Positions 1 to 64,000 of a stretch of 64,000 nucleotides of DNA are shown one piece after another. The position numbers and the translations under genes are program-made. The stretch covers positions 3,111,837 through 3,175,836 of the forward strand of contig CP019454.1 of the NCBI GenBank assembly GCA_002951815.1. Reading direction: 5' to 3'. The stretch is from Sulfobacillus thermotolerans. Lineage in GTDB: Bacteria; Bacillota; Sulfobacillia; Sulfobacillales; Sulfobacillaceae. The notes beneath the pieces are model-generated. The model was not told the origin of the DNA, did no database searches, and was given only the letters and a program-made list of their open reading frames with translations. Every line of letters starts with the position of its first letter. The first letter of the stretch is position 1.

Positions 1-2
1 AT

Positions 3-1364
3 AGCCGCACCTGGAATCAGACGGTATTACGCACTGATGCTCCCTATATCAATTTTGTCAGCATCCATGACTATCCCCTTGCATCAAACCTCTCGAACGC
101 CGAATTGCTCACGCAAATTCCCCAATACATCTCCCAAGCCATGAATTACGTGCACGAGGAGATTGCGGCTAATGTGCCCCCCTCTATAGCTGGGCATATC
201 CACACATGGGTCACCGAATACAATCCGTGTGGGGAACCAGGCCCACAATCCATCAGCCCAGTTTATGGAGCTGCGATGGTAGAGAGTGCGATGCTGTGGC
301 GTGCGGAAGGCGCCTCCAAACTTTTCGTTTGGAGCTATGATGGGCAGGCCCATGTGGCAACACCGTCTTGGCCCGTGGCGACCAATGCTAACGCGCCATT
401 TGGTCTCTTCGCCCTTGCTGGAGATGGACAGTCTCCTGAACTCCCAGCCAATACTTTATACCCCTCTGGTCAAGCCCTGTCCCAGCTAATGAACGCTATT
501 GGCCAAGGGGGCGTTTTAAGCACATGGACCAACGGTTCCTTCGTTGTCGGAGCGATTAAGAGCAATGTGGGCCAAAGCCTATTTCTCATTAATGAAACGG
601 CGAGGCCCCAGTCCGTAACAGTCAATGACCAAACTTACGAAGTACCTGGCGCCTCTTTGCTCAGTACCACCACGACGGCCCCCATCTTCTCCCTGTCTCT
701 AAGCCAAAATACCGAAGGCAGCACGCTGCCGAAGATTACCTATCACAAACATACTCCTGTTATTCAAAGCCCAGGAACCGTGTATGATGGCGAAGTGGTG
801 ACACTCCAAGGTTTGCATTTGGGATCTGCCATGAAAGCTCCGGCGTACGTACAGATCTCCCAGAACAACGTCAATTATGGGGGACCAGGGGATGACTACC
901 ATATTGCTATTAGTCAGTGGAGTCCAACTTCTGTTACCTTTAAAGTGCCAAATGGCTATTCGGGACCAGGCCTAGCCAATGGTCCGGCCACTATCGAGTT
1001 GGCAACTGACAACGGCGTAGTATCCAACATCGCCCCGGTTATGGTAACACCGCCCCCCCAATTAGGGGTTTCGCTAAGCCCTGATAGTGCTTTGCAACCC
1101 GGAACCATCCTAACGATTACGGGTACGAACTTGGGCGCTACCCAAGGGTCTGGATATGTGCTAATCAGTCAAAACGGGATTAATTATGGGGCCCCCAGTG
1201 ATTGGTACAAAATTCATATTCTGCAATGGACCAATTCCCACGTCGTCTTAGTTATTCCCAACGGCTCGTCGGGTCCTGCTCTATTGCCGGGTACTGCTAC
1301 GCTTCAAGTTACAAACTCTACAGGCGAACAGTCTCCTCTGTTGTCGTTGACGATTCGGCAATAG
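3..1364 (+). CDS. Surface glycoside-hydrolase-like protein, 5'-truncated
   Basis: The reading frame is open from the first bases of the window (codon phase 3) with no start, so the N-terminus lies outside. The first ~110 visible residues (SIHDYPLA, HIHTWVTEYNP, ESAMLWRAEG, FVWSYDGQ) resemble the C-terminal half of a TIM-barrel glycosidase, with a possible catalytic Glu in WVTEYNP; this is inference. Two related ~90-residue beta modules follow, each with a YVxISQNxxNYG motif and a VPNGxSGPxL motif. They look like IPT/TIG-type surface domains. There is no visible C-terminal anchor. A terminator follows directly. The protein is probably secreted or wall-associated; substrate unknown. Confidence 0.6.
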   Translation, partial: SRTWNQTVLRTDAPYINFVSIHDYPLASNLSNAELLTQIPQYISQAMNYVHEEIAANVPPSIAGHIHTWVTEYNPCGEPGPQSISPVYGAAMVESAMLWRAEGASKLFVWSYDGQAHVATPSWPVATNANAPFGLFALAGDGQSPELPANTLYPSGQALSQLMNAIGQGGVLSTWTNGSFVVGAIKSNVGQSLFLINETARPQSVTVNDQTYEVPGASLLSTTTTAPIFSLSLSQNTEGSTLPKITYHKHTPVIQSPGTVYDGEVVTLQGLHLGSAMKAPAYVQISQNNVNYGGPGDDYHIAISQWSPTSVTFKVPNGYSGPGLANGPATIELATDNGVVSNIAPVMVTPPPQLGVSLSPDSALQPGTILTITGTNLGATQGSGYVLISQNGINYGAPSDWYKIHILQWTNSHVVLVIPNGSSGPALLPGTATLQVTNSTGEQSPLLSLTIRQ

Positions 1365-1385
1365 ACCAGCTACTACTCATGTTTT

Positions 1386-1420
1386 ACTCCCCCGGCTCCG
1401 ACAGATGCGGGGGAGTCTTT
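1386..1420. terminator. Hairpin between convergent genes
   Basis: ACTCCCCC at 1386-1393 pairs with GGGGGAGT at 1409-1416, followed by CTTT. It lies between the end of the surface protein (+) and the end of the membrane protein (-) and could serve both. Confidence 0.6.
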
Positions 1421-1423
1421 ACG

Positions 1424-3079
1424 TTAAGGCGCAGATGGCAAAATCGCGTAGAGCCGGAATTTGTCAGGTCCGGGAAAACTTTTAATCAGCCGTGTCCACG
1501 GCACGGAACCCGCCCATAACCCGGGCCATTGGCGATTGATCGCGTCGAGTTTAGCGGTAAACAGCGGACGCGGCACCAAAAACGCATCGACCCGGCCTCG
1601 TGGATTATGCAAAATGGCAGCAAAATCATAATCTGACGTAATGGTTAGCTGATTTAGGTGATGGATGCGAACGGCTATTGGCCAATCAATAAAGGTATCC
1701 GCTAAAATTGTAAGGTGGGGATGGTTATTGATATACTGCACCACGTTCGCCGTTGACGTAAAAGGATTATCAGCATACCGCAATGACTGCCCGCGAAAAG
1801 CCGCATCGATAATCGGACCATTCGGATGACTCAAGACGGGAATTTGCACTGCCAAAACCGTTCCGACATTTCCTGATATCAATATCAATGACAAGCCTGC
1901 CCACAAAAAGCTGCGGGATAACAGACTTTTAGGTATTCGAATTTTTGAGGCCGCATAAATCATAAGCAACAGACCATTGGGAATAAAGGTGATAAAATAC
2001 CGATCCCAATCGGCTAAATGTCCTGAATAGACGAAAGCCAGCTCGAGCGCCACCGCCCCAATGGTACCCGCAATTAACACAATAGCCCGGGCGTCTTTAC
2101 GCTTACCAAAACAAAAGAACAACGTAAAAATTCCTCCGAGATAAATGGGCCAATACAAAAAACCAAAGTGTGCAACGTAAAGCAGGGAACCAAAGATGTG
2201 GTGATAAGCGCGTGCTAAGGCGCCATTGACGCCGGCCCCTGTCGCCGTCTGAGCTAAATTCCCATAACTAGAATTTAAGAAATAAAGCGGGCTTTTCATA
2301 ACGAGCCAGTTAAAATAGAGCCAAAGCCCCCCCACAAATACGATAGGCGCTCCAAGCAAAATCGCCGACCCTTGCCATTGAGCTGGATGAGCTTTCCCCC
2401 ATTGCGCGATAATCAACGCAGCAATCACAAAAGCTCCAAAAGGAACGGCTTCGTAGCGCATACCAAATCCCATGGCAAGCCAAAAGCCCCCAGCCATCAG
2501 TCGGCGTAACGATCCATGTTGCAGATAGTCAAAGAGTCCATCGTAGCTGCCCAACATACAGCTTACCCAAAGCAAGTCGGTCATTCCATTAGCACCATAG
2601 AGAATAATAAAGGGATTGAGCACAAAGATGAGGGTCGCCGTAATTCGCACCCCCTTCGGAACCGTAAAGCCTTGGATAATGTGGTTGAAATGATAGACCC
2701 CAATGGCCCCAAAGACTGCCGTCACCACATTGCCCGCAATACCGCGGGACACAACGGCGGGAAACCAAGGATGTAGGGCCACGATGGGTAATTCTAAGAG
2801 GCTCGGCAGAGGGTTCCATATGAGCCCAATAGCTCCCAAATGTGGGTCGCGACTAAATAAGACGTAATAAGCATTGCTGACCCGAGAGGCTGCGTCGCCC
2901 GCATAATAGTGCAGATCGTAAATAAAATAGACACTGACCGCCGCATAAACGAAAAAGGCCAATACGGCAATTCCTTGACCTTCCGACAGCATCCAGGATT
3001 TGCGCCTATTCCGAATAGCTAGAGTAGGAGTGTTTCGCGTCAGTGGTGGATTAACAAGGGACGACGTTGTGTTGGTCAT
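1424..3079 (-). CDS. Multi-pass membrane protein, GT-C glycosyltransferase-like
   Basis: A 551-residue protein with about ten hydrophobic segments. The first extracytoplasmic loop holds YYAGDAASR, followed by NPLPSLLELP. An acidic residue in this loop is typical of GT-C enzymes that use polyprenyl-phosphate sugars, so a mannosyl- or arabinosyl-transferase-like role is inferred. The start is the ATG at 3079, preceded by GGAGG with 6-7 nt spacing; an in-frame ATG eight codons upstream has no such site. It lies downstream of a polyprenol-phosphate-sugar-synthase-like gene on the same strand, which would supply the donor. The acceptor is unknown. Confidence 0.6.
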   Translation of the reverse strand: MTNTTSSLVNPPLTRNTPTLAIRNRRKSWMLSEGQGIAVLAFFVYAAVSVYFIYDLHYYAGDAASRVSNAYYVLFSRDPHLGAIGLIWNPLPSLLELPIVALHPWFPAVVSRGIAGNVVTAVFGAIGVYHFNHIIQGFTVPKGVRITATLIFVLNPFIILYGANGMTDLLWVSCMLGSYDGLFDYLQHGSLRRLMAGGFWLAMGFGMRYEAVPFGAFVIAALIIAQWGKAHPAQWQGSAILLGAPIVFVGGLWLYFNWLVMKSPLYFLNSSYGNLAQTATGAGVNGALARAYHHIFGSLLYVAHFGFLYWPIYLGGIFTLFFCFGKRKDARAIVLIAGTIGAVALELAFVYSGHLADWDRYFITFIPNGLLLMIYAASKIRIPKSLLSRSFLWAGLSLILISGNVGTVLAVQIPVLSHPNGPIIDAAFRGQSLRYADNPFTSTANVVQYINNHPHLTILADTFIDWPIAVRIHHLNQLTITSDYDFAAILHNPRGRVDAFLVPRPLFTAKLDAINRQWPGLWAGSVPWTRLIKSFPGPDKFRLYAILPSAP

Positions 3080-3266
3080 TAAGGTCCTCCATTGGACTCG
3101 CAAGATATTGAAAAGGTGCTAATACCGTCACTATTACTGTAGGCCATGAGCGCCATTTCGTCTGTCCCACAGTGCGTCTCAATAAGAGTATCGGCGCAGA
3201 TCATCCGGGGTGCCGTCTGTTAAAAACTCCAAGCATCGTCACGAAGCGTGATTGTGCGGGTTCTTA

Positions 3267-4442
3267 TTACGTTCGACTGTGAAGGGGTTGTTCCACTCCT
3301 AAAAGACTGTGAGAACGGCGAGCGAGAATGTGATAGCCTGTATAGGTCACCATTGATGCCACAGCGATTCCTGCTACTTTGCCCAATAAAGCTCCAGTAT
3401 TTCCCAAGACGTGCGACGACAATCCACTGAGTGTCATCTGCACGGCCACTCCAAGACTTGTCACCACATAGAATCCGAAGGCCGGTAAGGGGGTGCGAAA
3501 ACTAACACGAGAATGCAGAATATAGCCACATATACTCGCCACAATCCATGCGCCTAACGATTCCAAAGCAGCGAGAAATCCGTTGTGAAATGGTGGCCAA
3601 ATCGACATAAACATCCAGAAGACCGCAATATCGACCACTGTGTTGAGTGAACCCACCACCCCAAACCGCAAAAGCTGCCATCTATCCTCCCACACGCGGT
3701 GGAATACGTGTGACCAATGAGCCCATGCCATCTTCCCCAAAGACGGCACACAAGCCACCATATGATTCAGTCCGGCTCGTCGTGGACGCACACTGCGCTG
3801 ATTGACGGGAACCTCGATAATCCGCAAATTATGACGCCTTGCCTTCATTAACGCTTCAATATCATAGAGCCATCCCGGTTCCCTGGCTTTCGTTAAGACA
3901 TCTCGCGCAAACCACCCTGGGAAGACTTTCATGCCCGCTTGTGTATCCTTGACGGGGAGCTGCAACACCTTAGATGCTAGCCAATGCGCTAAGCGGGAGG
4001 TGTGGCGTTCAAACCACGGACGTTCATCATGTTCCCGGCAAGCAATGACGCATTGGTCATAATCTTTGCCAATGAGTTCTACCATTGCAGGCAATAGTTC
4101 CGCGGGGTATTCCAAATCGGCATCAATAAAGGCGACAACGTCGCCTCTACTGGCCTGAAATCCACACATAATGGCATGGCCTTTTCCGGTCGAGGTATGG
4201 GTTTTCAACACGTGAACCGGAGAATGCACAACATCCGCCGCTCTTCGTGCCTCGGTACTGGTGTCATCGGAAGACGCGTCATCAACGACAATGATTTCTA
4301 CCGCCATGTCAGCCGCTTGAAAGATCGCGTCTATTGTGTATATGGCCTCACCAATGCGTCCCGCCTCATTCTTGGCGGGAATCACCACTGACACTAATTG
4401 CCGATGGGGTACCCATGCCGTATTTGGTGCCATATCTGCCAA
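3267..4442 (-). CDS. GT2 glycosyltransferase fused to GtrA-like membrane domain
   Basis: Residues ~15-240 are a GT2 domain of the dolichyl/polyprenyl-phosphate sugar synthase kind: SVVIPAKNEAGRI, IIVVDDASSDDT, GKGHAIMCG and the metal-binding FIDADLEYP. Residues ~255-380 form four hydrophobic segments opening with LRFGVVGSLNTVVDIAVFW, the GtrA signature. The enzyme probably loads a sugar onto a lipid carrier and the GtrA part anchors or helps flip it. The start is uncertain: TTG at 4442 has GGAAGGG 12 nt upstream, while ATG at 4433 lies three codons later. The GT-C-like gene downstream is a plausible partner. Family is clear; sugar is unknown. Confidence 0.85.
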   Translation of the reverse strand: MADMAPNTAWVPHRQLVSVVIPAKNEAGRIGEAIYTIDAIFQAADMAVEIIVVDDASSDDTSTEARRAADVVHSPVHVLKTHTSTGKGHAIMCGFQASRGDVVAFIDADLEYPAELLPAMVELIGKDYDQCVIACREHDERPWFERHTSRLAHWLASKVLQLPVKDTQAGMKVFPGWFARDVLTKAREPGWLYDIEALMKARRHNLRIIEVPVNQRSVRPRRAGLNHMVACVPSLGKMAWAHWSHVFHRVWEDRWQLLRFGVVGSLNTVVDIAVFWMFMSIWPPFHNGFLAALESLGAWIVASICGYILHSRVSFRTPLPAFGFYVVTSLGVAVQMTLSGLSSHVLGNTGALLGKVAGIAVASMVTYTGYHILARRSHSLLGVEQPLHSRT

Positions 4443-4621
4443 AATGGTTCGCTTCCCTTCCTACCCGTGATGTTCTCACTCATACGCTAACAGGGCAGGA
4501 AACAAGGAACAGTACCAGTCGCAGTCGCAATTTTGGTCTCTTATCGACCGAGTATTGGTGCAAAGCGCCTTATAGCCCATAAAGGGGATGAAGACATCTG
4601 ATCTTGTCTGGGGAAGTGGGT

Positions 4622-4639
4622 TGAGACAAAGCCTGAGAC
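4622..4639 (+). promoter_or_regulatory. TGAGAC direct repeats (candidate operator)
   Basis: TGAGAC occurs at 4622-4627 and 4634-4639, 12 bp apart, as TGAGACAAA-gcc-TGAGACtGTTT. An almost identical arrangement precedes the convergent ATPase regulator at 7420-7448. It lies about 80 bp upstream of the LuxR-type regulator start. Confidence 0.5.
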
Positions 4640-4719
4640 TGTTTACGGTTTTTTAACCCATTACACTCAAAGGGCCAACATAATGGATGGTTGTATATAA
4701 AGAAAGGACGAATTCGGAT

Positions 4720-5397
4720 ATGGCCCGAAAGGCATACCAAAATAAATCGGCCGCAATTCCTGCCTTGACGCAAACCGAAATAGACGCGCTAAAGCTCGCA
4801 GCCCAAGGCTATACAGCAGAACAAATCGCCCAGACCATGGAGATTGCACCACGCACCGCCACGCGCCATATTCACCGGGCGCTGAAAAAGCTTCTCACGC
4901 GTTGGCCCACAGCGCTAATCGAAGGATCGCCGAAAGTAACAAAGACCGGCTCGTCTGACCAGTGGAATAGGATTTTGACACGCAAGGCGGGAGAATCCCG
5001 CATCAAGGCGTATATTAAGCGCGCTCAGTTGCAACCCCATTCGTCATGGGCTTATATTTATATTCTCCTCATGAATAGTACATCCCAGCCCTATAGACAG
5101 CCCACAGTATTAGAGGGTATTCCCCACCATGTCCGCGAATCGGATACAGTCATCCAGTGGGATGACCATGAATGGGTAATTTTTCTCCCCGCGGCAACAA
5201 GGGGAGAAGCCGAAGCGGTGACACGCCGGATGACTGGCGAGCGCTCGGTTCACTTTCCCTTTGGCATTGGATGGAGTGTGTCAGGGCTTCACGACGATGT
5301 GGCAGATGCCATTCAAACCGCTCGTCGTTTAGCCCTTGAAGATTATGCCCAGGTGGTCTTTTATTCGACCTCCCATAACCGAATGCCTCCCCATTAG
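4720..5397 (+). CDS. LuxR-type HTH regulator with degenerate GGDEF-like domain
   Basis: A 225-residue protein. Residues ~14-60 form a LuxR/sigma-4-type helix-turn-helix (LTQTEIDALKLAAQGY, AEQIAQTMEIAPRTATRHI). The C-terminal ~130 residues follow the layout of a diguanylate cyclase domain (RESDTVIQWDDHEWVIFLP, then GIGWSV and DAIQTARRLALEDYAQ), but the GGDEF signature is replaced by DDHEW. Catalysis is therefore unlikely; nucleotide sensing or dimerisation is more plausible (inference). The ATG at 4720 is chosen because AAAGGA lies 11 nt upstream; an ATG at 4687 has no such site. It converges on the ATPase regulator and shares its TGAGAC repeat. Confidence 0.7.
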   Translation: MARKAYQNKSAAIPALTQTEIDALKLAAQGYTAEQIAQTMEIAPRTATRHIHRALKKLLTRWPTALIEGSPKVTKTGSSDQWNRILTRKAGESRIKAYIKRAQLQPHSSWAYIYILLMNSTSQPYRQPTVLEGIPHHVRESDTVIQWDDHEWVIFLPAATRGEAEAVTRRMTGERSVHFPFGIGWSVSGLHDDVADAIQTARRLALEDYAQVVFYSTSHNRMPPH

Positions 5398-5455
5398 GGG
5401 GAGGTGCCTCGCTCCTATTCCGGCGCGTTTTTAACTTGAACGCTTGGTACACAGG

Positions 5456-7309
5456 TCATTCAAATAGGGCCTGAGCCAAGCGTTCTAGCGCCGCCCGGTG
5501 GTTGCGAAAGTATGTGGCACGGGAGAGGTGCAGACGTTCCGCCAATTCTTCATGGGTCCCCTGCTTATCCAAATAATACAGCGCCAGCAACGTTTTCCCG
5601 CCAATATGCGCTCCTAAATCGGCCGACGTCAAGGCATCGAGGAACCATGCCCGTAATTGGTCCGGAACCCCAACCTGACGCCAATACTCGGCCAGGACGG
5701 TTCGTTCTAAATCTGGTTCGGAAGATAACAACTGAAGCGCTTCTTGAATCGCAGGAATTGGGTGCTCAGGCGGCGGGGCAACCGGGGCTCGCAGAATATC
5801 GGCCAGCCAGGCATGATATCCCATTGTAGCCAAATCGAGCATCCTAGATGGTGTCGCATTCTTTGGATTCATCGGCAATCCAAATCCCAAATGATTCAAC
5901 ACCTGGCTCATGGCTGGCGATGTCTCCCGTACGGTCCACAGCACTTTGCCTTGGGGCGGAAAGACGCGAAGGAGCGCCCCGAAGACCGTCTGTTCCGTGA
6001 GTCCATCATGGTCTGGCACCTGCAAATCATGAATAATAAGCAATTGATCGTGACTGCGACGGTCGATGACCACATATCCGGCCGCGGTGCCGTCTTGGTG
6101 AAATGCCGTCAGCACTTCCGCCTGCGTATAAGAGACCTGTGCGGCATCATAAGACGCGGAGGGCAACTCCGATAGCCGACCCCAACTCCACGTAAACTCA
6201 TCACTACGGTCGAATAATGGCTTCCCGACTTTCATCCGTATGAGGGGCATGATCCGGTCCCAAAACTCCTCGCTTGTCGTCGCCTGCTTATGGAGTGCTT
6301 GATGAAGATGATAAGCGGCTAGTTTTCGTGTCCATTGTTCCCACATCCAAGGCCGTGAGGCTTGCGCTGCGCGCCTTACCCGTGCTCGCACCAACGCCGG
6401 CATTCCATAATACCCGCCTTGATAGGCATCCACGAAGGGCATCGACGTTAATGCATCCCACGACGTTGCCACAGCCTGATGCCCTAGCACTTCGGCGAGC
6501 AAGTGGCGGTTAAAGATCGGGGTCATTGAAGAGACGGCGATTAAGGCATCGACATCTTTATCGTTGCCCTGTCCCGCTCGCCAAGCCATACGCTGAGAGC
6601 CCGGATGGCACACTTGCTCTAAGAGAAATGACGTCATTCCTCCTGTCATCACTCCGCACGCCACCGCACTATCACCCGGCCATGCCTCGGCCACTAATTT
6701 GATGCTATCCATCATCATACACAACAACCTCGGGCGCCCCCTGGAGATAGCAATGGCTTCCTCCACCACGGCGGGATCATGGACGTCTAACTGAGCACAT
6801 AACTGACGAGCTGTATCCACATCAAAATCCGTCAGCCGGTGCGACACAATTTGTCCTGACTGCTCGCCAGGCCACAAGCGGCGTGGCGACTGACGCCCGG
6901 ATAAGATAACACAGCCACCAGCTCGGCGGACTCCAGCAATGACGGGCCACAAATCTTGGACAGCATCATAGTTATCCACAATCCATAAGAGACGCTCTTT
7001 GTCTTTAACCGCCTCCACTTGCATCATGATCCGCGGCCATCCATGTTGGCCGTGCCTTGAGCCGGCCATCTCATACTGGTTATCCAGGAGGCCGTCGGTA
7101 AAGATCATCTCGCCCTCCCAATCCATCATCGACTCAAAGAACCGTTGTAAAAGATACGATTTACCGCAGCCAGCTGGTCCCCAAAGATATAGAATGGGAC
7201 GCGTGCCTACAGGACGTTGTGGCGTGTGCTGTAGTGCCTGCCACACGGCATCGCGTCCAATAATGCTCTCCCGGTACTCCGTATTGTACGACCCCACTTC
7301 TTCAATCAC
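5456..7309 (-). CDS. AAA/STAND-like ATPase regulator with C-terminal HTH
   Basis: A 617-residue protein. The N-terminal ATPase has Walker A GPAGCGKSYLLQ and a Walker B-like RLLWIVDNYD; the helical middle resembles STAND/AAA signalling ATPases. Around residues 395-475 a stretch (AAGYVVIDRR to VLNHLGFGLPM) is weakly reminiscent of a GNAT fold; this is only an impression. The C-terminus is a helix-turn-helix, THEELAERLHLSRATYFRNH. Start is GTG at 7309 with GGGGGG about 8 nt upstream. Ligand and targets cannot be told. Its 3' end lies 58 bp from the end of the convergent LuxR-type gene. Confidence 0.7.
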   Translation of the reverse strand: MIEEVGSYNTEYRESIIGRDAVWQALQHTPQRPVGTRPILYLWGPAGCGKSYLLQRFFESMMDWEGEMIFTDGLLDNQYEMAGSRHGQHGWPRIMMQVEAVKDKERLLWIVDNYDAVQDLWPVIAGVRRAGGCVILSGRQSPRRLWPGEQSGQIVSHRLTDFDVDTARQLCAQLDVHDPAVVEEAIAISRGRPRLLCMMMDSIKLVAEAWPGDSAVACGVMTGGMTSFLLEQVCHPGSQRMAWRAGQGNDKDVDALIAVSSMTPIFNRHLLAEVLGHQAVATSWDALTSMPFVDAYQGGYYGMPALVRARVRRAAQASRPWMWEQWTRKLAAYHLHQALHKQATTSEEFWDRIMPLIRMKVGKPLFDRSDEFTWSWGRLSELPSASYDAAQVSYTQAEVLTAFHQDGTAAGYVVIDRRSHDQLLIIHDLQVPDHDGLTEQTVFGALLRVFPPQGKVLWTVRETSPAMSQVLNHLGFGLPMNPKNATPSRMLDLATMGYHAWLADILRAPVAPPPEHPIPAIQEALQLLSSEPDLERTVLAEYWRQVGVPDQLRAWFLDALTSADLGAHIGGKTLLALYYLDKQGTHEELAERLHLSRATYFRNHRAALERLAQALFE

Positions 7310-7419
7310 TTGTGGTGCCCCCCGTTCTTCGTATCGTCTTTTTGTGGTTCGGCAACATTTGTGCTCATCCTGAGCGCGCTAGCTCCTTTTGGTACCGTAT
7401 TTGTACTGTAATTCAAAAC

Positions 7420-7448
7420 GTCTCATGAAACGTCTCACATTTGTCTCA
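7420..7448 (-). promoter_or_regulatory. Triple TGAGAC direct repeat (candidate operator)
   Basis: On the minus strand TGAGAC occurs at 7448-7443, 7437-7432 and 7425-7420, spaced 11 and 12 bp, with the run TGAGACAAA-tg-TGAGACGTTT. It lies 111-139 bp upstream of the ATPase regulator start and matches the element before the LuxR-type regulator. Confidence 0.5.
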
Positions 7449-7714
7449 GGTTTTTTCGGTCATACAGGGCCCCTTCACAGTGCCAGTACGTTTTTGGCCG
7501 CGAGAGACAGCCTCAAGTGGCGTTCTAATCGTCCGTAGCCACTATTATTGAAGAAATAAAATCGAAATCCGACACATTCTTTAGGACTAGGACACTACAT
7601 TAATAGGAGGGATGGTCATTCAAAGCCAACCGTCTTGAGAGTGTATTTGAAACTGTGGGCCATGGAAACATGCGCCTATAATACAAAGGAGTGAATGCAC
7701 ATGGGAGGCGTAAC

Positions 7715-7948
7715 ATGCTCATCTGCGATTGCTGTGGACAGGCCACTTCGGGGCTAGGACAGTCTTTTTCTTGGTGTAGCCATTTCCCCAATCTGTCGCG
7801 GTGGAAGACGGTTAAGATCTCGTCAGTCAATGGACACTGGCGCTTAGATGCGTTGTTATGCCGCCGGTGTGTGCGCCGCATCCGCGCTGAAATTGTGCGT
7901 AGCGATTCATCGTGGCATACACCCGCAGTAGCCAACCGCCCGTTATAA
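7715..7948 (+). CDS. Small zinc-ribbon-like protein
   Basis: A 77-residue protein with two Cys pairs, CDCC near the N-terminus and CRRC near residue 50, which fits a single zinc site. GGGAGG lies 6 nt before the ATG at 7715; a GTG eight codons upstream is less suitable. The rest is basic (RRCVRRIRAEIVR), so nucleic-acid binding is possible. Family not recognised. A strong terminator follows. The ~370 bp before it holds the upstream region of the ATPase regulator and no other gene. Confidence 0.55.
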   Translation: MLICDCCGQATSGLGQSFSWCSHFPNLSRWKTVKISSVNGHWRLDALLCRRCVRRIRAEIVRSDSSWHTPAVANRPL

Positions 7949-7961
7949 ATAGGCGTAGAAA

Positions 7962-8000
7962 AAGGCCGCCAACACTCCTAGCAGGAATGCTGGCGGCCTT
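7962..8000. terminator. Bidirectional terminator
   Basis: AAGGCCGCCA at 7962-7971 is a perfect complement to TGGCGGCCTT at 7991-8000. It separates the zinc-ribbon gene (+) from the end of the oxidase operon (-); A and T tracts flank both sides. Confidence 0.85.
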
Positions 8001-8027
8001 GTATCTTGACTCCCTATAACAACAAGT

Positions 8028-8261
8028 TTATCCCGGAATCGACGGGGGCTGGTCCGAACTCGCGCCCGGCCGACGCCCACTGGCGGACGTCTTCGCCGCC
8101 TTGTCGCTTTTGTCGACACTGAGCGCCACGCGCCGGAGCGTCAACAACAATATCGTCATGACCACAATCTGAAAGATCCACCACGCCGGGTCCCACCAAT
8201 GCGGCACCCCTTCACTATAGGGAATCTTCAAAGGTAAGGTTGGCCAAAATCCTCCGCTCAT
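8028..8261 (-). CDS. Small membrane protein ending the oxidase operon
   Basis: A 77-residue protein with one clear transmembrane helix (WWIFQIVVMTILLLTLRRVAL) and a polar, Ser/Pro/Lys-rich tail. It lies 33 bp after the subunit III gene on the same strand, with GGAGG 9 nt before the ATG. By position it is probably a small accessory subunit of the oxidase; no family is recognised. Confidence 0.6.
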   Translation of the reverse strand: MSGGFWPTLPLKIPYSEGVPHWWDPAWWIFQIVVMTILLLTLRRVALSVDKSDKAAKTSASGRRPGASSDQPPSIPG

Positions 8262-8294
8262 ATCCTCAGGCCTCCATTTCTCGCGTCTTGGCGC

Positions 8295-8864
8295 TTACAG
8301 TAAAAACACGACCACCCAGCTCGCAATCCACGCCAACGCCACATAGACCCAAAAGTACACGCTGGCTTCCGCCGTCCAAAACCGTTCCGGCGCCATGTCT
8401 TGGCGGGCGTTGCGTAAGATGGCGATGCCCACCATAATCAGCCCGACCACCGCGTAGACCATATCCGCGCCCGAAATCACGTAATACATTTCCCCAAAGC
8501 GTCCTTGCGGCGACGCATACCGCAGGCCCCACTGGTAAATCACCGTCAACATCGCCAGCAAGCCAAGCCCCGCGGCGACTTTCAAGCGGGTGGCCACCCG
8601 CTCGCGGGCGTCCGGCCCCGTGCGGGCCCGCAGCGCTTGCCACGCGACCCACGCGCTCAGCGCCATCAGCACCGCCCCCGCCACGCCAAAGCCTTGGTCG
8701 GCTTGGGGTGAAACATAGGATCCGTCGTACAGATACTTCGCTTCAAACAGCACCACAAAGGGCACGATTTGCGTCGCGATGAAAAACAACATGCTAAAGC
8801 GGACCGCCCGGTAGTTCGCCGGGGTCAGCGCCGCACTGCGGCGCTGTTCCGGTGCATTCGTCAT
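8295..8864 (-). CDS. Heme-copper oxidase subunit III-like protein
   Basis: A 189-residue protein with five predicted helices. The last helix (YFWVYVALAWIASWVVVFLL) resembles the conserved end of oxidase subunit III, and length and topology match short bacterial CoxC/CyoC proteins. The ATG overlaps the subunit I stop codon (ATGA), and its GGAGGAGGGG site lies inside the subunit I gene, so translation is coupled. Role: integral, non-catalytic subunit stabilising subunit I. Confidence 0.75.
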   Translation of the reverse strand: MTNAPEQRRSAALTPANYRAVRFSMLFFIATQIVPFVVLFEAKYLYDGSYVSPQADQGFGVAGAVLMALSAWVAWQALRARTGPDARERVATRLKVAAGLGLLAMLTVIYQWGLRYASPQGRFGEMYYVISGADMVYAVVGLIMVGIAILRNARQDMAPERFWTAEASVYFWVYVALAWIASWVVVFLL

Positions 8865-10810
8865 GACGTGACCCCTCCTCCGTCGGGCGCGTAATCGTGC
8901 CAGTCAAACTGCGGATCCTGCGTCGCTCGACTGGTCGCCGCCAGTTCCCCGAGCGCCGTCGTCACCACCGGCACTTTGGTGCCCTCGCCATACAGATACA
9001 AGCTCCCCACAATTTCCGGTTGGACCGGGAAGTTATACCGCGGCGCCGGCGAACTCGTAAACCATTCCGGCGTCTTCGCGCCCCACGGGTTCTCCCCCGC
9101 CTGCGCGCCGTTCCGCCAGCAGTAGCCAATGTACAAAATATTGCCCAAGAACGCCGCGCCCAAGATAAACGCGAAGATCGAAACCTCGAAGTTCATCGGC
9201 TGCAGATACGCGGGGTACGCCGGCACCCACCGGTTCATCCCGTGCAAGCCCAGCAGGAAAAACTGGCTAAAGGTCAGGTTGAACGCTAAGAACGTGATAA
9301 TGGCCAAGGTCTTCCCCCACGTCTCGTTAAACGTCCGCCCCGACAGTTTCGGCAACCAGTAGTAGATCGCCCCAAAGCCGCTAAACACCATCGACCCGAT
9401 AATCGTGTAGTGGAAGTGCCCCACCACCCAGAACGTGTCGTGCAGCTGCAAGTTCACGATCGGGTCGGCCAAAAACACCCCCGTTAACCCCCCAATCAGG
9501 AAGTTAAACATACTCATCAAAATCCACAGCATCGGGGTATTGAGCCGCACTTTCGATTTCCACAGCGTTCCAATTGCCGACATGTAGGCAAAGCCCGTGG
9601 GAATTGAAATCATTTCCGTAAAGAACGAGAACGGCAGAATCTCACTGTTCCGCAGGTTGGTAAACATGTGATGCGCCCACACCAAGCCCGACAACATCAT
9701 CACGAACACCAAGCCAATCACGGCCCATTGCCGCCCAAACAGCGATTTCTGCGCCATGACCGGAATAATTTCGTTCCAGATGGCAAACGCCGGCACGGCG
9801 ATAATGTACACTTCCGGATGGCCAAACAGCCAGAACAACATCAGGTACGTGAGCGGACTGCCCGTCGCCGTGAAAAAGTTCAACGGCACCACTTTATCCA
9901 GCAAGGCCATCACAAAGGTGGTCTGGATTTCCGGAAACCAAATCAACATCAGCAGGTTGACGGTCACTTGCCCCCACACAAACAGCGGCAACCGTCCCCA
10001 CGTCAGCCCCGGCGCCCGCCGGAACATCACCGTCGCGACCAAGTTCAACGCCACAATCAGCGAGGACATGGTCAGCGCCAGCACGCCCAGATAGTAGAAC
10101 AAAATCCCGTTCGCATCTTGCCCCGCCAGCGGCTCATACCCCCGCCAGCCGGTGGACCATTCCCCCAGCAAGGGGCTGAACAACACCGTCAAAATCCCCA
10201 CCGGCACCAACCACACGCCAATCCCGGAGAGTTTCGATAAGACGGTTTCGCGCGCCCCGATCATCAACGGCACAAAGTAGTTTCCCAAGCCGCCGATCAT
10301 AAACACCGTTGCGAAGGAGAACATCATCAACGTCCCGTGGATGCCCACCGCCGTCAGGTAGTTGGACGGGTAGTGGAAAATCGTCAAATACGGGGTCATC
10401 AACTCATAGCGCATCAGCATCGCAATGCCTCCGGCGATTAGAAACCCGCCGACGGCAAACATCATGTACTGCAAGCCAATCACTTTATGGTCGGTCGCAA
10501 ATTCCCAGTACCGGCGCCAGCCCTGCTGCCGCTCCTGCCAGCGCGTGGGAAAGCCCATTAACGGCAATAAGACCGCATCATACAGCCCAATGCCCAACAG
10601 CCACCCGATCGCCGCACCGACCCAGCCGAACACCACCGACGGCCCCGTCACAAAGGGGTGGCCACGAAATGGATCCACGGCAATCACAAAGGTGTTCAGC
10701 AACAAAAACCCAATCGCCGCCCACAAAAACGCCCGCAAGACGGGGGGCATGGGGGCCTTCCGCGGTCGCGGCGCGTGCCCGGATTCCGGCACGGTCATAG
10801 CATGTGCCAC
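8861..10810 (-). CDS. Heme-copper oxidase subunit I
   Basis: A 649-residue catalytic subunit. Heme and CuB ligands are visible: GIHGTLMMF, FGHPEVY (His, Glu and cross-linking Tyr), WAHHMF and GHFHYT. Two extra hydrophobic segments precede the canonical core. Proton-channel residues differ from A1-type enzymes: IPTGFAY stands where the K-channel Lys is expected (TGVKVF type), and the loop after NYFVPLMIGA reads RETVLSK rather than the usual PD...PR.N. It reduces oxygen at the membrane. Start is GTG at 10810 (GGAGGG 6 nt upstream); the frame is open further upstream but without a good site. Subunit II lies 48 bp upstream. Confidence 0.93.
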   Translation of the reverse strand: MAHAMTVPESGHAPRPRKAPMPPVLRAFLWAAIGFLLLNTFVIAVDPFRGHPFVTGPSVVFGWVGAAIGWLLGIGLYDAVLLPLMGFPTRWQERQQGWRRYWEFATDHKVIGLQYMMFAVGGFLIAGGIAMLMRYELMTPYLTIFHYPSNYLTAVGIHGTLMMFSFATVFMIGGLGNYFVPLMIGARETVLSKLSGIGVWLVPVGILTVLFSPLLGEWSTGWRGYEPLAGQDANGILFYYLGVLALTMSSLIVALNLVATVMFRRAPGLTWGRLPLFVWGQVTVNLLMLIWFPEIQTTFVMALLDKVVPLNFFTATGSPLTYLMLFWLFGHPEVYIIAVPAFAIWNEIIPVMAQKSLFGRQWAVIGLVFVMMLSGLVWAHHMFTNLRNSEILPFSFFTEMISIPTGFAYMSAIGTLWKSKVRLNTPMLWILMSMFNFLIGGLTGVFLADPIVNLQLHDTFWVVGHFHYTIIGSMVFSGFGAIYYWLPKLSGRTFNETWGKTLAIITFLAFNLTFSQFFLLGLHGMNRWVPAYPAYLQPMNFEVSIFAFILGAAFLGNILYIGYCWRNGAQAGENPWGAKTPEWFTSSPAPRYNFPVQPEIVGSLYLYGEGTKVPVVTTALGELAATSRATQDPQFDWHDYAPDGGGVTS

Positions 10811-10857
10811 AATGTTCCCTCCTTCGTTATCCCACCGAGCGCCTCGGCGGGGGACCC

Positions 10858-11670
10858 TTAGCCGTTGGCTAAGGCTTTCTGGGCTTTCACCCACTGCGCA
10901 AATTGCTGATCCGACACCACCGCTAACGGCGATTCCATCCACGGGTGGCCCGGGCCGCACACTTCGGCGCACTGCACGCGCACCATCGGATTCACGGCAT
11001 ACGACGTAATCGCGGTCGGCGTCAGGTACTCATAGCGGGTTTCGCCTGGAATCACATCTTCTTTAATCCCAAAGGCCGGCACCCAAAAGCTGTGAATCAC
11101 ATCCGCATATTGGTCATAGGTGTGATACGGGTCATACGACCGCAACACGAACTTCACGGGCACATTCACGGGCAACTCCAGCAAATTTTGGCCGTTGGGC
11201 GTCAGCGTTTGGGTGAGCCCATACTGCGGATAGCTGAAAATCCATTGCCATTGCCGCGCCGTCACATCCACGACGAGGTCGTGGGTATTCGCGGCGGGTT
11301 GATCCAAGGCAAACATCTGCTCCATCGCCGACGTCGTCGGATGCAGGAAAAATAGCAGATTTAACGCAATCGAGCCGCCCACCCAGACCAAGACGAACGC
11401 TTTGTTGTCAATCGCAAAGCGCTTATTGGCCGGCGGCATTTCGCCCCGCTTGGTGGTAAACCGGACCATCGTAAAGACCAAAAAGAGCACCACAAACACA
11501 AATACCGGGGTCAGCACCACCAACAGAAAGTTAAACGCTTGCAGCGCCAACTGCCCTTGGTTGGACACAATGTAGTACATCGGATTGTGCCGAATGATCA
11601 CGCGGTCGCCGATCTCCCCCAGCACGCTGAAGACAACCCACAGCACCGCAAAGACGACATTTTCTCCCAT
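10858..11670 (-). CDS. Heme-copper oxidase subunit II with CuA site
   Basis: A 270-residue protein with two or three N-terminal membrane helices and a C-terminal cupredoxin domain. The CuA ligands are complete: His in DVIHSFWVP and the C-x3-C-x3-H-x2-M cluster CAEVCGPGHPWM. A CuA site implies electrons from a cytochrome c or copper protein rather than quinol. AAAGGAGG lies 10 nt before the ATG. The Tat-exported cupredoxin gene ends 30 bp upstream and is a plausible donor. Confidence 0.93.
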   Translation of the reverse strand: MGENVVFAVLWVVFSVLGEIGDRVIIRHNPMYYIVSNQGQLALQAFNFLLVVLTPVFVFVVLFLVFTMVRFTTKRGEMPPANKRFAIDNKAFVLVWVGGSIALNLLFFLHPTTSAMEQMFALDQPAANTHDLVVDVTARQWQWIFSYPQYGLTQTLTPNGQNLLELPVNVPVKFVLRSYDPYHTYDQYADVIHSFWVPAFGIKEDVIPGETRYEYLTPTAITSYAVNPMVRVQCAEVCGPGHPWMESPLAVVSDQQFAQWVKAQKALANG

Positions 11671-11700
11671 GCGGGCACTTCCTCCTTTCCCTCGCCGCGC

Positions 11701-12348
11701 TTAGGCCGGCAGGATCATCACTTGGCCCCGCATCCCGGTGCGGTAGTGAATGTATTGCTGCACAAAACAGCCGAAATCCCACAATCCGGGCTTGTTCGGC
11801 ACCGTAAACGACAAATGCAGGCTGCCCCCGGGCTTCAACGTCGGGCTAAAATCGCCCCCCGATTGAATGTTGTACGCCGCTTTGGGCCCCACATAGGTCA
11901 CAATCGCTTGATTGGGCACAAAGTTGTCGATGCCGTAGGGATCACTTAACGTCACCGGCACCCCATCCCAGAAGTCTTCTTGCCACGCATCGGCCGGTAG
12001 ATTGCCAAACGCTTGAAAATAGGCCTCATTGACATGGCGGCCCATGGTCCATTCATGCCAGTGGGTATGGCTTTGGTTTTGGAAGATGACTTCCATGCGG
12101 TCGCCCACCCGCCAGGTCATGTAATTCGGAATGTAGTAGTAGTCATAGGCATACAAATGCACGGTCCCCGAACTCACCGGCGACCCAAATACGCTCCGCG
12201 CCGCATTTACGAGGCTCTGGCGCCCAAACAACGTCACCGCGCCGGCCACGCCAATCGCCGCCGTGCCCACGAGAAATTGCCGCCGGCTCCACTCTGGCTG
12301 TTGAGGCTCTGGAGACTCGATCGGCGGTTCATTTGGTACTTTGCTCAC
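11701..12348 (-). CDS. Tat-exported cupredoxin-like protein
   Basis: A 215-residue protein with a twin-arginine signal (SRRQFLVGTAAIGVAGAVTLF) followed by a ~170-residue beta domain. Likely type-1 copper ligands are a His in SHTHWHEW and the C-x6-H-x4-M cluster CFVQQYIHYRTGM near the C-terminus. The start is GTG at 12348 with GGAGGAGGG 6 nt upstream. It is the first gene of the oxidase operon, so it probably carries electrons to CuA of subunit II or is a bound extra subunit. Copper binding is inferred from the ligand pattern. Confidence 0.75.
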   Translation of the reverse strand: MSKVPNEPPIESPEPQQPEWSRRQFLVGTAAIGVAGAVTLFGRQSLVNAARSVFGSPVSSGTVHLYAYDYYYIPNYMTWRVGDRMEVIFQNQSHTHWHEWTMGRHVNEAYFQAFGNLPADAWQEDFWDGVPVTLSDPYGIDNFVPNQAIVTYVGPKAAYNIQSGGDFSPTLKPGGSLHLSFTVPNKPGLWDFGCFVQQYIHYRTGMRGQVMILPA

Positions 12349-12600
12349 GTGGAACCCTCCTCCCCAATATGACGCCAATAATAATCTGAATATTGCGATA
12401 TAAAGTCCCGTAGGCCGAATTTGTTTCACAACATACTGTGTGGGCGGCTTCTGTTTAAACCACCGGATGCATCGCGAGTTTAGCTAACCTCTGACGCAGG
12501 CGACGTAGAAACCGCCCCTGCACCGGTATGTTGTCCAGCCAAACCCCAGGACCTTAATCTTTGTTGCTCAACGCGTGAAAGCCACTTCCTCGCCGCGTCG

Positions 12601-13122
12601 TTAACTGCTCATGGACGGGTTGCCCGAGGGAACAACCTTGACAATATCCCATACACCACTGGTCGGCGTATTATTGGGATCCCCATTCAACATATCCGCT
12701 AGGGTATAAGTGCCAACCTGACTTGCTGTAAATGAATAAGACTGCGACTGTCCGGGCAATAATCCCGCCGTCGGGAACGTTACGACTTGGCGATAGGATT
12801 GGCCAGCACCAGGAAACGCAAGATGATGGTTTTTATAAATTCCGATGGATTCGGGAATCGGTCCTTTATTAATGAAATCCATGTTCACATGATATCCAAC
12901 CGGAATAGTTACCACGAGCTGGCCATCAGTAAATCCGTCAAAAGTATTGCTCTGTTGCGCACTACTATAAAGTCCTTCGATTTTCAAATCGACGGTGTGT
13001 GTTCCCGGATGGTTAACCATCCATTGGGAAGCATCGATAGTAGGTTGTGAACCGCAACCCGCAAGAGCCATTGCTAAAATCCCCATGGTCGCTGCGGCTG
13101 CCAATTTCTTGACATGAGTCAC
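12601..13122 (-). CDS. Sulfocyanin-like lipoprotein lacking copper ligands
   Basis: A 173-residue protein with a lipobox (LAMALAGCGS). The mature part follows the sulfocyanin layout: VTIPVGYHVNMDFINKG, then IPESIGI, then PGQSQSYSF, GTYTLADM and GVWDIVKV. In sulfocyanins the corresponding stretches are LPHN, ACGxxGHA and GMW and supply His, Cys, His and Met; here they read PES, ADMLNGD and GVW, so all four ligands are missing. GTG start at 13122 with AGGAGGG 7 nt upstream. It sits ~250 bp upstream of the oxidase operon on the same strand. A structural or chaperone role is inferred. Confidence 0.6.
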   Translation of the reverse strand: MTHVKKLAAAATMGILAMALAGCGSQPTIDASQWMVNHPGTHTVDLKIEGLYSSAQQSNTFDGFTDGQLVVTIPVGYHVNMDFINKGPIPESIGIYKNHHLAFPGAGQSYRQVVTFPTAGLLPGQSQSYSFTASQVGTYTLADMLNGDPNNTPTSGVWDIVKVVPSGNPSMSS

Positions 13123-13267
13123 TCCAAAGCCCTCCTCTCAGTACGAATTAACACATATACCTTATCACAAAGAGATAGGAATGAATGAACTAATTTTTAT
13201 AACGCGGTAAAAAATATTCAACAAGCCCACACCAAAGAACTGCTTCTAAGTCAAGTGCAACCGAAAG

Positions 13268-14485
13268 TCACGCTACCCAATGGGCGGTTGCAAAAAGCGC
13301 CGTCAGTAAAGCGCCCAGATACAAGCACACGCTCCAATACGCAAAACGCCACCAGGGGCGTCTTGCAAGCGCTATGGCAAGCACCAATAAAATGGGGAAA
13401 TTTTCGAAGATAAGACGAGGAAAGGACATCAGCGGTTGATTATAGGCTGGAAAGAACAACGTCACGGCCAGTGCTGGGGCTAAATAAGCCCAGAGGTAAA
13501 GCGGCAATCGCCAACCGTACAAGACTAGAACTATCAGACTACCTACCATAAAAATCAGGTTATAAAAATTAATAACGGGTCCTTGAGCGGGGCCCGGACT
13601 AAACAAGTAGGGATAGTTCCACACCACTTGACGACCGGACCACGCTGCGTGAAAAGCCGTCACTAAGGTAACCCATGGCCAAGCAAAATGTCTGCCCCAA
13701 TCGGACTGCACCGATTGAAACATCAACGGATCGTGAAAACGCCACGTCAAAAACGCCATGTATACCAAAAGACCTAACGCCGACCCGATACTAAATCCCA
13801 CAGCGCGCCAAAACCGGCGTTCTTGCTTCCACACGAGAACAAACAGCGAAAGCGATAGCAAAATCCCATATATACTCGTTAAAGTGGCTAATGCCGCGAG
13901 CACAAAAGCCCACCAATACCGACGCTTTTGGGCAGCGTAGAGGGTGGAAAAGGCCAAAGCCGTGTACAGTGCTTCCGTATAGACAGCATTTAAATAAAAT
14001 CCCGTAGGAAAAAACGCATAGACTAATACCGCCATCCAAGCAACGGCCGGACCCCATTGGTTTGAAACCCACAAATATAGCACGACGACGGAGACGGTAA
14101 ATGCAACCAAACTAATTCCCAAACCGGCCCAAATGCTTGAACCCAGCAGATGCATCAACCAAGGATACAACGGAAAAAAAGCGCTCGACGCGGTACGCCC
14201 TTGATAGCCAAACTGCGCAATCGATAAATACCAATAGCCATCCCAATGCGCCCAGATCCCAAACAAACTTTGAAACCACAGTCCACCATGGGGAGGAATC
14301 TCGCCTTGGGGCGCATCGACCCAGGCATGCGGCAGATAGATATAGGCTAAGGTTCCTATTTCTTCAAAGAATAAGCGGGACAAGAGGACTAAGAAGGCCA
14401 AAAGAGCTCCATGAGCAATCGCCCTTGCCGGCTTTTTAGGGGATTCGGGCAAGGGTTCACGCGTTGACGGCAAATCTTGACCCAC
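13268..14485 (-). CDS. PIG-V-like GT-C mannosyltransferase family membrane protein
   Basis: About 405 residues with roughly ten transmembrane helices. The first external loop holds WAHWDGYWYLSIAQFGY and is followed by AFFPLYPWLM, both characteristic of bacterial PIG-V/GT-C mannosyltransferases; the Asp in WDGYWY is the likely catalytic acid. The enzyme would transfer a sugar from a polyprenyl-phosphate donor outside the membrane. The start is taken as GTG at 14485, with GGGAGG 8 nt upstream, rather than the ATG at 14512 that precedes that site. Confidence 0.75.
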   Translation of the reverse strand: MGQDLPSTREPLPESPKKPARAIAHGALLAFLVLLSRLFFEEIGTLAYIYLPHAWVDAPQGEIPPHGGLWFQSLFGIWAHWDGYWYLSIAQFGYQGRTASSAFFPLYPWLMHLLGSSIWAGLGISLVAFTVSVVVLYLWVSNQWGPAVAWMAVLVYAFFPTGFYLNAVYTEALYTALAFSTLYAAQKRRYWWAFVLAALATLTSIYGILLSLSLFVLVWKQERRFWRAVGFSIGSALGLLVYMAFLTWRFHDPLMFQSVQSDWGRHFAWPWVTLVTAFHAAWSGRQVVWNYPYLFSPGPAQGPVINFYNLIFMVGSLIVLVLYGWRLPLYLWAYLAPALAVTLFFPAYNQPLMSFPRLIFENFPILLVLAIALARRPWWRFAYWSVCLYLGALLTALFATAHWVA

Positions 14486-14649
14486 TCTTTGGACCTCCCT
14501 ATAGTATGGCATGATAGACCATACCTATGATACACGATGACTCGTCGTCAATCCTTGAGATCTGAAATCGCACAATTTGTGTTCTCGTATGTTTTATCCC
14601 CAAATTCTTAGAAATAGATGAAAAATCCGCGTCCCAAGGTCCCTACCTG

Positions 14650-15009
14650 TTATTTGCGAGGCTTAAGAGCCCGCCGTTCTGGCATCTCATCTCCTAAAGC
14701 ATGCAACCTTTGCTCCCACTGGGGCCATAGGAAAAAAATCCTACGCATATGGGGGCGATCAAAGAGAATTCCCTGCCCCCATCTTTTCCCCCCGTGCAAA
14801 ATTTCCGAAGGTAACAACGCATACGCTGTAGCTGAATAGCAAAACAAGCAGACTGTGCAGTCGGTCACGATGTACCATACGCCAGGCCGAATGCGAAAGC
14901 GGCACCGGACAACACCCATGGGCGTAACGTCTCCCTCATTGACTACCAAGGCAGGGCCTCCTATCGTCACCCTTTTCTGGTATAACGATGTAATGAGGTC
15001 TGATGTCAC
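14650..15009 (-). CDS. Hypothetical protein downstream of HAD phosphatase
   Basis: A 119-residue frame beginning with GTG 11 nt after the HAD stop codon. It contains IGGPALVVNEGDV, VRCRFRIRPGVWYIVTDCTVCLFCY and a basic C-terminus. The CTVCLFC run could bind metal. No family is recognised and the ribosome site (AGGGCG) is weak, so it may be a small downstream cistron or chance. Confidence 0.4.
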   Translation of the reverse strand: MTSDLITSLYQKRVTIGGPALVVNEGDVTPMGVVRCRFRIRPGVWYIVTDCTVCLFCYSATAYALLPSEILHGGKRWGQGILFDRPHMRRIFFLWPQWEQRLHALGDEMPERRALKPRK

Positions 15010-15020
15010 TTGACGCCCTA

Positions 15021-15710
15021 TTAGTCTTTGCTGCAGCTCACAAGAAACTCGCCCACCGCAACCAGGGAATCTTTGCAAATAGGAGGCTTAGACAGAGGCC
15101 CGTACCAAGGCCTATGATAGCGGCGTAGCCAAATCGCTCTGAGCCCCGCAGACACTGCCCCCGCGATATCTGTTGCCGGATTGTCGCCGACAAACCAGCT
15201 TTGATGGGCTGCTACACCCAACTGACGCAAAGCTTCCATGAAAATTGCTGGATCAGGCTTTTTCACCCCATACTCGCCCGAAATCACCACAGCGTCCAAA
15301 TAATTTCCGATACCCAAGGTATCAATCTTCTGCCTTTGCCCCGGACCCGGGCCATTCGTGACAATCCCTATTTTCCACCCAAGTTGGGATAATGAGCGCA
15401 ACAGTTGGTCCAGTTCCGGCGTCCAATGACTGCAATACGGAAAATAAGCCCGCCAATGTGCCAACAATTCCTGCCAAGAAGGCATCTTGCCCGGAAACCA
15501 CGGCAACGCCCGTTGCAACGCTTGCATCGCTTCGCGCCCTCCGCGCAGAGGGCCACCGTCCGCTGCTATTAGCGCCTGAGCCAGCCATTCTTGATCGATC
15601 GTGCTAAGCTGCGGCCCAAAATCTTTGTAAAAATAGTGTTGGGCGTAAGTGCGAATAGCCGGATACCGGTCATACAACGTATCATCCAAATCAAAGAGAA
15701 CGGCCTTCAC
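15021..15710 (-). CDS. HAD-superfamily hydrolase
   Basis: A 229-residue HAD phosphatase with all four motifs: DLDDTLYD (nucleophile Asp and acid Asp), IVTNGPG, KKPDPAIF (Lys) and FVGDNPATDIAGA. The helical cap between motifs I and II fits the YjjG/HAD-IA group, which act on nucleotides or sugar phosphates; the substrate cannot be assigned. GTG start with GGGAGG 9 nt upstream. Cytoplasmic. Confidence 0.85.
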   Translation of the reverse strand: MKAVLFDLDDTLYDRYPAIRTYAQHYFYKDFGPQLSTIDQEWLAQALIAADGGPLRGGREAMQALQRALPWFPGKMPSWQELLAHWRAYFPYCSHWTPELDQLLRSLSQLGWKIGIVTNGPGPGQRQKIDTLGIGNYLDAVVISGEYGVKKPDPAIFMEALRQLGVAAHQSWFVGDNPATDIAGAVSAGLRAIWLRRYHRPWYGPLSKPPICKDSLVAVGEFLVSCSKD

Positions 15711-15799
15711 AGGTCATTCCTCCCTATGCCTGTAATGCCGATGTAAAACATCGGGGGGTCAGCGTATAGCGATGAGGACAATATGCCATCCTGAAAATT

Positions 15800-16912
15800 A
15801 TGAACACTCATTTCCTATCAGCAAGCTTAATCATCATCAATGCGGCAACCTTTAGCCCTCATTTCAGCGCTTATCAGCCGGCGCCTTTAACACCGCCTGA
15901 ACAAGCCGTGAAAAGCGCCTTGCAGCACTTGGTGACCCAAGAGGACCACGCCATCTTGACCCACAATCGCCAAGCCCTAGGGCAGGTCTTTACTCCCCAA
16001 GCGCACGCGGCCCTTCATGAGGCGACAAAGCGCGAAGCCTATTTGTCGGCGTGGGCCAAATCTCGGCAAATAGCCTTTAAGCGCGTCACGGTGAGTCTTC
16101 GGACGCCCGGTATCCAGTTCCGAACAAATGGCTTGGTTCACGTTTTTGCGATTGTCAGTGAACGCTACCAAGTACAAAAAGGGACCTTGTCAGATTCGTT
16201 TGGGCTGGGTATCCGCCATGATTATGTTTTGCAGTCACTACACGGACAATGGCGGATTGCATCCGACGATTTTACCGACCCTCTGAATCAAGATACGCGC
16301 ATTCCTGGCTCTGTGCGGCCGGCCGACGATTTCACACCGCATTACCAGGCGCCTTCTGTGCGTTCTCACAACCTAGCCGTTGACTATGCCAATCGCTATT
16401 GCGGAGCAGCGCCCGGTTGCGGAAATGGCGGCCGTTACAATTCGCATTATATCGACTACAACGGGGACGGAGGCGATTGCACTAATTTCATTTCCCAAGC
16501 GTTAGCAGCTGCAGGATTTCGGCAAACACCCGTCTGGGAATATAGCGCGAGGCTTGGTGAAGGAAGTCCGGCTTGGGCCAATGCCGCACGCTTCAAATAC
16601 TTTCTAGAATCCACAGGGCGAGCCACCTTGATGGCCCAGGGCCGTTATAGCCAACTCACCCAGCCGACAAAGCGCTTTCCGCACGGCGCGGTCAATAATC
16701 TCGTGCCGGGCGATCTCATCAGTTATATTGAACATGGGCGTACGGTCCACACCGCCATTGTGGTCGGCACCGACCGCTTGGGCTATCTTGTGGTCGACAC
16801 CCATACGGCTGACCGCTATCACGTTCCTTGGGATTTGGGATGGGACAGGCATACCGTCTATGACTTTTGGCATGTCCACTATCCGTCGCCTAATCCTCAT
16901 GCCTCATCATAA
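15800..16912 (+). CDS. Putative secreted amidase (amidase_6 family)
   Basis: A 370-residue protein with a weak N-terminal hydrophobic segment that may be a signal. Residues ~30-180 are a domain typical of proteins carrying amidase_6. The C-terminal half has LAVDYANRYCG, the family signature GGDCTNFISQALAAAGF (probable catalytic Cys), RTVHTAIVVG (probable His) and VDTHTADRYHVPW. Amidase_6 proteins are NlpC/CHAP-like hydrolases often acting on the cell wall. Its 3' end overlaps the convergent penicillin acylase gene by 23 bp. The ribosome site is weak; no better start is seen. Confidence 0.8.
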   Translation: MNTHFLSASLIIINAATFSPHFSAYQPAPLTPPEQAVKSALQHLVTQEDHAILTHNRQALGQVFTPQAHAALHEATKREAYLSAWAKSRQIAFKRVTVSLRTPGIQFRTNGLVHVFAIVSERYQVQKGTLSDSFGLGIRHDYVLQSLHGQWRIASDDFTDPLNQDTRIPGSVRPADDFTPHYQAPSVRSHNLAVDYANRYCGAAPGCGNGGRYNSHYIDYNGDGGDCTNFISQALAAAGFRQTPVWEYSARLGEGSPAWANAARFKYFLESTGRATLMAQGRYSQLTQPTKRFPHGAVNNLVPGDLISYIEHGRTVHTAIVVGTDRLGYLVVDTHTADRYHVPWDLGWDRHTVYDFWHVHYPSPNPHASS

Positions 16913-19175
16913 ACCATAAATGCGTCATCATCCCAGGCCCCAACGGATAATAATCCCCGGCCACATACGCGCCCATAAGATTGTCATAGTGCGAAGACAG
17001 GGGGTGTCCGGACTGCCCAGTGAGATGCACAGCTAACGATTCCACCGGTGTCTTAACATCCATGATTTGGCGGTAACTGGGCATAAAAGAGACCCAGCGC
17101 GGCCACGGCAAGCGCGGGTCAAGCGGGAAAGCAGCCTGCAGCGGCGAATACAAGTCGCCCGGCATGCGCATGGATTGCCGACCAAATAATGGAGCAAATA
17201 TTTTGACTTCCGCTAACGGATGATAAAGACGCGCCTGATGAACATTGCCCCACGCCCAATGGTCAACGTCACCCAGCGTTTGCGACAACGCCTTTTGTGT
17301 TCTTTCTACTGCCAAGGCAAGGTCGATTTGGCTCCAATGCGCCAATAGCGCTGGAATTAACCGTTCTCCTAACAGTTCCCACAGCGTTTCGGGAAAAGGA
17401 TGACTGCCTGGAACCCGGGGTTTTTGGTTCGGAAAAAAGGGTTGGTTTAAACGCTCCCGGACCAAGGGAGGCACAGCACTTAACGCAAAGAAATACAGAA
17501 GCGTGGGCGCAGGGCTAGAAGCTCTGGCGTGACCGTCGAAATCCTCCAGAATTGTCCTCCACTCCTGTGGCACATCTTCTCTCAACAATTTCTGGGTCAA
17601 TGCTAAAAGTGGACCGGAGTAAATATCTTGTTGAATCGCCTTGAAGCTTTCCGCGTTATGGCGCGGTTGGCGCTGAATCAACTCCTGAATACGATTAGCC
17701 CTGGCACCGAGCGAATAGCGGCCAAATAGCACCGTCGCCGCATCTTGGCCTGTGACCGGATTGTTGGCGGTCACAATAAAGCCTTGAGGCGGATCAAACA
17801 AGCGCGGCATCTCCGTCCATTCCACCCAGCCCGTCCAGCGAAACCGTCCATCATGCCCATCCACAATGCCTCGCCACGGTCCACCAGAGCGCGTAGGAAT
17901 TCGGCCTGCAGCGATATAGCCAATATGTCCCGCACGATCGGCATACACAAAATTTTGAGCGGGCACCCACCACTCCGCAAGCGCCGTATTAAAGGTTTCC
18001 CAATCGTGGGCGCGGTCTAAGCGCAAGACGGCTTGCACCATCGGCAAGGGTTGAAATGCTGTCCACGCTAAGGCAATGGCTTGATCCGACTCCTTATAGA
18101 TGACAGGCCCCCAAACGCTGTCATAACACCACAGTGTTTCATCAACCCCTCCTCGCACATGCAAAGTCTCCACGCGTTCGGTCAACGACAATGTTTCCCC
18201 ATCGACCACGTAGCGGGTGGTTCCCGGTTCCAGATGCAGCCGATATAAATCCTGAACGTCCGGGTCTACATTAGTGACACCCCACGCAATATCCTGGTTC
18301 TGACCAATGATAATGCCCGGCGCTCCAGGCAAAGATGCCCCAAAAACATGCAGAGCCCCACCTTCCACAAACATCTCATACCAGATAGACGGCAATTGAG
18401 GCATTAAATGGGGATCATTAGCTAATAAGGGCCCGCCGCTCTCCGTACGGGTACCGTCTACGACCCAGTTGTTTGATCCTACCCCGGTTGCTGGAATCCA
18501 CGGTTCATAAGAACCGGTTCCTGGCACAATCGTCGGAATCTCAACCCCCAAGGCCCCAAACAGCCATTCCTTGACATCATCATTATCATCCAAAGCGTCA
18601 TACACCCATTTGCTATGCCAAATCGAGTTCAAGGTCCACGCCAATTGATAGATAATCGCATTGGTATCATGCACCGTCCATGGTCTGAGCGGCACTTGCA
18701 AAAAACGGTATTCGGGCGGCAAAGGTTGGCTCTTAAAGGCATAGTTCACGCCATCCACATAGGCCGCAACATATTCACGCGTATTGTCTGACCATGTGGA
18801 CGGAGCCTGCTCGGCCCAATGGCTGACATTCAGAGAACGCATAAAACGGTCATACGATAACGCTTGAGGTCCTAAAATTTCGGCAAGCTGCCCTAAGGGC
18901 AGGCGCCTGGATATGTCCATTTGGAAAGCCCGTTCACGACCATGAATAAAGCCCTGGACAAATAATGCGTCCTTCATGGTCGCGGCTTGGATGTGCGGCA
19001 CGCCGACATCGTCACGGACAATCTCCACGGGGGCGTCTAATTGATCCGTAAAAAGTTCGTGGGGCAATTTGAAAACAGGTCGAATTTTTCCAAGAAGACG
19101 GAACAGCTGTCCGGCTCGCCGGAAACCTCGCAGCCGAAACGCCGCCTCTTTGTCAGTGTCACCAGTGCTGCGCAT
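16890..19175 (-). CDS. Penicillin acylase family (Ntn-hydrolase) protein
   Basis: About 761 residues, the normal length for this family. The N-terminal part (VEIVRDDVGVPHIQA, GRERAFQMDISRR) is the alpha chain, a spacer follows, and the autocatalytic Ser starts the beta chain in GVGSNNWVVDG near residue 245; LLANDPHL and WGVTNVDPDVQDLY follow as usual. Members hydrolyse amides such as acyl-homoserine lactones or beta-lactams; the substrate is unknown and no strong signal peptide is seen. GAGGTGA precedes two ATGs; the second (19175) has better spacing. Tail overlaps the convergent amidase gene. Confidence 0.9.
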   Translation of the reverse strand: MRSTGDTDKEAAFRLRGFRRAGQLFRLLGKIRPVFKLPHELFTDQLDAPVEIVRDDVGVPHIQAATMKDALFVQGFIHGRERAFQMDISRRLPLGQLAEILGPQALSYDRFMRSLNVSHWAEQAPSTWSDNTREYVAAYVDGVNYAFKSQPLPPEYRFLQVPLRPWTVHDTNAIIYQLAWTLNSIWHSKWVYDALDDNDDVKEWLFGALGVEIPTIVPGTGSYEPWIPATGVGSNNWVVDGTRTESGGPLLANDPHLMPQLPSIWYEMFVEGGALHVFGASLPGAPGIIIGQNQDIAWGVTNVDPDVQDLYRLHLEPGTTRYVVDGETLSLTERVETLHVRGGVDETLWCYDSVWGPVIYKESDQAIALAWTAFQPLPMVQAVLRLDRAHDWETFNTALAEWWVPAQNFVYADRAGHIGYIAAGRIPTRSGGPWRGIVDGHDGRFRWTGWVEWTEMPRLFDPPQGFIVTANNPVTGQDAATVLFGRYSLGARANRIQELIQRQPRHNAESFKAIQQDIYSGPLLALTQKLLREDVPQEWRTILEDFDGHARASSPAPTLLYFFALSAVPPLVRERLNQPFFPNQKPRVPGSHPFPETLWELLGERLIPALLAHWSQIDLALAVERTQKALSQTLGDVDHWAWGNVHQARLYHPLAEVKIFAPLFGRQSMRMPGDLYSPLQAAFPLDPRLPWPRWVSFMPSYRQIMDVKTPVESLAVHLTGQSGHPLSSHYDNLMGAYVAGDYYPLGPGMMTHLWFMMRHED

Positions 19176-19382
19176 CATTCACCTCAATTATTGTCTCATT
19201 ACCATATGCTGTGCGTGACCTCTTGTCCGTAGTGTACAATTCCTGCTTCCAAAATGCTATTGTGGGGACGGACCTGCACACTTCTCATTCTTCTTTCATA
19301 CAAAGACGTTTTACTGAAGCAGAGCTACACAGATTTAATTACCACACAATGTTAAATAAACCGTTGTTCCAAGGAGGTTATT

Positions 19383-19955
19383 ATGCATTTCATCACAGGT
19401 CTTTGGTCCGCATTTTTGACGACATGGATTCATATTGGCATTCATCTTTTCCCTCACACCATTCATCCCATGGTTGTGCATTTTCCCATTGCCTTGCTCT
19501 ATTTAGCCTTGGCGCTTGATATCGCAGGACGCTTCATTCAAACGCCAGACCATTTTTTAGATCGCAGCAGCTTTTGGCTCACCATCTTAGGCTTTTTGGC
19601 CGGTGCCGTTGCCGCAGCCATGGGTGTGATTTCCGAGCAATTTGTCCACTGGACCCCTACGACCACGGTTCTTCTAGGAGCTCACCAACGTGATGCCGTG
19701 CTCACAGGGATTTTTGCCCTACTCGCCATAGCCGTTCGGTTTTACGCCCGTTATCCGCAATCATCTCCAGCAGGGCGCACGCAAGGATGGTCCTTTTGGA
19801 ACACCGGCCGCGGTCGATCGACCCCCTTGTCCACCCTCTTTTTGCTGCTAGCCGTGATTATGATTACATGGACAGGATCCTTAGGAGGCACCATGGTGTA
19901 TCACTATGGTGTCGGCATTCGCCATGTGAGCTACGTCAATATTCTTAAACACTAA
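19383..19955 (+). CDS. DUF2231 membrane protein
   Basis: A 190-residue membrane protein with four helices. HTIHPMVVHFPIALLYLALA at the start of helix 1, GAHQRD and a final GSLGGTMVYHYGVGI are the marks of DUF2231. These proteins carry conserved His in membrane helices and often accompany respiratory or metal genes; a redox role is only inferred. AGGAGG lies 7 nt before the ATG. Confidence 0.85.
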   Translation: MHFITGLWSAFLTTWIHIGIHLFPHTIHPMVVHFPIALLYLALALDIAGRFIQTPDHFLDRSSFWLTILGFLAGAVAAAMGVISEQFVHWTPTTTVLLGAHQRDAVLTGIFALLAIAVRFYARYPQSSPAGRTQGWSFWNTGRGRSTPLSTLFLLLAVIMITWTGSLGGTMVYHYGVGIRHVSYVNILKH

Positions 19956-20023
19956 GGCTCCCCAGCTAAAAGCTTTCGGTAACGACTTTAATGAGCACAT
20001 CCATGACAGAGCACATTGTCTCA

Positions 20024-20140
20024 ATCTCCTATGAGACGCCAAGCGATATTGTCATAGGCTACTACCGGCTATACCATCTAAGGCGAACGTACGCTTATGG
20101 GTTGCCTCCTAGCGGTCTCGCGCGGCTTCTCATAGGAGAT
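20024..20140 (+). repeat. Long inverted repeat before lipoprotein gene
   Basis: ATCTCCTATGAGACGCC at 20024-20040 pairs with GGCTTCTCATAGGAGAT at 20124-20140 with one mismatch, enclosing ~83 nt that hold smaller complementary stretches. GACGCCAA also recurs just after each arm (20035 and 20143). It ends about 9 nt before the AAAGGAG site of the next gene. It may be an mRNA leader structure or an operator pair. Confidence 0.4.
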
Positions 20141-20166
20141 CTGACGCCAAAGGAGACATTGTTGAC

Positions 20167-20868
20167 TTGCATAAAACTGTGCTCTCGATAACCCTAGCCA
20201 CAAGCCTTGTCACTCTAACAGGATGTGGTCTTAACAGCCCATCGATTGTGTCTCGTCATTTGCCGTCTAAAAGACCCCCTTTATCCGCAAACTTAGCCAG
20301 AACCGTCCAGCATCTATCCAGTACAAACATAACCATAATGGTTCCTATGCACGTAGCGGTGCAAAGCATTGGTCCAATCTCCTCAGGAAATGGCCATTAT
20401 GACATCCATATTGTCACCCCTCAAAGCGTAAGCGTCTCATTTGGTGGCCAAAATGACGGAAGCAATGCCAACGCGCAGACCCTCTTACAACAGCTCCTCA
20501 TCATTTCCCCAAGTCTTGGGTCGCCCTTACCCTTAGGTTTTGGCATCACCGCCCACGCCTATAGCCGTCAAGCCCTTATCACATGGACTGAAAAGAATTG
20601 GACTGTCCAAGTCTCAGGACCACCTCGCACACCCATCTCCCTATTGAAACCGGCTGCCGAAGCCATTGCCTCACAACTTCATCGGGTACAACTTCCGCAT
20701 ACGACCATGGGGGTCTTGACCTGGGCTCACAAGCATCATGGCCAAAATGCATTGGATTTGTCATGGCAATCCGGAAGCACGGTGTACTGGGTCAATGAAC
20801 CCTATGGCCATGCCATTGCGGTCCCGATTGACATGGCATCGTCAATGCACATTCTAAACGCCCCTTGA
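20167..20868 (+). CDS. Lipoprotein of unknown function
   Basis: A 233-residue protein with signal peptide and lipobox (LVTLTGCGLN). The mature part is Ser/Thr/Gln-rich with no recognised domain; VQSIGPISSGNGHYDIHIVT and WQSGSTVYWVNEPYG suggest a mostly beta extracellular domain. TTG start at 20167 with AAAGGAG 11 nt upstream. Preceded by a long inverted repeat that may control it. Confidence 0.65.
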   Translation: MHKTVLSITLATSLVTLTGCGLNSPSIVSRHLPSKRPPLSANLARTVQHLSSTNITIMVPMHVAVQSIGPISSGNGHYDIHIVTPQSVSVSFGGQNDGSNANAQTLLQQLLIISPSLGSPLPLGFGITAHAYSRQALITWTEKNWTVQVSGPPRTPISLLKPAAEAIASQLHRVQLPHTTMGVLTWAHKHHGQNALDLSWQSGSTVYWVNEPYGHAIAVPIDMASSMHILNAP

Positions 20869-20980
20869 CGCCCCCTCCGCTCCGCCATCTTGGCGATCTT
20901 GCCCTGTCAAGATATGTTTATGGGCTATGCATCATAGAAATATGATAAGCCTCAGGGCATACTGAAAGCAGGAGGATACT

Positions 20981-21643
20981 ATGGCGGAACATGATCCATG
21001 GACTGTACTGGGAATTGCACCGACCAATGATCTCACGGTAGTCCGGCAAGCCTATCTTCGCCAAGCACGGAAGAATCATCCCGACTTGTTTCAAGAAAAT
21101 CCCGACCGTTCGGCCCTGCAAGAAGAACGCATGAAGGCCATCAATTCGGCTTATAACCAAATTACCCAGCATCTGGCCGAAATCCCCCTCACGCCCGAGC
21201 CTCCTCCCCCGGAGCGGGAGCGGTCCAAAACGCCGCCGGTCCCAACTTGTCCACGCCACCGTACGACAGCACCTAAATCATGCCGGCTCTGTGCTGAGCC
21301 TCTTTGCCCGCAGTGCCCAGGATATCATGACGGCTTATGCGCTAGGCACCAGCAAAAGCGCGCCGTAAAAAAAGCCCAAACGCGCGCCTTGCGAGAATGG
21401 GCTATCCTATTAGCGCTTATTGCACTCGGCAAATTTTTATCCTATCCCACGGCGACCCTCTTATGGGCCATTTTAGGTTACCTTGCCCTTTTAGGGATCA
21501 TGGAGCTCCGTCGCCTGCGCTATTTCGGATGCATGGCATGGTTGTTCATGCCGTATAGTTTCGTCCTAGCAGGCCTTTACAGTCTCTATGAAGGGCTTAG
21601 TTTGTGGAACAAACACTCAACAAGGGGACGTGATTCATTCTAA
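20981..21643 (+). CDS. J-domain protein with Cys-rich region and membrane helices
   Basis: A 220-residue protein. Residues 5-65 form a J domain (DPWTVLGIAP, KNHPDLF with the HPD motif). Residues ~85-125 are Cys/His-rich (CPRH, CRLCAEPLCPQCPGYHDGLC) and could bind two zinc ions. Three hydrophobic segments follow (ILLALIALGKFL, ATLLWAILGYLALLGI, CMAWLFMPYSFVLAGL). It probably recruits Hsp70 to the membrane. AGGAGG lies 7 nt before the ATG. The domain order differs from DnaJ itself. Confidence 0.8.
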   Translation: MAEHDPWTVLGIAPTNDLTVVRQAYLRQARKNHPDLFQENPDRSALQEERMKAINSAYNQITQHLAEIPLTPEPPPPERERSKTPPVPTCPRHRTTAPKSCRLCAEPLCPQCPGYHDGLCARHQQKRAVKKAQTRALREWAILLALIALGKFLSYPTATLLWAILGYLALLGIMELRRLRYFGCMAWLFMPYSFVLAGLYSLYEGLSLWNKHSTRGRDSF

Positions 21644-21697
21644 TATGATATCTTAAAAAAGAAGGAGTCCCATGACAAAATTGGAAGGAAGGGTTGC

Positions 21698-22441
21698 ATG
21701 ACACCCGTCGTTACGGTGATTATTCCGACGATCCATGACACGACAGTCTTTCGAGCCTTAGATTCGGTGGCAACGCAGGCCTACCCAGGCCCCTTAGACG
21801 TTATCGTTATCTACGATGGAAGTCGTGCGCCCTTTCCGCAAAGTGCGTTTGCGGCGTATCCGTTTGTGGTCCATTCTCTGAGCTTAAAGCCGCGGCAAGG
21901 CGCTGCCATTGCGCGCAACGTGGGAGTCCACATGGCCGAAGGGCAGTATATTGCATTTTTAGATGACGACGACGAATGGTGGCCCAACCATCTTGCCGCG
22001 ACACTCTCGGCTTTAAATCACGAAGAAGGTGCGGTCTTTACCGATGCTGAACTCTACCATATGGAAGAAGGGTGGCATGACGCTTTTCGCTTTGCCTATC
22101 ATCCTAGCATGTTGACCAAAACCAGCCCCGTCATTCCTTCCACACTGGTGGTCTCACGAACCATTTTCGAGACAGTCGGCTATTTTGACCCTGACATTCC
22201 CGCGTACAGCGACTGGGATTGGGTACTTCGCGCCACGCGCCAAGGCGTTCCGCTGAAAAGGCTGCCCCTCATCACCGCCAATTATTATTTCTCCGGGCTC
22301 TCCACCTCGTCGCGCCCCGAAACGATGGCGCCCGAGCTCTATCGCTTTCGCCAAAAGCATCATTTGCCTCCGCTACCTGTAGCGAGCTTCGCTCAAATGA
22401 TGACAGATCCGTGGTTCGCGCGCTGGCGTTTGCCGCATTGA
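21698..22441 (+). CDS. GT2-family glycosyltransferase
   Basis: A 247-residue GT-A fold enzyme: VTVIIPTIHDTTVFRALDSV, the GAAIARNVGV loop and the metal-binding IAFLDDDDEWW, then DWDWVLRATRQG in the acceptor region. It transfers a sugar from a nucleotide donor; specificity unknown. Cytoplasmic, with no membrane segment. GGAAGGAAGGG precedes the ATG. Confidence 0.85.
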   Translation: MTPVVTVIIPTIHDTTVFRALDSVATQAYPGPLDVIVIYDGSRAPFPQSAFAAYPFVVHSLSLKPRQGAAIARNVGVHMAEGQYIAFLDDDDEWWPNHLAATLSALNHEEGAVFTDAELYHMEEGWHDAFRFAYHPSMLTKTSPVIPSTLVVSRTIFETVGYFDPDIPAYSDWDWVLRATRQGVPLKRLPLITANYYFSGLSTSSRPETMAPELYRFRQKHHLPPLPVASFAQMMTDPWFARWRLPH

Positions 22442-22495
22442 ATGGTTTTTCCTTCATAAAAGAGGAATCTTATCATTTGTAGCGAAATTCTTCTC

Positions 22496-23509
22496 ATGAA
22501 AGAAACAAAAGTACAACAATCGTGGTGGATCCGGCGATATGAGCGTGATCCGAGAAAATTTGGCGATGACGCCCGCTGGCTGTTTTTAGGCCTCGTCATC
22601 GCGATGACAGCCGTCTATTGGCCGCATCATGCCATGCGTGCCAATATGCTCTCTTCCGCGGTGTTATGGGCGGTGTATCTGCCTATCCGCACCTATATTC
22701 GCATCCATTACCGAACTCCCAGCAGTTTAGTGTGGACTGATGCCCTTAGCATGGTCGTAAACATGTACTGGTGGAAGTGGCTGCCAGTCAGCGCTCCTCT
22801 GTTAAGTGTGGCCGTTGTGTGGGAAGCTGCATGGTCCCTGCCGGTGGCCCAAGCGTTTTGGGTCAGCATATTGCTAGGCGTAGGCTATGCCGGAGCCGTT
22901 CTCTGGCCTCCGGCGTTGCCCCATGCTTGGGACTCCATTGTGTTTGTGGCGCCCTTCTACACCCTATTCGCTGTGCTGTTGTATCTCTTGCGGCGTCAAC
23001 TCGGATACTTTGAGACGTTAGCCGGCACCGATTACCTCACCGGTCTCCCCAACCGTCGCCAACTGCTTGAGTCCTATCAAAAGTCGCCCCAAGCTGCCCT
23101 CCGGTCGTGGGTGGTCATCTTTGACATGGATAACTTTAAGCAAATTAACGACCGTTTCGGGCACATTGTGGGGGACATGGTCCTGCGTGACTTTGGGCGC
23201 ATCCTTCGCCAACTGTTCCGCACTGGTGAATTAACCGCGCGCTACGGGGGGGAAGAGTTTTTAGTGGTCTTGCCGCTAAGCGTCAGCTCGGCCGCCCTGA
23301 AAGAACGTCTAGCCCGCATCAACTTTCATTTGCAAGACCTCTCGTTACACTACCCCACACCCGTGACGGTATCCGCCGGCGTCGCCCAGTCATGGCATGA
23401 TGGGGAACCATTGATGGCCCTCATCGCGCGAGCTGATGAAGCGCTTTATCAAGCCAAAGCGCGGGGTAAAAATCAAGCCGTGTGGTCCGCCTCCACCTCA
23501 ACACCTTAA
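22496..23509 (+). CDS. Membrane-bound diguanylate cyclase
   Basis: A 337-residue protein. Residues ~25-165 hold five or six membrane helices, the rest is a GGDEF domain: DYLTGLPNRRQL, FDMDNFKQINDRFGH and the active site ARYGGEEFLVVLP, ending with ADEALYQAKARGKN. The upstream RTGE takes the place of the RxxD inhibitory site, so feedback may be weak. It makes c-di-GMP in response to a membrane-sensed signal. No clear ribosome site. Its end overlaps the convergent gene by 4 bp. Confidence 0.88.
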   Translation: MKETKVQQSWWIRRYERDPRKFGDDARWLFLGLVIAMTAVYWPHHAMRANMLSSAVLWAVYLPIRTYIRIHYRTPSSLVWTDALSMVVNMYWWKWLPVSAPLLSVAVVWEAAWSLPVAQAFWVSILLGVGYAGAVLWPPALPHAWDSIVFVAPFYTLFAVLLYLLRRQLGYFETLAGTDYLTGLPNRRQLLESYQKSPQAALRSWVVIFDMDNFKQINDRFGHIVGDMVLRDFGRILRQLFRTGELTARYGGEEFLVVLPLSVSSAALKERLARINFHLQDLSLHYPTPVTVSAGVAQSWHDGEPLMALIARADEALYQAKARGKNQAVWSASTSTP

Positions 23510-24825
23510 GAAGCTGGTGTCAGTCCCGAGGACGCCGTAGGCGAGGGCGACGTTGACGGCGAAGACGGTAATGACGGTGCGGGTGGCAACACAGTCGGCC
23601 CATGCGTCCACCAATACCACCCCACCGGAATATAGGCTTGTTGTCCCTTGTCCGAAACTTGGTAGGTTAAACCTAGCACTGACGCAAGCCCTTGTTGTAT
23701 CAAGATTTTCGGGGCACCCGGATGCAGCACCTCCGCACTGTTAAAGTCCCGAGGCAATAGGGCTAGCGCTCCAGCTTGGCTCAAAGTCGCTGAATAGGGT
23801 TGTTGCATCGTGTATTGGGTTAACACCCTAATTTCAGGCTCTGACAGTAAAACACTTTGCGCCTGCCCATCTTGAGCCACCCGCACATGATACCGTAGCG
23901 TCATCCCTGTTGTTGTCGCCGTGACGATACGTGGGACAAAGAGCGTGTGGCGCAAAACAAACGTGACCGATTGCCAACGCCCAGGATCCAGCCGACTTAA
24001 GACCGCCTCTGTGCCTTGCTGAGTCCAAACCACTTGGCTCGGCAACACGGCGGAATTCAATAGGATATTCGCCTCTGCTAAACATTGGGTCTCTGCACTC
24101 TGAGCTGACTCGGGATTCTTAGGCGTTATGGCATGGCTTCTCGGTTCCGGAACAATAACGGGCACAGGCCAGGTAGTCTCCAGTCCGGCAATACTGGAAG
24201 TCGTCACGGCTTCAAGCGGCATACTGGGGAAGAACTGCAGCGCTCCGGTTAGGAGATTATAGCTCGCCCACTGTGTCACATCTTTTGTTTGGACCGACAA
24301 ATAAGCACTGTCCTGACTGAAATTCGTCAGAGTAAGCGTACCATCGACCAAAGCCGTCCCTTGCACTTGGCCGCCATAGGAGGACGCCATCAGCACGTGG
24401 CCAGGACCCTTGAAAATTTGTAACACAACGGGTTGACCATTGAGCATAGCGCTTAACTGAAACGAAAGCGTATAATGACGCGGCACATAAGACGCTAGAG
24501 GATTCAAGCGCAAGGGGTAATAGGGAGGCAAAATGCTCGGGGTATTCGGATTGGTGGCAATCTGCACCTGGGTACCCGCAAAAATCGGGACCGTCGTCGT
24601 TGTGACAGTATGCCACGTCAGCGTTGGCGCTGGGTCAAGGTGAGCCGGCAGTACGTGGACAGCCCTTCCCACGTGGGGCCTCACGCGCTGAGACACGGTA
24701 CTATGCACCACAACCGCATTGGGCATCGCCTCTAAATGGTGGTCTCGGTGCCAAAGACCTATCGCGGCCAGTCCACCAACAACAAGCATACTTCCTCCGA
24801 TAACACCCACCCAGTATTTCCTCAT
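23506..24825 (-). CDS. Secreted or membrane-anchored protein, unknown
   Basis: A 439-residue protein with one N-terminal membrane helix (WVGVIGGSMLVVGGLAAIGLW) and a long beta-rich extracellular part, ending in a Pro/Ser/Thr tail (LPSSPSTSPSPTASSG) that may span the wall. No family recognised. The ATG is preceded by GGGGGAG with 4 nt spacing. Confidence 0.6.
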   Translation of the reverse strand: MRKYWVGVIGGSMLVVGGLAAIGLWHRDHHLEAMPNAVVVHSTVSQRVRPHVGRAVHVLPAHLDPAPTLTWHTVTTTTVPIFAGTQVQIATNPNTPSILPPYYPLRLNPLASYVPRHYTLSFQLSAMLNGQPVVLQIFKGPGHVLMASSYGGQVQGTALVDGTLTLTNFSQDSAYLSVQTKDVTQWASYNLLTGALQFFPSMPLEAVTTSSIAGLETTWPVPVIVPEPRSHAITPKNPESAQSAETQCLAEANILLNSAVLPSQVVWTQQGTEAVLSRLDPGRWQSVTFVLRHTLFVPRIVTATTTGMTLRYHVRVAQDGQAQSVLLSEPEIRVLTQYTMQQPYSATLSQAGALALLPRDFNSAEVLHPGAPKILIQQGLASVLGLTYQVSDKGQQAYIPVGWYWWTHGPTVLPPAPSLPSSPSTSPSPTASSGLTPAS

Positions 24826-25012
24826 GGTGCTCCCCCATGGTTTAAAATCCTATTTACTACCCTGAACGCTGTGTTCGCTCTTTAGGTTACAGGTTACGCG
24901 GGTGTGTCCATAGAGTCCATGGCAAACGCTCCCACCATCGGTTTTGAACTCATGCATAATTCCTATCATCGGCAGCACACTAGACAAAAACATCCAGAAA
25001 AGAGATGACATC

Positions 25013-25240
25013 ATGGCAGATGCCCCAACACCGGTAATGTTTGCCGTCGTCACGACGAATCGCAAGGCCGTTGGTGGAGGAATGGCCCCGATCTTCTATG
25101 CCGATAGTGTCCAAGAACGAGATGAAATTGCCAAGTGGTTGTCGAGAATTACCAACTGCATTGTTCATGATCTCCATGACGGCTCTTTAGCCCTCACGGT
25201 CAACCAACCTACGGGGCCGTCGCATTCGAGTGAAGGATAA
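25013..25240 (+). CDS. Small hypothetical protein
   Basis: A 75-residue protein (MADAPTPVMFAVVTTNRKA...) with alternating beta and helix segments and no Cys. The ATG at 25013 has only a weak AGAGATG site; an in-frame ATG at 24944 is an alternative. The hairpin just after the stop supports a transcribed unit. No family recognised. Confidence 0.5.
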   Translation: MADAPTPVMFAVVTTNRKAVGGGMAPIFYADSVQERDEIAKWLSRITNCIVHDLHDGSLALTVNQPTGPSHSSEG

Positions 25241-25241
25241 A

Positions 25242-25267
25242 CGCTGAGCCTCATCGCTCAGCGCTTT
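25242..25267 (+). terminator. Hairpin after small gene
   Basis: CGCTGAGC at 25242-25249 pairs perfectly with GCTCAGCG at 25256-25263 across a 6-nt loop, followed by CTTT. Confidence 0.6.
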
Positions 25268-25364
25268 ACGACACTTCACAGTGCTCTCTTCTCCCTCCAT
25301 AACGGTGATTGAGAGCACGGCCTAAGAGTCTTTTGACGGCTCGTTGGCCCTCTTGCATCCTGGT

Positions 25365-25790
25365 CTAGGACGGGGATTTCACAAGCGGTTTGTTCAATGA
25401 ATTGAGATATAACGCCAAACTTTGCAGCTCCGTATGATTAAGCACTTGGCCCCAAGCCGGCATCATGCCACGCCCATCCCGAATGGTTTGCATCCATGAC
25501 GCCGCATTAGGTGTTAACCCCGTCAAGGCCGGAGCATTTTTCCCAGTAGGCAAGGACCAAAATCCTTCCCCATTCCCTTTGGGCCCATGGCAGGATTCGC
25601 ACGCGCGCACATAAAGCCGTGCCCCCAATACAACGGACGGCGCTGGCGGTTTGGCAGGCACATGCGGCTTGGGAGTGGGCGAACGCCGAAAGAAGTGTTG
25701 GAATGGCTGCGCCAAAGCCACATGTGCGCGAGGACCCACAAAGGCCCAAGTGAGAGCGACCACGCCTAAAACCCACAAAACTTTTCTCAT
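25365..25790 (-). CDS. Exported class I cytochrome c
   Basis: A 141-residue protein with an N-terminal signal or anchor, a Pro/Lys-rich linker and a single-heme domain: ACESCHG (CxxCH), KNAPALTG and the axial Met in RGMMPAWG, then ELQSLALYLNSL. It carries electrons outside the membrane and is a candidate donor for the CuA oxidase. Its ATG overlaps the stop of the upstream metallophosphoesterase (ATGA). Confidence 0.88.
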   Translation of the reverse strand: MRKVLWVLGVVALTWAFVGPRAHVALAQPFQHFFRRSPTPKPHVPAKPPAPSVVLGARLYVRACESCHGPKGNGEGFWSLPTGKNAPALTGLTPNAASWMQTIRDGRGMMPAWGQVLNHTELQSLALYLNSLNKPLVKSPS

Positions 25791-26722
25791 GAGCTCGCCT
25801 CCTCACGCCTCTCATCCGAGAGTAGCACGGTGTTTACGGCCATATCTCCTGACGCTCCCACATCAATGACCCGCAAGCCTAGTCCCATCAGAGGATCGGA
25901 GGCACTTTGCGGCCACTTCTCCAACTTCTCTAGTCCGACAGGTTCCGGCAATGGCCATGCCGTTGACAGCCCCGCCGCTTGAATCACATGAGGCTGGCGC
26001 CGACTCATCAACTGGTGAATATGGCCAAAGAGAACCGTCACACTGCGAAAGTGCTGAAATAATGCTAAAACTTGCTGCGCATCATAGGTATACCAATTCC
26101 AAGGAACAAAGAGGTCGTATAACGGCGCATGCGCTAAAATGATGGTGGGCGCATTGGGATCCACCTTATGAATTTCTTGGGCCAACCACTGCCGCTGCTC
26201 GTCGCCAACAAAGAATCCCCGCGAGACATTGTCGAGCGCAAAAAACTGCACCCCGCCACGCTCAAAACGATAATGTAAAGGGCCTATCGCTTTTTGATAG
26301 AGCTCACCGCGATCCATCAAGGCATCGTGCTCCCCCGGAACACAATAAAACGGAATCCCGGTTCCCTCCATTTTGGACCGAAACGCGACAAACCTTGCCT
26401 TGCGTACCGTGGTGGTCTCGGCTGCCTGCGTTAAATCACCCGTGACCACGATAAACTCAGGCGCCGGATTCAATGCCGCAATGGCCATAAGCGATCGGTC
26501 CAGTGTTCCAGCAACGTCCCGGTTGGCGTCGCCTTCGTAGCCGATGTGGGTATCTGATAGATGCACAAAGCGAAATGGCGTAATCCCTGACGATTTTTGG
26601 GCAAATACGCCTCGAGGAAGATCCCCTAGCACCGCCGCCACAGCCGACAACCCCGCAGCGCCGCGCAAAAATTTTCTCCGTGATAACATATCGAGCCTTG
26701 GCGTGCTCGCTCGGTCGTCCAT
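25787..26722 (-). CDS. Tat-exported calcineurin-like metallophosphoesterase
   Basis: A 311-residue protein with a twin-arginine signal (SRRKFLRGAAGLSAVAAVLG) and the full metallophosphoesterase motif set: HLSDTHIG, VVTGDLTQ, GEHD, ILAHAPLYD and FGHIHQ. It hydrolyses phosphoesters outside the membrane; many relatives are 3',5'-cAMP diesterase-like, but the substrate is unknown. Usual members read GNHD where this reads GEHD. It is translationally coupled to a cytochrome c gene. Confidence 0.88.
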   Translation of the reverse strand: MDDRASTPRLDMLSRRKFLRGAAGLSAVAAVLGDLPRGVFAQKSSGITPFRFVHLSDTHIGYEGDANRDVAGTLDRSLMAIAALNPAPEFIVVTGDLTQAAETTTVRKARFVAFRSKMEGTGIPFYCVPGEHDALMDRGELYQKAIGPLHYRFERGGVQFFALDNVSRGFFVGDEQRQWLAQEIHKVDPNAPTIILAHAPLYDLFVPWNWYTYDAQQVLALFQHFRSVTVLFGHIHQLMSRRQPHVIQAAGLSTAWPLPEPVGLEKLEKWPQSASDPLMGLGLRVIDVGASGDMAVNTVLLSDERREEASS

Positions 26723-26830
26723 AGTCTGGTTGCACCACCCTTTTTCATCATCTCTTCCTCACTTTTCCCCCGCCCCAGCAGCACTATGCACGCAAAACCA
26801 CGGTCTTGTGGCCCCTTTTCGCGGACAAAA

Positions 26831-26867
26831 AAGCCGGGAGACTGGTCAAATACCAGTCCCCCGGCTT
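26831..26867 (-). terminator. Rho-independent terminator
   Basis: AAGCCGGG-A-GACTGGT at 26831-26846 pairs with ACCAGTC-C-CCCGGCTT at 26852-26867, a 15-bp stem with one mismatch. Read on the minus strand it ends in TTTTTT, just after the membrane protein gene at 26893. Confidence 0.9.
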
Positions 26868-26892
26868 GAAGAGCCCTCACACGAGGGCTGCG

Positions 26893-27735
26893 CTAGACGC
26901 GGTAAAGGGGCGGAGCGCCGCCTCGCGAACTGTCACGGTAAAACAGGGCCGATTCAGTGGCAATCAGGGCAATCACCAAAGCATACAGCACCAAAGCAAA
27001 AAATTCTCCAATAATCGGCACCAAGCTGAAGAGCCCAAAAAACAAGGTTGCCACTATGACCAACAACGCGTTCAAGAGCATGAGACGAATACTCTCTCCC
27101 AAGTGACGGGATACCCAAGACACCGCTTCGCGAAACCCGCGAAACACCGGTTGTTTGCCATAGAATACAGCCCCCAGCCAATACAAAACAATTGACATCC
27201 AATAGAAAATAATGACCATGGTCAAAATGGTCACAATCACATTTCCAATCAACCCAATGACCCCGCCGTTATGGGCTAACAGGGAAAACAAGAGATTGAG
27301 CAGCAGCATCACAGCGACCGCAATGCCAGACCCGATGAAAATCCCCACCATCGTTCCTAGGCTCTCCCAAAAATTGCGTAGGCCATATCGGAAAAACGTA
27401 AAGAGGCCGGCAAGGGTTTGCTGCCCTTTGAGGCCGTCGGCCACACCGCCATACAATGCTCCAATCACAAAAGGAAAAATGATGAGGAACATCGTGAGGT
27501 AAACCAAAATCAATTTCGGCAACAACCCATGGGGCAATGGCGGGAACTGAGCCATTGTACTCATCTTGGCGGGATTAAAGGCTTTAAGCCACGTTTCAAA
27601 TCCGCTTCCGAGTCCTTTGACGACTAAGAGCTGGAACAAGAAAATAATAAACAGATACCAAAAAGCCAGCACCAAGCTGCCAGGCTTCCGCCAAATTTGC
27701 TGCCATGCCTGTCGTAGAATGTTTGTGGCTGACAA
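26893..27735 (-). CDS. Multi-pass membrane protein, unknown
   Basis: A 280-residue protein with six hydrophobic segments, rich in Leu/Val/Ile. GALYGGVADGLKGQQTLAGLF and RGFREAVSWVSRHLGESIRL resemble glycosyl/transport-type membrane proteins of unknown function found in Firmicutes. TTG start with AGAGGGA 5 nt upstream. Monocistronic, with a terminator. Confidence 0.65.
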   Translation of the reverse strand: MSATNILRQAWQQIWRKPGSLVLAFWYLFIIFLFQLLVVKGLGSGFETWLKAFNPAKMSTMAQFPPLPHGLLPKLILVYLTMFLIIFPFVIGALYGGVADGLKGQQTLAGLFTFFRYGLRNFWESLGTMVGIFIGSGIAVAVMLLLNLLFSLLAHNGGVIGLIGNVIVTILTMVIIFYWMSIVLYWLGAVFYGKQPVFRGFREAVSWVSRHLGESIRLMLLNALLVIVATLFFGLFSLVPIIGEFFALVLYALVIALIATESALFYRDSSRGGAPPLYRV

Positions 27736-27889
27736 GACGTTCCCTCTTCTCTGTTTGATAACGGCTCGACGCTCGCCGTTTTTTGGAGTCCCGTACGGAG
27801 TCCATTACTCTTTCGTCAGGTCTTGTATTCTACGCTCGCTCTGCGATAATAAATGCGCAGCACTAGACGGTTGAAGAAAGGTTAATGGA

Positions 27890-28294
27890 ATGCCCACGAT
27901 ACTCATTATCGACGATGAAGCTGGAATACGCTATATTAGCCGGACGGTTTTCGCACAGCATCACTTCATGGTACTTGAAGCAGAATCGGGCCATCAAGGG
28001 TTGACCCTCTTAGCGTCTCATCAGCCTGACGTGGTTTTGCTCGACTATCGCCTTCCTGATATGTTGGGCACCGAGTGGATCTCTCGCGCCCAAGCGATTG
28101 CGATCTGCCCTGTGGTGCTCATGTCGGCATCTTCCGAGCTCGCTGCCCTCTCGCGCGATCCGCTCGTCGCCGCCACCGTGGCCAAGCCCTTTCGTTTGGA
28201 AAAGCTCTGGCAAACGGTTCAAAGGGTCTTGGCCGAAATATCCAACGGCAACGTCACCGAAAATACAGAGCCCCCACCAGGCCTCGGTACGTAA
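27890..28294 (+). CDS. Single-domain response regulator
   Basis: A 134-residue CheY-like receiver: acidic pair IIDDEAG, phospho-acceptor Asp in VVLLDYRLPD, Ser in VLMSASS and Lys in VAKPF. There is no output domain; the last ~16 residues (TENTEPPPGLGT) form a tail. AAAGG lies 8 nt before the ATG. The 3' end overlaps the convergent histidine kinase gene by 76 bp, and the two may be partners. Confidence 0.85.
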   Translation: MPTILIIDDEAGIRYISRTVFAQHHFMVLEAESGHQGLTLLASHQPDVVLLDYRLPDMLGTEWISRAQAIAICPVVLMSASSELAALSRDPLVAATVAKPFRLEKLWQTVQRVLAEISNGNVTENTEPPPGLGT

Positions 28295-29817
28295 GCAACA
28301 TTGCCCCCCATTTTGGCCACAAACATGCCGGTGAGATACAAACCCAGGCCCATGCCCCCTGACGCAGGCCGACGCAACGGGTCGGGAATACGCATAAAGA
28401 TGTCCTGCTTAACCGCTTCGTCCACGCCAGGCCCCCGGTCCATCACGCTTAAGGTCACCGTATCGTGCGCTACTGTAACATCCACCTCGATCGCTTCGCC
28501 AGCTGGGCTGAACCGACCGGCATTCCCCAACAACGCTTGAAGCACCGTCACCAACATCTCGTAATTTAACTGGGCCCGTAAGGTCTCAGGGCCATGATAA
28601 ATCCAGGTGCGCTCTGGCCACATCCGTTGAGCAATCTCCACTTCCGCACGAGCCATCGCAGCAAAATCCAAGGGTTCTTTGCCTTCCGCACTCACGTCGC
28701 GCTCCGCTTCAGCTGCTCCCCAAATTTCGCGAATCGTCCGGCCCAGACGCATCGATTCACGCCATATAATGCGTGCCGATTCAGCGACCTCCGGCGCCTC
28801 TGCGCCGGGCAATGCCTGCATCAGTTCCGAGACCCCTTGAATAATGGTGACGGGCGTGCGAAACTCATGAGCCGCTAACGAGAGAAACGATTCATGGTGG
28901 CGCTCCGCCATGACCTGGGCCGTCACATCCATAAACACCGCGACCCGTCCTTGATAAGCTCCCGCGCCATACACTGGGCGAGACAGCCACCGCAAATAAT
29001 GGGCAGGCACGCCCTTCAATTCTAGAATCTCATCAACCCACATCTCCCGGTTATCGGTAATATGCCTCACCGTTTTTAAAAAATCGCCGGGCGATGAAAA
29101 CCGCGGACGCATGGCCTGAATAACACGAGACAAATCGACCTCCCCCGCATCGGGAGTCAGGCCAAACAATTCGGCAAATTGGTGGTTATAGCACACCACT
29201 TTCCCTTGATAAAGGTGCACCGTCGCCACGCCTGTCATACGAATCACGGCGCGGCTCACCACCTCGCCTTGCGTAGTGCCCTGCCATAAGTCAGCCCATT
29301 GCCATCCAAGACTTAGTGTGCGCCCCACATTAGTCCACCGCGTAAAAAATGCTTGGTCTTCAACAGGAGCCTCCTCCCACATGACGGTAAGTACGCCCAT
29401 CACATGATTTTGGATCCCAAACAAAGGAAAGCTGGCTATGCTGCGAACGCCTGACAACTGTGACCATGCCCGAAAAGGCAAAGAGGAATGCGATGACAAA
29501 TCCGCCACAATCAAAGGTTGTCCAGTTTTACGCACCACCTCTAAGTGCTGTTGTGACCCTTGTGAGCCGAATAGACGTTGATGAGATTTGATGTCAATCC
29601 CGGTTGCGGCCGCAAGCGTCCACTCTCCTGGGCCATGGGTCAGCCACAAGGTCAAAGCACGGGCCTTATAAGACGACGCGACTTGTTCAAGAATCCACTG
29701 GGCCCCTTGTTCTTTGGTACGCACGACGTCGGCATGCGTCATTAGATGCTGCTGCAAATCGGCGATAAACGCAAACGCCTTATCGGCCCAAGATGCCTCG
29801 TGTTGAAACCCATCCAT
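28219..29817 (-). CDS. GAF-PAS sensor histidine kinase
   Basis: A 532-residue cytoplasmic kinase with no membrane segment. Residues ~10-180 fit a GAF domain (QGAQWILEQVASSYKARALT, SIASFPLFGIQNHVMGVLTV); residues ~195-300 a PAS domain (VVCYNHQFAELFGLTPD). The H box is AHEFRTPVTIIQG, the N box ALLGNAGRFSPAG, then DRGPGVD and GGMGLGLYLTG. ATG at 29817 is chosen because GGGGGC precedes it; the frame is open 49 codons further. Signal unknown. Likely partner: the convergent single-domain regulator. Confidence 0.85.
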   Translation of the reverse strand: MDGFQHEASWADKAFAFIADLQQHLMTHADVVRTKEQGAQWILEQVASSYKARALTLWLTHGPGEWTLAAATGIDIKSHQRLFGSQGSQQHLEVVRKTGQPLIVADLSSHSSLPFRAWSQLSGVRSIASFPLFGIQNHVMGVLTVMWEEAPVEDQAFFTRWTNVGRTLSLGWQWADLWQGTTQGEVVSRAVIRMTGVATVHLYQGKVVCYNHQFAELFGLTPDAGEVDLSRVIQAMRPRFSSPGDFLKTVRHITDNREMWVDEILELKGVPAHYLRWLSRPVYGAGAYQGRVAVFMDVTAQVMAERHHESFLSLAAHEFRTPVTIIQGVSELMQALPGAEAPEVAESARIIWRESMRLGRTIREIWGAAEAERDVSAEGKEPLDFAAMARAEVEIAQRMWPERTWIYHGPETLRAQLNYEMLVTVLQALLGNAGRFSPAGEAIEVDVTVAHDTVTLSVMDRGPGVDEAVKQDIFMRIPDPLRRPASGGMGLGLYLTGMFVAKMGGNVAYVPRPGGGSVFSVTLPLDISAKTL

Positions 29818-30007
29818 AGTGTGCCCCCGCCACTTAGAGGCGGCCAAACCCCTGACAAGCACCTTCCCTGTATATTCGGGGATTCTCTCCTCACTTTGCC
29901 AACATATTTCTTCGTCAAGAAGAGTGCGGCGGAAAGGGCTTGATCTCACCGCTGCCGCGCACACAAATCGCCACGCGCCAGCTATGGGACGGTCAGGAGT
30001 ATGCCAC

Positions 30008-30859
30008 TTAGGGCGCGTCGTGGACGACTAGCGTAATCACAAACTCCGTGCCAGGACTTAGGTCCTTCACCTGAATTGAGCCGTGATGGCTCTCAACCAC
30101 GCGCTTGCAAAACGCCAACCCCAACCCATGCCCCTCTATTTTAGAAGTATAATACGGCTGGAACAAAAATGGGCGGATGTCGTTATTAATTCCTTGCCCA
30201 TCATCACGAACCGCAATGGTCAGCACATGGCCATCTTGTTGCACCGATACCGTGATTTGACCATGTTCGCCAATGGCATCCGCCCCATTATGAATCAGAT
30301 TTCTAAGGACCTGCCGCAGTAGACGTTTGTCGCCGTAGTAACGCACCGGCACTCCGTGAAGCACCACAGCAATATCATGGTGTGCCAACATCGCCGCATA
30401 ATCGTCGACCACTTGCTGCACCAAGCCCATCATGTCGAACGCTTCATGCGGATACCCCTCCACAAAACCCGCCATCACGTCTTCTAGTTGACCCGTAATA
30501 CGCCACATCAGATCATCGATTTTCTGAAGCAACGGGTGAGGCTGTTCCCTCGCCAAGAGTTCAATATATCCTGCTAGCACGGTAAAGGGATTGCGAATTT
30601 CATGAATCGCCGTCGATACCATCACACTGGACGCATCATAATGTATCCGTTGAGCAAAATGCATGGCCAAAACGTCTACCCAAACAGGTAAAACGGGATC
30701 TGCAAATCCCATGGTTATAGGTCCCACACTACTGTTGACATGATAGACGGATAACGAGGGGGTCAACATCCCAAGAGTGTCATCTTGCCACGTCAAATAT
30801 TCCAAGTCCACGTTGAGATGGCGCAAAGTATTCCAAAAGTCGAGAACTGTATCCTCCAT
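30008..30859 (-). CDS. Soluble sensor histidine kinase
   Basis: A 283-residue kinase. A ~85-residue N-terminal region of unknown fold precedes the H box STAIHEIRNPFTVLAGY. The ATPase part is complete: NLIHNGADAIGEHG, VRDDGQGI and GHGLGLAFCKRVVESHHG. Its form (ExR-N-PF-T H box) is that of KinA/Spo0B-type and nitrogen-type kinases in Firmicutes. ATG at 30859 with AGGTGAT 5 nt upstream. It has no adjacent response regulator of its own. Confidence 0.85.
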   Translation of the reverse strand: MEDTVLDFWNTLRHLNVDLEYLTWQDDTLGMLTPSLSVYHVNSSVGPITMGFADPVLPVWVDVLAMHFAQRIHYDASSVMVSTAIHEIRNPFTVLAGYIELLAREQPHPLLQKIDDLMWRITGQLEDVMAGFVEGYPHEAFDMMGLVQQVVDDYAAMLAHHDIAVVLHGVPVRYYGDKRLLRQVLRNLIHNGADAIGEHGQITVSVQQDGHVLTIAVRDDGQGINNDIRPFLFQPYYTSKIEGHGLGLAFCKRVVESHHGSIQVKDLSPGTEFVITLVVHDAP

Positions 30860-30989
30860 AACATCACCTGGATTCTGCCTTGGCATGGATCGTCGACATC
30901 CTTGACGATCAGCGCAGGCGAGAGATAATGACGTCAAAGACAATCATTTTCCGTTACCCTTTAAAGTCTATAAAGGAGTATCAAGAGCC

Positions 30990-32012
30990 ATGGCCTCTAT
31001 TGATTTATTTGCCGTCCAGCCGTATATGACATTGAACGACTATCAAAACGCCTCTAAATTTTACCATAAATTGGATCAACTGTTCGCGGCGCTCCTTCCG
31101 ATGACCTCTCACGAGGTCCCCGCTCTTGTCGTGTTGCCCGAAGATTTAGCCACATTTCTGGTCATCGCCGACCATTTGGAGACCGTTATGCAGGCCAAAA
31201 CCATGAACGAGGCCTTTACAAAGCTCGGACAGCGTAAGGCTCTGGCTTTAGCGCTCACCATGGCACGCTACCGCACCCGGTCGTTACGCCAGGCATTTTT
31301 TCTCCTCCACGCGCCCAAAGTCTGGGAGATCTGGTATGGAGCCATCGTCCAACTGGCCCGTCGCTATCACGTCTATATCAGTGCAGGAAGTGCTCTTTTA
31401 CCTGCCGACCGCAACCACTGGCGCACACCTTTGTTGAATCCGGCCTCACACCACATATACAACGTGAGTTTCACGGTTAATCCTTTAGGGGAGATCATTC
31501 ATACGACTCAAAAAGTCAATCTCGTCCCGACGCAAGAAGATGTTCTCGATTTAAGCCCAGGCGGTATTGAACAAGCCTTGAAGACGTATGACATTGGCGG
31601 AATTCCCTGTGCGACCGCCATTTGCTACGACGCTTTTCGGATTCCGCACACCGAGAATGAGCCGGGATTTTCGCCCATTTTACCTCGCCTCGACGCCATG
31701 GGCGCGCAAATTGTAGCCCAACCCTCCGCTAACCCGTGGCCTTGGGACGAACCCTTCCCTTTTCAGCCAGGTCACCTTCGCCGCGACCAATGGCGGCAAG
31801 AAGGCGCTTACAGCATGTTGTCGACTTTTCATAATATCTCTGTCGTCGTCAATCCGCAGTTGTTGTTCTCAGCGCTTGATATACACTTTGATGGCCAAAG
31901 TACCATTTACGGCCGTACAATAAACGGCCCCACTATATTAGCCCAAAGCCCCCATTATCACGCGCAGCCATCGTCCGAAGACATCATCCATACACGCTGG
32001 ATAACGGAGTAA
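30990..32012 (+). CDS. Nitrilase-superfamily carbon-nitrogen hydrolase
   Basis: A 340-residue protein with the catalytic triad in place: Glu in VVLPEDLA, Lys in TTQKVNLVP and Cys in ATAICYDAFR. A ~60-residue insertion between Glu and Lys, including RTRSLRQAFFLLHAPKVWEIWYG, makes it longer than usual. It hydrolyses an amide or nitrile; the substrate is unknown. AAAGGAG lies 11 nt before the ATG. Confidence 0.8.
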   Translation: MASIDLFAVQPYMTLNDYQNASKFYHKLDQLFAALLPMTSHEVPALVVLPEDLATFLVIADHLETVMQAKTMNEAFTKLGQRKALALALTMARYRTRSLRQAFFLLHAPKVWEIWYGAIVQLARRYHVYISAGSALLPADRNHWRTPLLNPASHHIYNVSFTVNPLGEIIHTTQKVNLVPTQEDVLDLSPGGIEQALKTYDIGGIPCATAICYDAFRIPHTENEPGFSPILPRLDAMGAQIVAQPSANPWPWDEPFPFQPGHLRRDQWRQEGAYSMLSTFHNISVVVNPQLLFSALDIHFDGQSTIYGRTINGPTILAQSPHYHAQPSSEDIIHTRWITE

Positions 32013-32104
32013 GAGAATCGCCCAGACCCACGCGAACAGGCGATGGCAAAGAGCCGCCACCGCCTTGTTGTGTCTTACTTGGGATCTTTTTGCAGTCATC
32101 GCCG

Positions 32105-33187
32105 TTATGCGGTCTCAAATCGTTGATAAGAAAAATCGGGGGGCAATGGGGCGTTAGACACCATCCAATCGCGGACAATACGTGCGGTAATAGGAGCTAA
32201 CAGAAATCCGTGCCGATAGTGGCCGCCCACCGCTAATACTCTTTCATAGCGAGGAACACGCGCTATTAATGGCAATTCTCCTGGAAGCACCGGCCGAAGT
32301 CCAGCCCACGGTTCGATGACACTGGCATGGCGTAGTTCCGGAAATAGCCCCACAGCTGCCGTTCCTAAGTCCATTAGGGCCTCAAGGGTAGGATTCTGAT
32401 CATAGCCTGCCTCAGGCTCGGTTGTTGCTCCTAAAAAATACTGGCCACTCGCTTTGGGAACCACGTATATGTTGTCTCCAAAAATCGGGACTCTCGCCAG
32501 TAATTGCGGCAATGCGACCAAAAGACGTTGTCCTTTTACGGGCTTTAACGGCACATCCACTAAATGAGGAAGCCAGGCCCCGGTTGCGACAATCACCATC
32601 TGAGCACAAAGACGCCCCGCTGTCGTCATGACACAACCATCCTCGATTCCTGTGACCATCACGCCTGAACGGATTAACGCGTTATGGCTAACAGCCGCTT
32701 GGGCCATCATACGCGTTGCACGGTAAGCATCCACTTGCCCGCCTACAACCCAAATGCCTGACGTAATCGCGGGATGGATTTGGGGTGCCCATTCACGTAT
32801 TGTGGATGCATCCAACCGCTTGACCACGTAACCCATCTGCGTGTGACGACGTATGAAAGGATCCGACGGTCCCCATGCATTTGGTGTGTTCGTCACCCGC
32901 ACGATTCCTGATAAGTCCAAGTCCAGCCCGAATCCTATGCGCTGCCGGATAGCCTCGTCCCACTCTTGGTATAGGGTCAAAGAGCGCATGCCCCATTCTA
33001 AACCGGGTCCTCCTTGGGCAAATTCTATTTGTGGAGCCAACATGCCCCCAGCCCCATAAGAAACGCCCGCACCGACGCGCTCTTGCTCTAACACCGTCAC
33101 ATCAAGACCCGACGCGGCTAAGTCATAGGCTAATGCACAGCCAATCACACCCCCACCTACGATCAGGACGTCTGGTGCATCACCCAT
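32105..33187 (-). CDS. thiO: Glycine oxidase ThiO
   Basis: A 360-residue flavoprotein of the D-amino-acid-oxidase fold: FAD-binding LIVGGGVIGCALAYDLA, VLEQERVGAGVSYGAGGMLAP, and C-terminal GLRPVLPGELPLIA and VGGHYRHGFLLAP. It oxidises glycine to iminoglycine (dehydroglycine), which ThiG uses for thiazole assembly. ATG at 33187 with GGGAGGG 5 nt upstream. Last gene of the thiamine operon, which identifies it within the amine-oxidase family. Confidence 0.9.
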   Translation of the reverse strand: MGDAPDVLIVGGGVIGCALAYDLAASGLDVTVLEQERVGAGVSYGAGGMLAPQIEFAQGGPGLEWGMRSLTLYQEWDEAIRQRIGFGLDLDLSGIVRVTNTPNAWGPSDPFIRRHTQMGYVVKRLDASTIREWAPQIHPAITSGIWVVGGQVDAYRATRMMAQAAVSHNALIRSGVMVTGIEDGCVMTTAGRLCAQMVIVATGAWLPHLVDVPLKPVKGQRLLVALPQLLARVPIFGDNIYVVPKASGQYFLGATTEPEAGYDQNPTLEALMDLGTAAVGLFPELRHASVIEPWAGLRPVLPGELPLIARVPRYERVLAVGGHYRHGFLLAPITARIVRDWMVSNAPLPPDFSYQRFETA

Positions 33188-33218
33188 AAATTCCCTCCCC
33201 CTTAAGAATTCAGCGCCG

Positions 33219-33974
33219 TTACATCCCATGACCGCAGAAGGGACAATCGTCTCGCGCCGGGATCGTCATAACCCGTGTCGTGGTAGAAAACCCATCCCAC
33301 TGCCATAGCCGACCCACCAGCGAGCGGCCTGCCTGTAAGACCCATTTCAGCGTTTCTTGGGCTTGCACAAGCCCCGCCATCGCGACCACGGGGCCCAACA
33401 CCCCCGTTACGGCGCAATCATCGGCTACGTCCCGCACCGACCCAAACAAGCACGTTAAGCAAGGCTTTCCACCCCTCATTCCAAACACCAACGCTTCATA
33501 ACCTGTCGCCCCGGCAAAGAACATGGGTTTCCCCGAATAGATGCCATAGCGATTCAATGCCTCGCGCGCCAAGCCGTTATCAACCCCATCCAAAACAATG
33601 TCCGCCTCGTTCAGCAACTGGTCAGCATTGTCTTCCGTCAGATTCACGCAATGTTTCTCAACCTCCACCGTTAAAGAGAGTTCTTGCAAGCGACTCGCCA
33701 CAGCATCCACTTTAAATTGTCCGATACTTTGCGGAGTGAGGAGAGTTTGTCGCGAGAGATTGTGGCCCTCGACCCGATCTGGGTCAATTAATATGACCCG
33801 GCCGATGCCCTGAGCGACCAGATATTGAAGGGCCGCTTGGCCAATGCCCCCTACGCCCACCACAGCAATGACAGACTTCCTGAGCTGGGCTACCCGGTCT
33901 GGTTTAATGCCTGGTAAGGCAATCAGCCGCCTCACCCGCTCTTTGTCCGTGATAACAGAACTAGGATGGGACAT
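33219..33974 (-). CDS. thiF: ThiS adenylyltransferase ThiF
   Basis: About 251 residues, E1-like: nucleotide-binding VVGVGGIGQAALQYL, RVILIDPDRVEGHNLSRQ, and DIVLDGVDN. Two zinc Cys pairs are present, CLTC and CPFC. It adenylates the C-terminal Gly of ThiS. The start at 33974 would overlap thiG by 14 bp; AGGTG lies about 9 nt before it. Confidence 0.9.
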   Translation of the reverse strand: MSHPSSVITDKERVRRLIALPGIKPDRVAQLRKSVIAVVGVGGIGQAALQYLVAQGIGRVILIDPDRVEGHNLSRQTLLTPQSIGQFKVDAVASRLQELSLTVEVEKHCVNLTEDNADQLLNEADIVLDGVDNGLAREALNRYGIYSGKPMFFAGATGYEALVFGMRGGKPCLTCLFGSVRDVADDCAVTGVLGPVVAMAGLVQAQETLKWVLQAGRSLVGRLWQWDGFSTTTRVMTIPARDDCPFCGHGM

Positions 33975-34761
33975 GCGCGCGCACCTGTCCTTGCGCAGGA
34001 GACGAGGCGGAAGCACGCCACTGTTTAGTCATTCGCCCGGCAAGAAAACCTTGCCGCCCTGCCATCACTGCCCACTTCATCGCCTGCGCCATCGCGACGG
34101 GATCTTGGGCCAAAGCAATCGCCGTGTTGATTAAGACTGCATCCGCTCCCAATTCCATGGCCATCGCGGCATCAGCAGCCGCCCCAATGCCTGCGTCCAC
34201 CACAATCGGCACCCGCGTCACCCGTTCTTTGATTCGCCCGATTACCTCCGTATTGACAATGCCTTGGCCTGAACCAATAGGAGAACCTAAGGGCATCACG
34301 GCCGCCGCCCCTTCGTCTTCCAAATGCTTGGCTAACACCGGATCGGGGCTGGTATAGACCATGACGGCAAATCCTTTTTGAACTAACCGCTTCGTCGCCT
34401 CAAGCGTCAGGATGGGATCTGGCCACAGCCATTCGTTGTCCCCTATCATTTCTAATTTGATTAAGTCCCCAATACCCGCCGCACGAGCGATGTCCGCTAC
34501 AAGCAGCGCATCCTGGACGGTGTGACAGCCTGCGGTGTTAGGCAAAATCTTAACCGATGAGGGCAATGCCTCTAGCAGCGACGGTTTTTTGGGCTGGGAC
34601 AAATCGACCCGGCGCAGTGCCACGGTGACTAATTCGGTTCCGGATGCCGTTATGGCCTCTTGCATAATGGCATCACTCATGTATTTGCCGGTTCCAACAA
34701 AGAGGCGGGAATGAAACGCATAAGGGCCGATTTTAACCGGCCCATCTGGACAAATCGACAT
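33961..34761 (-). CDS. thiG: Thiazole synthase ThiG
   Basis: A 266-residue TIM-barrel enzyme: RLFVGTGKY, SGTELVTVALRR, ILPNTAGCHT, LIKLEMIGD (Schiff-base Lys), VVDAGIGAAADAAMAMELGADAVLINTA. It condenses 1-deoxyxylulose 5-phosphate, iminoglycine and ThiS-thiocarboxylate sulfur into the thiazole. Its ATG overlaps the thiS stop (TAATG), and its ribosome site GGAGGAGGA is made of the Gly codons at the thiS end. Confidence 0.95.
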   Translation of the reverse strand: MSICPDGPVKIGPYAFHSRLFVGTGKYMSDAIMQEAITASGTELVTVALRRVDLSQPKKPSLLEALPSSVKILPNTAGCHTVQDALLVADIARAAGIGDLIKLEMIGDNEWLWPDPILTLEATKRLVQKGFAVMVYTSPDPVLAKHLEDEGAAAVMPLGSPIGSGQGIVNTEVIGRIKERVTRVPIVVDAGIGAAADAAMAMELGADAVLINTAIALAQDPVAMAQAMKWAVMAGRQGFLAGRMTKQWRASASSPAQGQVRAHVPS

Positions 34762-34964
34762 TAATATCCTCCTCCAACGAAACGAATGATTTCGACCGAT
34801 TGCCCGGGCTGCAATGTGACATGACCAAATTGCTCACGCGACACGATCGCGCCTTCCACCATGACAGCGACGGCTTGATGCGTGACGCCAAGGGAATTCA
34901 GCAGACCACTGACGGTCATGCCGTGTTCAATGGTGCTAGACTCCCCGTTAATCGTAATCACCAC
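34761..34964 (-). CDS. thiS: Sulfur carrier ThiS with C-terminal GGGY
   Basis: A 67-residue ubiquitin-like protein (VVITINGESS, MTVSGLLNSLGV, VAVMVEGAIVSREQF, VEIIRFVGGGY). The thiocarboxylate normally forms on a terminal Gly-Gly; here a Tyr follows the Gly run, so trimming may be needed. GTG at 34964 gives the usual length; the next GTG at 34961 makes a GTGA overlap with the tenI-like stop. AAAGGGGG lies about 10 nt upstream. Confidence 0.85.
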   Translation of the reverse strand: MVITINGESSTIEHGMTVSGLLNSLGVTHQAVAVMVEGAIVSREQFGHVTLQPGQSVEIIRFVGGGY

Positions 34965-35563
34965 CGGATGATATCCCCCTTTCGTTGAGTCCACACCTGC
35001 TTAATCGCGGCCGCCGCGTGCTCTGGCTGGGACTGTTGCCAAATGCCGTCTCCAACCACCACACCCGCAACTCCCCAACTCACAACGTCGCACACGGTGT
35101 GGGCATTGATGCCGCCAATCGCGAGGACAGGTTTGGCAGTCCTCTTTAAAATTTCCTCAAGGCTAGCGCGTGATCGTGGCATTAACCCTGGTTTCGACCG
35201 ACTGGCAAAGGCATGCCCCCACACAAAACCGTCTGCTTCCTGACGCTCTTCGAACTCGGACAATGAATGGATCGATGCCACAACCGGACCACGCCACTTT
35301 GTGGTCCCGCGTTTGATCCATGCATAGCGCGCAGGCCACTGCAGCCCAGAGGCCTGCAGTGCCTGGGCCGCTCTGATATGGCCTCCAATCCACAAAGGCA
35401 CCGAGGGAACAAGCTCGCGAATGGTGGTGCCCCATGTGAGCCATTCGTCATAGGTGAGCATGGGGCCTCTAAGCCACAGCGCATCTAAGGATTCCCCGAC
35501 TGCAGGAAGATGACGGAGATGGGCCGGATCAAACCGGCCGACGTCAATCAGCCCGCATAGCAT
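34958..35563 (-). CDS. tenI: ThiE/TenI-family protein, probably thiazole tautomerase
   Basis: A 201-residue TIM-barrel protein with SIHSLSEFEE, KPVLAIGGINAHT and GVAGVVVGDGIW. These mark the ThiE/TenI family, but the pyrophosphate-binding residues of ThiE are not obvious, and its place between thiC and thiS fits TenI, which aromatises the thiazole. Starts 4 nt after thiC with no ribosome site of its own, so it is probably coupled. ThiE activity cannot be excluded. Confidence 0.75.
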   Translation of the reverse strand: MLCGLIDVGRFDPAHLRHLPAVGESLDALWLRGPMLTYDEWLTWGTTIRELVPSVPLWIGGHIRAAQALQASGLQWPARYAWIKRGTTKWRGPVVASIHSLSEFEERQEADGFVWGHAFASRSKPGLMPRSRASLEEILKRTAKPVLAIGGINAHTVCDVVSWGVAGVVVGDGIWQQSQPEHAAAAIKQVWTQRKGDIIRW

Positions 35564-35567
35564 CGGC

Positions 35568-37325
<1,758 letters not shown>

Positions 37326-37404
37326 TCAGCACAGAATGAACAAGAGGACCGAATCCCTGATGAGGGGGACAAAACCCCGGGGTGAAGTTGTCGAATAGGT
37401 GGTA

Positions 37405-37505
37405 AAAACACATGTCCCTCCGCTGGCATTACCCAGATCAGGTCTTACGGTCGGTGGAGTACTCCACCCTCTCAGCCCGGTTCCGCGAGCTCCCGTTGTC
37501 ACCAC
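37405..37505 (-). promoter_or_regulatory. TPP riboswitch (THI element)
   Basis: Read on the minus strand, the conserved blocks appear in order: GGGAGCTCG, GGCTGAGAGGG, a P3 stem GGTGGAGTACTCCACC, then ACCTGATCTGGGTAATGCC and AGCGGAGGGA. This is the classic thiamine pyrophosphate aptamer. Between it and thiC a GC-rich stretch (CCCCGGGG followed by TTTTG, near 37371-37379) may form the expression platform; whether control is by termination or by hiding GAGGAGG is not clear. Confidence 0.95.
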
Positions 37506-37647
37506 TATGCCTGGTGATACCCTTTTTGGCAAGAGGTATTTGCCGATTCATGCGTAATTTTCTAAAAAATTGCGACCTCCTTCACACGGTGCCGAGGCAA
37601 AACAAAGCAACTCCTGAGGCTTGGCAAAGACACCACAAGATAGCCTG

Positions 37648-37656
37648 TGGTATAAA
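37648..37656 (+). promoter_or_regulatory. Extended -10 promoter close to pabBC start
   Basis: TGG-TATAAA (37648-37656) has the extended -10 form. Transcription would begin about 7 nt later, at or near the A of the ATG at 37664, so the mRNA may be leaderless. No convincing -35 is seen. Confidence 0.35.
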
Positions 37657-37663
37657 TAAAGGC

Positions 37664-39412
37664 ATGTCAACGACCACGTTATGGATACAAATTGATTTCC
37701 CCGCCACCCAGCAGAAGTCTTGGATCTTTCAAGATCCTGACGCTATTGTTGCAGCATATCAGGTGAGTGACGTCGCCGCATGTCTCAATCAGCTCCAAGC
37801 CGCGACCCAAAGTGGAAAATGGGTAGCAGGCTACATCGCGTATGACGCAGCACCGGGGATTGACCCACAGATGGTGGTCCAATCCTCCCCCTCTGACGTG
37901 CCCTTACTGCTCTTTGGCATCTTTTCTCAACCGCCCCTTGTGAAAGATCAGGACTTTCTCACCACAGTGCCCCCCGCAAAATGGACCCCTGACGAAGACG
38001 CCAAGACACATGCCCAAAAAATCTCACGCATTCATGACGCCATCCGGGAGGGCCTGACCTACCAAACCAATTACACCTTTCGGCTTCGCAGCACGCTATC
38101 CGAGTCACCTTTTGCCTATTATCAAACGCTACGTATGGCCCAGCAAGCATCGTATAGTATGTATATCGAAACCGAATCGCTTGCGGTCCTTTCCTTGTCG
38201 CCCGAACTCTTCTTTTCCTTTGATCACGGACATGTTGTGACGCGTCCGATGAAAGGCACCGCGCCCCGGGGCCGCTATCGCGACGAAGATCAAAAGATGG
38301 CAGATGACTTGCAGCATTCGGACAAAAACCGGGCCGAAAACGTCATGATTACCGACCTCCTGCGCAATGATTTAGGTCGCATTGCGATAACAGGCAGTGT
38401 CCAGACCACTGCCCTATGGGATATTGAAGCCTATCCCACGGTGTGGCAAATGACGTCAACGGTTGAAGCCGATATTCCCGAATATCGGGGATGGATACAT
38501 GTCATGCAAAGCTTATTTCCCAGTGGTTCCATTACGGGCGCCCCTAAACTTAGCACGATGAAACTGATTGCAACGCTCGAGTCCTCTCCACGTGGGATAT
38601 ATTGCGGCACCCTCGGATATGCAACGCCTGAAGGTTCTGCCACCTTCAATGTGGCCATTCGCACCATTGTCGTCGATACAAGGACGCATCACGCCGAATT
38701 TGGTACCGGCGGCGGCATCACTTGGGATTCCAAGGCCTCTGATGAATATGAGGAATTGTTGACAAAAAGTCAGTTTCTCACGCACCAGCCTCCACGCTTT
38801 GATCTGTTGGAAACGATGCGCCTTGATGATGGTGTCTACTGGCTATTGTCCCATCATATGCAAAGGCTCTTGGCATCTGCGCAATTTTACGGATACACCA
38901 TACCTCTTCCCGAGATTTACAAAGCTCTTCAAGCCATTGCTGACACACATCCTCAAGGTTCTTGGAAAGTGCGGCTCACGCTCGCTCTTAGCGGGTCTAT
39001 CTCCACCACCATCAGCCCCTTGGTGCCGATTCTCTCCCCCCAAAAGGCCGCGTGGGCCGCTTCTCCTGTCGACGCCCGCAAACCATGGCTATTTCACAAA
39101 ACAACGGAGCGGACGCTTTATGATCACCATCATCCCCATACGTCTAAGGTATTCGACCATTTGCTATGGAATGAACAGGGCGAAGTCACAGAGTTTACGC
39201 GGGGCAATCTTGTGATTTGGCGAGACGGCCAGCTCGTAACGCCCGCACGAGAGTCCGGCTTATTGGCGGGAACCTTTCGGGCCTTTTTACTCGAGCAAGG
39301 CGAGATCCAAGAAGGCCGGATCACGCGCGATGATCTGCGCCGCTGCCCGCGGGCGTGGTTCATTAATAGCCTGCACGGCTGGATTCCCATTGATCTGCCG
39401 ATTTTAGATTAA
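37664..39412 (+). CDS. Fused aminodeoxychorismate synthase I / aminodeoxychorismate lyase
   Basis: A 582-residue fusion. Residues 1-~370 are PabB-like: AREGLTYQTNYTFR-type region, RPMKGTAPRG (active-site Lys), DLLRNDLGRI, PSGSITGAPK and EFGTGGGITWDS. Residues ~375-582 are a PabC-like, PLP fold-type IV lyase (LLETMRLDDGVYWLLSHHMQRL, VTEFTRGNLVIW). Together they turn chorismate into p-aminobenzoate for folate; a glutamine amidotransferase (PabA) is not in the window. A longer frame runs upstream through the riboswitch, but the ATG at 37664 fits the family N-terminus. Confidence 0.9.
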   Translation: MSTTTLWIQIDFPATQQKSWIFQDPDAIVAAYQVSDVAACLNQLQAATQSGKWVAGYIAYDAAPGIDPQMVVQSSPSDVPLLLFGIFSQPPLVKDQDFLTTVPPAKWTPDEDAKTHAQKISRIHDAIREGLTYQTNYTFRLRSTLSESPFAYYQTLRMAQQASYSMYIETESLAVLSLSPELFFSFDHGHVVTRPMKGTAPRGRYRDEDQKMADDLQHSDKNRAENVMITDLLRNDLGRIAITGSVQTTALWDIEAYPTVWQMTSTVEADIPEYRGWIHVMQSLFPSGSITGAPKLSTMKLIATLESSPRGIYCGTLGYATPEGSATFNVAIRTIVVDTRTHHAEFGTGGGITWDSKASDEYEELLTKSQFLTHQPPRFDLLETMRLDDGVYWLLSHHMQRLLASAQFYGYTIPLPEIYKALQAIADTHPQGSWKVRLTLALSGSISTTISPLVPILSPQKAAWAASPVDARKPWLFHKTTERTLYDHHHPHTSKVFDHLLWNEQGEVTEFTRGNLVIWRDGQLVTPARESGLLAGTFRAFLLEQGEIQEGRITRDDLRRCPRAWFINSLHGWIPIDLPILD

Positions 39413-39454
39413 CATCCTAATTTTGCATAAGACTTATCCTGGCTCGAAGCTCGG

Positions 39455-39487
39455 TTGCCAAATTTTGTAATTTAAGGTAAACTTACC
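39455..39487 (+). promoter_or_regulatory. Promoter overlapped by a small palindrome
   Basis: TTGCCA (39455-39460), 17 bp, TAAACT (39478-39483). The palindrome GGTAA-ac-TTACC (39476-39487) covers the -10 and could be an operator. The fused hydrolase starts 25 bp downstream. Confidence 0.45.
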
Positions 39488-39511
39488 CTAACATCAAGGG
39501 AGGGATACCGG

Positions 39512-41005
39512 ATGTCTATACCCCGCATTGCGGTTTGCCAGCTCGCATACCAGCGGGATCTTGATAAAGCGCTGGCGCGAGCGGTCGAGTCCGTCCGTCA
39601 GGCGGCCAGCCGCGGTGCGGATATTGCCGTCTTACCCGAATGGTTTTTAGGTTTAAATCCGGTAGAAGTTATCCCCAATCGTTTAACACAGGCGCTGAGC
39701 CGCGTGGCCAGTGAATTGGGTCTGATTGTCGTGACGGGCTCGGTTCGGGTCTTAGATGGCGTGACCATTAAAAAGCAACAACGCGGACTCGTTGTCGAGA
39801 AAGATGGCACCATTGTCGGTACCCAGTCGAAAGTCAATTTCCAACCCACGGAACGGCCATGGTTTGAACCCGGATCAGGCATCACCGCCATCCACACCCG
39901 CTGGGGGCGCATCGTCATTTTGTTAGGGCTCGATGCTTGGGATCAAGATTTATGGCATCAAGCTCAAGCCCTTCAACCCGAACTGGTGGTGATGGCAGCC
40001 AGCCCTCGCACCGTGACCGAGCGGAACCACATGCAAGAACTCGCCGTCAGTCACAGCTTGGAAATCCAAGCGACCGTGGTTGTCGCACCCATTATCGGAC
40101 GATTTTCTGGACAAAATTACCTAGGCGGCGCCCTCATTGCGCACCAAGGCCGCCTGTTAAGCATGGCTGGTGAAGAACCCGTCCTCTTAATGGCCGACGA
40201 TCCCCAGGCACCGTTGATCCAACTCGGCGTGACTGATGTCTCCAGTTATATCCCGCAGTGCCCACCGCCTGTCGGTATGACGACCTTTGCTCGCAAAGCG
40301 ATTGAACCGGAAGCCGAAAAAAAAGTCCTCTGTGACTGGGGGGCGCTTCTCGCAGATGATGTGCGAGACGCTGGACGACAGCTCTTAGCCATGGCCCAAG
40401 AGAATCCACGGTGGCTGGCTTTGGCGCCGGCCCGAGCTCACCAGGCTGAGGCTTTAAACGACTTGCTCGAGAGCGGCGCTGCCGGCTGTTTCCTGTATCC
40501 AGCGCTCGACCGCTTGATGCCCTATGACGCTGGTATTATGGCGTTGACATCGGTCATGGCCCGGTTTCGGCGCCCGGTTGTCATTCACACCGGTCCCGGG
40601 CCTAATCCGCTGCGGTATGAATCACCTTTGCTCTGGGATGAGTTTCTATCAGCTATTCCGCAATGCCCCGTGATTTTCATCCATTCCGGGCAAATGCGCC
40701 CTTTCTGGGACGAAGTCCTGTTGCTAGCCCACCGCCATGCGCATTGTTATCTCGAAACCTCGTTAGTGCCCTTGGACCTGTTACAAGAAGCTTTGCGCCA
40801 ACTTGGTGCGGCCCGATTAGTCTTTGGCAGTGGCGGTGCAGAAAGCCTTTTTATGGACGAATGGCAGAAGCTTGAAGCGCTGAAACCACTTTTGTCGCCT
40901 GCCGAATGGAATGACATTACAGGGCAGACCGCTCGCAACATCTTTTTTGAATCACAAGACGTTCGCAAAGCCGGCAAATTTAACGTTATTCGGCGACCCG
41001 GATAA
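39512..41005 (+). CDS. Nitrilase-like / amidohydrolase-like fusion protein
   Basis: A 497-residue two-domain protein. Residues 1-~235 follow the nitrilase fold with Glu in VLPEWFLG and Lys in TQSKVNFQPTE, but the nucleophile region reads IVILLGLDAWDQD, with no Cys. Residues ~270-490 resemble amidohydrolase-2 TIM barrels (VVIHTGPGP, VIFIHSGQ, CYLETSLVP), but the usual FG(T/S)D is FGSGG and no N-terminal HxH is seen. GGGAGGG lies 7 nt before the ATG. Both halves may be non-catalytic or altered. Function unknown. Confidence 0.7.
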   Translation: MSIPRIAVCQLAYQRDLDKALARAVESVRQAASRGADIAVLPEWFLGLNPVEVIPNRLTQALSRVASELGLIVVTGSVRVLDGVTIKKQQRGLVVEKDGTIVGTQSKVNFQPTERPWFEPGSGITAIHTRWGRIVILLGLDAWDQDLWHQAQALQPELVVMAASPRTVTERNHMQELAVSHSLEIQATVVVAPIIGRFSGQNYLGGALIAHQGRLLSMAGEEPVLLMADDPQAPLIQLGVTDVSSYIPQCPPPVGMTTFARKAIEPEAEKKVLCDWGALLADDVRDAGRQLLAMAQENPRWLALAPARAHQAEALNDLLESGAAGCFLYPALDRLMPYDAGIMALTSVMARFRRPVVIHTGPGPNPLRYESPLLWDEFLSAIPQCPVIFIHSGQMRPFWDEVLLLAHRHAHCYLETSLVPLDLLQEALRQLGAARLVFGSGGAESLFMDEWQKLEALKPLLSPAEWNDITGQTARNIFFESQDVRKAGKFNVIRRPG

Positions 41006-41011
41006 GACAAG

Positions 41012-41055
41012 TTATCCACGATGTTATTCACACTCATCCACAGCGTTGTGGACAA
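41012..41055. promoter_or_regulatory. Cluster of four DnaA-box-like 9-mers
   Basis: TTATCCACG (41012-41020), TTATTCACA (41024-41032) and TCATCCACA (41034-41042) on the plus strand and TTGTCCACA on the minus strand (41055-41047). Against TTATNCACA they match at 8, 9, 8 and 8 of 9 positions. They fill a 44-bp gap just upstream of the HNH gene promoter. Confidence 0.6.
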
Positions 41056-41059
41056 ACGA

Positions 41060-41089
41060 TTGGGCGACTCGCCTCCCTTTTGTTATAAT
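41060..41089 (+). promoter_or_regulatory. Promoter of HNH gene
   Basis: An extended -10, TGT-TATAAT (41081-41089), with a weak -35 TTGGGC (41060-41065) 18 bp upstream. It directly follows the DnaA-box cluster. Confidence 0.55.
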
Positions 41090-41110
41090 TAAGGTGAAGG
41101 AGGCCACACG

Positions 41111-41704
41111 ATGAACGACCCGGCTGTGGAGAAGATTCCGGTTGTGGACTTAAAAGGGCGTGCTCTCACGCCATGTTCCCTAGCCAAAGCTGAACAGAAT
41201 CTCCAAGATGGGTTGGCACGTCTTATCGACGGCGTGCTGCATCTCAACTATCTGCCAATGGCCTACCGTAAGGTTTACCGGATGGTTAGACGGCGAGACG
41301 GTTATACTTGTGCATGGTGCCATGGACCAGGATCCACATTAGAGCATGTATTACCTATTTCTTGGGGCGGCCGCACCACAATGGACAACTGTGTCATTGC
41401 GTGCCGAGCCTGTAATCATTCCCGTAACAATGCGCTGCCTTCGCAATTTATCGCTTGGACGGGATTTAAGCCTACTCATCCTGTGATTTTGCGCATTTTG
41501 CATAACGAAGAACAGGAGTTACGCAAAGCGAGACGATCCTTGCGCAACCGTCCCATTGAATCTTGCGCGAGTAAAGAAGAAGCCCAGATCTGGGTTGCCT
41601 TTCATCAAGGCGCGTTTGATACCTCAAGACCCGCCCCGCCGGATCAACCAAGCAGTCGCTTCCGTCCGGATTCGCGGCCTTTTTTGCAGTTTTTTGTCCC
41701 CTAA
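41111..41704 (+). CDS. HNH endonuclease family protein
   Basis: A 197-residue protein. Residues ~55-110 hold the HNH fold: RRDGYTCAWCHG, LEHVLPISWGGRTTMDNCVIACRACNHSRNN, with two CxxC pairs for structural zinc and catalytic His in LEHV. Regions before and after are charged helices. It resembles the stand-alone HNH proteins of many Firmicutes, whose targets are not established. GAAGGAGG lies 7 nt before the ATG; no toxin or phage neighbours. Confidence 0.82.
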   Translation: MNDPAVEKIPVVDLKGRALTPCSLAKAEQNLQDGLARLIDGVLHLNYLPMAYRKVYRMVRRRDGYTCAWCHGPGSTLEHVLPISWGGRTTMDNCVIACRACNHSRNNALPSQFIAWTGFKPTHPVILRILHNEEQELRKARRSLRNRPIESCASKEEAQIWVAFHQGAFDTSRPAPPDQPSSRFRPDSRPFLQFFVP

Positions 41705-41706
41705 GA

Positions 41707-42123
41707 TTACGAAGGTTGCCAACTCCCCAAAACCGTTTGTCCCAAAGTTTCTTGAGACTTAGGCACGCGAATCCGAATCGCTTTCGTGCCACCGTGATCC
41801 GTCCATACCGCGTAATACGTCACTTGCTTATGTCGTACGATTTTCCATTCGTGTATGTGCGGCGAGACCCGCGTAATGGGTTTTGCCATCCGTGGAAGCT
41901 TGTTCAAGGAAAATCGCGCTAAAAAGCGTAGCCCCTCGCCATGATGTCCAGACTCCACATAAGCCTGTCCGTGGTCTAATGCGTGCCATGAGGCAGGAAT
42001 CGTCACGCTTTCATGATGTACGTGCACCACATGCCAGTGACCACTTTGCGAGCCGAGCCAAATACCACCTACTACGATTGCAGCTACCGCCGCTGCTCCT
42101 GAAATCCAAGCCACCGTTTTCAT
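41707..42123 (-). CDS. Membrane-anchored or secreted protein, unknown
   Basis: A 138-residue protein with an N-terminal helix (WISGAAAVAAIVVGGIWLG) and a His-rich exported part (HWHVVHVHHE, HALDHG, ESGHHGEG). The His content could bind metal. ATG at 42123; the ribosome site is poor (AAAGGTG 14 nt upstream). No family recognised. Convergent with the HNH gene, ends 2 bp apart. Confidence 0.55.
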   Translation of the reverse strand: MKTVAWISGAAAVAAIVVGGIWLGSQSGHWHVVHVHHESVTIPASWHALDHGQAYVESGHHGEGLRFLARFSLNKLPRMAKPITRVSPHIHEWKIVRHKQVTYYAVWTDHGGTKAIRIRVPKSQETLGQTVLGSWQPS

Positions 42124-42180
42124 AACTCTATGATAACACCTTTGCTTTCGGCAGGGAGACAGAATCTTGTTCTCATCAAT

Positions 42181-42237
42181 AATGACCACAGTCACTGACT
42201 AAAGCCATTGACTATGGTCATTATGCCTTCTTATAAT
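42181..42237 (+). promoter_or_regulatory. TetR promoter with paired palindromic operators
   Basis: Two TGAC-N4-GTCA palindromes lie at 42183-42194 and 42209-42220, 26 bp apart, and are also arms of a larger inverted repeat (AATGACCACAGTCA / TGACTATGGTCATT). The second overlaps a -35 TTGACT (42208-42213), with -10 TATAAT at 42232-42237 (18-bp spacer). This fits repression by the TetR protein encoded just downstream. Confidence 0.65.
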
Positions 42238-42261
42238 CGGCTGCAGAAAGGAGCATCCCCT

Positions 42262-42837
42262 ATGTCGACTCGCACTGTGCAAAAACACGCAACGCACCAG
42301 AAAATTTTCTCAACCGCCCTACACCTGTTCCGCACCCAAGGATTTGAGCAAACGTCTGTCGACCAGATTGTGCGCGCTGCCGGCGTCTCCAAAGGCTCAT
42401 TTTTTGTGCATTTTCCTACTAAAAAAGCCATCTTCACCACATATGTGGACCACCTCACCGACACTTTTTTGCCATCTTTGCCAAAGTGGCTGGCATTGCC
42501 TCCTATCGACGGCTTACATCAGGCGACAAAAGCCTTAACACAGGTCGCCGAACAAGACTATGCCCTTCTGCCCTACATTATTGAAGCCGAGTTGCTCGCA
42601 GAGCCGTGGGATGATGGACGCCTTAGCAGCCTTCATCACATCTTCGACCCGTTAATAACACACGCGCAATCAGCTGGCGTGGTGCGCTCTGACCTGTCAG
42701 CAGCACAGTTGGCGGACCACTGGTTATCGACCTTCTTTATCTCTTTGATTTGGGCATTTCGCCATGGCGAACCTCTAACGTCAGGATGTGCCGTGCCTTT
42801 ACAACTTGCCTGGGAAGGAATGAGAAACCCCTCATGA
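42262..42837 (+). CDS. TetR-family repressor
   Basis: A 191-residue regulator. The N-terminal HTH is typical (KIFSTALHLFRTQGFEQTSVDQIVRAAGVSKGSFFVHFPTK in parts); the C-terminal ligand domain is divergent. ATG at 42262 with AAAGGAG 8 nt upstream. The stop overlaps the MFS start (ATGA), so it probably controls that exporter and itself through the palindromes upstream. Confidence 0.9.
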   Translation: MSTRTVQKHATHQKIFSTALHLFRTQGFEQTSVDQIVRAAGVSKGSFFVHFPTKKAIFTTYVDHLTDTFLPSLPKWLALPPIDGLHQATKALTQVAEQDYALLPYIIEAELLAEPWDDGRLSSLHHIFDPLITHAQSAGVVRSDLSAAQLADHWLSTFFISLIWAFRHGEPLTSGCAVPLQLAWEGMRNPS

Positions 42838-44216
42838 AGGATCTTCAACGTCTAACGACTAGTGTGATGTTGGCCACTTTCCTGGCGGCGTGGGACAGTA
42901 CGGTCGTTGGCACAATTGGCCCATCCATCGCCAAGTCACTAGGAGGCTTAGCCTGGTATCCTTGGATGCTCACGGGCTTTATGGTGATGACGACCGTCTT
43001 CACGCCTATTACGGGCTACCTCTCCGATTACCAACCGCCAGAAATTCTTTACCAGTGGAGTATTGGCATCTTTCTAGTCGGATCGTTAACCAGCGGCACC
43101 GCTTTGTCCATGGGCTGGTTTATTGTCGGCCGCCTCATCCAGGGTGCCGGCGCTGGAGGCATTCTGACTCTGGGATTAATCCTCATGGGCCGCCATTTTC
43201 AAGGATCTGAGCGGATTCAGATGCAAGGGCGGCTGAGCACTATGTGGGGACTTGCCGGCCTATTAGGCCCCACACTCGGGGGGATAACGGCTCAGTGGCT
43301 ATCATGGCGCGGACTGTTTGCCGTGAATATCATTCTTGGCGTGCTAGCTCTTATCGTCTTGGGTTCTCTTCGTTCTTCTCCACCACGCACAACGTCCGTG
43401 CCGTTCGATGCGCCAGGCGCCTTATGGCTTGCCGGCTGGTTGAGTGCCGCCGCTAGTGCCGTAACCGCATGGCAGCACGCCTCCTTCCACCTCTTAGGGT
43501 CAGGACTGCTGGTGGCAGCACTGGGGATGTTCGTGTTGTGGATACATGCGGAAAGACGCGCTGCCCATCCACTCATTCCCATGACTTGGCTCTTTGAGAA
43601 GCCCGTCTCGTGGCCCAGCCTTTTGGCTCTTGTGGCCAGCGGGTCGCTGTACGCCGCCGTACTCATTGTACCCCTGTGGTTGTCTATGACCTGGCGCTTT
43701 TCGCCGGAAGCAGTAGGTCTCGCTATCTTACCATTGCCCGTGGCTTGGGCGGTCGGCAGCCTTATGACGTCTCCCCTGATTCACCGTCTTCACATCGCCG
43801 CCACTTTGCGCCTAGGGTTTTTAGGGATGATGATAGGTCTGGTGCTCCCTGACTTGGCTACAAGCGCAGGTCAATGGCCGTGGATTGTTCTAGGCAATAT
43901 CTTTTTAGGCTTAGGCGTCGGCGTGGTCATTATGACAACCTTAACGATGGTGCAATTGGCCATTGCGCCGGACTCTTTAGGGCGTGCCACAGGCTTTTAT
44001 AATTTAGCCCGCAATATTGGCAACACCCTAGGGCCTGGGCTCTTGGGCGGTCTAGTCTTTTTGATGTGGCAACCCCTTGAACGCTCCTCTTTAGCTATCA
44101 AAGCTCTGCGCTTAACCACCGCTGTGCATGACGTGAATGCCGCTCTCATTTTGCTCATTGCAGCGTTGACACTGCTGTCTCTCAAAACCACAACGAACCC
44201 CCATCTTGCAAAGTAA
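42834..44216 (+). CDS. MFS exporter, DHA2/EmrB-like
   Basis: A 460-residue transporter with 12-14 helices. Helix 1 has AAWDSTVVGTIGPSIAKSLGG, the drug:H+ antiporter motif D1-like; GRLIQGAGAGGILTLGLILMG is motif C-like; the loop 2-3 YLSDYQ is a short motif A. It probably exports a toxic compound in exchange for protons. Coupled to the TetR gene by a 4-nt overlap. A strong terminator follows. Confidence 0.88.
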   Translation: MKDLQRLTTSVMLATFLAAWDSTVVGTIGPSIAKSLGGLAWYPWMLTGFMVMTTVFTPITGYLSDYQPPEILYQWSIGIFLVGSLTSGTALSMGWFIVGRLIQGAGAGGILTLGLILMGRHFQGSERIQMQGRLSTMWGLAGLLGPTLGGITAQWLSWRGLFAVNIILGVLALIVLGSLRSSPPRTTSVPFDAPGALWLAGWLSAAASAVTAWQHASFHLLGSGLLVAALGMFVLWIHAERRAAHPLIPMTWLFEKPVSWPSLLALVASGSLYAAVLIVPLWLSMTWRFSPEAVGLAILPLPVAWAVGSLMTSPLIHRLHIAATLRLGFLGMMIGLVLPDLATSAGQWPWIVLGNIFLGLGVGVVIMTTLTMVQLAIAPDSLGRATGFYNLARNIGNTLGPGLLGGLVFLMWQPLERSSLAIKALRLTTAVHDVNAALILLIAALTLLSLKTTTNPHLAK

Positions 44217-44249
44217 AAGGCTCCCCCCAACAATCTTGGGGGGAGCCTT
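44217..44249. terminator. Bidirectional terminator
   Basis: AAGGCTCCCCCCAA (44217-44230) pairs perfectly with TTGGGGGGAGCCTT (44236-44249) across a 5-nt loop, between convergent exporter and permease genes. Confidence 0.9.
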
Positions 44250-44276
44250 GAGCTTCCCAGCGGTCTTCATAGCCGT

Positions 44277-45746
44277 TTAGTCAGCTACGGCGACCTGGTC
44301 ATTGGGCACATCATCCGTCGCCGGCTGCAACGGAGCTTGACGAAAATACGGCTGTCCCTGCGCCCAATAGATGCCTAGGGGAATAAGCCCCAGCACCATC
44401 GAGCCCATCCCGATCAGCACTGTGGTAGCCCCTAAGCTTTCCAGAGACTGGAAAAGAATCCAAAACATAAACAAGGCTCCGATCAAAGGCCAAAGCCCGA
44501 TAAACAGCAAATTGCTAAAGGATTTGAAGAGCCATTCGCGGTACGCCACCACCACAGCTAGCCCCGCTAAGCCATAATAAATCGCAATTTGCAAGCCAAT
44601 CGCATTAATGGCATCGGTCATAATCGTGCTCACAGAGCCAATAAAGTTCGAAGCCACAAATAAGACCAAAGAAAGAATTCCGACGACAATGCTGGCAATC
44701 CATGGCGTCCGCCACCGCGGATGGACCGCGGCAAAGACCCGCGGCAACGTGTGGTCCCGTCCCATCGCAAATAACGAGCGTGTCACCTGAATCAGCGTGG
44801 TTTCTAACGTCGCAATCGTCGAAAGCATCACCGCAAAGGACAATATAGTGCCGCCGACCCCTGGCCAAATCTTCTGGCCTAGCACGGCCAACACATCCGC
44901 ACTGTTTGCATTAATCACAGAAGCCGATAGCGTCATATTGGTCGCCACCGTAAAAATCTCAAACAAGAGAAACACAATCACCACGCCGTACAGGCCCCCC
45001 TGTCCGGGTAATGTCTTGGCGTTTTTCGTCTCTTCGTTCAGGTTTGCGCTGACGTCCCAGCCCCAATAGTAAAACGCGGCGACTAACGCGCCCGCTGCAA
45101 ATCCGCTCACCCCTTTGAATTTTGTCAACGCAAACCATGACCAGGAAAAATGCATGCGCGCATCTGTGCTGGCATGGATAATCGCCAACACCGCAAAAAC
45201 AAGCAAAATAGCGACTTCCACCGCCGACATCATCCACTGCACCCGGGTCGTGATCCGTATCCCAATCATCACCATGATAGCCATGGCAATAAACCATAAG
45301 CTCCCGACAATCGTCACCAATAGAACATTGTTGGCCCAATGCGGATTAAAGAGCGCTAACGTCACCGATCCCGCGGGCAACGATCCCGCCACCATAAACA
45401 AGGTTGCCGATACCAAGAGCGCCCATCCCGCGATATAGCCCAAAATAGGATGCAACGATCGTCCCACCCACGCGTAGCTCGCCCCCGCATTGGTCTGCAT
45501 CTTCCCTAAATACATAAAAGCCCACGCAATACCAAACATCGGAATGCCGCAATAGAGCAATGCTGCAGGCCCTTGCATGGCCACAGCCCCAATTAACACG
45601 GCAGTCGACGCCGCGATGGAATACGCCGGAGCACTGCCCGCTATCGCCATGATAATGGCGTCAAACCGTCCTAATACATTGGCGTCAAGACCCACTCTCT
45701 GTGGTTGCTTCACCCACTCGTCCTCCTTATCAATCCCCTTTGTCAT
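44277..45746 (-). CDS. APC-family amino acid permease
   Basis: A 489-residue transporter with about 12 helices. The first helix has AIAGSAPAYSIAASTAVLIG, corresponding to the substrate-binding unwound GSG-type region of APC transporters; also MQTNAGASYAWVGRSLHPILGYIAGW and YYWGWDVSANLNEETKN. It imports an amino acid or polyamine; the substrate is unknown. ATG at 45746 with AGGAC 4-5 nt upstream; the frame is open 48 codons further without support. Confidence 0.85.
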   Translation of the reverse strand: MTKGIDKEDEWVKQPQRVGLDANVLGRFDAIIMAIAGSAPAYSIAASTAVLIGAVAMQGPAALLYCGIPMFGIAWAFMYLGKMQTNAGASYAWVGRSLHPILGYIAGWALLVSATLFMVAGSLPAGSVTLALFNPHWANNVLLVTIVGSLWFIAMAIMVMIGIRITTRVQWMMSAVEVAILLVFAVLAIIHASTDARMHFSWSWFALTKFKGVSGFAAGALVAAFYYWGWDVSANLNEETKNAKTLPGQGGLYGVVIVFLLFEIFTVATNMTLSASVINANSADVLAVLGQKIWPGVGGTILSFAVMLSTIATLETTLIQVTRSLFAMGRDHTLPRVFAAVHPRWRTPWIASIVVGILSLVLFVASNFIGSVSTIMTDAINAIGLQIAIYYGLAGLAVVVAYREWLFKSFSNLLFIGLWPLIGALFMFWILFQSLESLGATTVLIGMGSMVLGLIPLGIYWAQGQPYFRQAPLQPATDDVPNDQVAVAD

Positions 45747-46276
45747 GTCGTCCTGAAGACCACCACGGAGAATGCGCATTCCATCGTCTTGCCGTATCGT
45801 TCTCACCGCAGCAAAGCGCGCAGCGCCGACCTCTCCTTGGACCTTCCCTAAAACGCAAAACCGCCAGGGGCAACTGAGACCAAGGACCACAAGCTGAATT
45901 TTTCATCATTCACGTAGGAAGCCAGTCCGAACAAGATGCTGGGCAGCATCTTCGGCCATCAACTGACCGACACCTGCAATATTCGCGCTCTCACCCTAAA
46001 TTCCCTTGTTCATCATGCCCACTTCACACAGAAAATTTTTCCCAACTGCCCAATGCGGTAAAGTATGTGAAACTTACTAGCTCGCCATAATTTCCTGGTG
46101 TGCGTCTCTATTGACACAACTCCCCCATTATAGCCAAGATCAGCAGGGGTAAGTCGCCCGGGATTTCATGACCGCCCGTCCTAAAGAGTGATGTCGTTAT
46201 CACTACGCAGGGGGATAAAGCCTACATATTACGTCTGACAAAGCCATTTATTTTTCGCATACGAAAGGTGGATATT
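45747..46276. other. 530-bp intergenic region between divergent genes
   Basis: Holds the upstream regions of the permease (-) and chemoreceptor (+). On the minus strand a perfect hairpin AAGATGCT-gccc-AGCATCTT (45952-45933) lies within a 17-codon frame MAEDAAQHLVRTGFLRE; this may be chance. TCCTTGG (45883 region) and CCAAGGA (45835 region) could also pair. No known riboswitch class was recognised. Confidence 0.4.
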
Positions 46277-47485
46277 ATGTCATCATCCATGGCATTGGCC
46301 TGGAGCGAGCAACTAAACGCTGTCATCCATGCCTATGAGAACCTAGTTGAAGCGTGGTGGGATCTGCAAGCAGCTAGTCATGAACTTGAAGGCATCGCGA
46401 CAACCACAAAAGAAGTAACGGCAGCCGTAGAGACGGTAGCAGGTCATGCACAGCAGGTCCAAGATGGTTTAACCATCATCCGCAAGCACGTAGCTTTGGC
46501 AGATGATGTCCCCGCCCACCTTCAAGCCGCTGCAAGTCAAGTCTCTTCAGCAGTCTCTGGCGTAGTGCGTGAAGTGACCCTACTCACCTCGCAGGTGCAT
46601 GAAGTGGGACAACTGGTCTCAGTGGTGACAGAAGTTGCCGACTCTACAAACCTTTTAGCGCTCAATGCGGCCATTGAAGCCGCGCGCGCTGGTGACGCTG
46701 GGCGTGGATTTGCGGTCGTCGCTGATGAGGTTCGGGCGCTTGCCCAACGCACGAAAAGCTCCACCAATAATGCACTAAAAGTGCTCGATACCGTAACACA
46801 GGCAGCAGACCGTACCCAAGGCGTCTCGACTGCTGTCCAAAGTGATGCGGATGCTATGGGCCACACGGTAGAGCAAACCCAGACGGCTCTCGGTGGCATC
46901 GTCGAATCGCTTGAAACCATCTTGCCTTTGTTAACGACCACATTGCTTGCCGTGCAGGAACAAAAGTCTTCGTTAGAGGCGGTCGCGGGGCGTCTGGCGG
47001 CTCAGCAACAAGCTGTGCATGCAACCGTCGGAGCCTTTGGGCAATCCACTCGGTTTCTCGCCGACGCCGTACAGCAGGCCGAGCAGAACCGGCACAACGC
47101 AATTGAAGCCGCAGGCAGCTTAGCCGTAGCCGATCAATTGCGCTTGGCCATAACCGATCACTACCTGTGGCGCTACCGGTTGTATCAAGCGGCTCTGAAA
47201 TCCGGCCCAGTACCAGACATCAAGCGTGCAGGCGACTTCCATGGTTGCCGTGTGGGCCAACTTCTCGACACGTTGCGCACAGAGGGCGAGCATCAACAAA
47301 TCGCCCGGGATCATGAAGTGTTTCACCACCAAACCGTTTCCCTCATCCAAGCGTTACAGCGCTCAGGTTCATGGGACCGAACCCTCTGGCATCAATGGCT
47401 AGAACGTGGACAGCAATTGGCCCAATTGCTGGAAGCATGGGCTCAAGACATCCTCCAAAACCCTATGGCATATCAAAAATCTTGA
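46277..47485 (+). CDS. Soluble chemoreceptor with C-terminal CZB-like zinc domain
   Basis: A 402-residue protein with no membrane segment. Residues ~50-270 form a coiled MCP signalling domain with the conserved tip ([38 protein letters not shown]) that binds CheA and CheW. The C-terminal ~110 residues have spaced [15 protein letters not shown] and DHEVFHHQ motifs as in chemoreceptor zinc-binding domains. It probably senses cytoplasmic zinc or an oxidant. ATG at 46277 with AAAGGTGG 5 nt upstream. No other chemotaxis gene is in the window. Confidence 0.85.
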
Positions 47486-47564
47486 CGGACAATGAGAAGA
47501 TTTCACGCCTTTATTAGAGCTCGGTGGTTTCTATTAGCTGCCTATGTTCCTGTGACATGTCTGA

Positions 47565-47597
47565 CCCAAGCCACGCAAAGGCTTGGGCTTATTTTCT
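47565..47597 (+). terminator. Terminator after chemoreceptor region
   Basis: CCCAAGCC (47565-47572) pairs with GGCTTGGG (47580-47587), followed by CTTATTTTCT. It lies 80 bp after the chemoreceptor stop and could also serve the minus-strand frame at 47589-47906. Confidence 0.7.
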
Positions 47598-47906
47598 ATT
47601 TCGGGCCATGGCGGGAATCCTCCCAGTTGATATCTGAGTCGATAACTGGTTCAAGGATGTGTTGGGTTGTGGTGTGTTTAAAGGCACAAACCACGTTGCG
47701 AAGTTCGCTGATCCAGCCGCGACCGACTCGGTAAAATTGCTTTGAATGCCATGACCATGTGCTACATTAAGGTCAAAGTTGACCGTATAAGGATTTGATC
47801 CAGTGGGGGGGGAACCGCGAGGTTCGATACCGAGAAGCCCCACATAATTGATAGGTCCGCCTCCAACAGCGGGGCAAGAATTAGCCGTAGGGGAATTGGC
47901 ACCCAT
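47589..47906 (-). CDS. Possible small gene or remnant
   Basis: A 105-residue frame with protein-like composition (NPYTVNFDLNVAHGHGIQSNF, NFATWFVPLNTPQPNTSL) and AAGGAAG 7 nt before its ATG. No family is recognised and no homologous context is visible. The rest of the 618-bp stretch 47486-48103 has only short overlapping frames, so this may be a decayed gene. Confidence 0.3.
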   Translation of the reverse strand: MGANSPTANSCPAVGGGPINYVGLLGIEPRGSPPTGSNPYTVNFDLNVAHGHGIQSNFTESVAAGSANFATWFVPLNTPQPNTSLNQLSTQISTGRIPAMARNRK

Positions 47907-48048
47907 TGGAACACTTCCTTACGGTCAGCTGCCAGAAGTTCCATGGGCTGCAGGATTACCGGTGATTGCCCTAGGCTTACGCCATTGGTCTATGGCGGTC
48001 CCGCCGGGTTGTTCACGCAGCAGGTTGATCTCGCTTAGTTTCTCCCCT

Positions 48049-48084
48049 GAAGCCGCACGACGCCCTCTTGTATTGTGCGGCTTC
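48049..48084. terminator. Hairpin downstream of MarR gene
   Basis: GAAGCCGCAC (48049-48058) pairs perfectly with GTGCGGCTTC (48075-48084). It lies 20 bp after the MarR stop; no T tract, so its role as terminator is uncertain. Confidence 0.4.
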
Positions 48085-48103
48085 CCATACCCATGGCTAC
48101 GCT

Positions 48104-48553
48104 TTAGCGCCTTTCATCTTGAGAGAATTCCTTGCTACTATCGCTAACTTTTTTCAGCAACCCTAGCAGTTGCTGCTGATCATCAGGCGACAAAGCTTTT
48201 AAATGTTGCTGCCACATCGCGCGCCTCGCAGTCCGCACCGATTCCACCATCGACCGCCCTAACGCGGTGACGGTAAGAAAGTGGCGCCGACGGTCTTGGG
48301 GATCGGGTTCTTGTCCTACATACCCTAAATCCCTTAGGCGTCGCAAGACCGATGACGTGGCAGGGCGCCCGACTCCCATCTTGTCTGCTAAGGCGGAGGC
48401 GCTAATCGCATGATGCCGATAGAGTATCATCAGCGCTCGAATCTCTGCGCCATTTAGCGCAGGCGTATCGGTTTTAGCACGCCAGCGCCAGCCCAGGCGG
48501 ACAAACCGCTCCACCTCCATGACAAGTTCCTCGAGTACATCTGAATCGGACAC
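48104..48553 (-). CDS. MarR-family regulator
   Basis: A 149-residue winged-helix regulator: LNGAEIRALMILYRHH, ALADKMGVGRPATSSVLRRL (recognition helix) and the wing DPQDRRRHFLTVTALG with the DxRxR-type motif. GTG start with AGGGGG 7 nt upstream. It may respond to phenolic or oxidative compounds; no target gene is evident. Its start faces the end of the argS unit. Confidence 0.9.
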   Translation of the reverse strand: MSDSDVLEELVMEVERFVRLGWRWRAKTDTPALNGAEIRALMILYRHHAISASALADKMGVGRPATSSVLRRLRDLGYVGQEPDPQDRRRHFLTVTALGRSMVESVRTARRAMWQQHLKALSPDDQQQLLGLLKKVSDSSKEFSQDERR

Positions 48554-48636
48554 CCCATATCCCCCTTGATTGTGTACATATGCTGTTCATTATGCCATAC
48601 GCGACAAACGACTAATGGTCACGGAGAGAAAGAAAA

Positions 48637-48685
48637 TACGGCTGCTTTTCGCCGTGATTCATCACGCCAGCGAAAACCAGCCGTA
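48637..48685 (-). terminator. argS operon terminator
   Basis: TACGGCTG...TTTTCGC (48637-48651) pairs with GCGAAAA...CAGCCGTA (48670-48685) and the loop holds a second CGTGAT/ATCACG stem. Read on the minus strand it ends in TATTTTCTTT. Confidence 0.85.
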
Positions 48686-48702
48686 CCACACGCGCTTTTT
48701 CA

Positions 48703-50364
48703 TCACATGTGTTCAGGAACACTAATGCCTAAAAGGCCCAATCCCAAACTCAGTACCGAAAGTGTCGCTTCGCAAAGGGCAACACGGGCCATCGTGACAG
48801 CTGGCGCCTCGTCTAATATGCGGTGTTGGCGATAGAAAGAATGAAAGGCTTGGGCCAACTCCGTCAGATACTTGGGCAGATATTGCGGAGCGCGGTCTAA
48901 TGCTGCTCGCCTCACAATATCCGGATAGCGCGCCAAGACAAACAGCAATCGACGCTCCAAGGGCTGGGATAATAACGCCGGCTCCCAAATTAATTCGGCA
49001 TGGACACTCTCTCGCCACTGGCGTAAGACACTATGAATCCGCGCCGCGGCATATTGAATGTAAAACACCGGATTATCGTTGCTCTTCAACTCAGCTAAAC
49101 CCAAGTCAAAATCCATCGGTGTATTGGGAGCCCGCTCTAAGAAAAAGAACCGCGCGGCATCCACGCCTACTTCCTCAATCAGGTCGGCAAGCGCCACAAA
49201 TTGCCCACCCCGTTTGGACATGCGCACGAGCTCGCCATCACGCACAAGCCTAACCAATTGAATGATCATCACATCAAAGTGATCGGGGGCATAGCCCAAA
49301 GCCGTAACCAAGGCGCGCATACGGCCAATATAGCCATGATGATCCGGGCCTAATAAATCAATCACCCAATCATAGCCACGCTCAAATTTCTGGGCATGAT
49401 AGGCTGCATCGGGGACAAAATACGTGTACGTGCCATCAGATTTCACTAACACGCGGTCCTTGTCGTCCCCAAACCGCGTGGACATAAACCATTTCGCGCC
49501 CTCTGCTTCTTGCACCACACCCAAATCCTCGAGACGCTGCACAATGTGCTCCGGAGCCTGCTGGTCCCGCAGGTCCTTTTCAAACGTCCAGTGCTCAAAT
49601 GTTACGCCAAACGTTTTCAACACCTGCTCTTGCTCAGAACGAAGGACTTCGGCCCCATATTGTCCAAGCATCCACAACGTATCAGGGGTTGGCTGCTCGG
49701 CCACAAATGCGGGATGCTGCTTAAGGTATTGCCGCGCAACCTCGATCACATACTCTCCTGGGTAAACCCCTTCCGGCCACTCCTCTATGATGTGGCCCTG
49801 GAGTTCTTGAATGCGCAAGAATATCGCATGGCCCAGCTTCCCAATCTGGTTGCCGGCATTGTTCACATAAAATTCGCGATCCGCATGGTATCCACTAACA
49901 TTCATGATGCGCGCCATGGCATCACCCACGGCAGCCGCGCGTCCGCTCACAATGACTAAAGGTCCCGTCGGGTTGGCCGATACAAATTCAATCAGCACTC
50001 GTTGCCCTTGACCCGCATCATTGTGCCCATATTGGGGCCCTTGCACACGAATATCATTGACGACTTGGGCAAGCCAAGGTGTCTGCAAGGTGAAGTTAAG
50101 AAAGCCCGGGCCCGCCGCTTCAACCGACGCTAACATTGGTATGCTCTGACGCAAAAATTCGGCCAAAGGTTGGGCCAAGGCTTGCGGAGCCGTTCGCATC
50201 GGCTTAGCGGCGCGCAAGCAGACACTGGTGGTCAAATCCCCATGCCCCGTCTCCGTGGGAACGTCCACGTCCGCAAGGTCTGCCAATTCTGGGTGGCCTT
50301 GACGCGCAAACCACTGAGCAATCCCTTCTTGTATGGCGAAGCGCGCGTCATCTAATCGTGCCAT
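48703..50364 (-). CDS. argS: Arginyl-tRNA synthetase with unusual HIGH motif
   Basis: A 553-residue class I synthetase with the N-terminal tRNA-binding domain (Add1), EFVSANPTGP, DREFYVNNAGNQI, VLVKSDGTYTYFVPDAAYH and the anticodon-binding C-terminus. The HIGH signature usually reads HVGHGRGA after PTGPL; here it reads VIVSGRAA, so both His are absent. The KMSKS site is RMSKR. It charges tRNA-Arg with arginine. ATG with GGAGGA 6 nt upstream. It ends the polyamine gene cluster, tying arginine use to translation. Confidence 0.93.
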   Translation of the reverse strand: MARLDDARFAIQEGIAQWFARQGHPELADLADVDVPTETGHGDLTTSVCLRAAKPMRTAPQALAQPLAEFLRQSIPMLASVEAAGPGFLNFTLQTPWLAQVVNDIRVQGPQYGHNDAGQGQRVLIEFVSANPTGPLVIVSGRAAAVGDAMARIMNVSGYHADREFYVNNAGNQIGKLGHAIFLRIQELQGHIIEEWPEGVYPGEYVIEVARQYLKQHPAFVAEQPTPDTLWMLGQYGAEVLRSEQEQVLKTFGVTFEHWTFEKDLRDQQAPEHIVQRLEDLGVVQEAEGAKWFMSTRFGDDKDRVLVKSDGTYTYFVPDAAYHAQKFERGYDWVIDLLGPDHHGYIGRMRALVTALGYAPDHFDVMIIQLVRLVRDGELVRMSKRGGQFVALADLIEEVGVDAARFFFLERAPNTPMDFDLGLAELKSNDNPVFYIQYAAARIHSVLRQWRESVHAELIWEPALLSQPLERRLLFVLARYPDIVRRAALDRAPQYLPKYLTELAQAFHSFYRQHRILDEAPAVTMARVALCEATLSVLSLGLGLLGISVPEHM

Positions 50365-50383
50365 GGAAATTCCTCCTGCCCTC

Positions 50384-51241
50384 TTACCCTATTGCTACGA
50401 GGGCTTCCCGGACCAATTTAGCTGCCAACACTGCTGAACGCTGCGACAAATCATGAGCGGGCATGGTTTCCACTAAATCCATGCTCACCACATTCAAGTC
50501 CTTCAACAGGCTCACAGCTTCGAGGGCCTCGCGGGACGAAATTCCCCCGGGCTCGGGTGTCCCCGTCCCCGGCATAAATGCCGGATCAATGACGTCAATA
50601 TCCATGGTGACATACACGGGACGCCCTCGCAACTCACCCATCATTTGTTTTAATGGCTGAACCACTTCATGTGGGAAAAAGTGACCAAACTCCCGGGCAT
50701 ATCGCACCTCTTCCCGGGTCGCGGAACGAATCCCAAACTGGTAGAGGTGTCCGGGTTGAATCCATTCGCTGACCCGGCGCAAAACCGTGGCGTGCGAAAG
50801 TTTTTCGCCCATATAGTCTTCCCGCAAATCTGCGTGCGCGTCAAAATGGATGACCACCACATCAGGATAGCGCTTGACCACAGCCTGAATCAGGGGCAAA
50901 GTCACTAAGTGCTCGCCTCCGAGAGCAAAAAACTTCTTGTCCTGCGACAATACAGTCTCAGCGGCCAAGTTAATGCGAGCAAGACTTTCTTCGACGTTGC
51001 CAAATGGCAACTCGATTTCACCTGCATCATGAATCTGAAGATCTTCCAAATCCCGATCTTGCGCTAACGAATAGGTTTCAATAGCGTAAGACGCCTCGCG
51101 AACCCGGGCCGGACCAAACCGTGAGCCCGGCTGAAACGACACGGTAAAATCCATCGGAATCCCAAAATACACCCATTGGGCTTGCTCAAAATCGGCATTC
51201 ATGCCTAAGAAGCGATCGGTGCGGCTAAAGACGTCCCTCAT
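50384..51241 (-). CDS. speB: Agmatinase / ureohydrolase
   Basis: A 285-residue ureohydrolase with both manganese ligand sets: GGEH, FDAHADLR and MDIDVIDPAFMPG, plus SHATVLRR. In this operon agmatine is the likely substrate, giving putrescine and urea. ATG at 51241 overlaps the speE stop (ATGA); GGAGG lies 10 nt upstream inside speE. Confidence 0.9.
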   Translation of the reverse strand: MRDVFSRTDRFLGMNADFEQAQWVYFGIPMDFTVSFQPGSRFGPARVREASYAIETYSLAQDRDLEDLQIHDAGEIELPFGNVEESLARINLAAETVLSQDKKFFALGGEHLVTLPLIQAVVKRYPDVVVIHFDAHADLREDYMGEKLSHATVLRRVSEWIQPGHLYQFGIRSATREEVRYAREFGHFFPHEVVQPLKQMMGELRGRPVYVTMDIDVIDPAFMPGTGTPEPGGISSREALEAVSLLKDLNVVSMDLVETMPAHDLSQRSAVLAAKLVREALVAIG

Positions 51242-52050
51242 CGAATGAGATCCTCCACAAACCGAGGCAAGGCAAAGCAACTGCGCTGAATTTCCGGCGT
51301 CCAATACCGCGTCGGGAAGGAAACAGAACGGGGCGTCCCCAGTGTCTCTTTAGACCCTAGCGTAAAGCTCCATAACCCCGAGGGGTAGGTAGGAATAGCA
51401 GCCAGATACAAGCGGGTCACGGGAAAAGACTGCGAGACCCCCGTCATCACGCGTTGGATAATATGGGGCTGCAAAAAGGGGGACTCCGATTGCGCGACCA
51501 TTATCCCATTCTCACTTAAGGCGTCATAGATGCTACGGTAAAACTCGGGGACAAACAAGCCTTCCGCCGGTCCTACCGGATCCGTGGAATCCACAATAAT
51601 CAGGTCAAAATCGCGCGCTTCTTGCACCCAACGAATGCCATCGGTAAAGTGCACATGGGCCCTTTCATCGTCAAGGGCCTCCGAAATTTCCGGAAGAAAC
51701 CGCTTGCTTGCCTCGACAACCTTTTCGTCAATCTCAATCAGGTGAGCCTCTTCCACACTTGGGTGTTTCAGGATTTCCCGAATGGCCCCCCCATCTCCGC
51801 CCCCAATGACGGCCACTTTGCGTGGTTGGGGATGTAAAGTCAAAGGCACATGGGTAATCATCTCGTGATAGACGAACTCATCTTGAATGGTCGTCTGAAT
51901 GGCCCCGTCCAATACCAACATGCGCCCGAACGGCACCGTGTCCAACACCGCCAATTCTTGATATGGCGTCTGTTCGTGCCACAGCACCCGTGACACTTTC
52001 AACCCCAGACTCACTGCCTGCGTCTGTAATTCTGTAAACCAGGTATTCAT
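51238..52050 (-). CDS. speE: Spermidine synthase
   Basis: A 270-residue aminopropyltransferase: LVLDGAIQTTIQDEFVYHEM, VIGGGDGGAIREILKH (decarboxy-AdoMet site), LIEIDEKVVE and VDSTDPVGPAEGLF with the catalytic Asp. It makes spermidine from putrescine and decarboxylated S-adenosylmethionine; speD is not in the window. Followed by coupled speB. Confidence 0.95.
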   Translation of the reverse strand: MNTWFTELQTQAVSLGLKVSRVLWHEQTPYQELAVLDTVPFGRMLVLDGAIQTTIQDEFVYHEMITHVPLTLHPQPRKVAVIGGGDGGAIREILKHPSVEEAHLIEIDEKVVEASKRFLPEISEALDDERAHVHFTDGIRWVQEARDFDLIIVDSTDPVGPAEGLFVPEFYRSIYDALSENGIMVAQSESPFLQPHIIQRVMTGVSQSFPVTRLYLAAIPTYPSGLWSFTLGSKETLGTPRSVSFPTRYWTPEIQRSCFALPRFVEDLIR

Positions 52051-52084
52051 CGCTGTTCATCCGCCTTTCTGCCGTGATTCCGGC

Positions 52085-52546
52085 TTAATACCACAACGCG
52101 ACTGCAGCAAATGCGCAGCCGATGGACTCTACCTGGTGTTCCGCAGATTGCACCAACACGGTTTTCAGCGTCCGTTTGCGCTGGGCAAAGGCAGCACGAG
52201 CCATTTCGGCGACCGTCTCCTCCGCCTCTTCGCGTCCACAGCGTCCGGAGAACTCCATAATCACGCCATATTCGTCCTCTTCGCCAATGCCGACTGCGAC
52301 CGCCGCAGCAATCTTTTCCCCGGCCAAGTCTGAGGTAATGGTTCCGTACGCCGTAGGCAGCAGTTGGCCTGGAATAATCTCCAAATGCGGCACCAAAATG
52401 GCTTTAGGGGGAAGAATCGAACTGACACGCAGAAGATTGACATTGCCAATCCCAGCCGCCAACAGCGCATTGTCAAATGCATTAAGCCGGCTCGGGCCTT
52501 CTGCTGAACCAGACACGAGCGTAAATTTCTTTGGGGTTTCGAGCAA
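52085..52546 (-). CDS. Pyruvoyl-dependent arginine decarboxylase
   Basis: A 153-residue proenzyme. The self-cleavage site is at VSSILPP (LLRVSSILPPKA): the second Ser becomes the pyruvoyl group. PTAYGTITSDLAGEKIAAAVAVGIG and GVIMEFSGRC are conserved in PvlArgDC. It turns arginine into agmatine, feeding SpeB, and consumes a proton, which also suits acid resistance. TTG start with AAGGAGG 7 nt upstream. First gene of the polyamine unit. Confidence 0.93.
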   Translation of the reverse strand: MLETPKKFTLVSGSAEGPSRLNAFDNALLAAGIGNVNLLRVSSILPPKAILVPHLEIIPGQLLPTAYGTITSDLAGEKIAAAVAVGIGEEDEYGVIMEFSGRCGREEAEETVAEMARAAFAQRKRTLKTVLVQSAEHQVESIGCAFAAVALWY

Positions 52547-52789
52547 CGGTGTGCCTCCTTATTCGGACAAATTTCCTTGCAAATTATAGCAAACGTCCAG
52601 AGGAATACAATCTTTAATTGATGGACAGTCGTCATATTCCGACACAAAGGAATTGTGACCATTGCCGCCAGCTTTCATACTGCAAGCACCAAACCCGACA
52701 GATTTGAGCAATTGTGGAAGACAATGGTGCAATGATTGCCTTGACGATACGCCATACTAACCCAAACAAGGGACGAAAGGGGTTCTGTC

Positions 52790-54889
52790 ATGGAAAGTCG
52801 CCGGCAGCGCAAAAACCGCAAACGCTCAAGTCTGACCGCATGGATTAGGCGGCTAACCGACCGCATTGGCAATACCGCCGCGACCATCAGTTTACCGGCT
52901 GTGGTCATTGGCGCGACCGTATTGCTCTTACCCACCGCGTGGTTGGCTCTGCCCGTACCACAATTGCCTGCTGATACGAGAATTTATGACCAACATGGCC
53001 ATTTGGTCAGCGTGCTCACCGGGGCTGAAAACCGCATCCCCGTTAGTTATCAGGATGTCCCCGCGTCGATGCAAAATGCCCTAGTGGCTATTGAAGACGA
53101 TACCTATTGGATTGAACCGGCGATTGATCCCCTAGGCATTACTCGCGCGGCTCTGGTCGACATTACAAGTCACCAGATTTTGCAAGGCGGAAGCACGATT
53201 ACCCAACAATTGGCCAAAAATCTCTATTTAAGTGATAGGCGGACATTTTCTCGCAAATTCAAAGAACTATTCATTACCCTAAAACTCTCCACCATGTTCA
53301 ATAAACGCCAAATCTTGTCCATGTACCTCAACGACGTCTATTTTGGGGAAGGAGCCTATGGAGTTGAGGCGGCTTCTGAAACCTATTTCGGTCATTCCGT
53401 CCGCTACTTAACCTTGCCGGAGGCCGCGCTACTCGCGGGCATCGTGAATGCCCCTTCTTATGACGACCCCTATATTCATCCGGAAATTGCCCGTCAACGC
53501 CGCAATGTCGTCCTTGCGCGCATGGAAAGCCTGCATTATATTACGAAAAGCCAAGAACTAGCCGCCCAAAGCGCGCCGCTAAATCTCGCGAACAATCCCC
53601 CACTGGGCGACCGTGCCCCCTATTTCACCAAATTTATCGCCAACGAATTGACGCGATTAGATCCGACGATTGGAAAAAATCTCTATGATGGAGGTTATGC
53701 TGTCACCACGACCATGAATTGGACTATGCAGCAAGCCGCCCAAAATGCGGTGGCGTGGTATCTTCCTTCTACCACCGATGTGCATGGCGTGCCCGAGCCG
53801 GAAGTAGGTCTTTGTGCCATCAACCCGAGCAACGGCTACATCGAAGCGCTGGTAGGTGGGGACAATTATGCTAAAACGCAGCTCGACCGCGCAACCCAAG
53901 CTTTGCGGCAGCCCGGTTCGACCATGAAATATTTCTTATATACCACCGTTATTCACGACGGCTATCCGACGTCAAGTGTCAAAGATTCCGCGCCTGTACG
54001 GTTTCCTGCGGGACATGGCAAATGGTATGTCCCCCACAATTATGGTCATGTGTATAATGGCCCATTGACCATTCGCCGCGCCATTGCGGAATCTGACAAT
54101 ATTGTTGCCGTAAAGTGGATGGATACCGTAGGACCGCCGGCCATGATCCACATGGCGCATGAAATGGGTATTACGAGCCCGCTAGCAGATAATTTGACAA
54201 CGGCTCTCGGATCGTCGGATGTGACCCCTTACGAAATGGCCCGGGGTGTTTCCACCCTCGCCAATGGCGGCTACCGCATTCGGCCCTTTGGCGTGTTGAA
54301 AGTCGTCGATCAAAATGGGCGAACCATCTTTCAAGATGCTCCCCATAAAACCCGCGTCTTAAGTCCGCAAGTGGCATACGTCACCACGAATCTATTCACC
54401 GCACCCTTATTAAGCTCCGTCGGGACTGCCCATGACCTCGAGCCCATCATCAACCGTCCCGCCGCAGCCAAAACCGGCACCTCGTCTAAACAGCGCGACG
54501 CTTGGCTTGTCGGATTTACGCCGCAGCTGGCTGCAGCCGTCTGGGTCGGCAACGACAATGATAGCCCATTGGGCTTGACCGGTGACCGGGGCGCTGGTCC
54601 CATTTGGGCCCATTTTATGAAAATGGCCCTAGCCGGCCAGCCGAAAAAGAATTTTCGCCAACCTCCTGGTTTAGTCTGGAAATCCGTCTGCTTTAAAACC
54701 GGTTTGTTATCGAATGGATGCTGCAATGCTTACCGAGAGGTGTTCATTAAAGGCCATGCCCCCACCAAAGTCAGTCCGGGCTGCGGCTCAACAGGAAGCG
54801 GAAGTGCAGGATCCGGCGGCAGCACATCCTCCGCCGGAACTTCAAACCAGAGTCTTCTCAAAGCGATCTTGAAGGCGTTAACGCCCTAG
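52790..54889 (+). CDS. Class A penicillin-binding protein
   Basis: A 699-residue bifunctional enzyme. After a basic N-tail and one membrane helix comes the GT51 transglycosylase (AIEDDTYWIEPAIDPLG with catalytic Glu, GGSTITQQLAKNLYL, KELFITLKL) and then the transpeptidase with SxxK (PGSTMKYF), SDN and KTGTSSKQRDAW. A Cys-containing Gly/Ser-rich tail ends it. It polymerises and cross-links peptidoglycan outside the membrane. The EDxxF motif has Tyr for Phe. AAAGGGG lies 7 nt before the ATG. The last 12 bp overlap the convergent PhzF gene. Confidence 0.95.
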   Translation: MESRRQRKNRKRSSLTAWIRRLTDRIGNTAATISLPAVVIGATVLLLPTAWLALPVPQLPADTRIYDQHGHLVSVLTGAENRIPVSYQDVPASMQNALVAIEDDTYWIEPAIDPLGITRAALVDITSHQILQGGSTITQQLAKNLYLSDRRTFSRKFKELFITLKLSTMFNKRQILSMYLNDVYFGEGAYGVEAASETYFGHSVRYLTLPEAALLAGIVNAPSYDDPYIHPEIARQRRNVVLARMESLHYITKSQELAAQSAPLNLANNPPLGDRAPYFTKFIANELTRLDPTIGKNLYDGGYAVTTTMNWTMQQAAQNAVAWYLPSTTDVHGVPEPEVGLCAINPSNGYIEALVGGDNYAKTQLDRATQALRQPGSTMKYFLYTTVIHDGYPTSSVKDSAPVRFPAGHGKWYVPHNYGHVYNGPLTIRRAIAESDNIVAVKWMDTVGPPAMIHMAHEMGITSPLADNLTTALGSSDVTPYEMARGVSTLANGGYRIRPFGVLKVVDQNGRTIFQDAPHKTRVLSPQVAYVTTNLFTAPLLSSVGTAHDLEPIINRPAAAKTGTSSKQRDAWLVGFTPQLAAAVWVGNDNDSPLGLTGDRGAGPIWAHFMKMALAGQPKKNFRQPPGLVWKSVCFKTGLLSNGCCNAYREVFIKGHAPTKVSPGCGSTGSGSAGSGGSTSSAGTSNQSLLKAILKALTP

Positions 54890-55738
54890 CGAAACGGCAC
54901 CTCGAACTGAAGCCACCACGTGTCCGCCAATCTCTAAAGATCCTGGCCTTTGCGTATTGAGCCTCACATGGACTTCAGAAAAACGTTCATCGGTCGTGGT
55001 GACCACAAAACGACGGGCTTGGGTTTCGCCTGCGCAATATAAAAGGTAGCTGCCTAAGGCCATGGCTGCGGCCGCCGGGGCAACAAGGTAATGTTCACTA
55101 AAATAACGAGCCGTAAAGGCACCTGCGCCACTCAACGCTAATGCATAAAGCCCCTTGGCACCCCACTCTTGGTCCATTGTCAACAGATGTTCCCGACTGA
55201 CATGGATCTTCGCCAAATCTTGAACACTATTCACAAACACTAAGATCTGCGGCAACTCGCTTGGCACCCAAGCCGGTGGCATCATCCCATTGATCGCGGT
55301 GTGCCCAAGGCCACACTGGTTAAGCCACTCGCCGACAGCTGTTGCAAGCCCTTTCACCATCAACGGTGCGGTGGCCATCCAAATCCATTGCTGGTCGTCC
55401 TCATGACACACTACACTCTCTTTGGCAGCCGCCAGATGAATCGAGCCTTCTTGTGTTTTCCCTTGCTGCTGCAGCACGTAATAGGCGCCAAGGGCCGCAT
55501 GGCCCAAGGACGATAACTCGCGTTCGGGTGTAAACAGCCGCGCAAGGCACACCCTGCTGCCATCACTACACTCCGTGACAAAAAGCGTTTCGGGCCCATG
55601 CATTTCACGGGCTAACGCTTGCAGCGCCTCTTTCTCCATCTGTGCGGGCACATCATAAAATACGGTCACCGGATTCCCTTGCCATACCTCATGGGCAAAG
55701 ACATCGACTTGTACAAAGGGCCATTGTTCAGTATTCAC
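54878..55738 (-). CDS. PhzF-family isomerase-like protein
   Basis: A 286-residue protein of the phenazine-biosynthesis PhzF family: VDVFAHEVWQGNPVTVFYD, AREMHGPETLFV (conserved Glu) and RLFTPERELSSLGHAALGA. It has the two-domain diaminopimelate epimerase-like fold; substrates in non-phenazine bacteria are unknown. GTG start with GAGGGG 6 nt upstream. Confidence 0.88.
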   Translation of the reverse strand: MNTEQWPFVQVDVFAHEVWQGNPVTVFYDVPAQMEKEALQALAREMHGPETLFVTECSDGSRVCLARLFTPERELSSLGHAALGAYYVLQQQGKTQEGSIHLAAAKESVVCHEDDQQWIWMATAPLMVKGLATAVGEWLNQCGLGHTAINGMMPPAWVPSELPQILVFVNSVQDLAKIHVSREHLLTMDQEWGAKGLYALALSGAGAFTARYFSEHYLVAPAAAAMALGSYLLYCAGETQARRFVVTTTDERFSEVHVRLNTQRPGSLEIGGHVVASVRGAVSLGR

Positions 55739-55867
55739 ACGGTTCCCCTCATTTAGGATTTGACATAGCTGTTGAACATTCGCAGATGTTTTCTTAAGAC
55801 ATCTATTGACATCCTAAAACAAAAAGGACGAAACCAGCAAATTTTTCCAAGAAATTTTTGGTGGGCA

Positions 55868-55896
55868 TAAAAAACAGGCGGTTTCCCGCCCGTCTG
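55868..55896 (-). terminator. Terminator of the VIT operon
   Basis: ACAGGCGG (55874-55881) pairs with CCGCCCGT (55886-55893) with one imperfect pair; on the minus strand the hairpin ends in TGTTTTTTAT. Confidence 0.75.
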
Positions 55897-55898
55897 AA

Positions 55899-56093
55899 CT
55901 ACAACGGTCGACACTGTGCCATCCAAACTCTTCGCAGACCCGGGCTCATGCCTTGGATTGTCGGCAGCCATAGCATCTGCCACAGCACATAAAACGCCCA
56001 GGCCGCTTCAGGGTCAAACCATACGCCTCCGGCTTCTTCCTCTTCATCCAGCAAGTCGGCTAATGCCTGTCGATATAGGGCGTCTGGCGTCAT
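55899..56093 (-). CDS. Small protein coupled to VIT transporter
   Basis: A 64-residue acidic, Trp-rich protein (ALADLLDEEEEAGGVWFDP, AWAFYVLWQMLWLPTIQG). Its ATG overlaps the transporter stop (ATGA) and a terminator follows. A cytoplasmic metal-loading or partner role for the iron transporter is only inferred from coupling. No family recognised. Confidence 0.6.
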   Translation of the reverse strand: MTPDALYRQALADLLDEEEEAGGVWFDPEAAWAFYVLWQMLWLPTIQGMSPGLRRVWMAQCRPL

Positions 56094-56815
56094 GCGAGCA
56101 AGTCCGCCAACCCATGGCCGGCAAAAATTCCGACGGCGATAGCGATGGCCGTCACCAACAAAAATTGCGCCCCGCCTTTTAGCCACGACGTTTTCCCCAC
56201 GACCGCTTTGAGGACCCCCAAACCAAATGCCGTGGTGACCGCCAACGCCATCGCCCAAATAAGGGCCGTGTGCGGATTGGCAATGATGACATAAGGCAAT
56301 ACGGGCGGTAGCGATCCTAAGATGACGGCACCGGCCATAATCAACGCCGACCGCCACGGGTGATCCATACTTTCCAACATAATCCCCAATTCTTCTTTCA
56401 TCATAAAGTCTACCCAACGATCCTTATCCGATGTAATGTGTTTCGTCAACATCTCCACTTGTTCCTGAGTAAAGCCTTGCGCTTTATAAATCCCTTCCAC
56501 TTCGGCAATTTCTTCATGCGGGACCTCATGCACCTCGCGCATTTCACGTGACCGTTCCGCCAAGAAATACTCATTTTGGGCGACTGTGGCCAAATATTGA
56601 CCTAGAGCCATGGCGACTGTGGCGGCTACGACCGCTGCGATGGCGGCGATAAGAATTTGGTGCGATGACATGTTGGACGCCGTGACCCCTACAACCAGTC
56701 CCGTTATCGAGACTAAGCCATCATTCACGCCGAAAACGACTTCTCGGATTGACCGCGCAGCTGGCGAATGTCTGACGACCTCCGTACGCGCGTGCGGCAC
56801 TGCATTCTCCGTCAT
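56090..56815 (-). CDS. VIT/CCC1-family iron transporter
   Basis: A 241-residue membrane protein with five helices: REVVFGVNDGLVSITGLVVGV (family signature), ALGQYLATVAQNE, then an acidic cytoplasmic region with repeated Glu (REMREVHEVPHEEIAEVE, VDFMMKEELGIM) that forms the metal-binding domain, followed by three more helices. VIT proteins move ferrous iron or manganese out of the cytoplasm or into stores. ATG at 56815 with AAGGGGTGG 4 nt upstream. A Fur-like box lies 60 bp upstream. Confidence 0.9.
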   Translation of the reverse strand: MTENAVPHARTEVVRHSPAARSIREVVFGVNDGLVSITGLVVGVTASNMSSHQILIAAIAAVVAATVAMALGQYLATVAQNEYFLAERSREMREVHEVPHEEIAEVEGIYKAQGFTQEQVEMLTKHITSDKDRWVDFMMKEELGIMLESMDHPWRSALIMAGAVILGSLPPVLPYVIIANPHTALIWAMALAVTTAFGLGVLKAVVGKTSWLKGGAQFLLVTAIAIAVGIFAGHGLADLLA

Positions 56816-56855
56816 GTTGCCACCCCTTTCAGCGCCATTATACGTAGCCTTCAAC

Positions 56856-56887
56856 TGAGAATCGCCTTAAAGCGAATGAGAATCATT
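56856..56887. promoter_or_regulatory. Fur-like box and second half-site
   Basis: AATGAGAATCATT (56875-56887) is a perfect 5-3-5 palindrome matching 12 of 13 core bases of the Fur box (AATGATAATCATT). TGAGAATC recurs at 56856-56863, 21 bp away. It lies between the divergent iron transporter and lplA starts. Confidence 0.55.
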
Positions 56888-56950
56888 GCTTCTGAAAATG
56901 CGTTATGATGAGAACAAGTGCATGACGGATAAAGAAAGAAGGGCAAACCT

Positions 56951-57958
56951 ATGATTCCGATTGTCAACACCTCACATGACCCGCACTTCAATTTGGCTCT
57001 AGAAGAGTACGCCGTGCGCTATCTCGATCCCGCGCACAACTACCTGATTTTGTGGCAAAATTCACCCGCCGTCATCATTGGGCGCTATCAAAACACCGCA
57101 GAAGAAGTGCATCAGCTGTACTTAGCCGAACATCAGATTGCGGTGGTCAGACGGCTATCGGGCGGTGGCGCCGTCTATCACGACATGGGCAACCTCAATT
57201 TCAGTTTGATTGTCTCCACCCAGGGGCAGTCCTTTAATGACTTCCGCTCTTTTACGCTGCCGGTAATTGAAACGCTGGCCCATTACGGCGTAAAAGCTGA
57301 ACTCTCAAGTCGCAATGATATCACAATAGAAGGTCAAAAGTTTTCAGGTAATGCCCAGTACCGCACAGCTCACCATTTATTGCACCATGGCACGATTCTC
57401 TTTGACTCAGATCTCGATGTGGTCTCGCAAGTTCTTAACGTCCGCCAAGACAAAATCGCGAGCAAAGGCATCAAATCGGTGCGAAGCCGGGTCACGAATA
57501 TCAAGCCCTATTTGCCCAAAGACGTAACACTCGAGGCATTTAGCGCCACGTTGGCCACCATCATCGGCAGTCACAACCAAGGCCTGGAACCCGCCTATGC
57601 GTGGAGTCCTCAAGATCAAGCCGCCGTCATGGACCTTGTCGCACGCCGGTACGGCACATGGGACTGGAACTGGGGCAAGTCCCCGGCATTCAATCTCACC
57701 GCCCACGAAAAATTTGCCCAAGGCAGTATTGACGTGCGGTTGTTTGTAGAAGATGGCATCATTCACGCCTGCCGCATTTACGGAGACTTTTTAGGACAAC
57801 GCGACATCCACGAGTTCGAAGCGGCCCTTATCCAACAGCGTTATCAATTAGACACGGTTGCACCGATATTAGAAGCGCTGCCTATTGAAGAATACTTTGG
57901 CGCCATATCCCGCCAAGAAGTGCTGCAAGTCCTCTTTGACACAAGCCCAGCGCAATAA
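56951..57958 (+). CDS. lplA: Lipoate-protein ligase A
   Basis: A 335-residue ligase with NLALEEYAVR, LWQNSPAVIIGRYQN, RRLSGGGAVYHDMGNLNFS and the Lys loop KFSGNAQYRT, plus the C-terminal accessory domain (GSIDVRLFVEDGIIHACRIYGDF). It adenylates lipoate and attaches it to E2 and GcvH proteins. AAGAAGGG lies 7 nt before the ATG; terminator follows. Confidence 0.93.
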   Translation: MIPIVNTSHDPHFNLALEEYAVRYLDPAHNYLILWQNSPAVIIGRYQNTAEEVHQLYLAEHQIAVVRRLSGGGAVYHDMGNLNFSLIVSTQGQSFNDFRSFTLPVIETLAHYGVKAELSSRNDITIEGQKFSGNAQYRTAHHLLHHGTILFDSDLDVVSQVLNVRQDKIASKGIKSVRSRVTNIKPYLPKDVTLEAFSATLATIIGSHNQGLEPAYAWSPQDQAAVMDLVARRYGTWDWNWGKSPAFNLTAHEKFAQGSIDVRLFVEDGIIHACRIYGDFLGQRDIHEFEAALIQQRYQLDTVAPILEALPIEEYFGAISRQEVLQVLFDTSPAQ

Positions 57959-58005
57959 GAGGCCATCTCTCAAGAGACCGCCTTCTTTAGTATGAGGCAT
58001 AGAAA

Positions 58006-58040
58006 GGCCCCTCCGAATCATCATTGGAGGGGGTCTTTTC
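58006..58040 (+). terminator. lplA terminator
   Basis: CCCCTCC (58008-58014) pairs with GGAGGGG (58026-58032), followed by GTCTTTTCTT. Confidence 0.8.
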
Positions 58041-58652
58041 TTAGGATCATGGGCGATACAAAGGTTCCGCTGGGCCGGCTTTCTAGGCGGCGATCACACC
58101 CCCAAGGCAGTCTAGTTCCAAGCGCTTAAGCGCTGCGCCAGACGGTCGTGCAATATCATCACATTGCCGTTCCCACCTGCTTGAATAGGTAGACGTTCTA
58201 TTGCTGCTAACAGGTTTGAGAGCAGTCTCCTCGGATTCAAATCGCTCTGCAAACTGTGTTCGAAATGCCACAGCGCAAAAATCTTTATTACAGATTACAG
58301 ATCGGTTGATGAGCATAGGCTTTTTACGAGGTCAACGATTTGCATAATCACAGAGACTTTCGTATGGTGTAAGGAAGAACCGTTCCTGTTGTGAGCAGGA
58401 GCGGCGATGTGAGGGTTTAGCGATGTTTCTTGCGTCGTGTAATGCAGCACAGAACATACAGTGCTATGGCTCGCAAAGGCAGAGACACTGTGATCGTGAC
58501 ATGCATCGTGCCTCACCATCATTTATAGACCGTCTCTTTATAAGGCAAGCTCTTGTTCGTCTCCATGCAGGTCTGCTGTCCCCATGAGCCCGTCTCGCGA
58601 CGGTTCTCCCTCCTGCTTCTCTTAGACGCGGCCTGCTGGGATAAGATTACAA

Positions 58653-58678
58653 AAAAACCGCCGCTTCCGGCGGTTTTT
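58653..58678. terminator. Bidirectional terminator
   Basis: AAAAACCGCC (58653-58662) pairs perfectly with GGCGGTTTTT (58669-58678) with a 6-nt loop. No gene on either side clearly uses it. Confidence 0.8.
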
Positions 58679-58740
58679 ATTACGCGGATTGGAAAAAGCG
58701 AGAACCACATGGGAGATGTTGAGTATCTCCCACAATCACT

Positions 58741-58775
58741 AAAAAAAGCCCCCTCCAAGAATAACCGGAGGGGGC
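58741..58775 (-). terminator. Terminator of dienelactone hydrolase gene
   Basis: GCCCCCTCC (58748-58756) pairs with GGAGGGGGC (58767-58775); on the minus strand it ends in seven T. Confidence 0.85.
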
Positions 58776-58851
58776 CTGTATGTTTCCTTATGCCCCCTGC
58801 ACAAAAAGGCCGCCTCTTTTTTGGAACAGCCCCCTGCGGTCCTTGTGACTG

Positions 58852-59658
58852 TTACTTCTTGGCAAAGACTTCATCAAAGAAGGCCAGCGTTTTCGCCCAC
58901 GTGTCACGCGCCGCATCGGGTGCATAAGAGGCTCTTGTGTCATTGAAGAATGCGTGGCCAGCCCCTGGATAAATTGTGTAGTCATACTCTTTACCCAAAG
59001 CTGCCATGGTTTTGGCCACCTCGGGAACCTGATCGGTGATCCGGTGATCTTCGCCTCCGTAAAATCCTTTTACAGGGCACTGAATGTGAGCCATCGCTTG
59101 CGGATCTGGTGCAACCCCATAATTGCAAACCGCTCCTTTGAGATCGGGCACCAAGGTGGCCAGTTGAAAAGCGAGAGCGCCACCCATGCAATATCCGACA
59201 CTGGCGACGTCATGCCCTTGCGATTTGAGGTAGTCAACCCAAAGGGCTAGATCCTTGGCCATTTGGTCAGGATCGCGACGACTAAACAACATCGTATAGG
59301 TTTCTTTAAGATCCCTGGCCTCATCATCGGGATAGGCATTCAAATACTGTTGGCGCAGATTTTCATCCATCCATGCCTGCTGCGGCAAAGTATCAAAAAA
59401 CCGCTTGACAGCCTCGATACGGTCAAACGCGAGCGCAGCGGGACGTCCTCCTTTAGAATACAAATCTGGAGCTAGTGCCAAATATCCCGCCTCAGCATAA
59501 CGATTGGCCATATCCTGAATGTGTTCATCCGGCCCCCAAATTTCTTGGATTACCAAGATAGCCGGTGCGCCCTCCGATTGACGCTCCCCTTTTGCCTGAT
59601 AGGCAGACATCGGAAGCCCTTGGTCTTCTATCGTGATCCACTGAGTCTGTAGTTTCAT
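58852..59658 (-). CDS. Dienelactone hydrolase family protein
   Basis: A 268-residue alpha/beta hydrolase. QEIWGPDEHI carries the family Glu, VGYCMGGALAFQLA the nucleophile Cys, and GAGHAFFNDT the His; FYGGEDHRI holds the acidic residue. It hydrolyses lactone or ester bonds, perhaps in aromatic breakdown, though no such genes are near. AGGAGTGATGAC precedes the ATG. Confidence 0.9.
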   Translation of the reverse strand: MKLQTQWITIEDQGLPMSAYQAKGERQSEGAPAILVIQEIWGPDEHIQDMANRYAEAGYLALAPDLYSKGGRPAALAFDRIEAVKRFFDTLPQQAWMDENLRQQYLNAYPDDEARDLKETYTMLFSRRDPDQMAKDLALWVDYLKSQGHDVASVGYCMGGALAFQLATLVPDLKGAVCNYGVAPDPQAMAHIQCPVKGFYGGEDHRITDQVPEVAKTMAALGKEYDYTIYPGAGHAFFNDTRASYAPDAARDTWAKTLAFFDEVFAKK

Positions 59659-60051
59659 GTCATCACTCCTAATATCTCACGCGACTTTTATCTTGCTCTT
59701 AAACCTTTGTGGATTTGAATCCCATTTAATTGTAACGTAAATCTAGCACCAGAAAAGCAACGCTCGACAATAACCTCAAGGCGTATGTGTCCAAAAGGTG
59801 TCACCGTGGAGTGCTCTCCCGACATGAGGCCGTTCTAAATACCAAGACCACAGCTTCAGAGATCAACCTGTTTAATCCCCATCTCTTGCTGAAGGGGTGA
59901 GTGTGGACTCAGACTCCGCTTATTGTTACCCTAGTTGTATGCCAACACACCAATTAGCCAGGAAAACACTTATGTAGTCGAAAAATCGCGCCTATGCATT
60001 GCGTCGCACGGACCTACAGATAATCGACCATAGGAGGGGATATCGGTCAAC
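59659..60051. other. Intergenic region, nothing recognised
   Basis: A 393-bp stretch between the divergent hydrolase and ComB-like genes. No frame with a ribosome site, no strong hairpin and no repeat was found. It presumably holds both promoters. Confidence 0.5.
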
Positions 60052-60780
60052 GTGGATGTCTTTGGTCAAACTTCTTACCGTGTGCGATTTGAATGGGGTG
60101 CCGAGGGGGTGCCGGCGATGGCCCCTTTTTCTCACGTCGTCGTGATTGTTGACGTCTTGTCGTTCACGACGTGTGTGGATGTCGCCGTGGCCCGAGACGC
60201 GGTGGTCTTTCCATATCGGTATAGAGAGGATTCGGCGATCCAATATGCTCAGTCGGTGGGTGCGATCCTAGCGGGTAAGCGAGGAGTCGTCCCGTCGCTA
60301 TCACCGGCTTCCTTATTGGGTCTTCCATCTCATTCTCGTCTTGTATTGCCATCTCCGAACGGTTCAACCTGCACACTCGTCGCTCAGCAATCCGGGGCCC
60401 TAGTGTTGGCTGGATGTTTGAGGAATGCGCAAGCCATATCGGACTTTATCCAGGAACAATACCCCAATGCCACTATCACCGTTATCGCCTGCGGCGAACA
60501 GTGGCCAAGTGGCATGCTTCGTCCCGCCATAGAAGATTTCATTGGGGCTGGAGCCATCTTGAGTCAATTGGGCCCGACAGGGTTATCCCCAGAAGCCAAG
60601 ATGGCCATAGAGGCTTATGAATCGGTGAGAAGTGACATTCCTACTATTTTGGCGGAATGCTCGTCAGGGCGCGAGTTAGCTACTGCGGGCTTTCCAGAGG
60701 ATGTGGCCATGGCGAGTGACCTGAATACCAGTCGGACGGTGCCCCTATTCGTGAACGGGGCGTATCGCCGGATACCGTGA
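60052..60780 (+). CDS. ComB-like 2-phosphosulfolactate phosphatase
   Basis: A 242-residue protein of the ComB family: VVVIVDVLSFTTCVDVAVA, LVLPSPNGSTC, VIACGEQW with EDFIGAGAIL, and CSSGRELATAGFPEDVAMA. ComB removes phosphate from 2-phosphosulfolactate in coenzyme M synthesis; bacterial homologues serve sulfolactate pathways or unknown roles. GTG start; AGGAGGGG is 12 nt upstream. Confidence 0.85.
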   Translation: MDVFGQTSYRVRFEWGAEGVPAMAPFSHVVVIVDVLSFTTCVDVAVARDAVVFPYRYREDSAIQYAQSVGAILAGKRGVVPSLSPASLLGLPSHSRLVLPSPNGSTCTLVAQQSGALVLAGCLRNAQAISDFIQEQYPNATITVIACGEQWPSGMLRPAIEDFIGAGAILSQLGPTGLSPEAKMAIEAYESVRSDIPTILAECSSGRELATAGFPEDVAMASDLNTSRTVPLFVNGAYRRIP

Positions 60781-60956
60781 TAGTCTGTCGAGCGAACTTT
60801 TGTTTTTCACAAAGACATGCAGCCCTTTTGGGCAAAGATTACATGGCACCAACCCAGTCAACTTCCATCGAGGACTCTTCGCCCACAATCACGAATGCGT
60901 CAAGGAGTTGACGAATCGCACCGCGGCTGTGCCCGCGAAAATGCTGCGCAACGCCA

Positions 60957-61172
60957 TCAACTTTGATACCGGGTTCGAATATCTTGTTCGAAGATTTCGA
61001 GGGGAATGCATGCACTAGTAACACGCCGCCAATACGTCCTTCAATGGGGGCTACCCCGAGCAATAAATAGGCTTGTTCACGTGTGTAACCGAAATGGGCG
61101 AGGTACTCAATGGCTTGCACGGCATTTCCATTGTCGGCCGGACAAATCCATTGATCGCCAAATCATTCGTCT
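60957..61172 (-). pseudogene. Acetamidase/formamidase C-terminal remnant, frameshifted
   Basis: One frame reads NAVQAIEYLAHFGYTREQAYLLL then GRIGGVLLVHA, matching the C-terminus of acetamidase/formamidase. The reading then continues in a second frame as IPLEIFEQDIRTRYQS and stops, matching the expected PLEIF-DIR end. A one-base loss near 61010 joins them. A stop codon near 61170 cuts the 5' part and the rest of the gene is missing. The remaining 60781-60956 and 61173-61361 stretches hold no convincing gene. Confidence 0.6.
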
Positions 61173-61361
61173 ATTGTCGAACCGTTTTATTGTTACGTAA
61201 TTGGAATACAAAATCCCATTCGGCTTCCAGCAGATTGACCTTCTGCTATGACGAAGCTCGAATGGGATAACTAAATCTTTGAAACGTCGCGGCCCAAAAT
61301 ACCTCACTCATCAGAACACGATATCTCAGGCCGCATGGTTTACGTACTCCACAACGACTCC

Positions 61362-61745
61362 TTACGCTTCGATGCTCTTGGTAATGGGGACCGTTTGGAT
61401 CTTAACGGGAATCACCTTTTTGGGTTGCAAAGGAATCGTTACCGTCAGCAACCCATTGTGCAACTCCGCCGCAATCTGGTCAGCTTGAGCGCCCTCAGGT
61501 AATTCGACCCGGTACCGGAAAGGCAGTTGGCGAATTTCCCGCCGCAAGTACATGTCGGTGTCCTGCCCCTCTTTGGCATCTGCTTTAATCTCGAGCACAC
61601 CATTTTCGATGGCGAGGCTCAACTGCTCCTCTGTGTACCCAGGAACCGCCAGCACCACTTCAAACTGATCTTCTTTCTTCACGATGTTGGTCAACGGAGC
61701 ATATGCCACCCGTTCTAACGGGCGAAAGAGTTCATCGAACATCAT
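61362..61745 (-). CDS. Small heat-shock protein, Hsp20 family
   Basis: A 127-residue alpha-crystallin-domain protein: PLTNIVKKEDQFEVVLAVPG, ENGVLEIKA, MYLRREIRQLPFRYRVELPE and NGLLTVTIPLQPKK (the core I-x-L-type end). It is a holdase for unfolding proteins. AGGAGGGG lies 6 nt before the first of two ATGs. Paralogue of the gene upstream. Confidence 0.92.
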   Translation of the reverse strand: MMFDELFRPLERVAYAPLTNIVKKEDQFEVVLAVPGYTEEQLSLAIENGVLEIKADAKEGQDTDMYLRREIRQLPFRYRVELPEGAQADQIAAELHNGLLTVTIPLQPKKVIPVKIQTVPITKSIEA

Positions 61746-61769
61746 AGCTATCCCCTCCTATGTTTTTAA

Positions 61770-61793
61770 TGACTTTGCCTCTCTTTGACTTTA
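61770..61793 (-). promoter_or_regulatory. 24-bp element before first Hsp20 gene
   Basis: Minus strand: TAAAGTCAAAGAGAGGCAAA then GTCA. It matches the element before the other Hsp20 gene at 21 of 24 positions and contains CAAAG twice, 11 bp apart. The gene start lies 25 bp downstream. Confidence 0.5.
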
Positions 61794-61857
61794 GAACGTC
61801 TCTAATGCCTTCCAAATCTGTTCCGCACTTGCTCTCACAATATCTTTCTGGTCAGGC

Positions 61858-62229
61858 CTATGCTACAGGTTCAGGCGTCTTGACCGCCACGGTAATGCGC
61901 CGTTTCGGCTGGAGTGGAATCCGTATCCTCAATACTCCTAAATCCAAATGCGCCTCAATCGCATCGGTCTCAGCCCCATCCGGCAATTCCACCTGATACC
62001 TAAAAGGCCGTTGCCGGATTTCGCGCCGGATATACTGCTGATTGTTGTCTTTTTCTTCCGGCACTGTCCCTTGAATCTGCAGGACACCATTTTCAATCGC
62101 AAGATGCAGCTGGTATTCTGTGTATCCGGGAACCGCTAAATCCACTTCAAACGCATTGTCTTTACGCACAATATTGGTTAGCGGTACAAACCCTACTCCG
62201 TTCACGCCATACCATTCCTCAAACCGCAT
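61858..62229 (-). CDS. Small heat-shock protein, Hsp20 family
   Basis: A 123-residue paralogue of the next gene: PLTNIVRKDNAFEVDLAVPG, ENGVLQIQG, YIRREIRQRPFRYQVELPDG and LGVLRIRIPLQPKR. ATG at 62229 with GAGGTG 6 nt upstream. The pair may form mixed oligomers. Preceded by a good promoter and the shared 24-bp element. Confidence 0.92.
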   Translation of the reverse strand: MRFEEWYGVNGVGFVPLTNIVRKDNAFEVDLAVPGYTEYQLHLAIENGVLQIQGTVPEEKDNNQQYIRREIRQRPFRYQVELPDGAETDAIEAHLDLGVLRIRIPLQPKRRITVAVKTPEPVA

Positions 62230-62248
62230 CGCAATCACCTCGCATTTG

Positions 62249-62272
62249 TGACTTTGTCTTTCTTTGTCTTTA
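62249..62272 (-). promoter_or_regulatory. 24-bp element before second Hsp20 gene
   Basis: Minus strand: TAAAGACAAAGAAAGACAAA then GTCA, directly after the -10. Three differences from the element at 61770-61793. Confidence 0.5.
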
Positions 62273-62299
62273 TAATATCACGCTTTCCTTCGATGTCAA
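62272..62299 (-). promoter_or_regulatory. Promoter of Hsp20 pair
   Basis: Minus strand: TTGACA (62299-62294), 16 bp, TATTAT (62277-62272). A consensus -35 and near-consensus -10 for the housekeeping sigma factor. No CIRCE repeat is seen. Confidence 0.65.
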
Positions 62300-62436
62300 C
62301 ATTTCCCGTAAAAATTTTTTCGGAGATTTTATCCAATGTCGAGGGGAATACGCCACGCCTTGCGGAACGTGAGACCTGCTTCAAGAACCGGTGAGTCCAA
62401 TCCCTTCGTGGTATAATTCGCCGAGGTGGTATTAAC

Positions 62437-62859
62437 GTGAAGACAATACGTTTACGCGGTCATCATATTTTATGCTTGCTGGGGTACCGCGGCATGGGAT
62501 ATTCAGAAGAATACATTGTCAATATGACAGCCATTCATCAGACCTTGCGCAACGAGCCGCAGACTCGAATCATATTGATAACAGGCCCTGACGACTTGTG
62601 CGATAAGTTCCCGACAACTCAACCTTATCATTGTGAAGATGCCGAAATCTTTTGGCGCGATCAACGCGTCTTAGACCAGTTATCGCTGTCATTAACCAAA
62701 GAAACAACGTGGGACGCTATTGTCGACCGCATCAGGCAGCATATGGTTTCCGGTGATATCGACACGCTCTGTGCTACGTGCTCGTGGCGACCTTACGGTG
62801 TCTGCGCTCAAGGTCTTGATGACATCAAACAGGGTAAGGGATTGTTTCCAATCCCTTAA
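62437..62859 (+). CDS. DUF1284 protein
   Basis: A 140-residue protein: IRLRGHHILCLLGYRGMGYS at the N-terminus, then DDLCDKF and a C-terminal CATCSWRPYGVC. The family has conserved Cys and His and may bind an iron-sulfur cluster or zinc; its role is unknown. GTG start with GAGGTGG 7 nt upstream. Confidence 0.88.
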   Translation: MKTIRLRGHHILCLLGYRGMGYSEEYIVNMTAIHQTLRNEPQTRIILITGPDDLCDKFPTTQPYHCEDAEIFWRDQRVLDQLSLSLTKETTWDAIVDRIRQHMVSGDIDTLCATCSWRPYGVCAQGLDDIKQGKGLFPIP

Positions 62860-62884
62860 CGCCTGCACGCCCCAGATATTTCTG

Positions 62885-63364
62885 TCATGATGCATCTTGG
62901 GACGGGGGAATAATGACAACAGGTAAGGATGCATGCGTCGCCAGCCACCGCGGAAAACTGCCAAAGAGTCCTTCAATCCATGCTGAGCCATGGTGACGGC
63001 CTGCGACCACCGCTTGGGCCTTGGCTTTGATAGCCGCTTCTAAGAACGCTTGGGCAGCATGCATTTCCCCATCTTGAATCGTTACGACTTGCCACTGAGC
63101 CGTAATGCCCGTCTTCTTCACCATGGCCATCGCCTGTTCGCGCACCTTTTCGGCATTGGCATCCCATTCCTCGAGCAGTGTTTCGAGACTCGCCATGGAC
63201 GATCCTCCGTAGGTGGTCGGAGCAATGGGCTGAACAAAGGCCACAATGTCTTTAACGTCAACGATCAACACTTCACCCTGGTCTCCGAGCCATTCCAAGG
63301 CGGCTTCTAAGGCGCGCCAACTGGCATGCGATCCATCGACGGCTACAGCCACTTTCGTTAGCAT
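62885..63364 (-). CDS. Universal stress protein, UspA family
   Basis: A 159-residue protein: VAVAVDGSHASWRALEAAL and the ATP-binding GRHHGSAWIEGLFGS with FPRWLATHASLPVVII. The G-2x-G-9x-G(S) pattern is close to the ATP-binding form. ATG at 63364 with GAGGAGA 7 nt upstream is preferred to an ATG two codons earlier. Confidence 0.88.
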   Translation of the reverse strand: MLTKVAVAVDGSHASWRALEAALEWLGDQGEVLIVDVKDIVAFVQPIAPTTYGGSSMASLETLLEEWDANAEKVREQAMAMVKKTGITAQWQVVTIQDGEMHAAQAFLEAAIKAKAQAVVAGRHHGSAWIEGLFGSFPRWLATHASLPVVIIPPSQDAS

Positions 63365-63480
63365 GTTCATTTCTCCTCTGCAAAATCTCGCGTATTGCCA
63401 TGATTATGCCATACATTTCCACAGATGCCTAAAGGCTTACAGGACAAGACACGCGCTTTTTGTCTTGTCCTAAACGAAAA

Positions 63481-63654
63481 TTAATGAAACACCGCGATAG
63501 TAAAAAAAATGAGGGTAATGGCTGCCAACCCCAAATGGGTGATCACCAAGCCCAACGGATAATTCCGTTTCGGCAGGAGATAGGCAAAGAACAATGTACC
63601 TCCTCCCACAACCGTGAGCAAAAACAACATATACGTCCATTGCAACAAGGTCAT
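63481..63654 (-). CDS. Small two-helix membrane protein
   Basis: A 57-residue protein (MTLLQWTYMLFLLTVVGGGT...) with two hydrophobic segments split by LPKRNYPLG, then ITHLGLAAITLIFFTIAVFH. Its ATG overlaps the stop of the next gene upstream (ATGA), so the two are translated together. Function unknown. Confidence 0.65.
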   Translation of the reverse strand: MTLLQWTYMLFLLTVVGGGTLFFAYLLPKRNYPLGLVITHLGLAAITLIFFTIAVFH

Positions 63655-63956
63655 TGGGTCGCCCCCTTACTAGGTGCAACCGACCCCGAATTCGTGAAAG
63701 TCAGACCATGCCGGTGCAAAGTCAACCATAAGGTGCTGTGAGCGCCTCGTCCAATTACCGGATGCGGATAATGCTGCCTGAGGCTCGGCGCCATGGCTGA
63801 CGAAAACAAAATAAACGTCATGACCGTCAAAAATAAGTGGACGGCCAAAAAACGCGGCGGCAACTTGCGCCGGCGCAAATCATAACGCAGAAAAAATATG
63901 ACGCCTAAAACAAATGTCAGAAGGTACGTAAGATACGCCCATATGACCACATGCAT
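63651..63956 (-). CDS. Membrane protein, unknown
   Basis: A 101-residue protein with two helices (WAYLTYLLTFVLGVIFFL, AVHLFLTVMTFILFSSA) and a His-rich C-terminal part (RQHYPHPVIGRGAHSTLW). The His near helix ends recall small heme or metal membrane proteins, but no family is sure. AAGGTG lies 7 nt before the ATG. Coupled to the 57-residue gene. Confidence 0.65.
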   Translation of the reverse strand: MHVVIWAYLTYLLTFVLGVIFFLRYDLRRRKLPPRFLAVHLFLTVMTFILFSSAMAPSLRQHYPHPVIGRGAHSTLWLTLHRHGLTFTNSGSVAPSKGATQ

Positions 63957-64000
63957 CCTTTATCACCTTCCTTGAGCCAAAACGGCTACACCTACCATGA

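Follow-up and report, generated by a model that had tools for sequence, protein, structure and literature searches.

Bacterial regulators that combine an ATPase or a second-messenger domain with a DNA-binding domain are known in several designs. MalT-type STAND activators comprise a STAND ATPase with a C-terminal DNA-binding HTH domain and act on direct-repeat sites. VpsT is a c-di-GMP-responsive LuxR-family regulator that uses its receiver domain for this purpose, and PelD, a degenerate-GGDEF receptor, is a membrane protein. Large ATP-binding activators acting on direct repeats are represented by the SARP-LAL regulators and AfsR (PMC5930380, PMC10936776); among them PimR binds cooperatively to two or three direct repeats spaced ~11 bp apart and activates pimM (PMC5930380). 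In Proteobacteria, most PEP-CTERM genes are preceded by one cis-site that is attributed to the PrsK/PrsR-RpoN system on the basis of a matching phylogenetic profile, and in the same 2006 survey the Firmicutes were found to lack the PEP-CTERM/exosortase system (PMC1569441).

Here we analyzed a locus of the acidophilic bacterium Sulfobacillus thermotolerans located within a 64,000-nucleotide stretch of genomic DNA (the window), in which a gene for a LuxR-type protein with a degenerate GGDEF domain and a convergent gene for a STAND ATPase are both preceded by TGAGAC direct repeats (Table 1). The arrangement resembles the PimR-pimM pair in having an ATP-binding regulator, direct repeats with a period of ~11 bp and a LuxR-type gene as the target, with binding being predicted in our case. 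In contrast to PimR, whose SARP domain recognizes CGGCAAG heptamers within an antibiotic synthesis cluster, the half-site is TGAGAC, the candidate DNA-binding domain is a C-terminal HTH, the target genes are related to the cell surface and the exosortase, and the ATPase gene also carries the operator. A single cis-site shared by CTERM genes is reminiscent of PrsK/PrsR-RpoN, although that system involves sigma-54 and an NtrC-like response regulator rather than a sigma-A-type -10 box and a STAND ATPase. The ATPase differs from MalT by its HTH domain, which is similar to Sigma70_r4/DUF1492 rather than to GerE, by a different middle domain and by the absence of maltose genes. Like PelD, the LuxR-type protein has lost the catalytic GGDEF motif, has kept the RxxD I-site and is linked to polysaccharide genes, whereas its fusion of a degenerate GGDEF domain to an N-terminal LuxR-type HTH distinguishes it from both VpsT and PelD.

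The preliminary description of this DNA suggested that the gene pair may be an undescribed regulatory module. As far as the open-access literature is concerned, we found neither this combination, nor the TGAGAC operator, nor such a regulator class for an exosortase regulon, nor its presence in a Firmicutes lineage, which is no proof of novelty; the component parts are of known kinds. Literature on TGAGAC direct repeats as the site of an activator or a regulon was likewise not found.

Table 1. Genes, operators and predicted promoter elements in the S. thermotolerans window (window coordinates).
Feature	Position	Strand	Basis and details
PMT_2-type membrane glycosyltransferase, proposed regulon member	1424..3103	-	Pfam; operator and -10 at 3181-3136 (-)
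TACAGT upstream of the PMT-type glycosyltransferase gene	3141-3136	-	28 bp on from the 3164..3181 operator (G000:C1:3115000-3115017)
Further operator, TGAGAC-N6-TGGGAC	3164..3181	-	Before the PMT-type glycosyltransferase gene; mismatch search
Operator of the LuxR-type gene	4622..4639	+	TGAGAC-N6-TGAGAC(TG), 12-bp period, N6 class; copies at 4622-4627 and 4634-4639
Predicted -10 of the LuxR-type gene, TACACT	4662..4667	+	28 bp after the first base of the last repeat; offset-28 peak, N6 composite match G000:C1:3116458
LuxR-type HTH and degenerate GGDEF (DDHEW) protein, 236 aa as called	4687..5397	+	Pfam, fold, conservation
STAND/AAA ATPase, 617 aa, Walker A GPAGCGKS, C-terminal HTH GTHEELAERLHLSRATYFRNHR	5456..7309	-	Pfam, fold, conservation
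Predicted -10 of the ATPase gene, TACAGT	7405..7410	-	27 bp after the first base of the middle repeat; N5 composite match G000:C1:3119241-3119284
Third TGAGAC copy, ATPase promoter	7420..7425	-	12 bp further on, between operator and -10; copy at 7425-7420
Operator of the ATPase gene	7432..7448	-	TGAGAC-N5-TGAGAC, 11-bp period, N5 class; copies at 7448-7443 and 7437-7432

Re-reading of the window confirmed all letters and positions given earlier for the TGAGAC copies upstream of both genes, and the ORF/Pfam scan bore out the described gene types and their convergence. A single TGAGAC is not unusual in the 64-kb window (27 matches versus 21 expected). The tandem pattern TGAGAC-N5..7-TGAGAC occurs five times in the whole 3.3 Mb genome, versus two occurrences of the reversed control; three of these pairs are located in the two regulator promoters and the fourth is found 12 kb away, upstream of an exosortase gene. 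There were no matches to TGAGAC-N7-TGAGAC, since the spacing is either 5 or 6. A genome search allowing three mismatches produced 93 matches, mostly due to chance, of which only those with the -10 geometry described below were used. A weak operator-like sequence, AGAGAC-N6-TGCGAC, is present at positions 4524-4541 (minus strand), followed by TGCGACTGGTACTG, upstream of a GT2/GtrA gene (3267-4442, minus strand). No Rfam family was matched in the first 12 kb of the window.

The convergent gene pair is kept in eight genomes, S. thermotolerans included, and TGAGAC is the only hexamer that is present in both promoters of all eight ortholog pairs; the runner-up hexamers overlap with it, and the best hexamer in 200 shuffles was found in three of the eight pairs. 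The repeats in the ortholog promoters have a phase of either 12 bp or a multiple of 11 bp (11, 22 or 33 bp). The repeat is thus conserved at homologous loci, so that the sequence-level condition named for refuting the initial proposal did not hold; that one protein, perhaps a member of the pair, controls both genes is supported as a prediction by the conservation of both the operator and the gene pair. The pattern TGAGACN{5,6}TGASAC has 85 matches versus 13 for the reversed pattern in 25 genomes of family f1, and its enrichment among 41 relatives is almost confined to the family of the window, many of these relatives being draft genomes with gene starts from simple ORF calling and those of the same genus being non-independent. 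Paired sites were found at the ATPase promoters of 14 other genomes. The ATPase homologs of G016, G008 and G023b have a near-consensus recognition helix and no TGAGAC in their own promoters. Actinobacterial STAND homologs with SRATYFRRL helices have no upstream TGAGAC pairs, with a single exception (L265), and therefore we do not claim the operator for that group. In our reading, the TGAGAC repeats are likely to be the operator of a lineage-specific regulon in the Sulfobacillaceae.

The position of the repeats relative to the promoter is nearly constant. For 64 intergenic sites in genomes of the family, a TATAAT-like hexamer (at least five of six positions) is nearly confined to two offsets counted from the first base of the last repeat, namely +27 (9 sites) and +28 (10 sites); in 1000 shuffles the largest pair of adjacent offsets contained 7 sites, versus the 19 observed. 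The N5 sites are mostly at +27 to the -10 box and the N6 sites at +28. In whole-genome searches of 41 genomes, the composite of the N5 operator and the -10 box was matched 22 times versus none for the reversed pattern, and that of the N6 operator 44 times versus three. With the -10 box 27-28 bp away, the operator covers approximately positions -52 to -33, the place in which an activator would substitute for the -35 box, and from this geometry we infer that the sites activate rather than repress transcription. The predicted -10 position also makes the ATG at 4720 a likelier start of the LuxR-type protein (225 aa) than the one called.

The LuxR-type protein has a GerE HTH domain (PF00196, 36.7 bits versus a cut-off of 23.5), and its C-terminal domain has the GGDEF fold, with Z scores of 16.0 to DosC and 15.4 to PleD (model pLDDT 77). 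The catalytic GGDEF motif is replaced by DDHEW, and by other letters in the relatives, so that the fold is retained without the motif. None of the 16 homologs compared deviates at the I-site residues R150, D153 and R181, which have the spacing of R359, D362 and R390 in PleD, i.e. an RxxD motif plus a distal arginine. Loss of the catalytic motif together with retention of the I-site predicts c-di-GMP binding without synthesis, so this protein is probably a c-di-GMP receptor; one of its homologs weakly matches PelD_GGDEF. At two loci from other genera (L204 and L161, in G011 and G023), the gene beside that of the ATPase encodes an HTH protein whose GGDEF domain is intact, so that an active cyclase may have been the ancestor of the LuxR-type partner.

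The Walker A motif and the AAA-like fold assign the second protein to the STAND/AAA P-loop ATPases. The AAA_16, AAA_22 and NACHT families match between 10 and 21 of the 23 members, with the matches for this ATPase being below the curated cut-offs. Residues 8-300 have fold matches to ORC/Cdc6/DnaA and to NLR/Avs. The protein is not a SARP-LAL regulator, as it has no N-terminal SARP domain in Pfam, where the core begins at residue 17 and the HTH is at the C-terminus; it would only work like one. We also set aside the defense-system reading of the Avs/NLR fold matches, for which the PADLOC matches were marginal and the genomic context consists of surface genes, and a GNAT-like reading of the middle domain (about residues 370-480) considered from the secondary structure, which had no Pfam match and lay in a protein for which the fold searches covered mainly residues 8-300. 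A second STAND family has related C-terminal SRATYYRY helices, and in six genomes a TGAGAC-N5-TGAGAC promoter is located at its stop codon or no more than about 20 bp away from it. At five loci (L208, L211, L167, L207 and L214) this promoter is followed by a terminator-like hairpin within about 100 nt and by no obvious ORF, and the stop-codon promoters of these five genomes possibly drive a small RNA.

The main question is which protein reads the repeats, and we propose the STAND ATPase as both the reader of TGAGAC and the activator. In ten genomes having the same operator, the mean pairwise identity of its HTH domain is 87%, versus 40% over the full length. The relatives G013 and G021 have a recognition helix altered from SRATYFRNHR to SSATYFRNQR, and their ATPase promoter contains no TGAGAC. 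An alternative is that TGAGAC is read by the LuxR-type protein, which would control both genes in response to c-di-GMP as its ligand. This protein, a member of the pair, has a GerE-type HTH and is encoded by a gene that itself carries the operator, and N6 sites with the ACTG extension are mainly found upstream of the LuxR-type gene and the surface genes; however, the HTH of the protein is only 37% identical (minimum 11%) among genomes with the same operator, versus 30% for the whole protein, so that the recognition helix varies where the operator is constant. Furthermore, G009, with an estimated completeness of 100%, has no LuxR-type homolog with an HTH and nevertheless retains N5 sites upstream of the ATPase gene and N6 sites at the exosortase and CTERM genes, and the sites linked to the second STAND family are found in genomes without the LuxR-type protein. 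Head-to-tail repeats are also less typical of GerE dimers. We regard this alternative as unlikely. Taken together, the HTH identities, the sites of G009, the helix change in G013 and G021 and the second STAND family favor the ATPase, which is likely the better candidate for the predicted binding, although a third protein, or both proteins jointly, could bind the sites, and the N5 and N6 classes could have different readers.

A regulator encoded elsewhere, e.g. a PhoB-type winged-helix response regulator with the pair being merely its targets, seems to us just as improbable as the LuxR-type reader. Direct repeats of 11 bp that replace the -35 box would also suit PhoB/OmpR-type activators, and in G003 and G004 an N5 site is found at a gene similar to a truncated response regulator, but the distribution of the sites across genera tracks the two STAND families, no part of the ATPase is more conserved than its HTH, and exosortase genes have no sites in genomes without the ATPase. 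The constant distance to a -10-like box might also be explained if TGAGAC were the -35 element of an alternative sigma factor. This is very unlikely given that the -10 box is an ordinary TATAAT, that the gap of 21-22 bp between repeat and -10 is too long for a -35 element, and that the element is repeated at 11-12 bp, in some cases in three copies. Finally, the motif is short and single copies are not enriched in the window, as would fit a likeness by chance or a promoter recently duplicated from one gene to the other; yet it is conserved with differing flanks where the proteins share only 30-40% identity, and the composite matches (22 versus 0 and 44 versus 3) and its recurrence in every ortholog pair, which already refutes this explanation, leave it a negligible probability.

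Analysis of the genes accompanying these sites points to the function of the regulon. The genomic neighborhood of the pair contains an exosortase gene (PF09721, 63.9 bits versus a cut-off of 25.7), which reaches no NCBIfam cut-off for the named Xrt types (best XrtA, 49 versus 208) and passes only the generic signature TIGR04178. It also contains a small secreted protein with the PEP-CTERM-like C-terminus LPEVPWAAGLP, a hydrophobic stretch and basic residues, an HTH gene whose GGDEF domain is intact (RRSD plus AGDEF), a GH113 lipoprotein and a large Ig-like secreted protein. The exosortase without a named Xrt model and the PEVP sorting-like signal are found about 12 kb upstream of the pair (L091:13080-14705 and L091:11438-11887). 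Near the intact HTH-GGDEF gene, L091:16423-18669 (minus strand) encodes a family 2 glycosyltransferase with two c-di-GMP-binding MshEN domains, likely a c-di-GMP-controlled polysaccharide synthase.

The sorting-like signal G-x-x-P-E-V-P-[WYL]-A was identified at the C-terminus of small secreted proteins encoded by 53 genes; it recurs in secreted proteins adjoining these loci, and its profile matches proteins of many f1 genomes, the lowest E-value being 1e-21. In the promoters of these 53 genes, which were picked by the signal alone without use of the motif, TGAGAC is the top enriched hexamer (30 of 53 versus 90 of 457 other genes, p = 3.6e-8; 8 of 53 on the reverse strand), a comparison that is rough because members of the regulon are among the control genes, which were taken from the same loci. 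The extended pattern TGAGAC-N10-ACTG is located at the start of 10 of the 14 exosortase genes in ATPase-carrying genomes and of none of the three in G027, G028 and G032, for which we found no ATPase. The exosortase genes of G001, G004, G011 and G015 have no strict site within the stretch read, and those of G002, G003 and G009 have it just inside the first possible start codon, and therefore upstream only given a later start. Exosortase and CTERM substrates occur in the same genomes, as in a PEP-CTERM/exosortase system, their co-occurrence not being strict, as the drafts G017, G023 and G024 have no exosortase match. Given the operator sites upstream of exosortase, glycosyltransferase and small secreted-protein genes, the regulator pair probably controls a surface-display and exopolysaccharide regulon.

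Several further observations concern the extent of this gene set. A PEVP-CTERM gene remnant is present at window positions 47848-48147 (plus strand), with a readable signal and a frame broken before and after it; intact counterparts exist elsewhere in the same and related genomes. At L206 (G020:C123:21683), TGAGAC-N5-TGAGAC is located 62 bp upstream of an EAL-like gene, a possible c-di-GMP phosphodiesterase of the same regulon. In two genomes (L402 and L403), an N5 operator precedes an apparent TPP riboswitch and thiC by about 170 bp.

Overall, we consider it fairly probable that the ATPase reads TGAGAC and activates a surface regulon by a class II mechanism, with c-di-GMP input through the LuxR-type protein. 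In this model, the ATP-bound oligomeric ATPase would bind two or three half-sites that follow each other every 11-12 bp on the same side of the DNA. The final half-site, 27-28 bp before the sigma-A-type -10 box, would stand in for the -35 element and recruit RNA polymerase in a class II-like manner. The ATPase would thus activate its own gene through the N5 spacing and the convergent LuxR/degenerate-GGDEF gene through the N6 spacing, as well as the exosortase, PEVP-CTERM secreted-protein and polysaccharide genes of the same genomes. The LuxR-type protein, having lost cyclase chemistry and kept a complete I-site, most likely reports c-di-GMP to the circuit, either by acting as a second regulator or by partnering with the ATPase. 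The model builds on several observations, namely the conservation of the operator, the HTH and the I-site, the geometry of the -10 box, the linkage of the genes and the sequence-based membership of the regulon; it predicts the identity of the binder, activation over repression, the ATP dependence and the binding of c-di-GMP. More tentatively, the pair may work as a two-protein switch, in which the self-activating ATPase reads the repeats and the LuxR-type protein feeds in c-di-GMP, turning on a so far undescribed exosortase system of the Firmicutes, with PEVPWA-CTERM proteins as its substrates, and the c-di-GMP-responsive polysaccharide synthase.

With this work, a conserved operator is defined and a candidate regulator is named for surface display and exopolysaccharide production in Sulfobacillus, which is used in bioleaching, a process where attachment to minerals matters; in one comparative study, the exosortase system was reported only in Leptospirillum (PMC5418355). 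The shared cis-site logic of the PEP-CTERM regulons, described for sigma-54 in Proteobacteria (PMC1569441), would be extended to a Gram-positive lineage with a different class of regulator. Two questions are thereby made testable, namely the activation of transcription by STAND ATPases and the entry of c-di-GMP into the regulation of the exosortase system.
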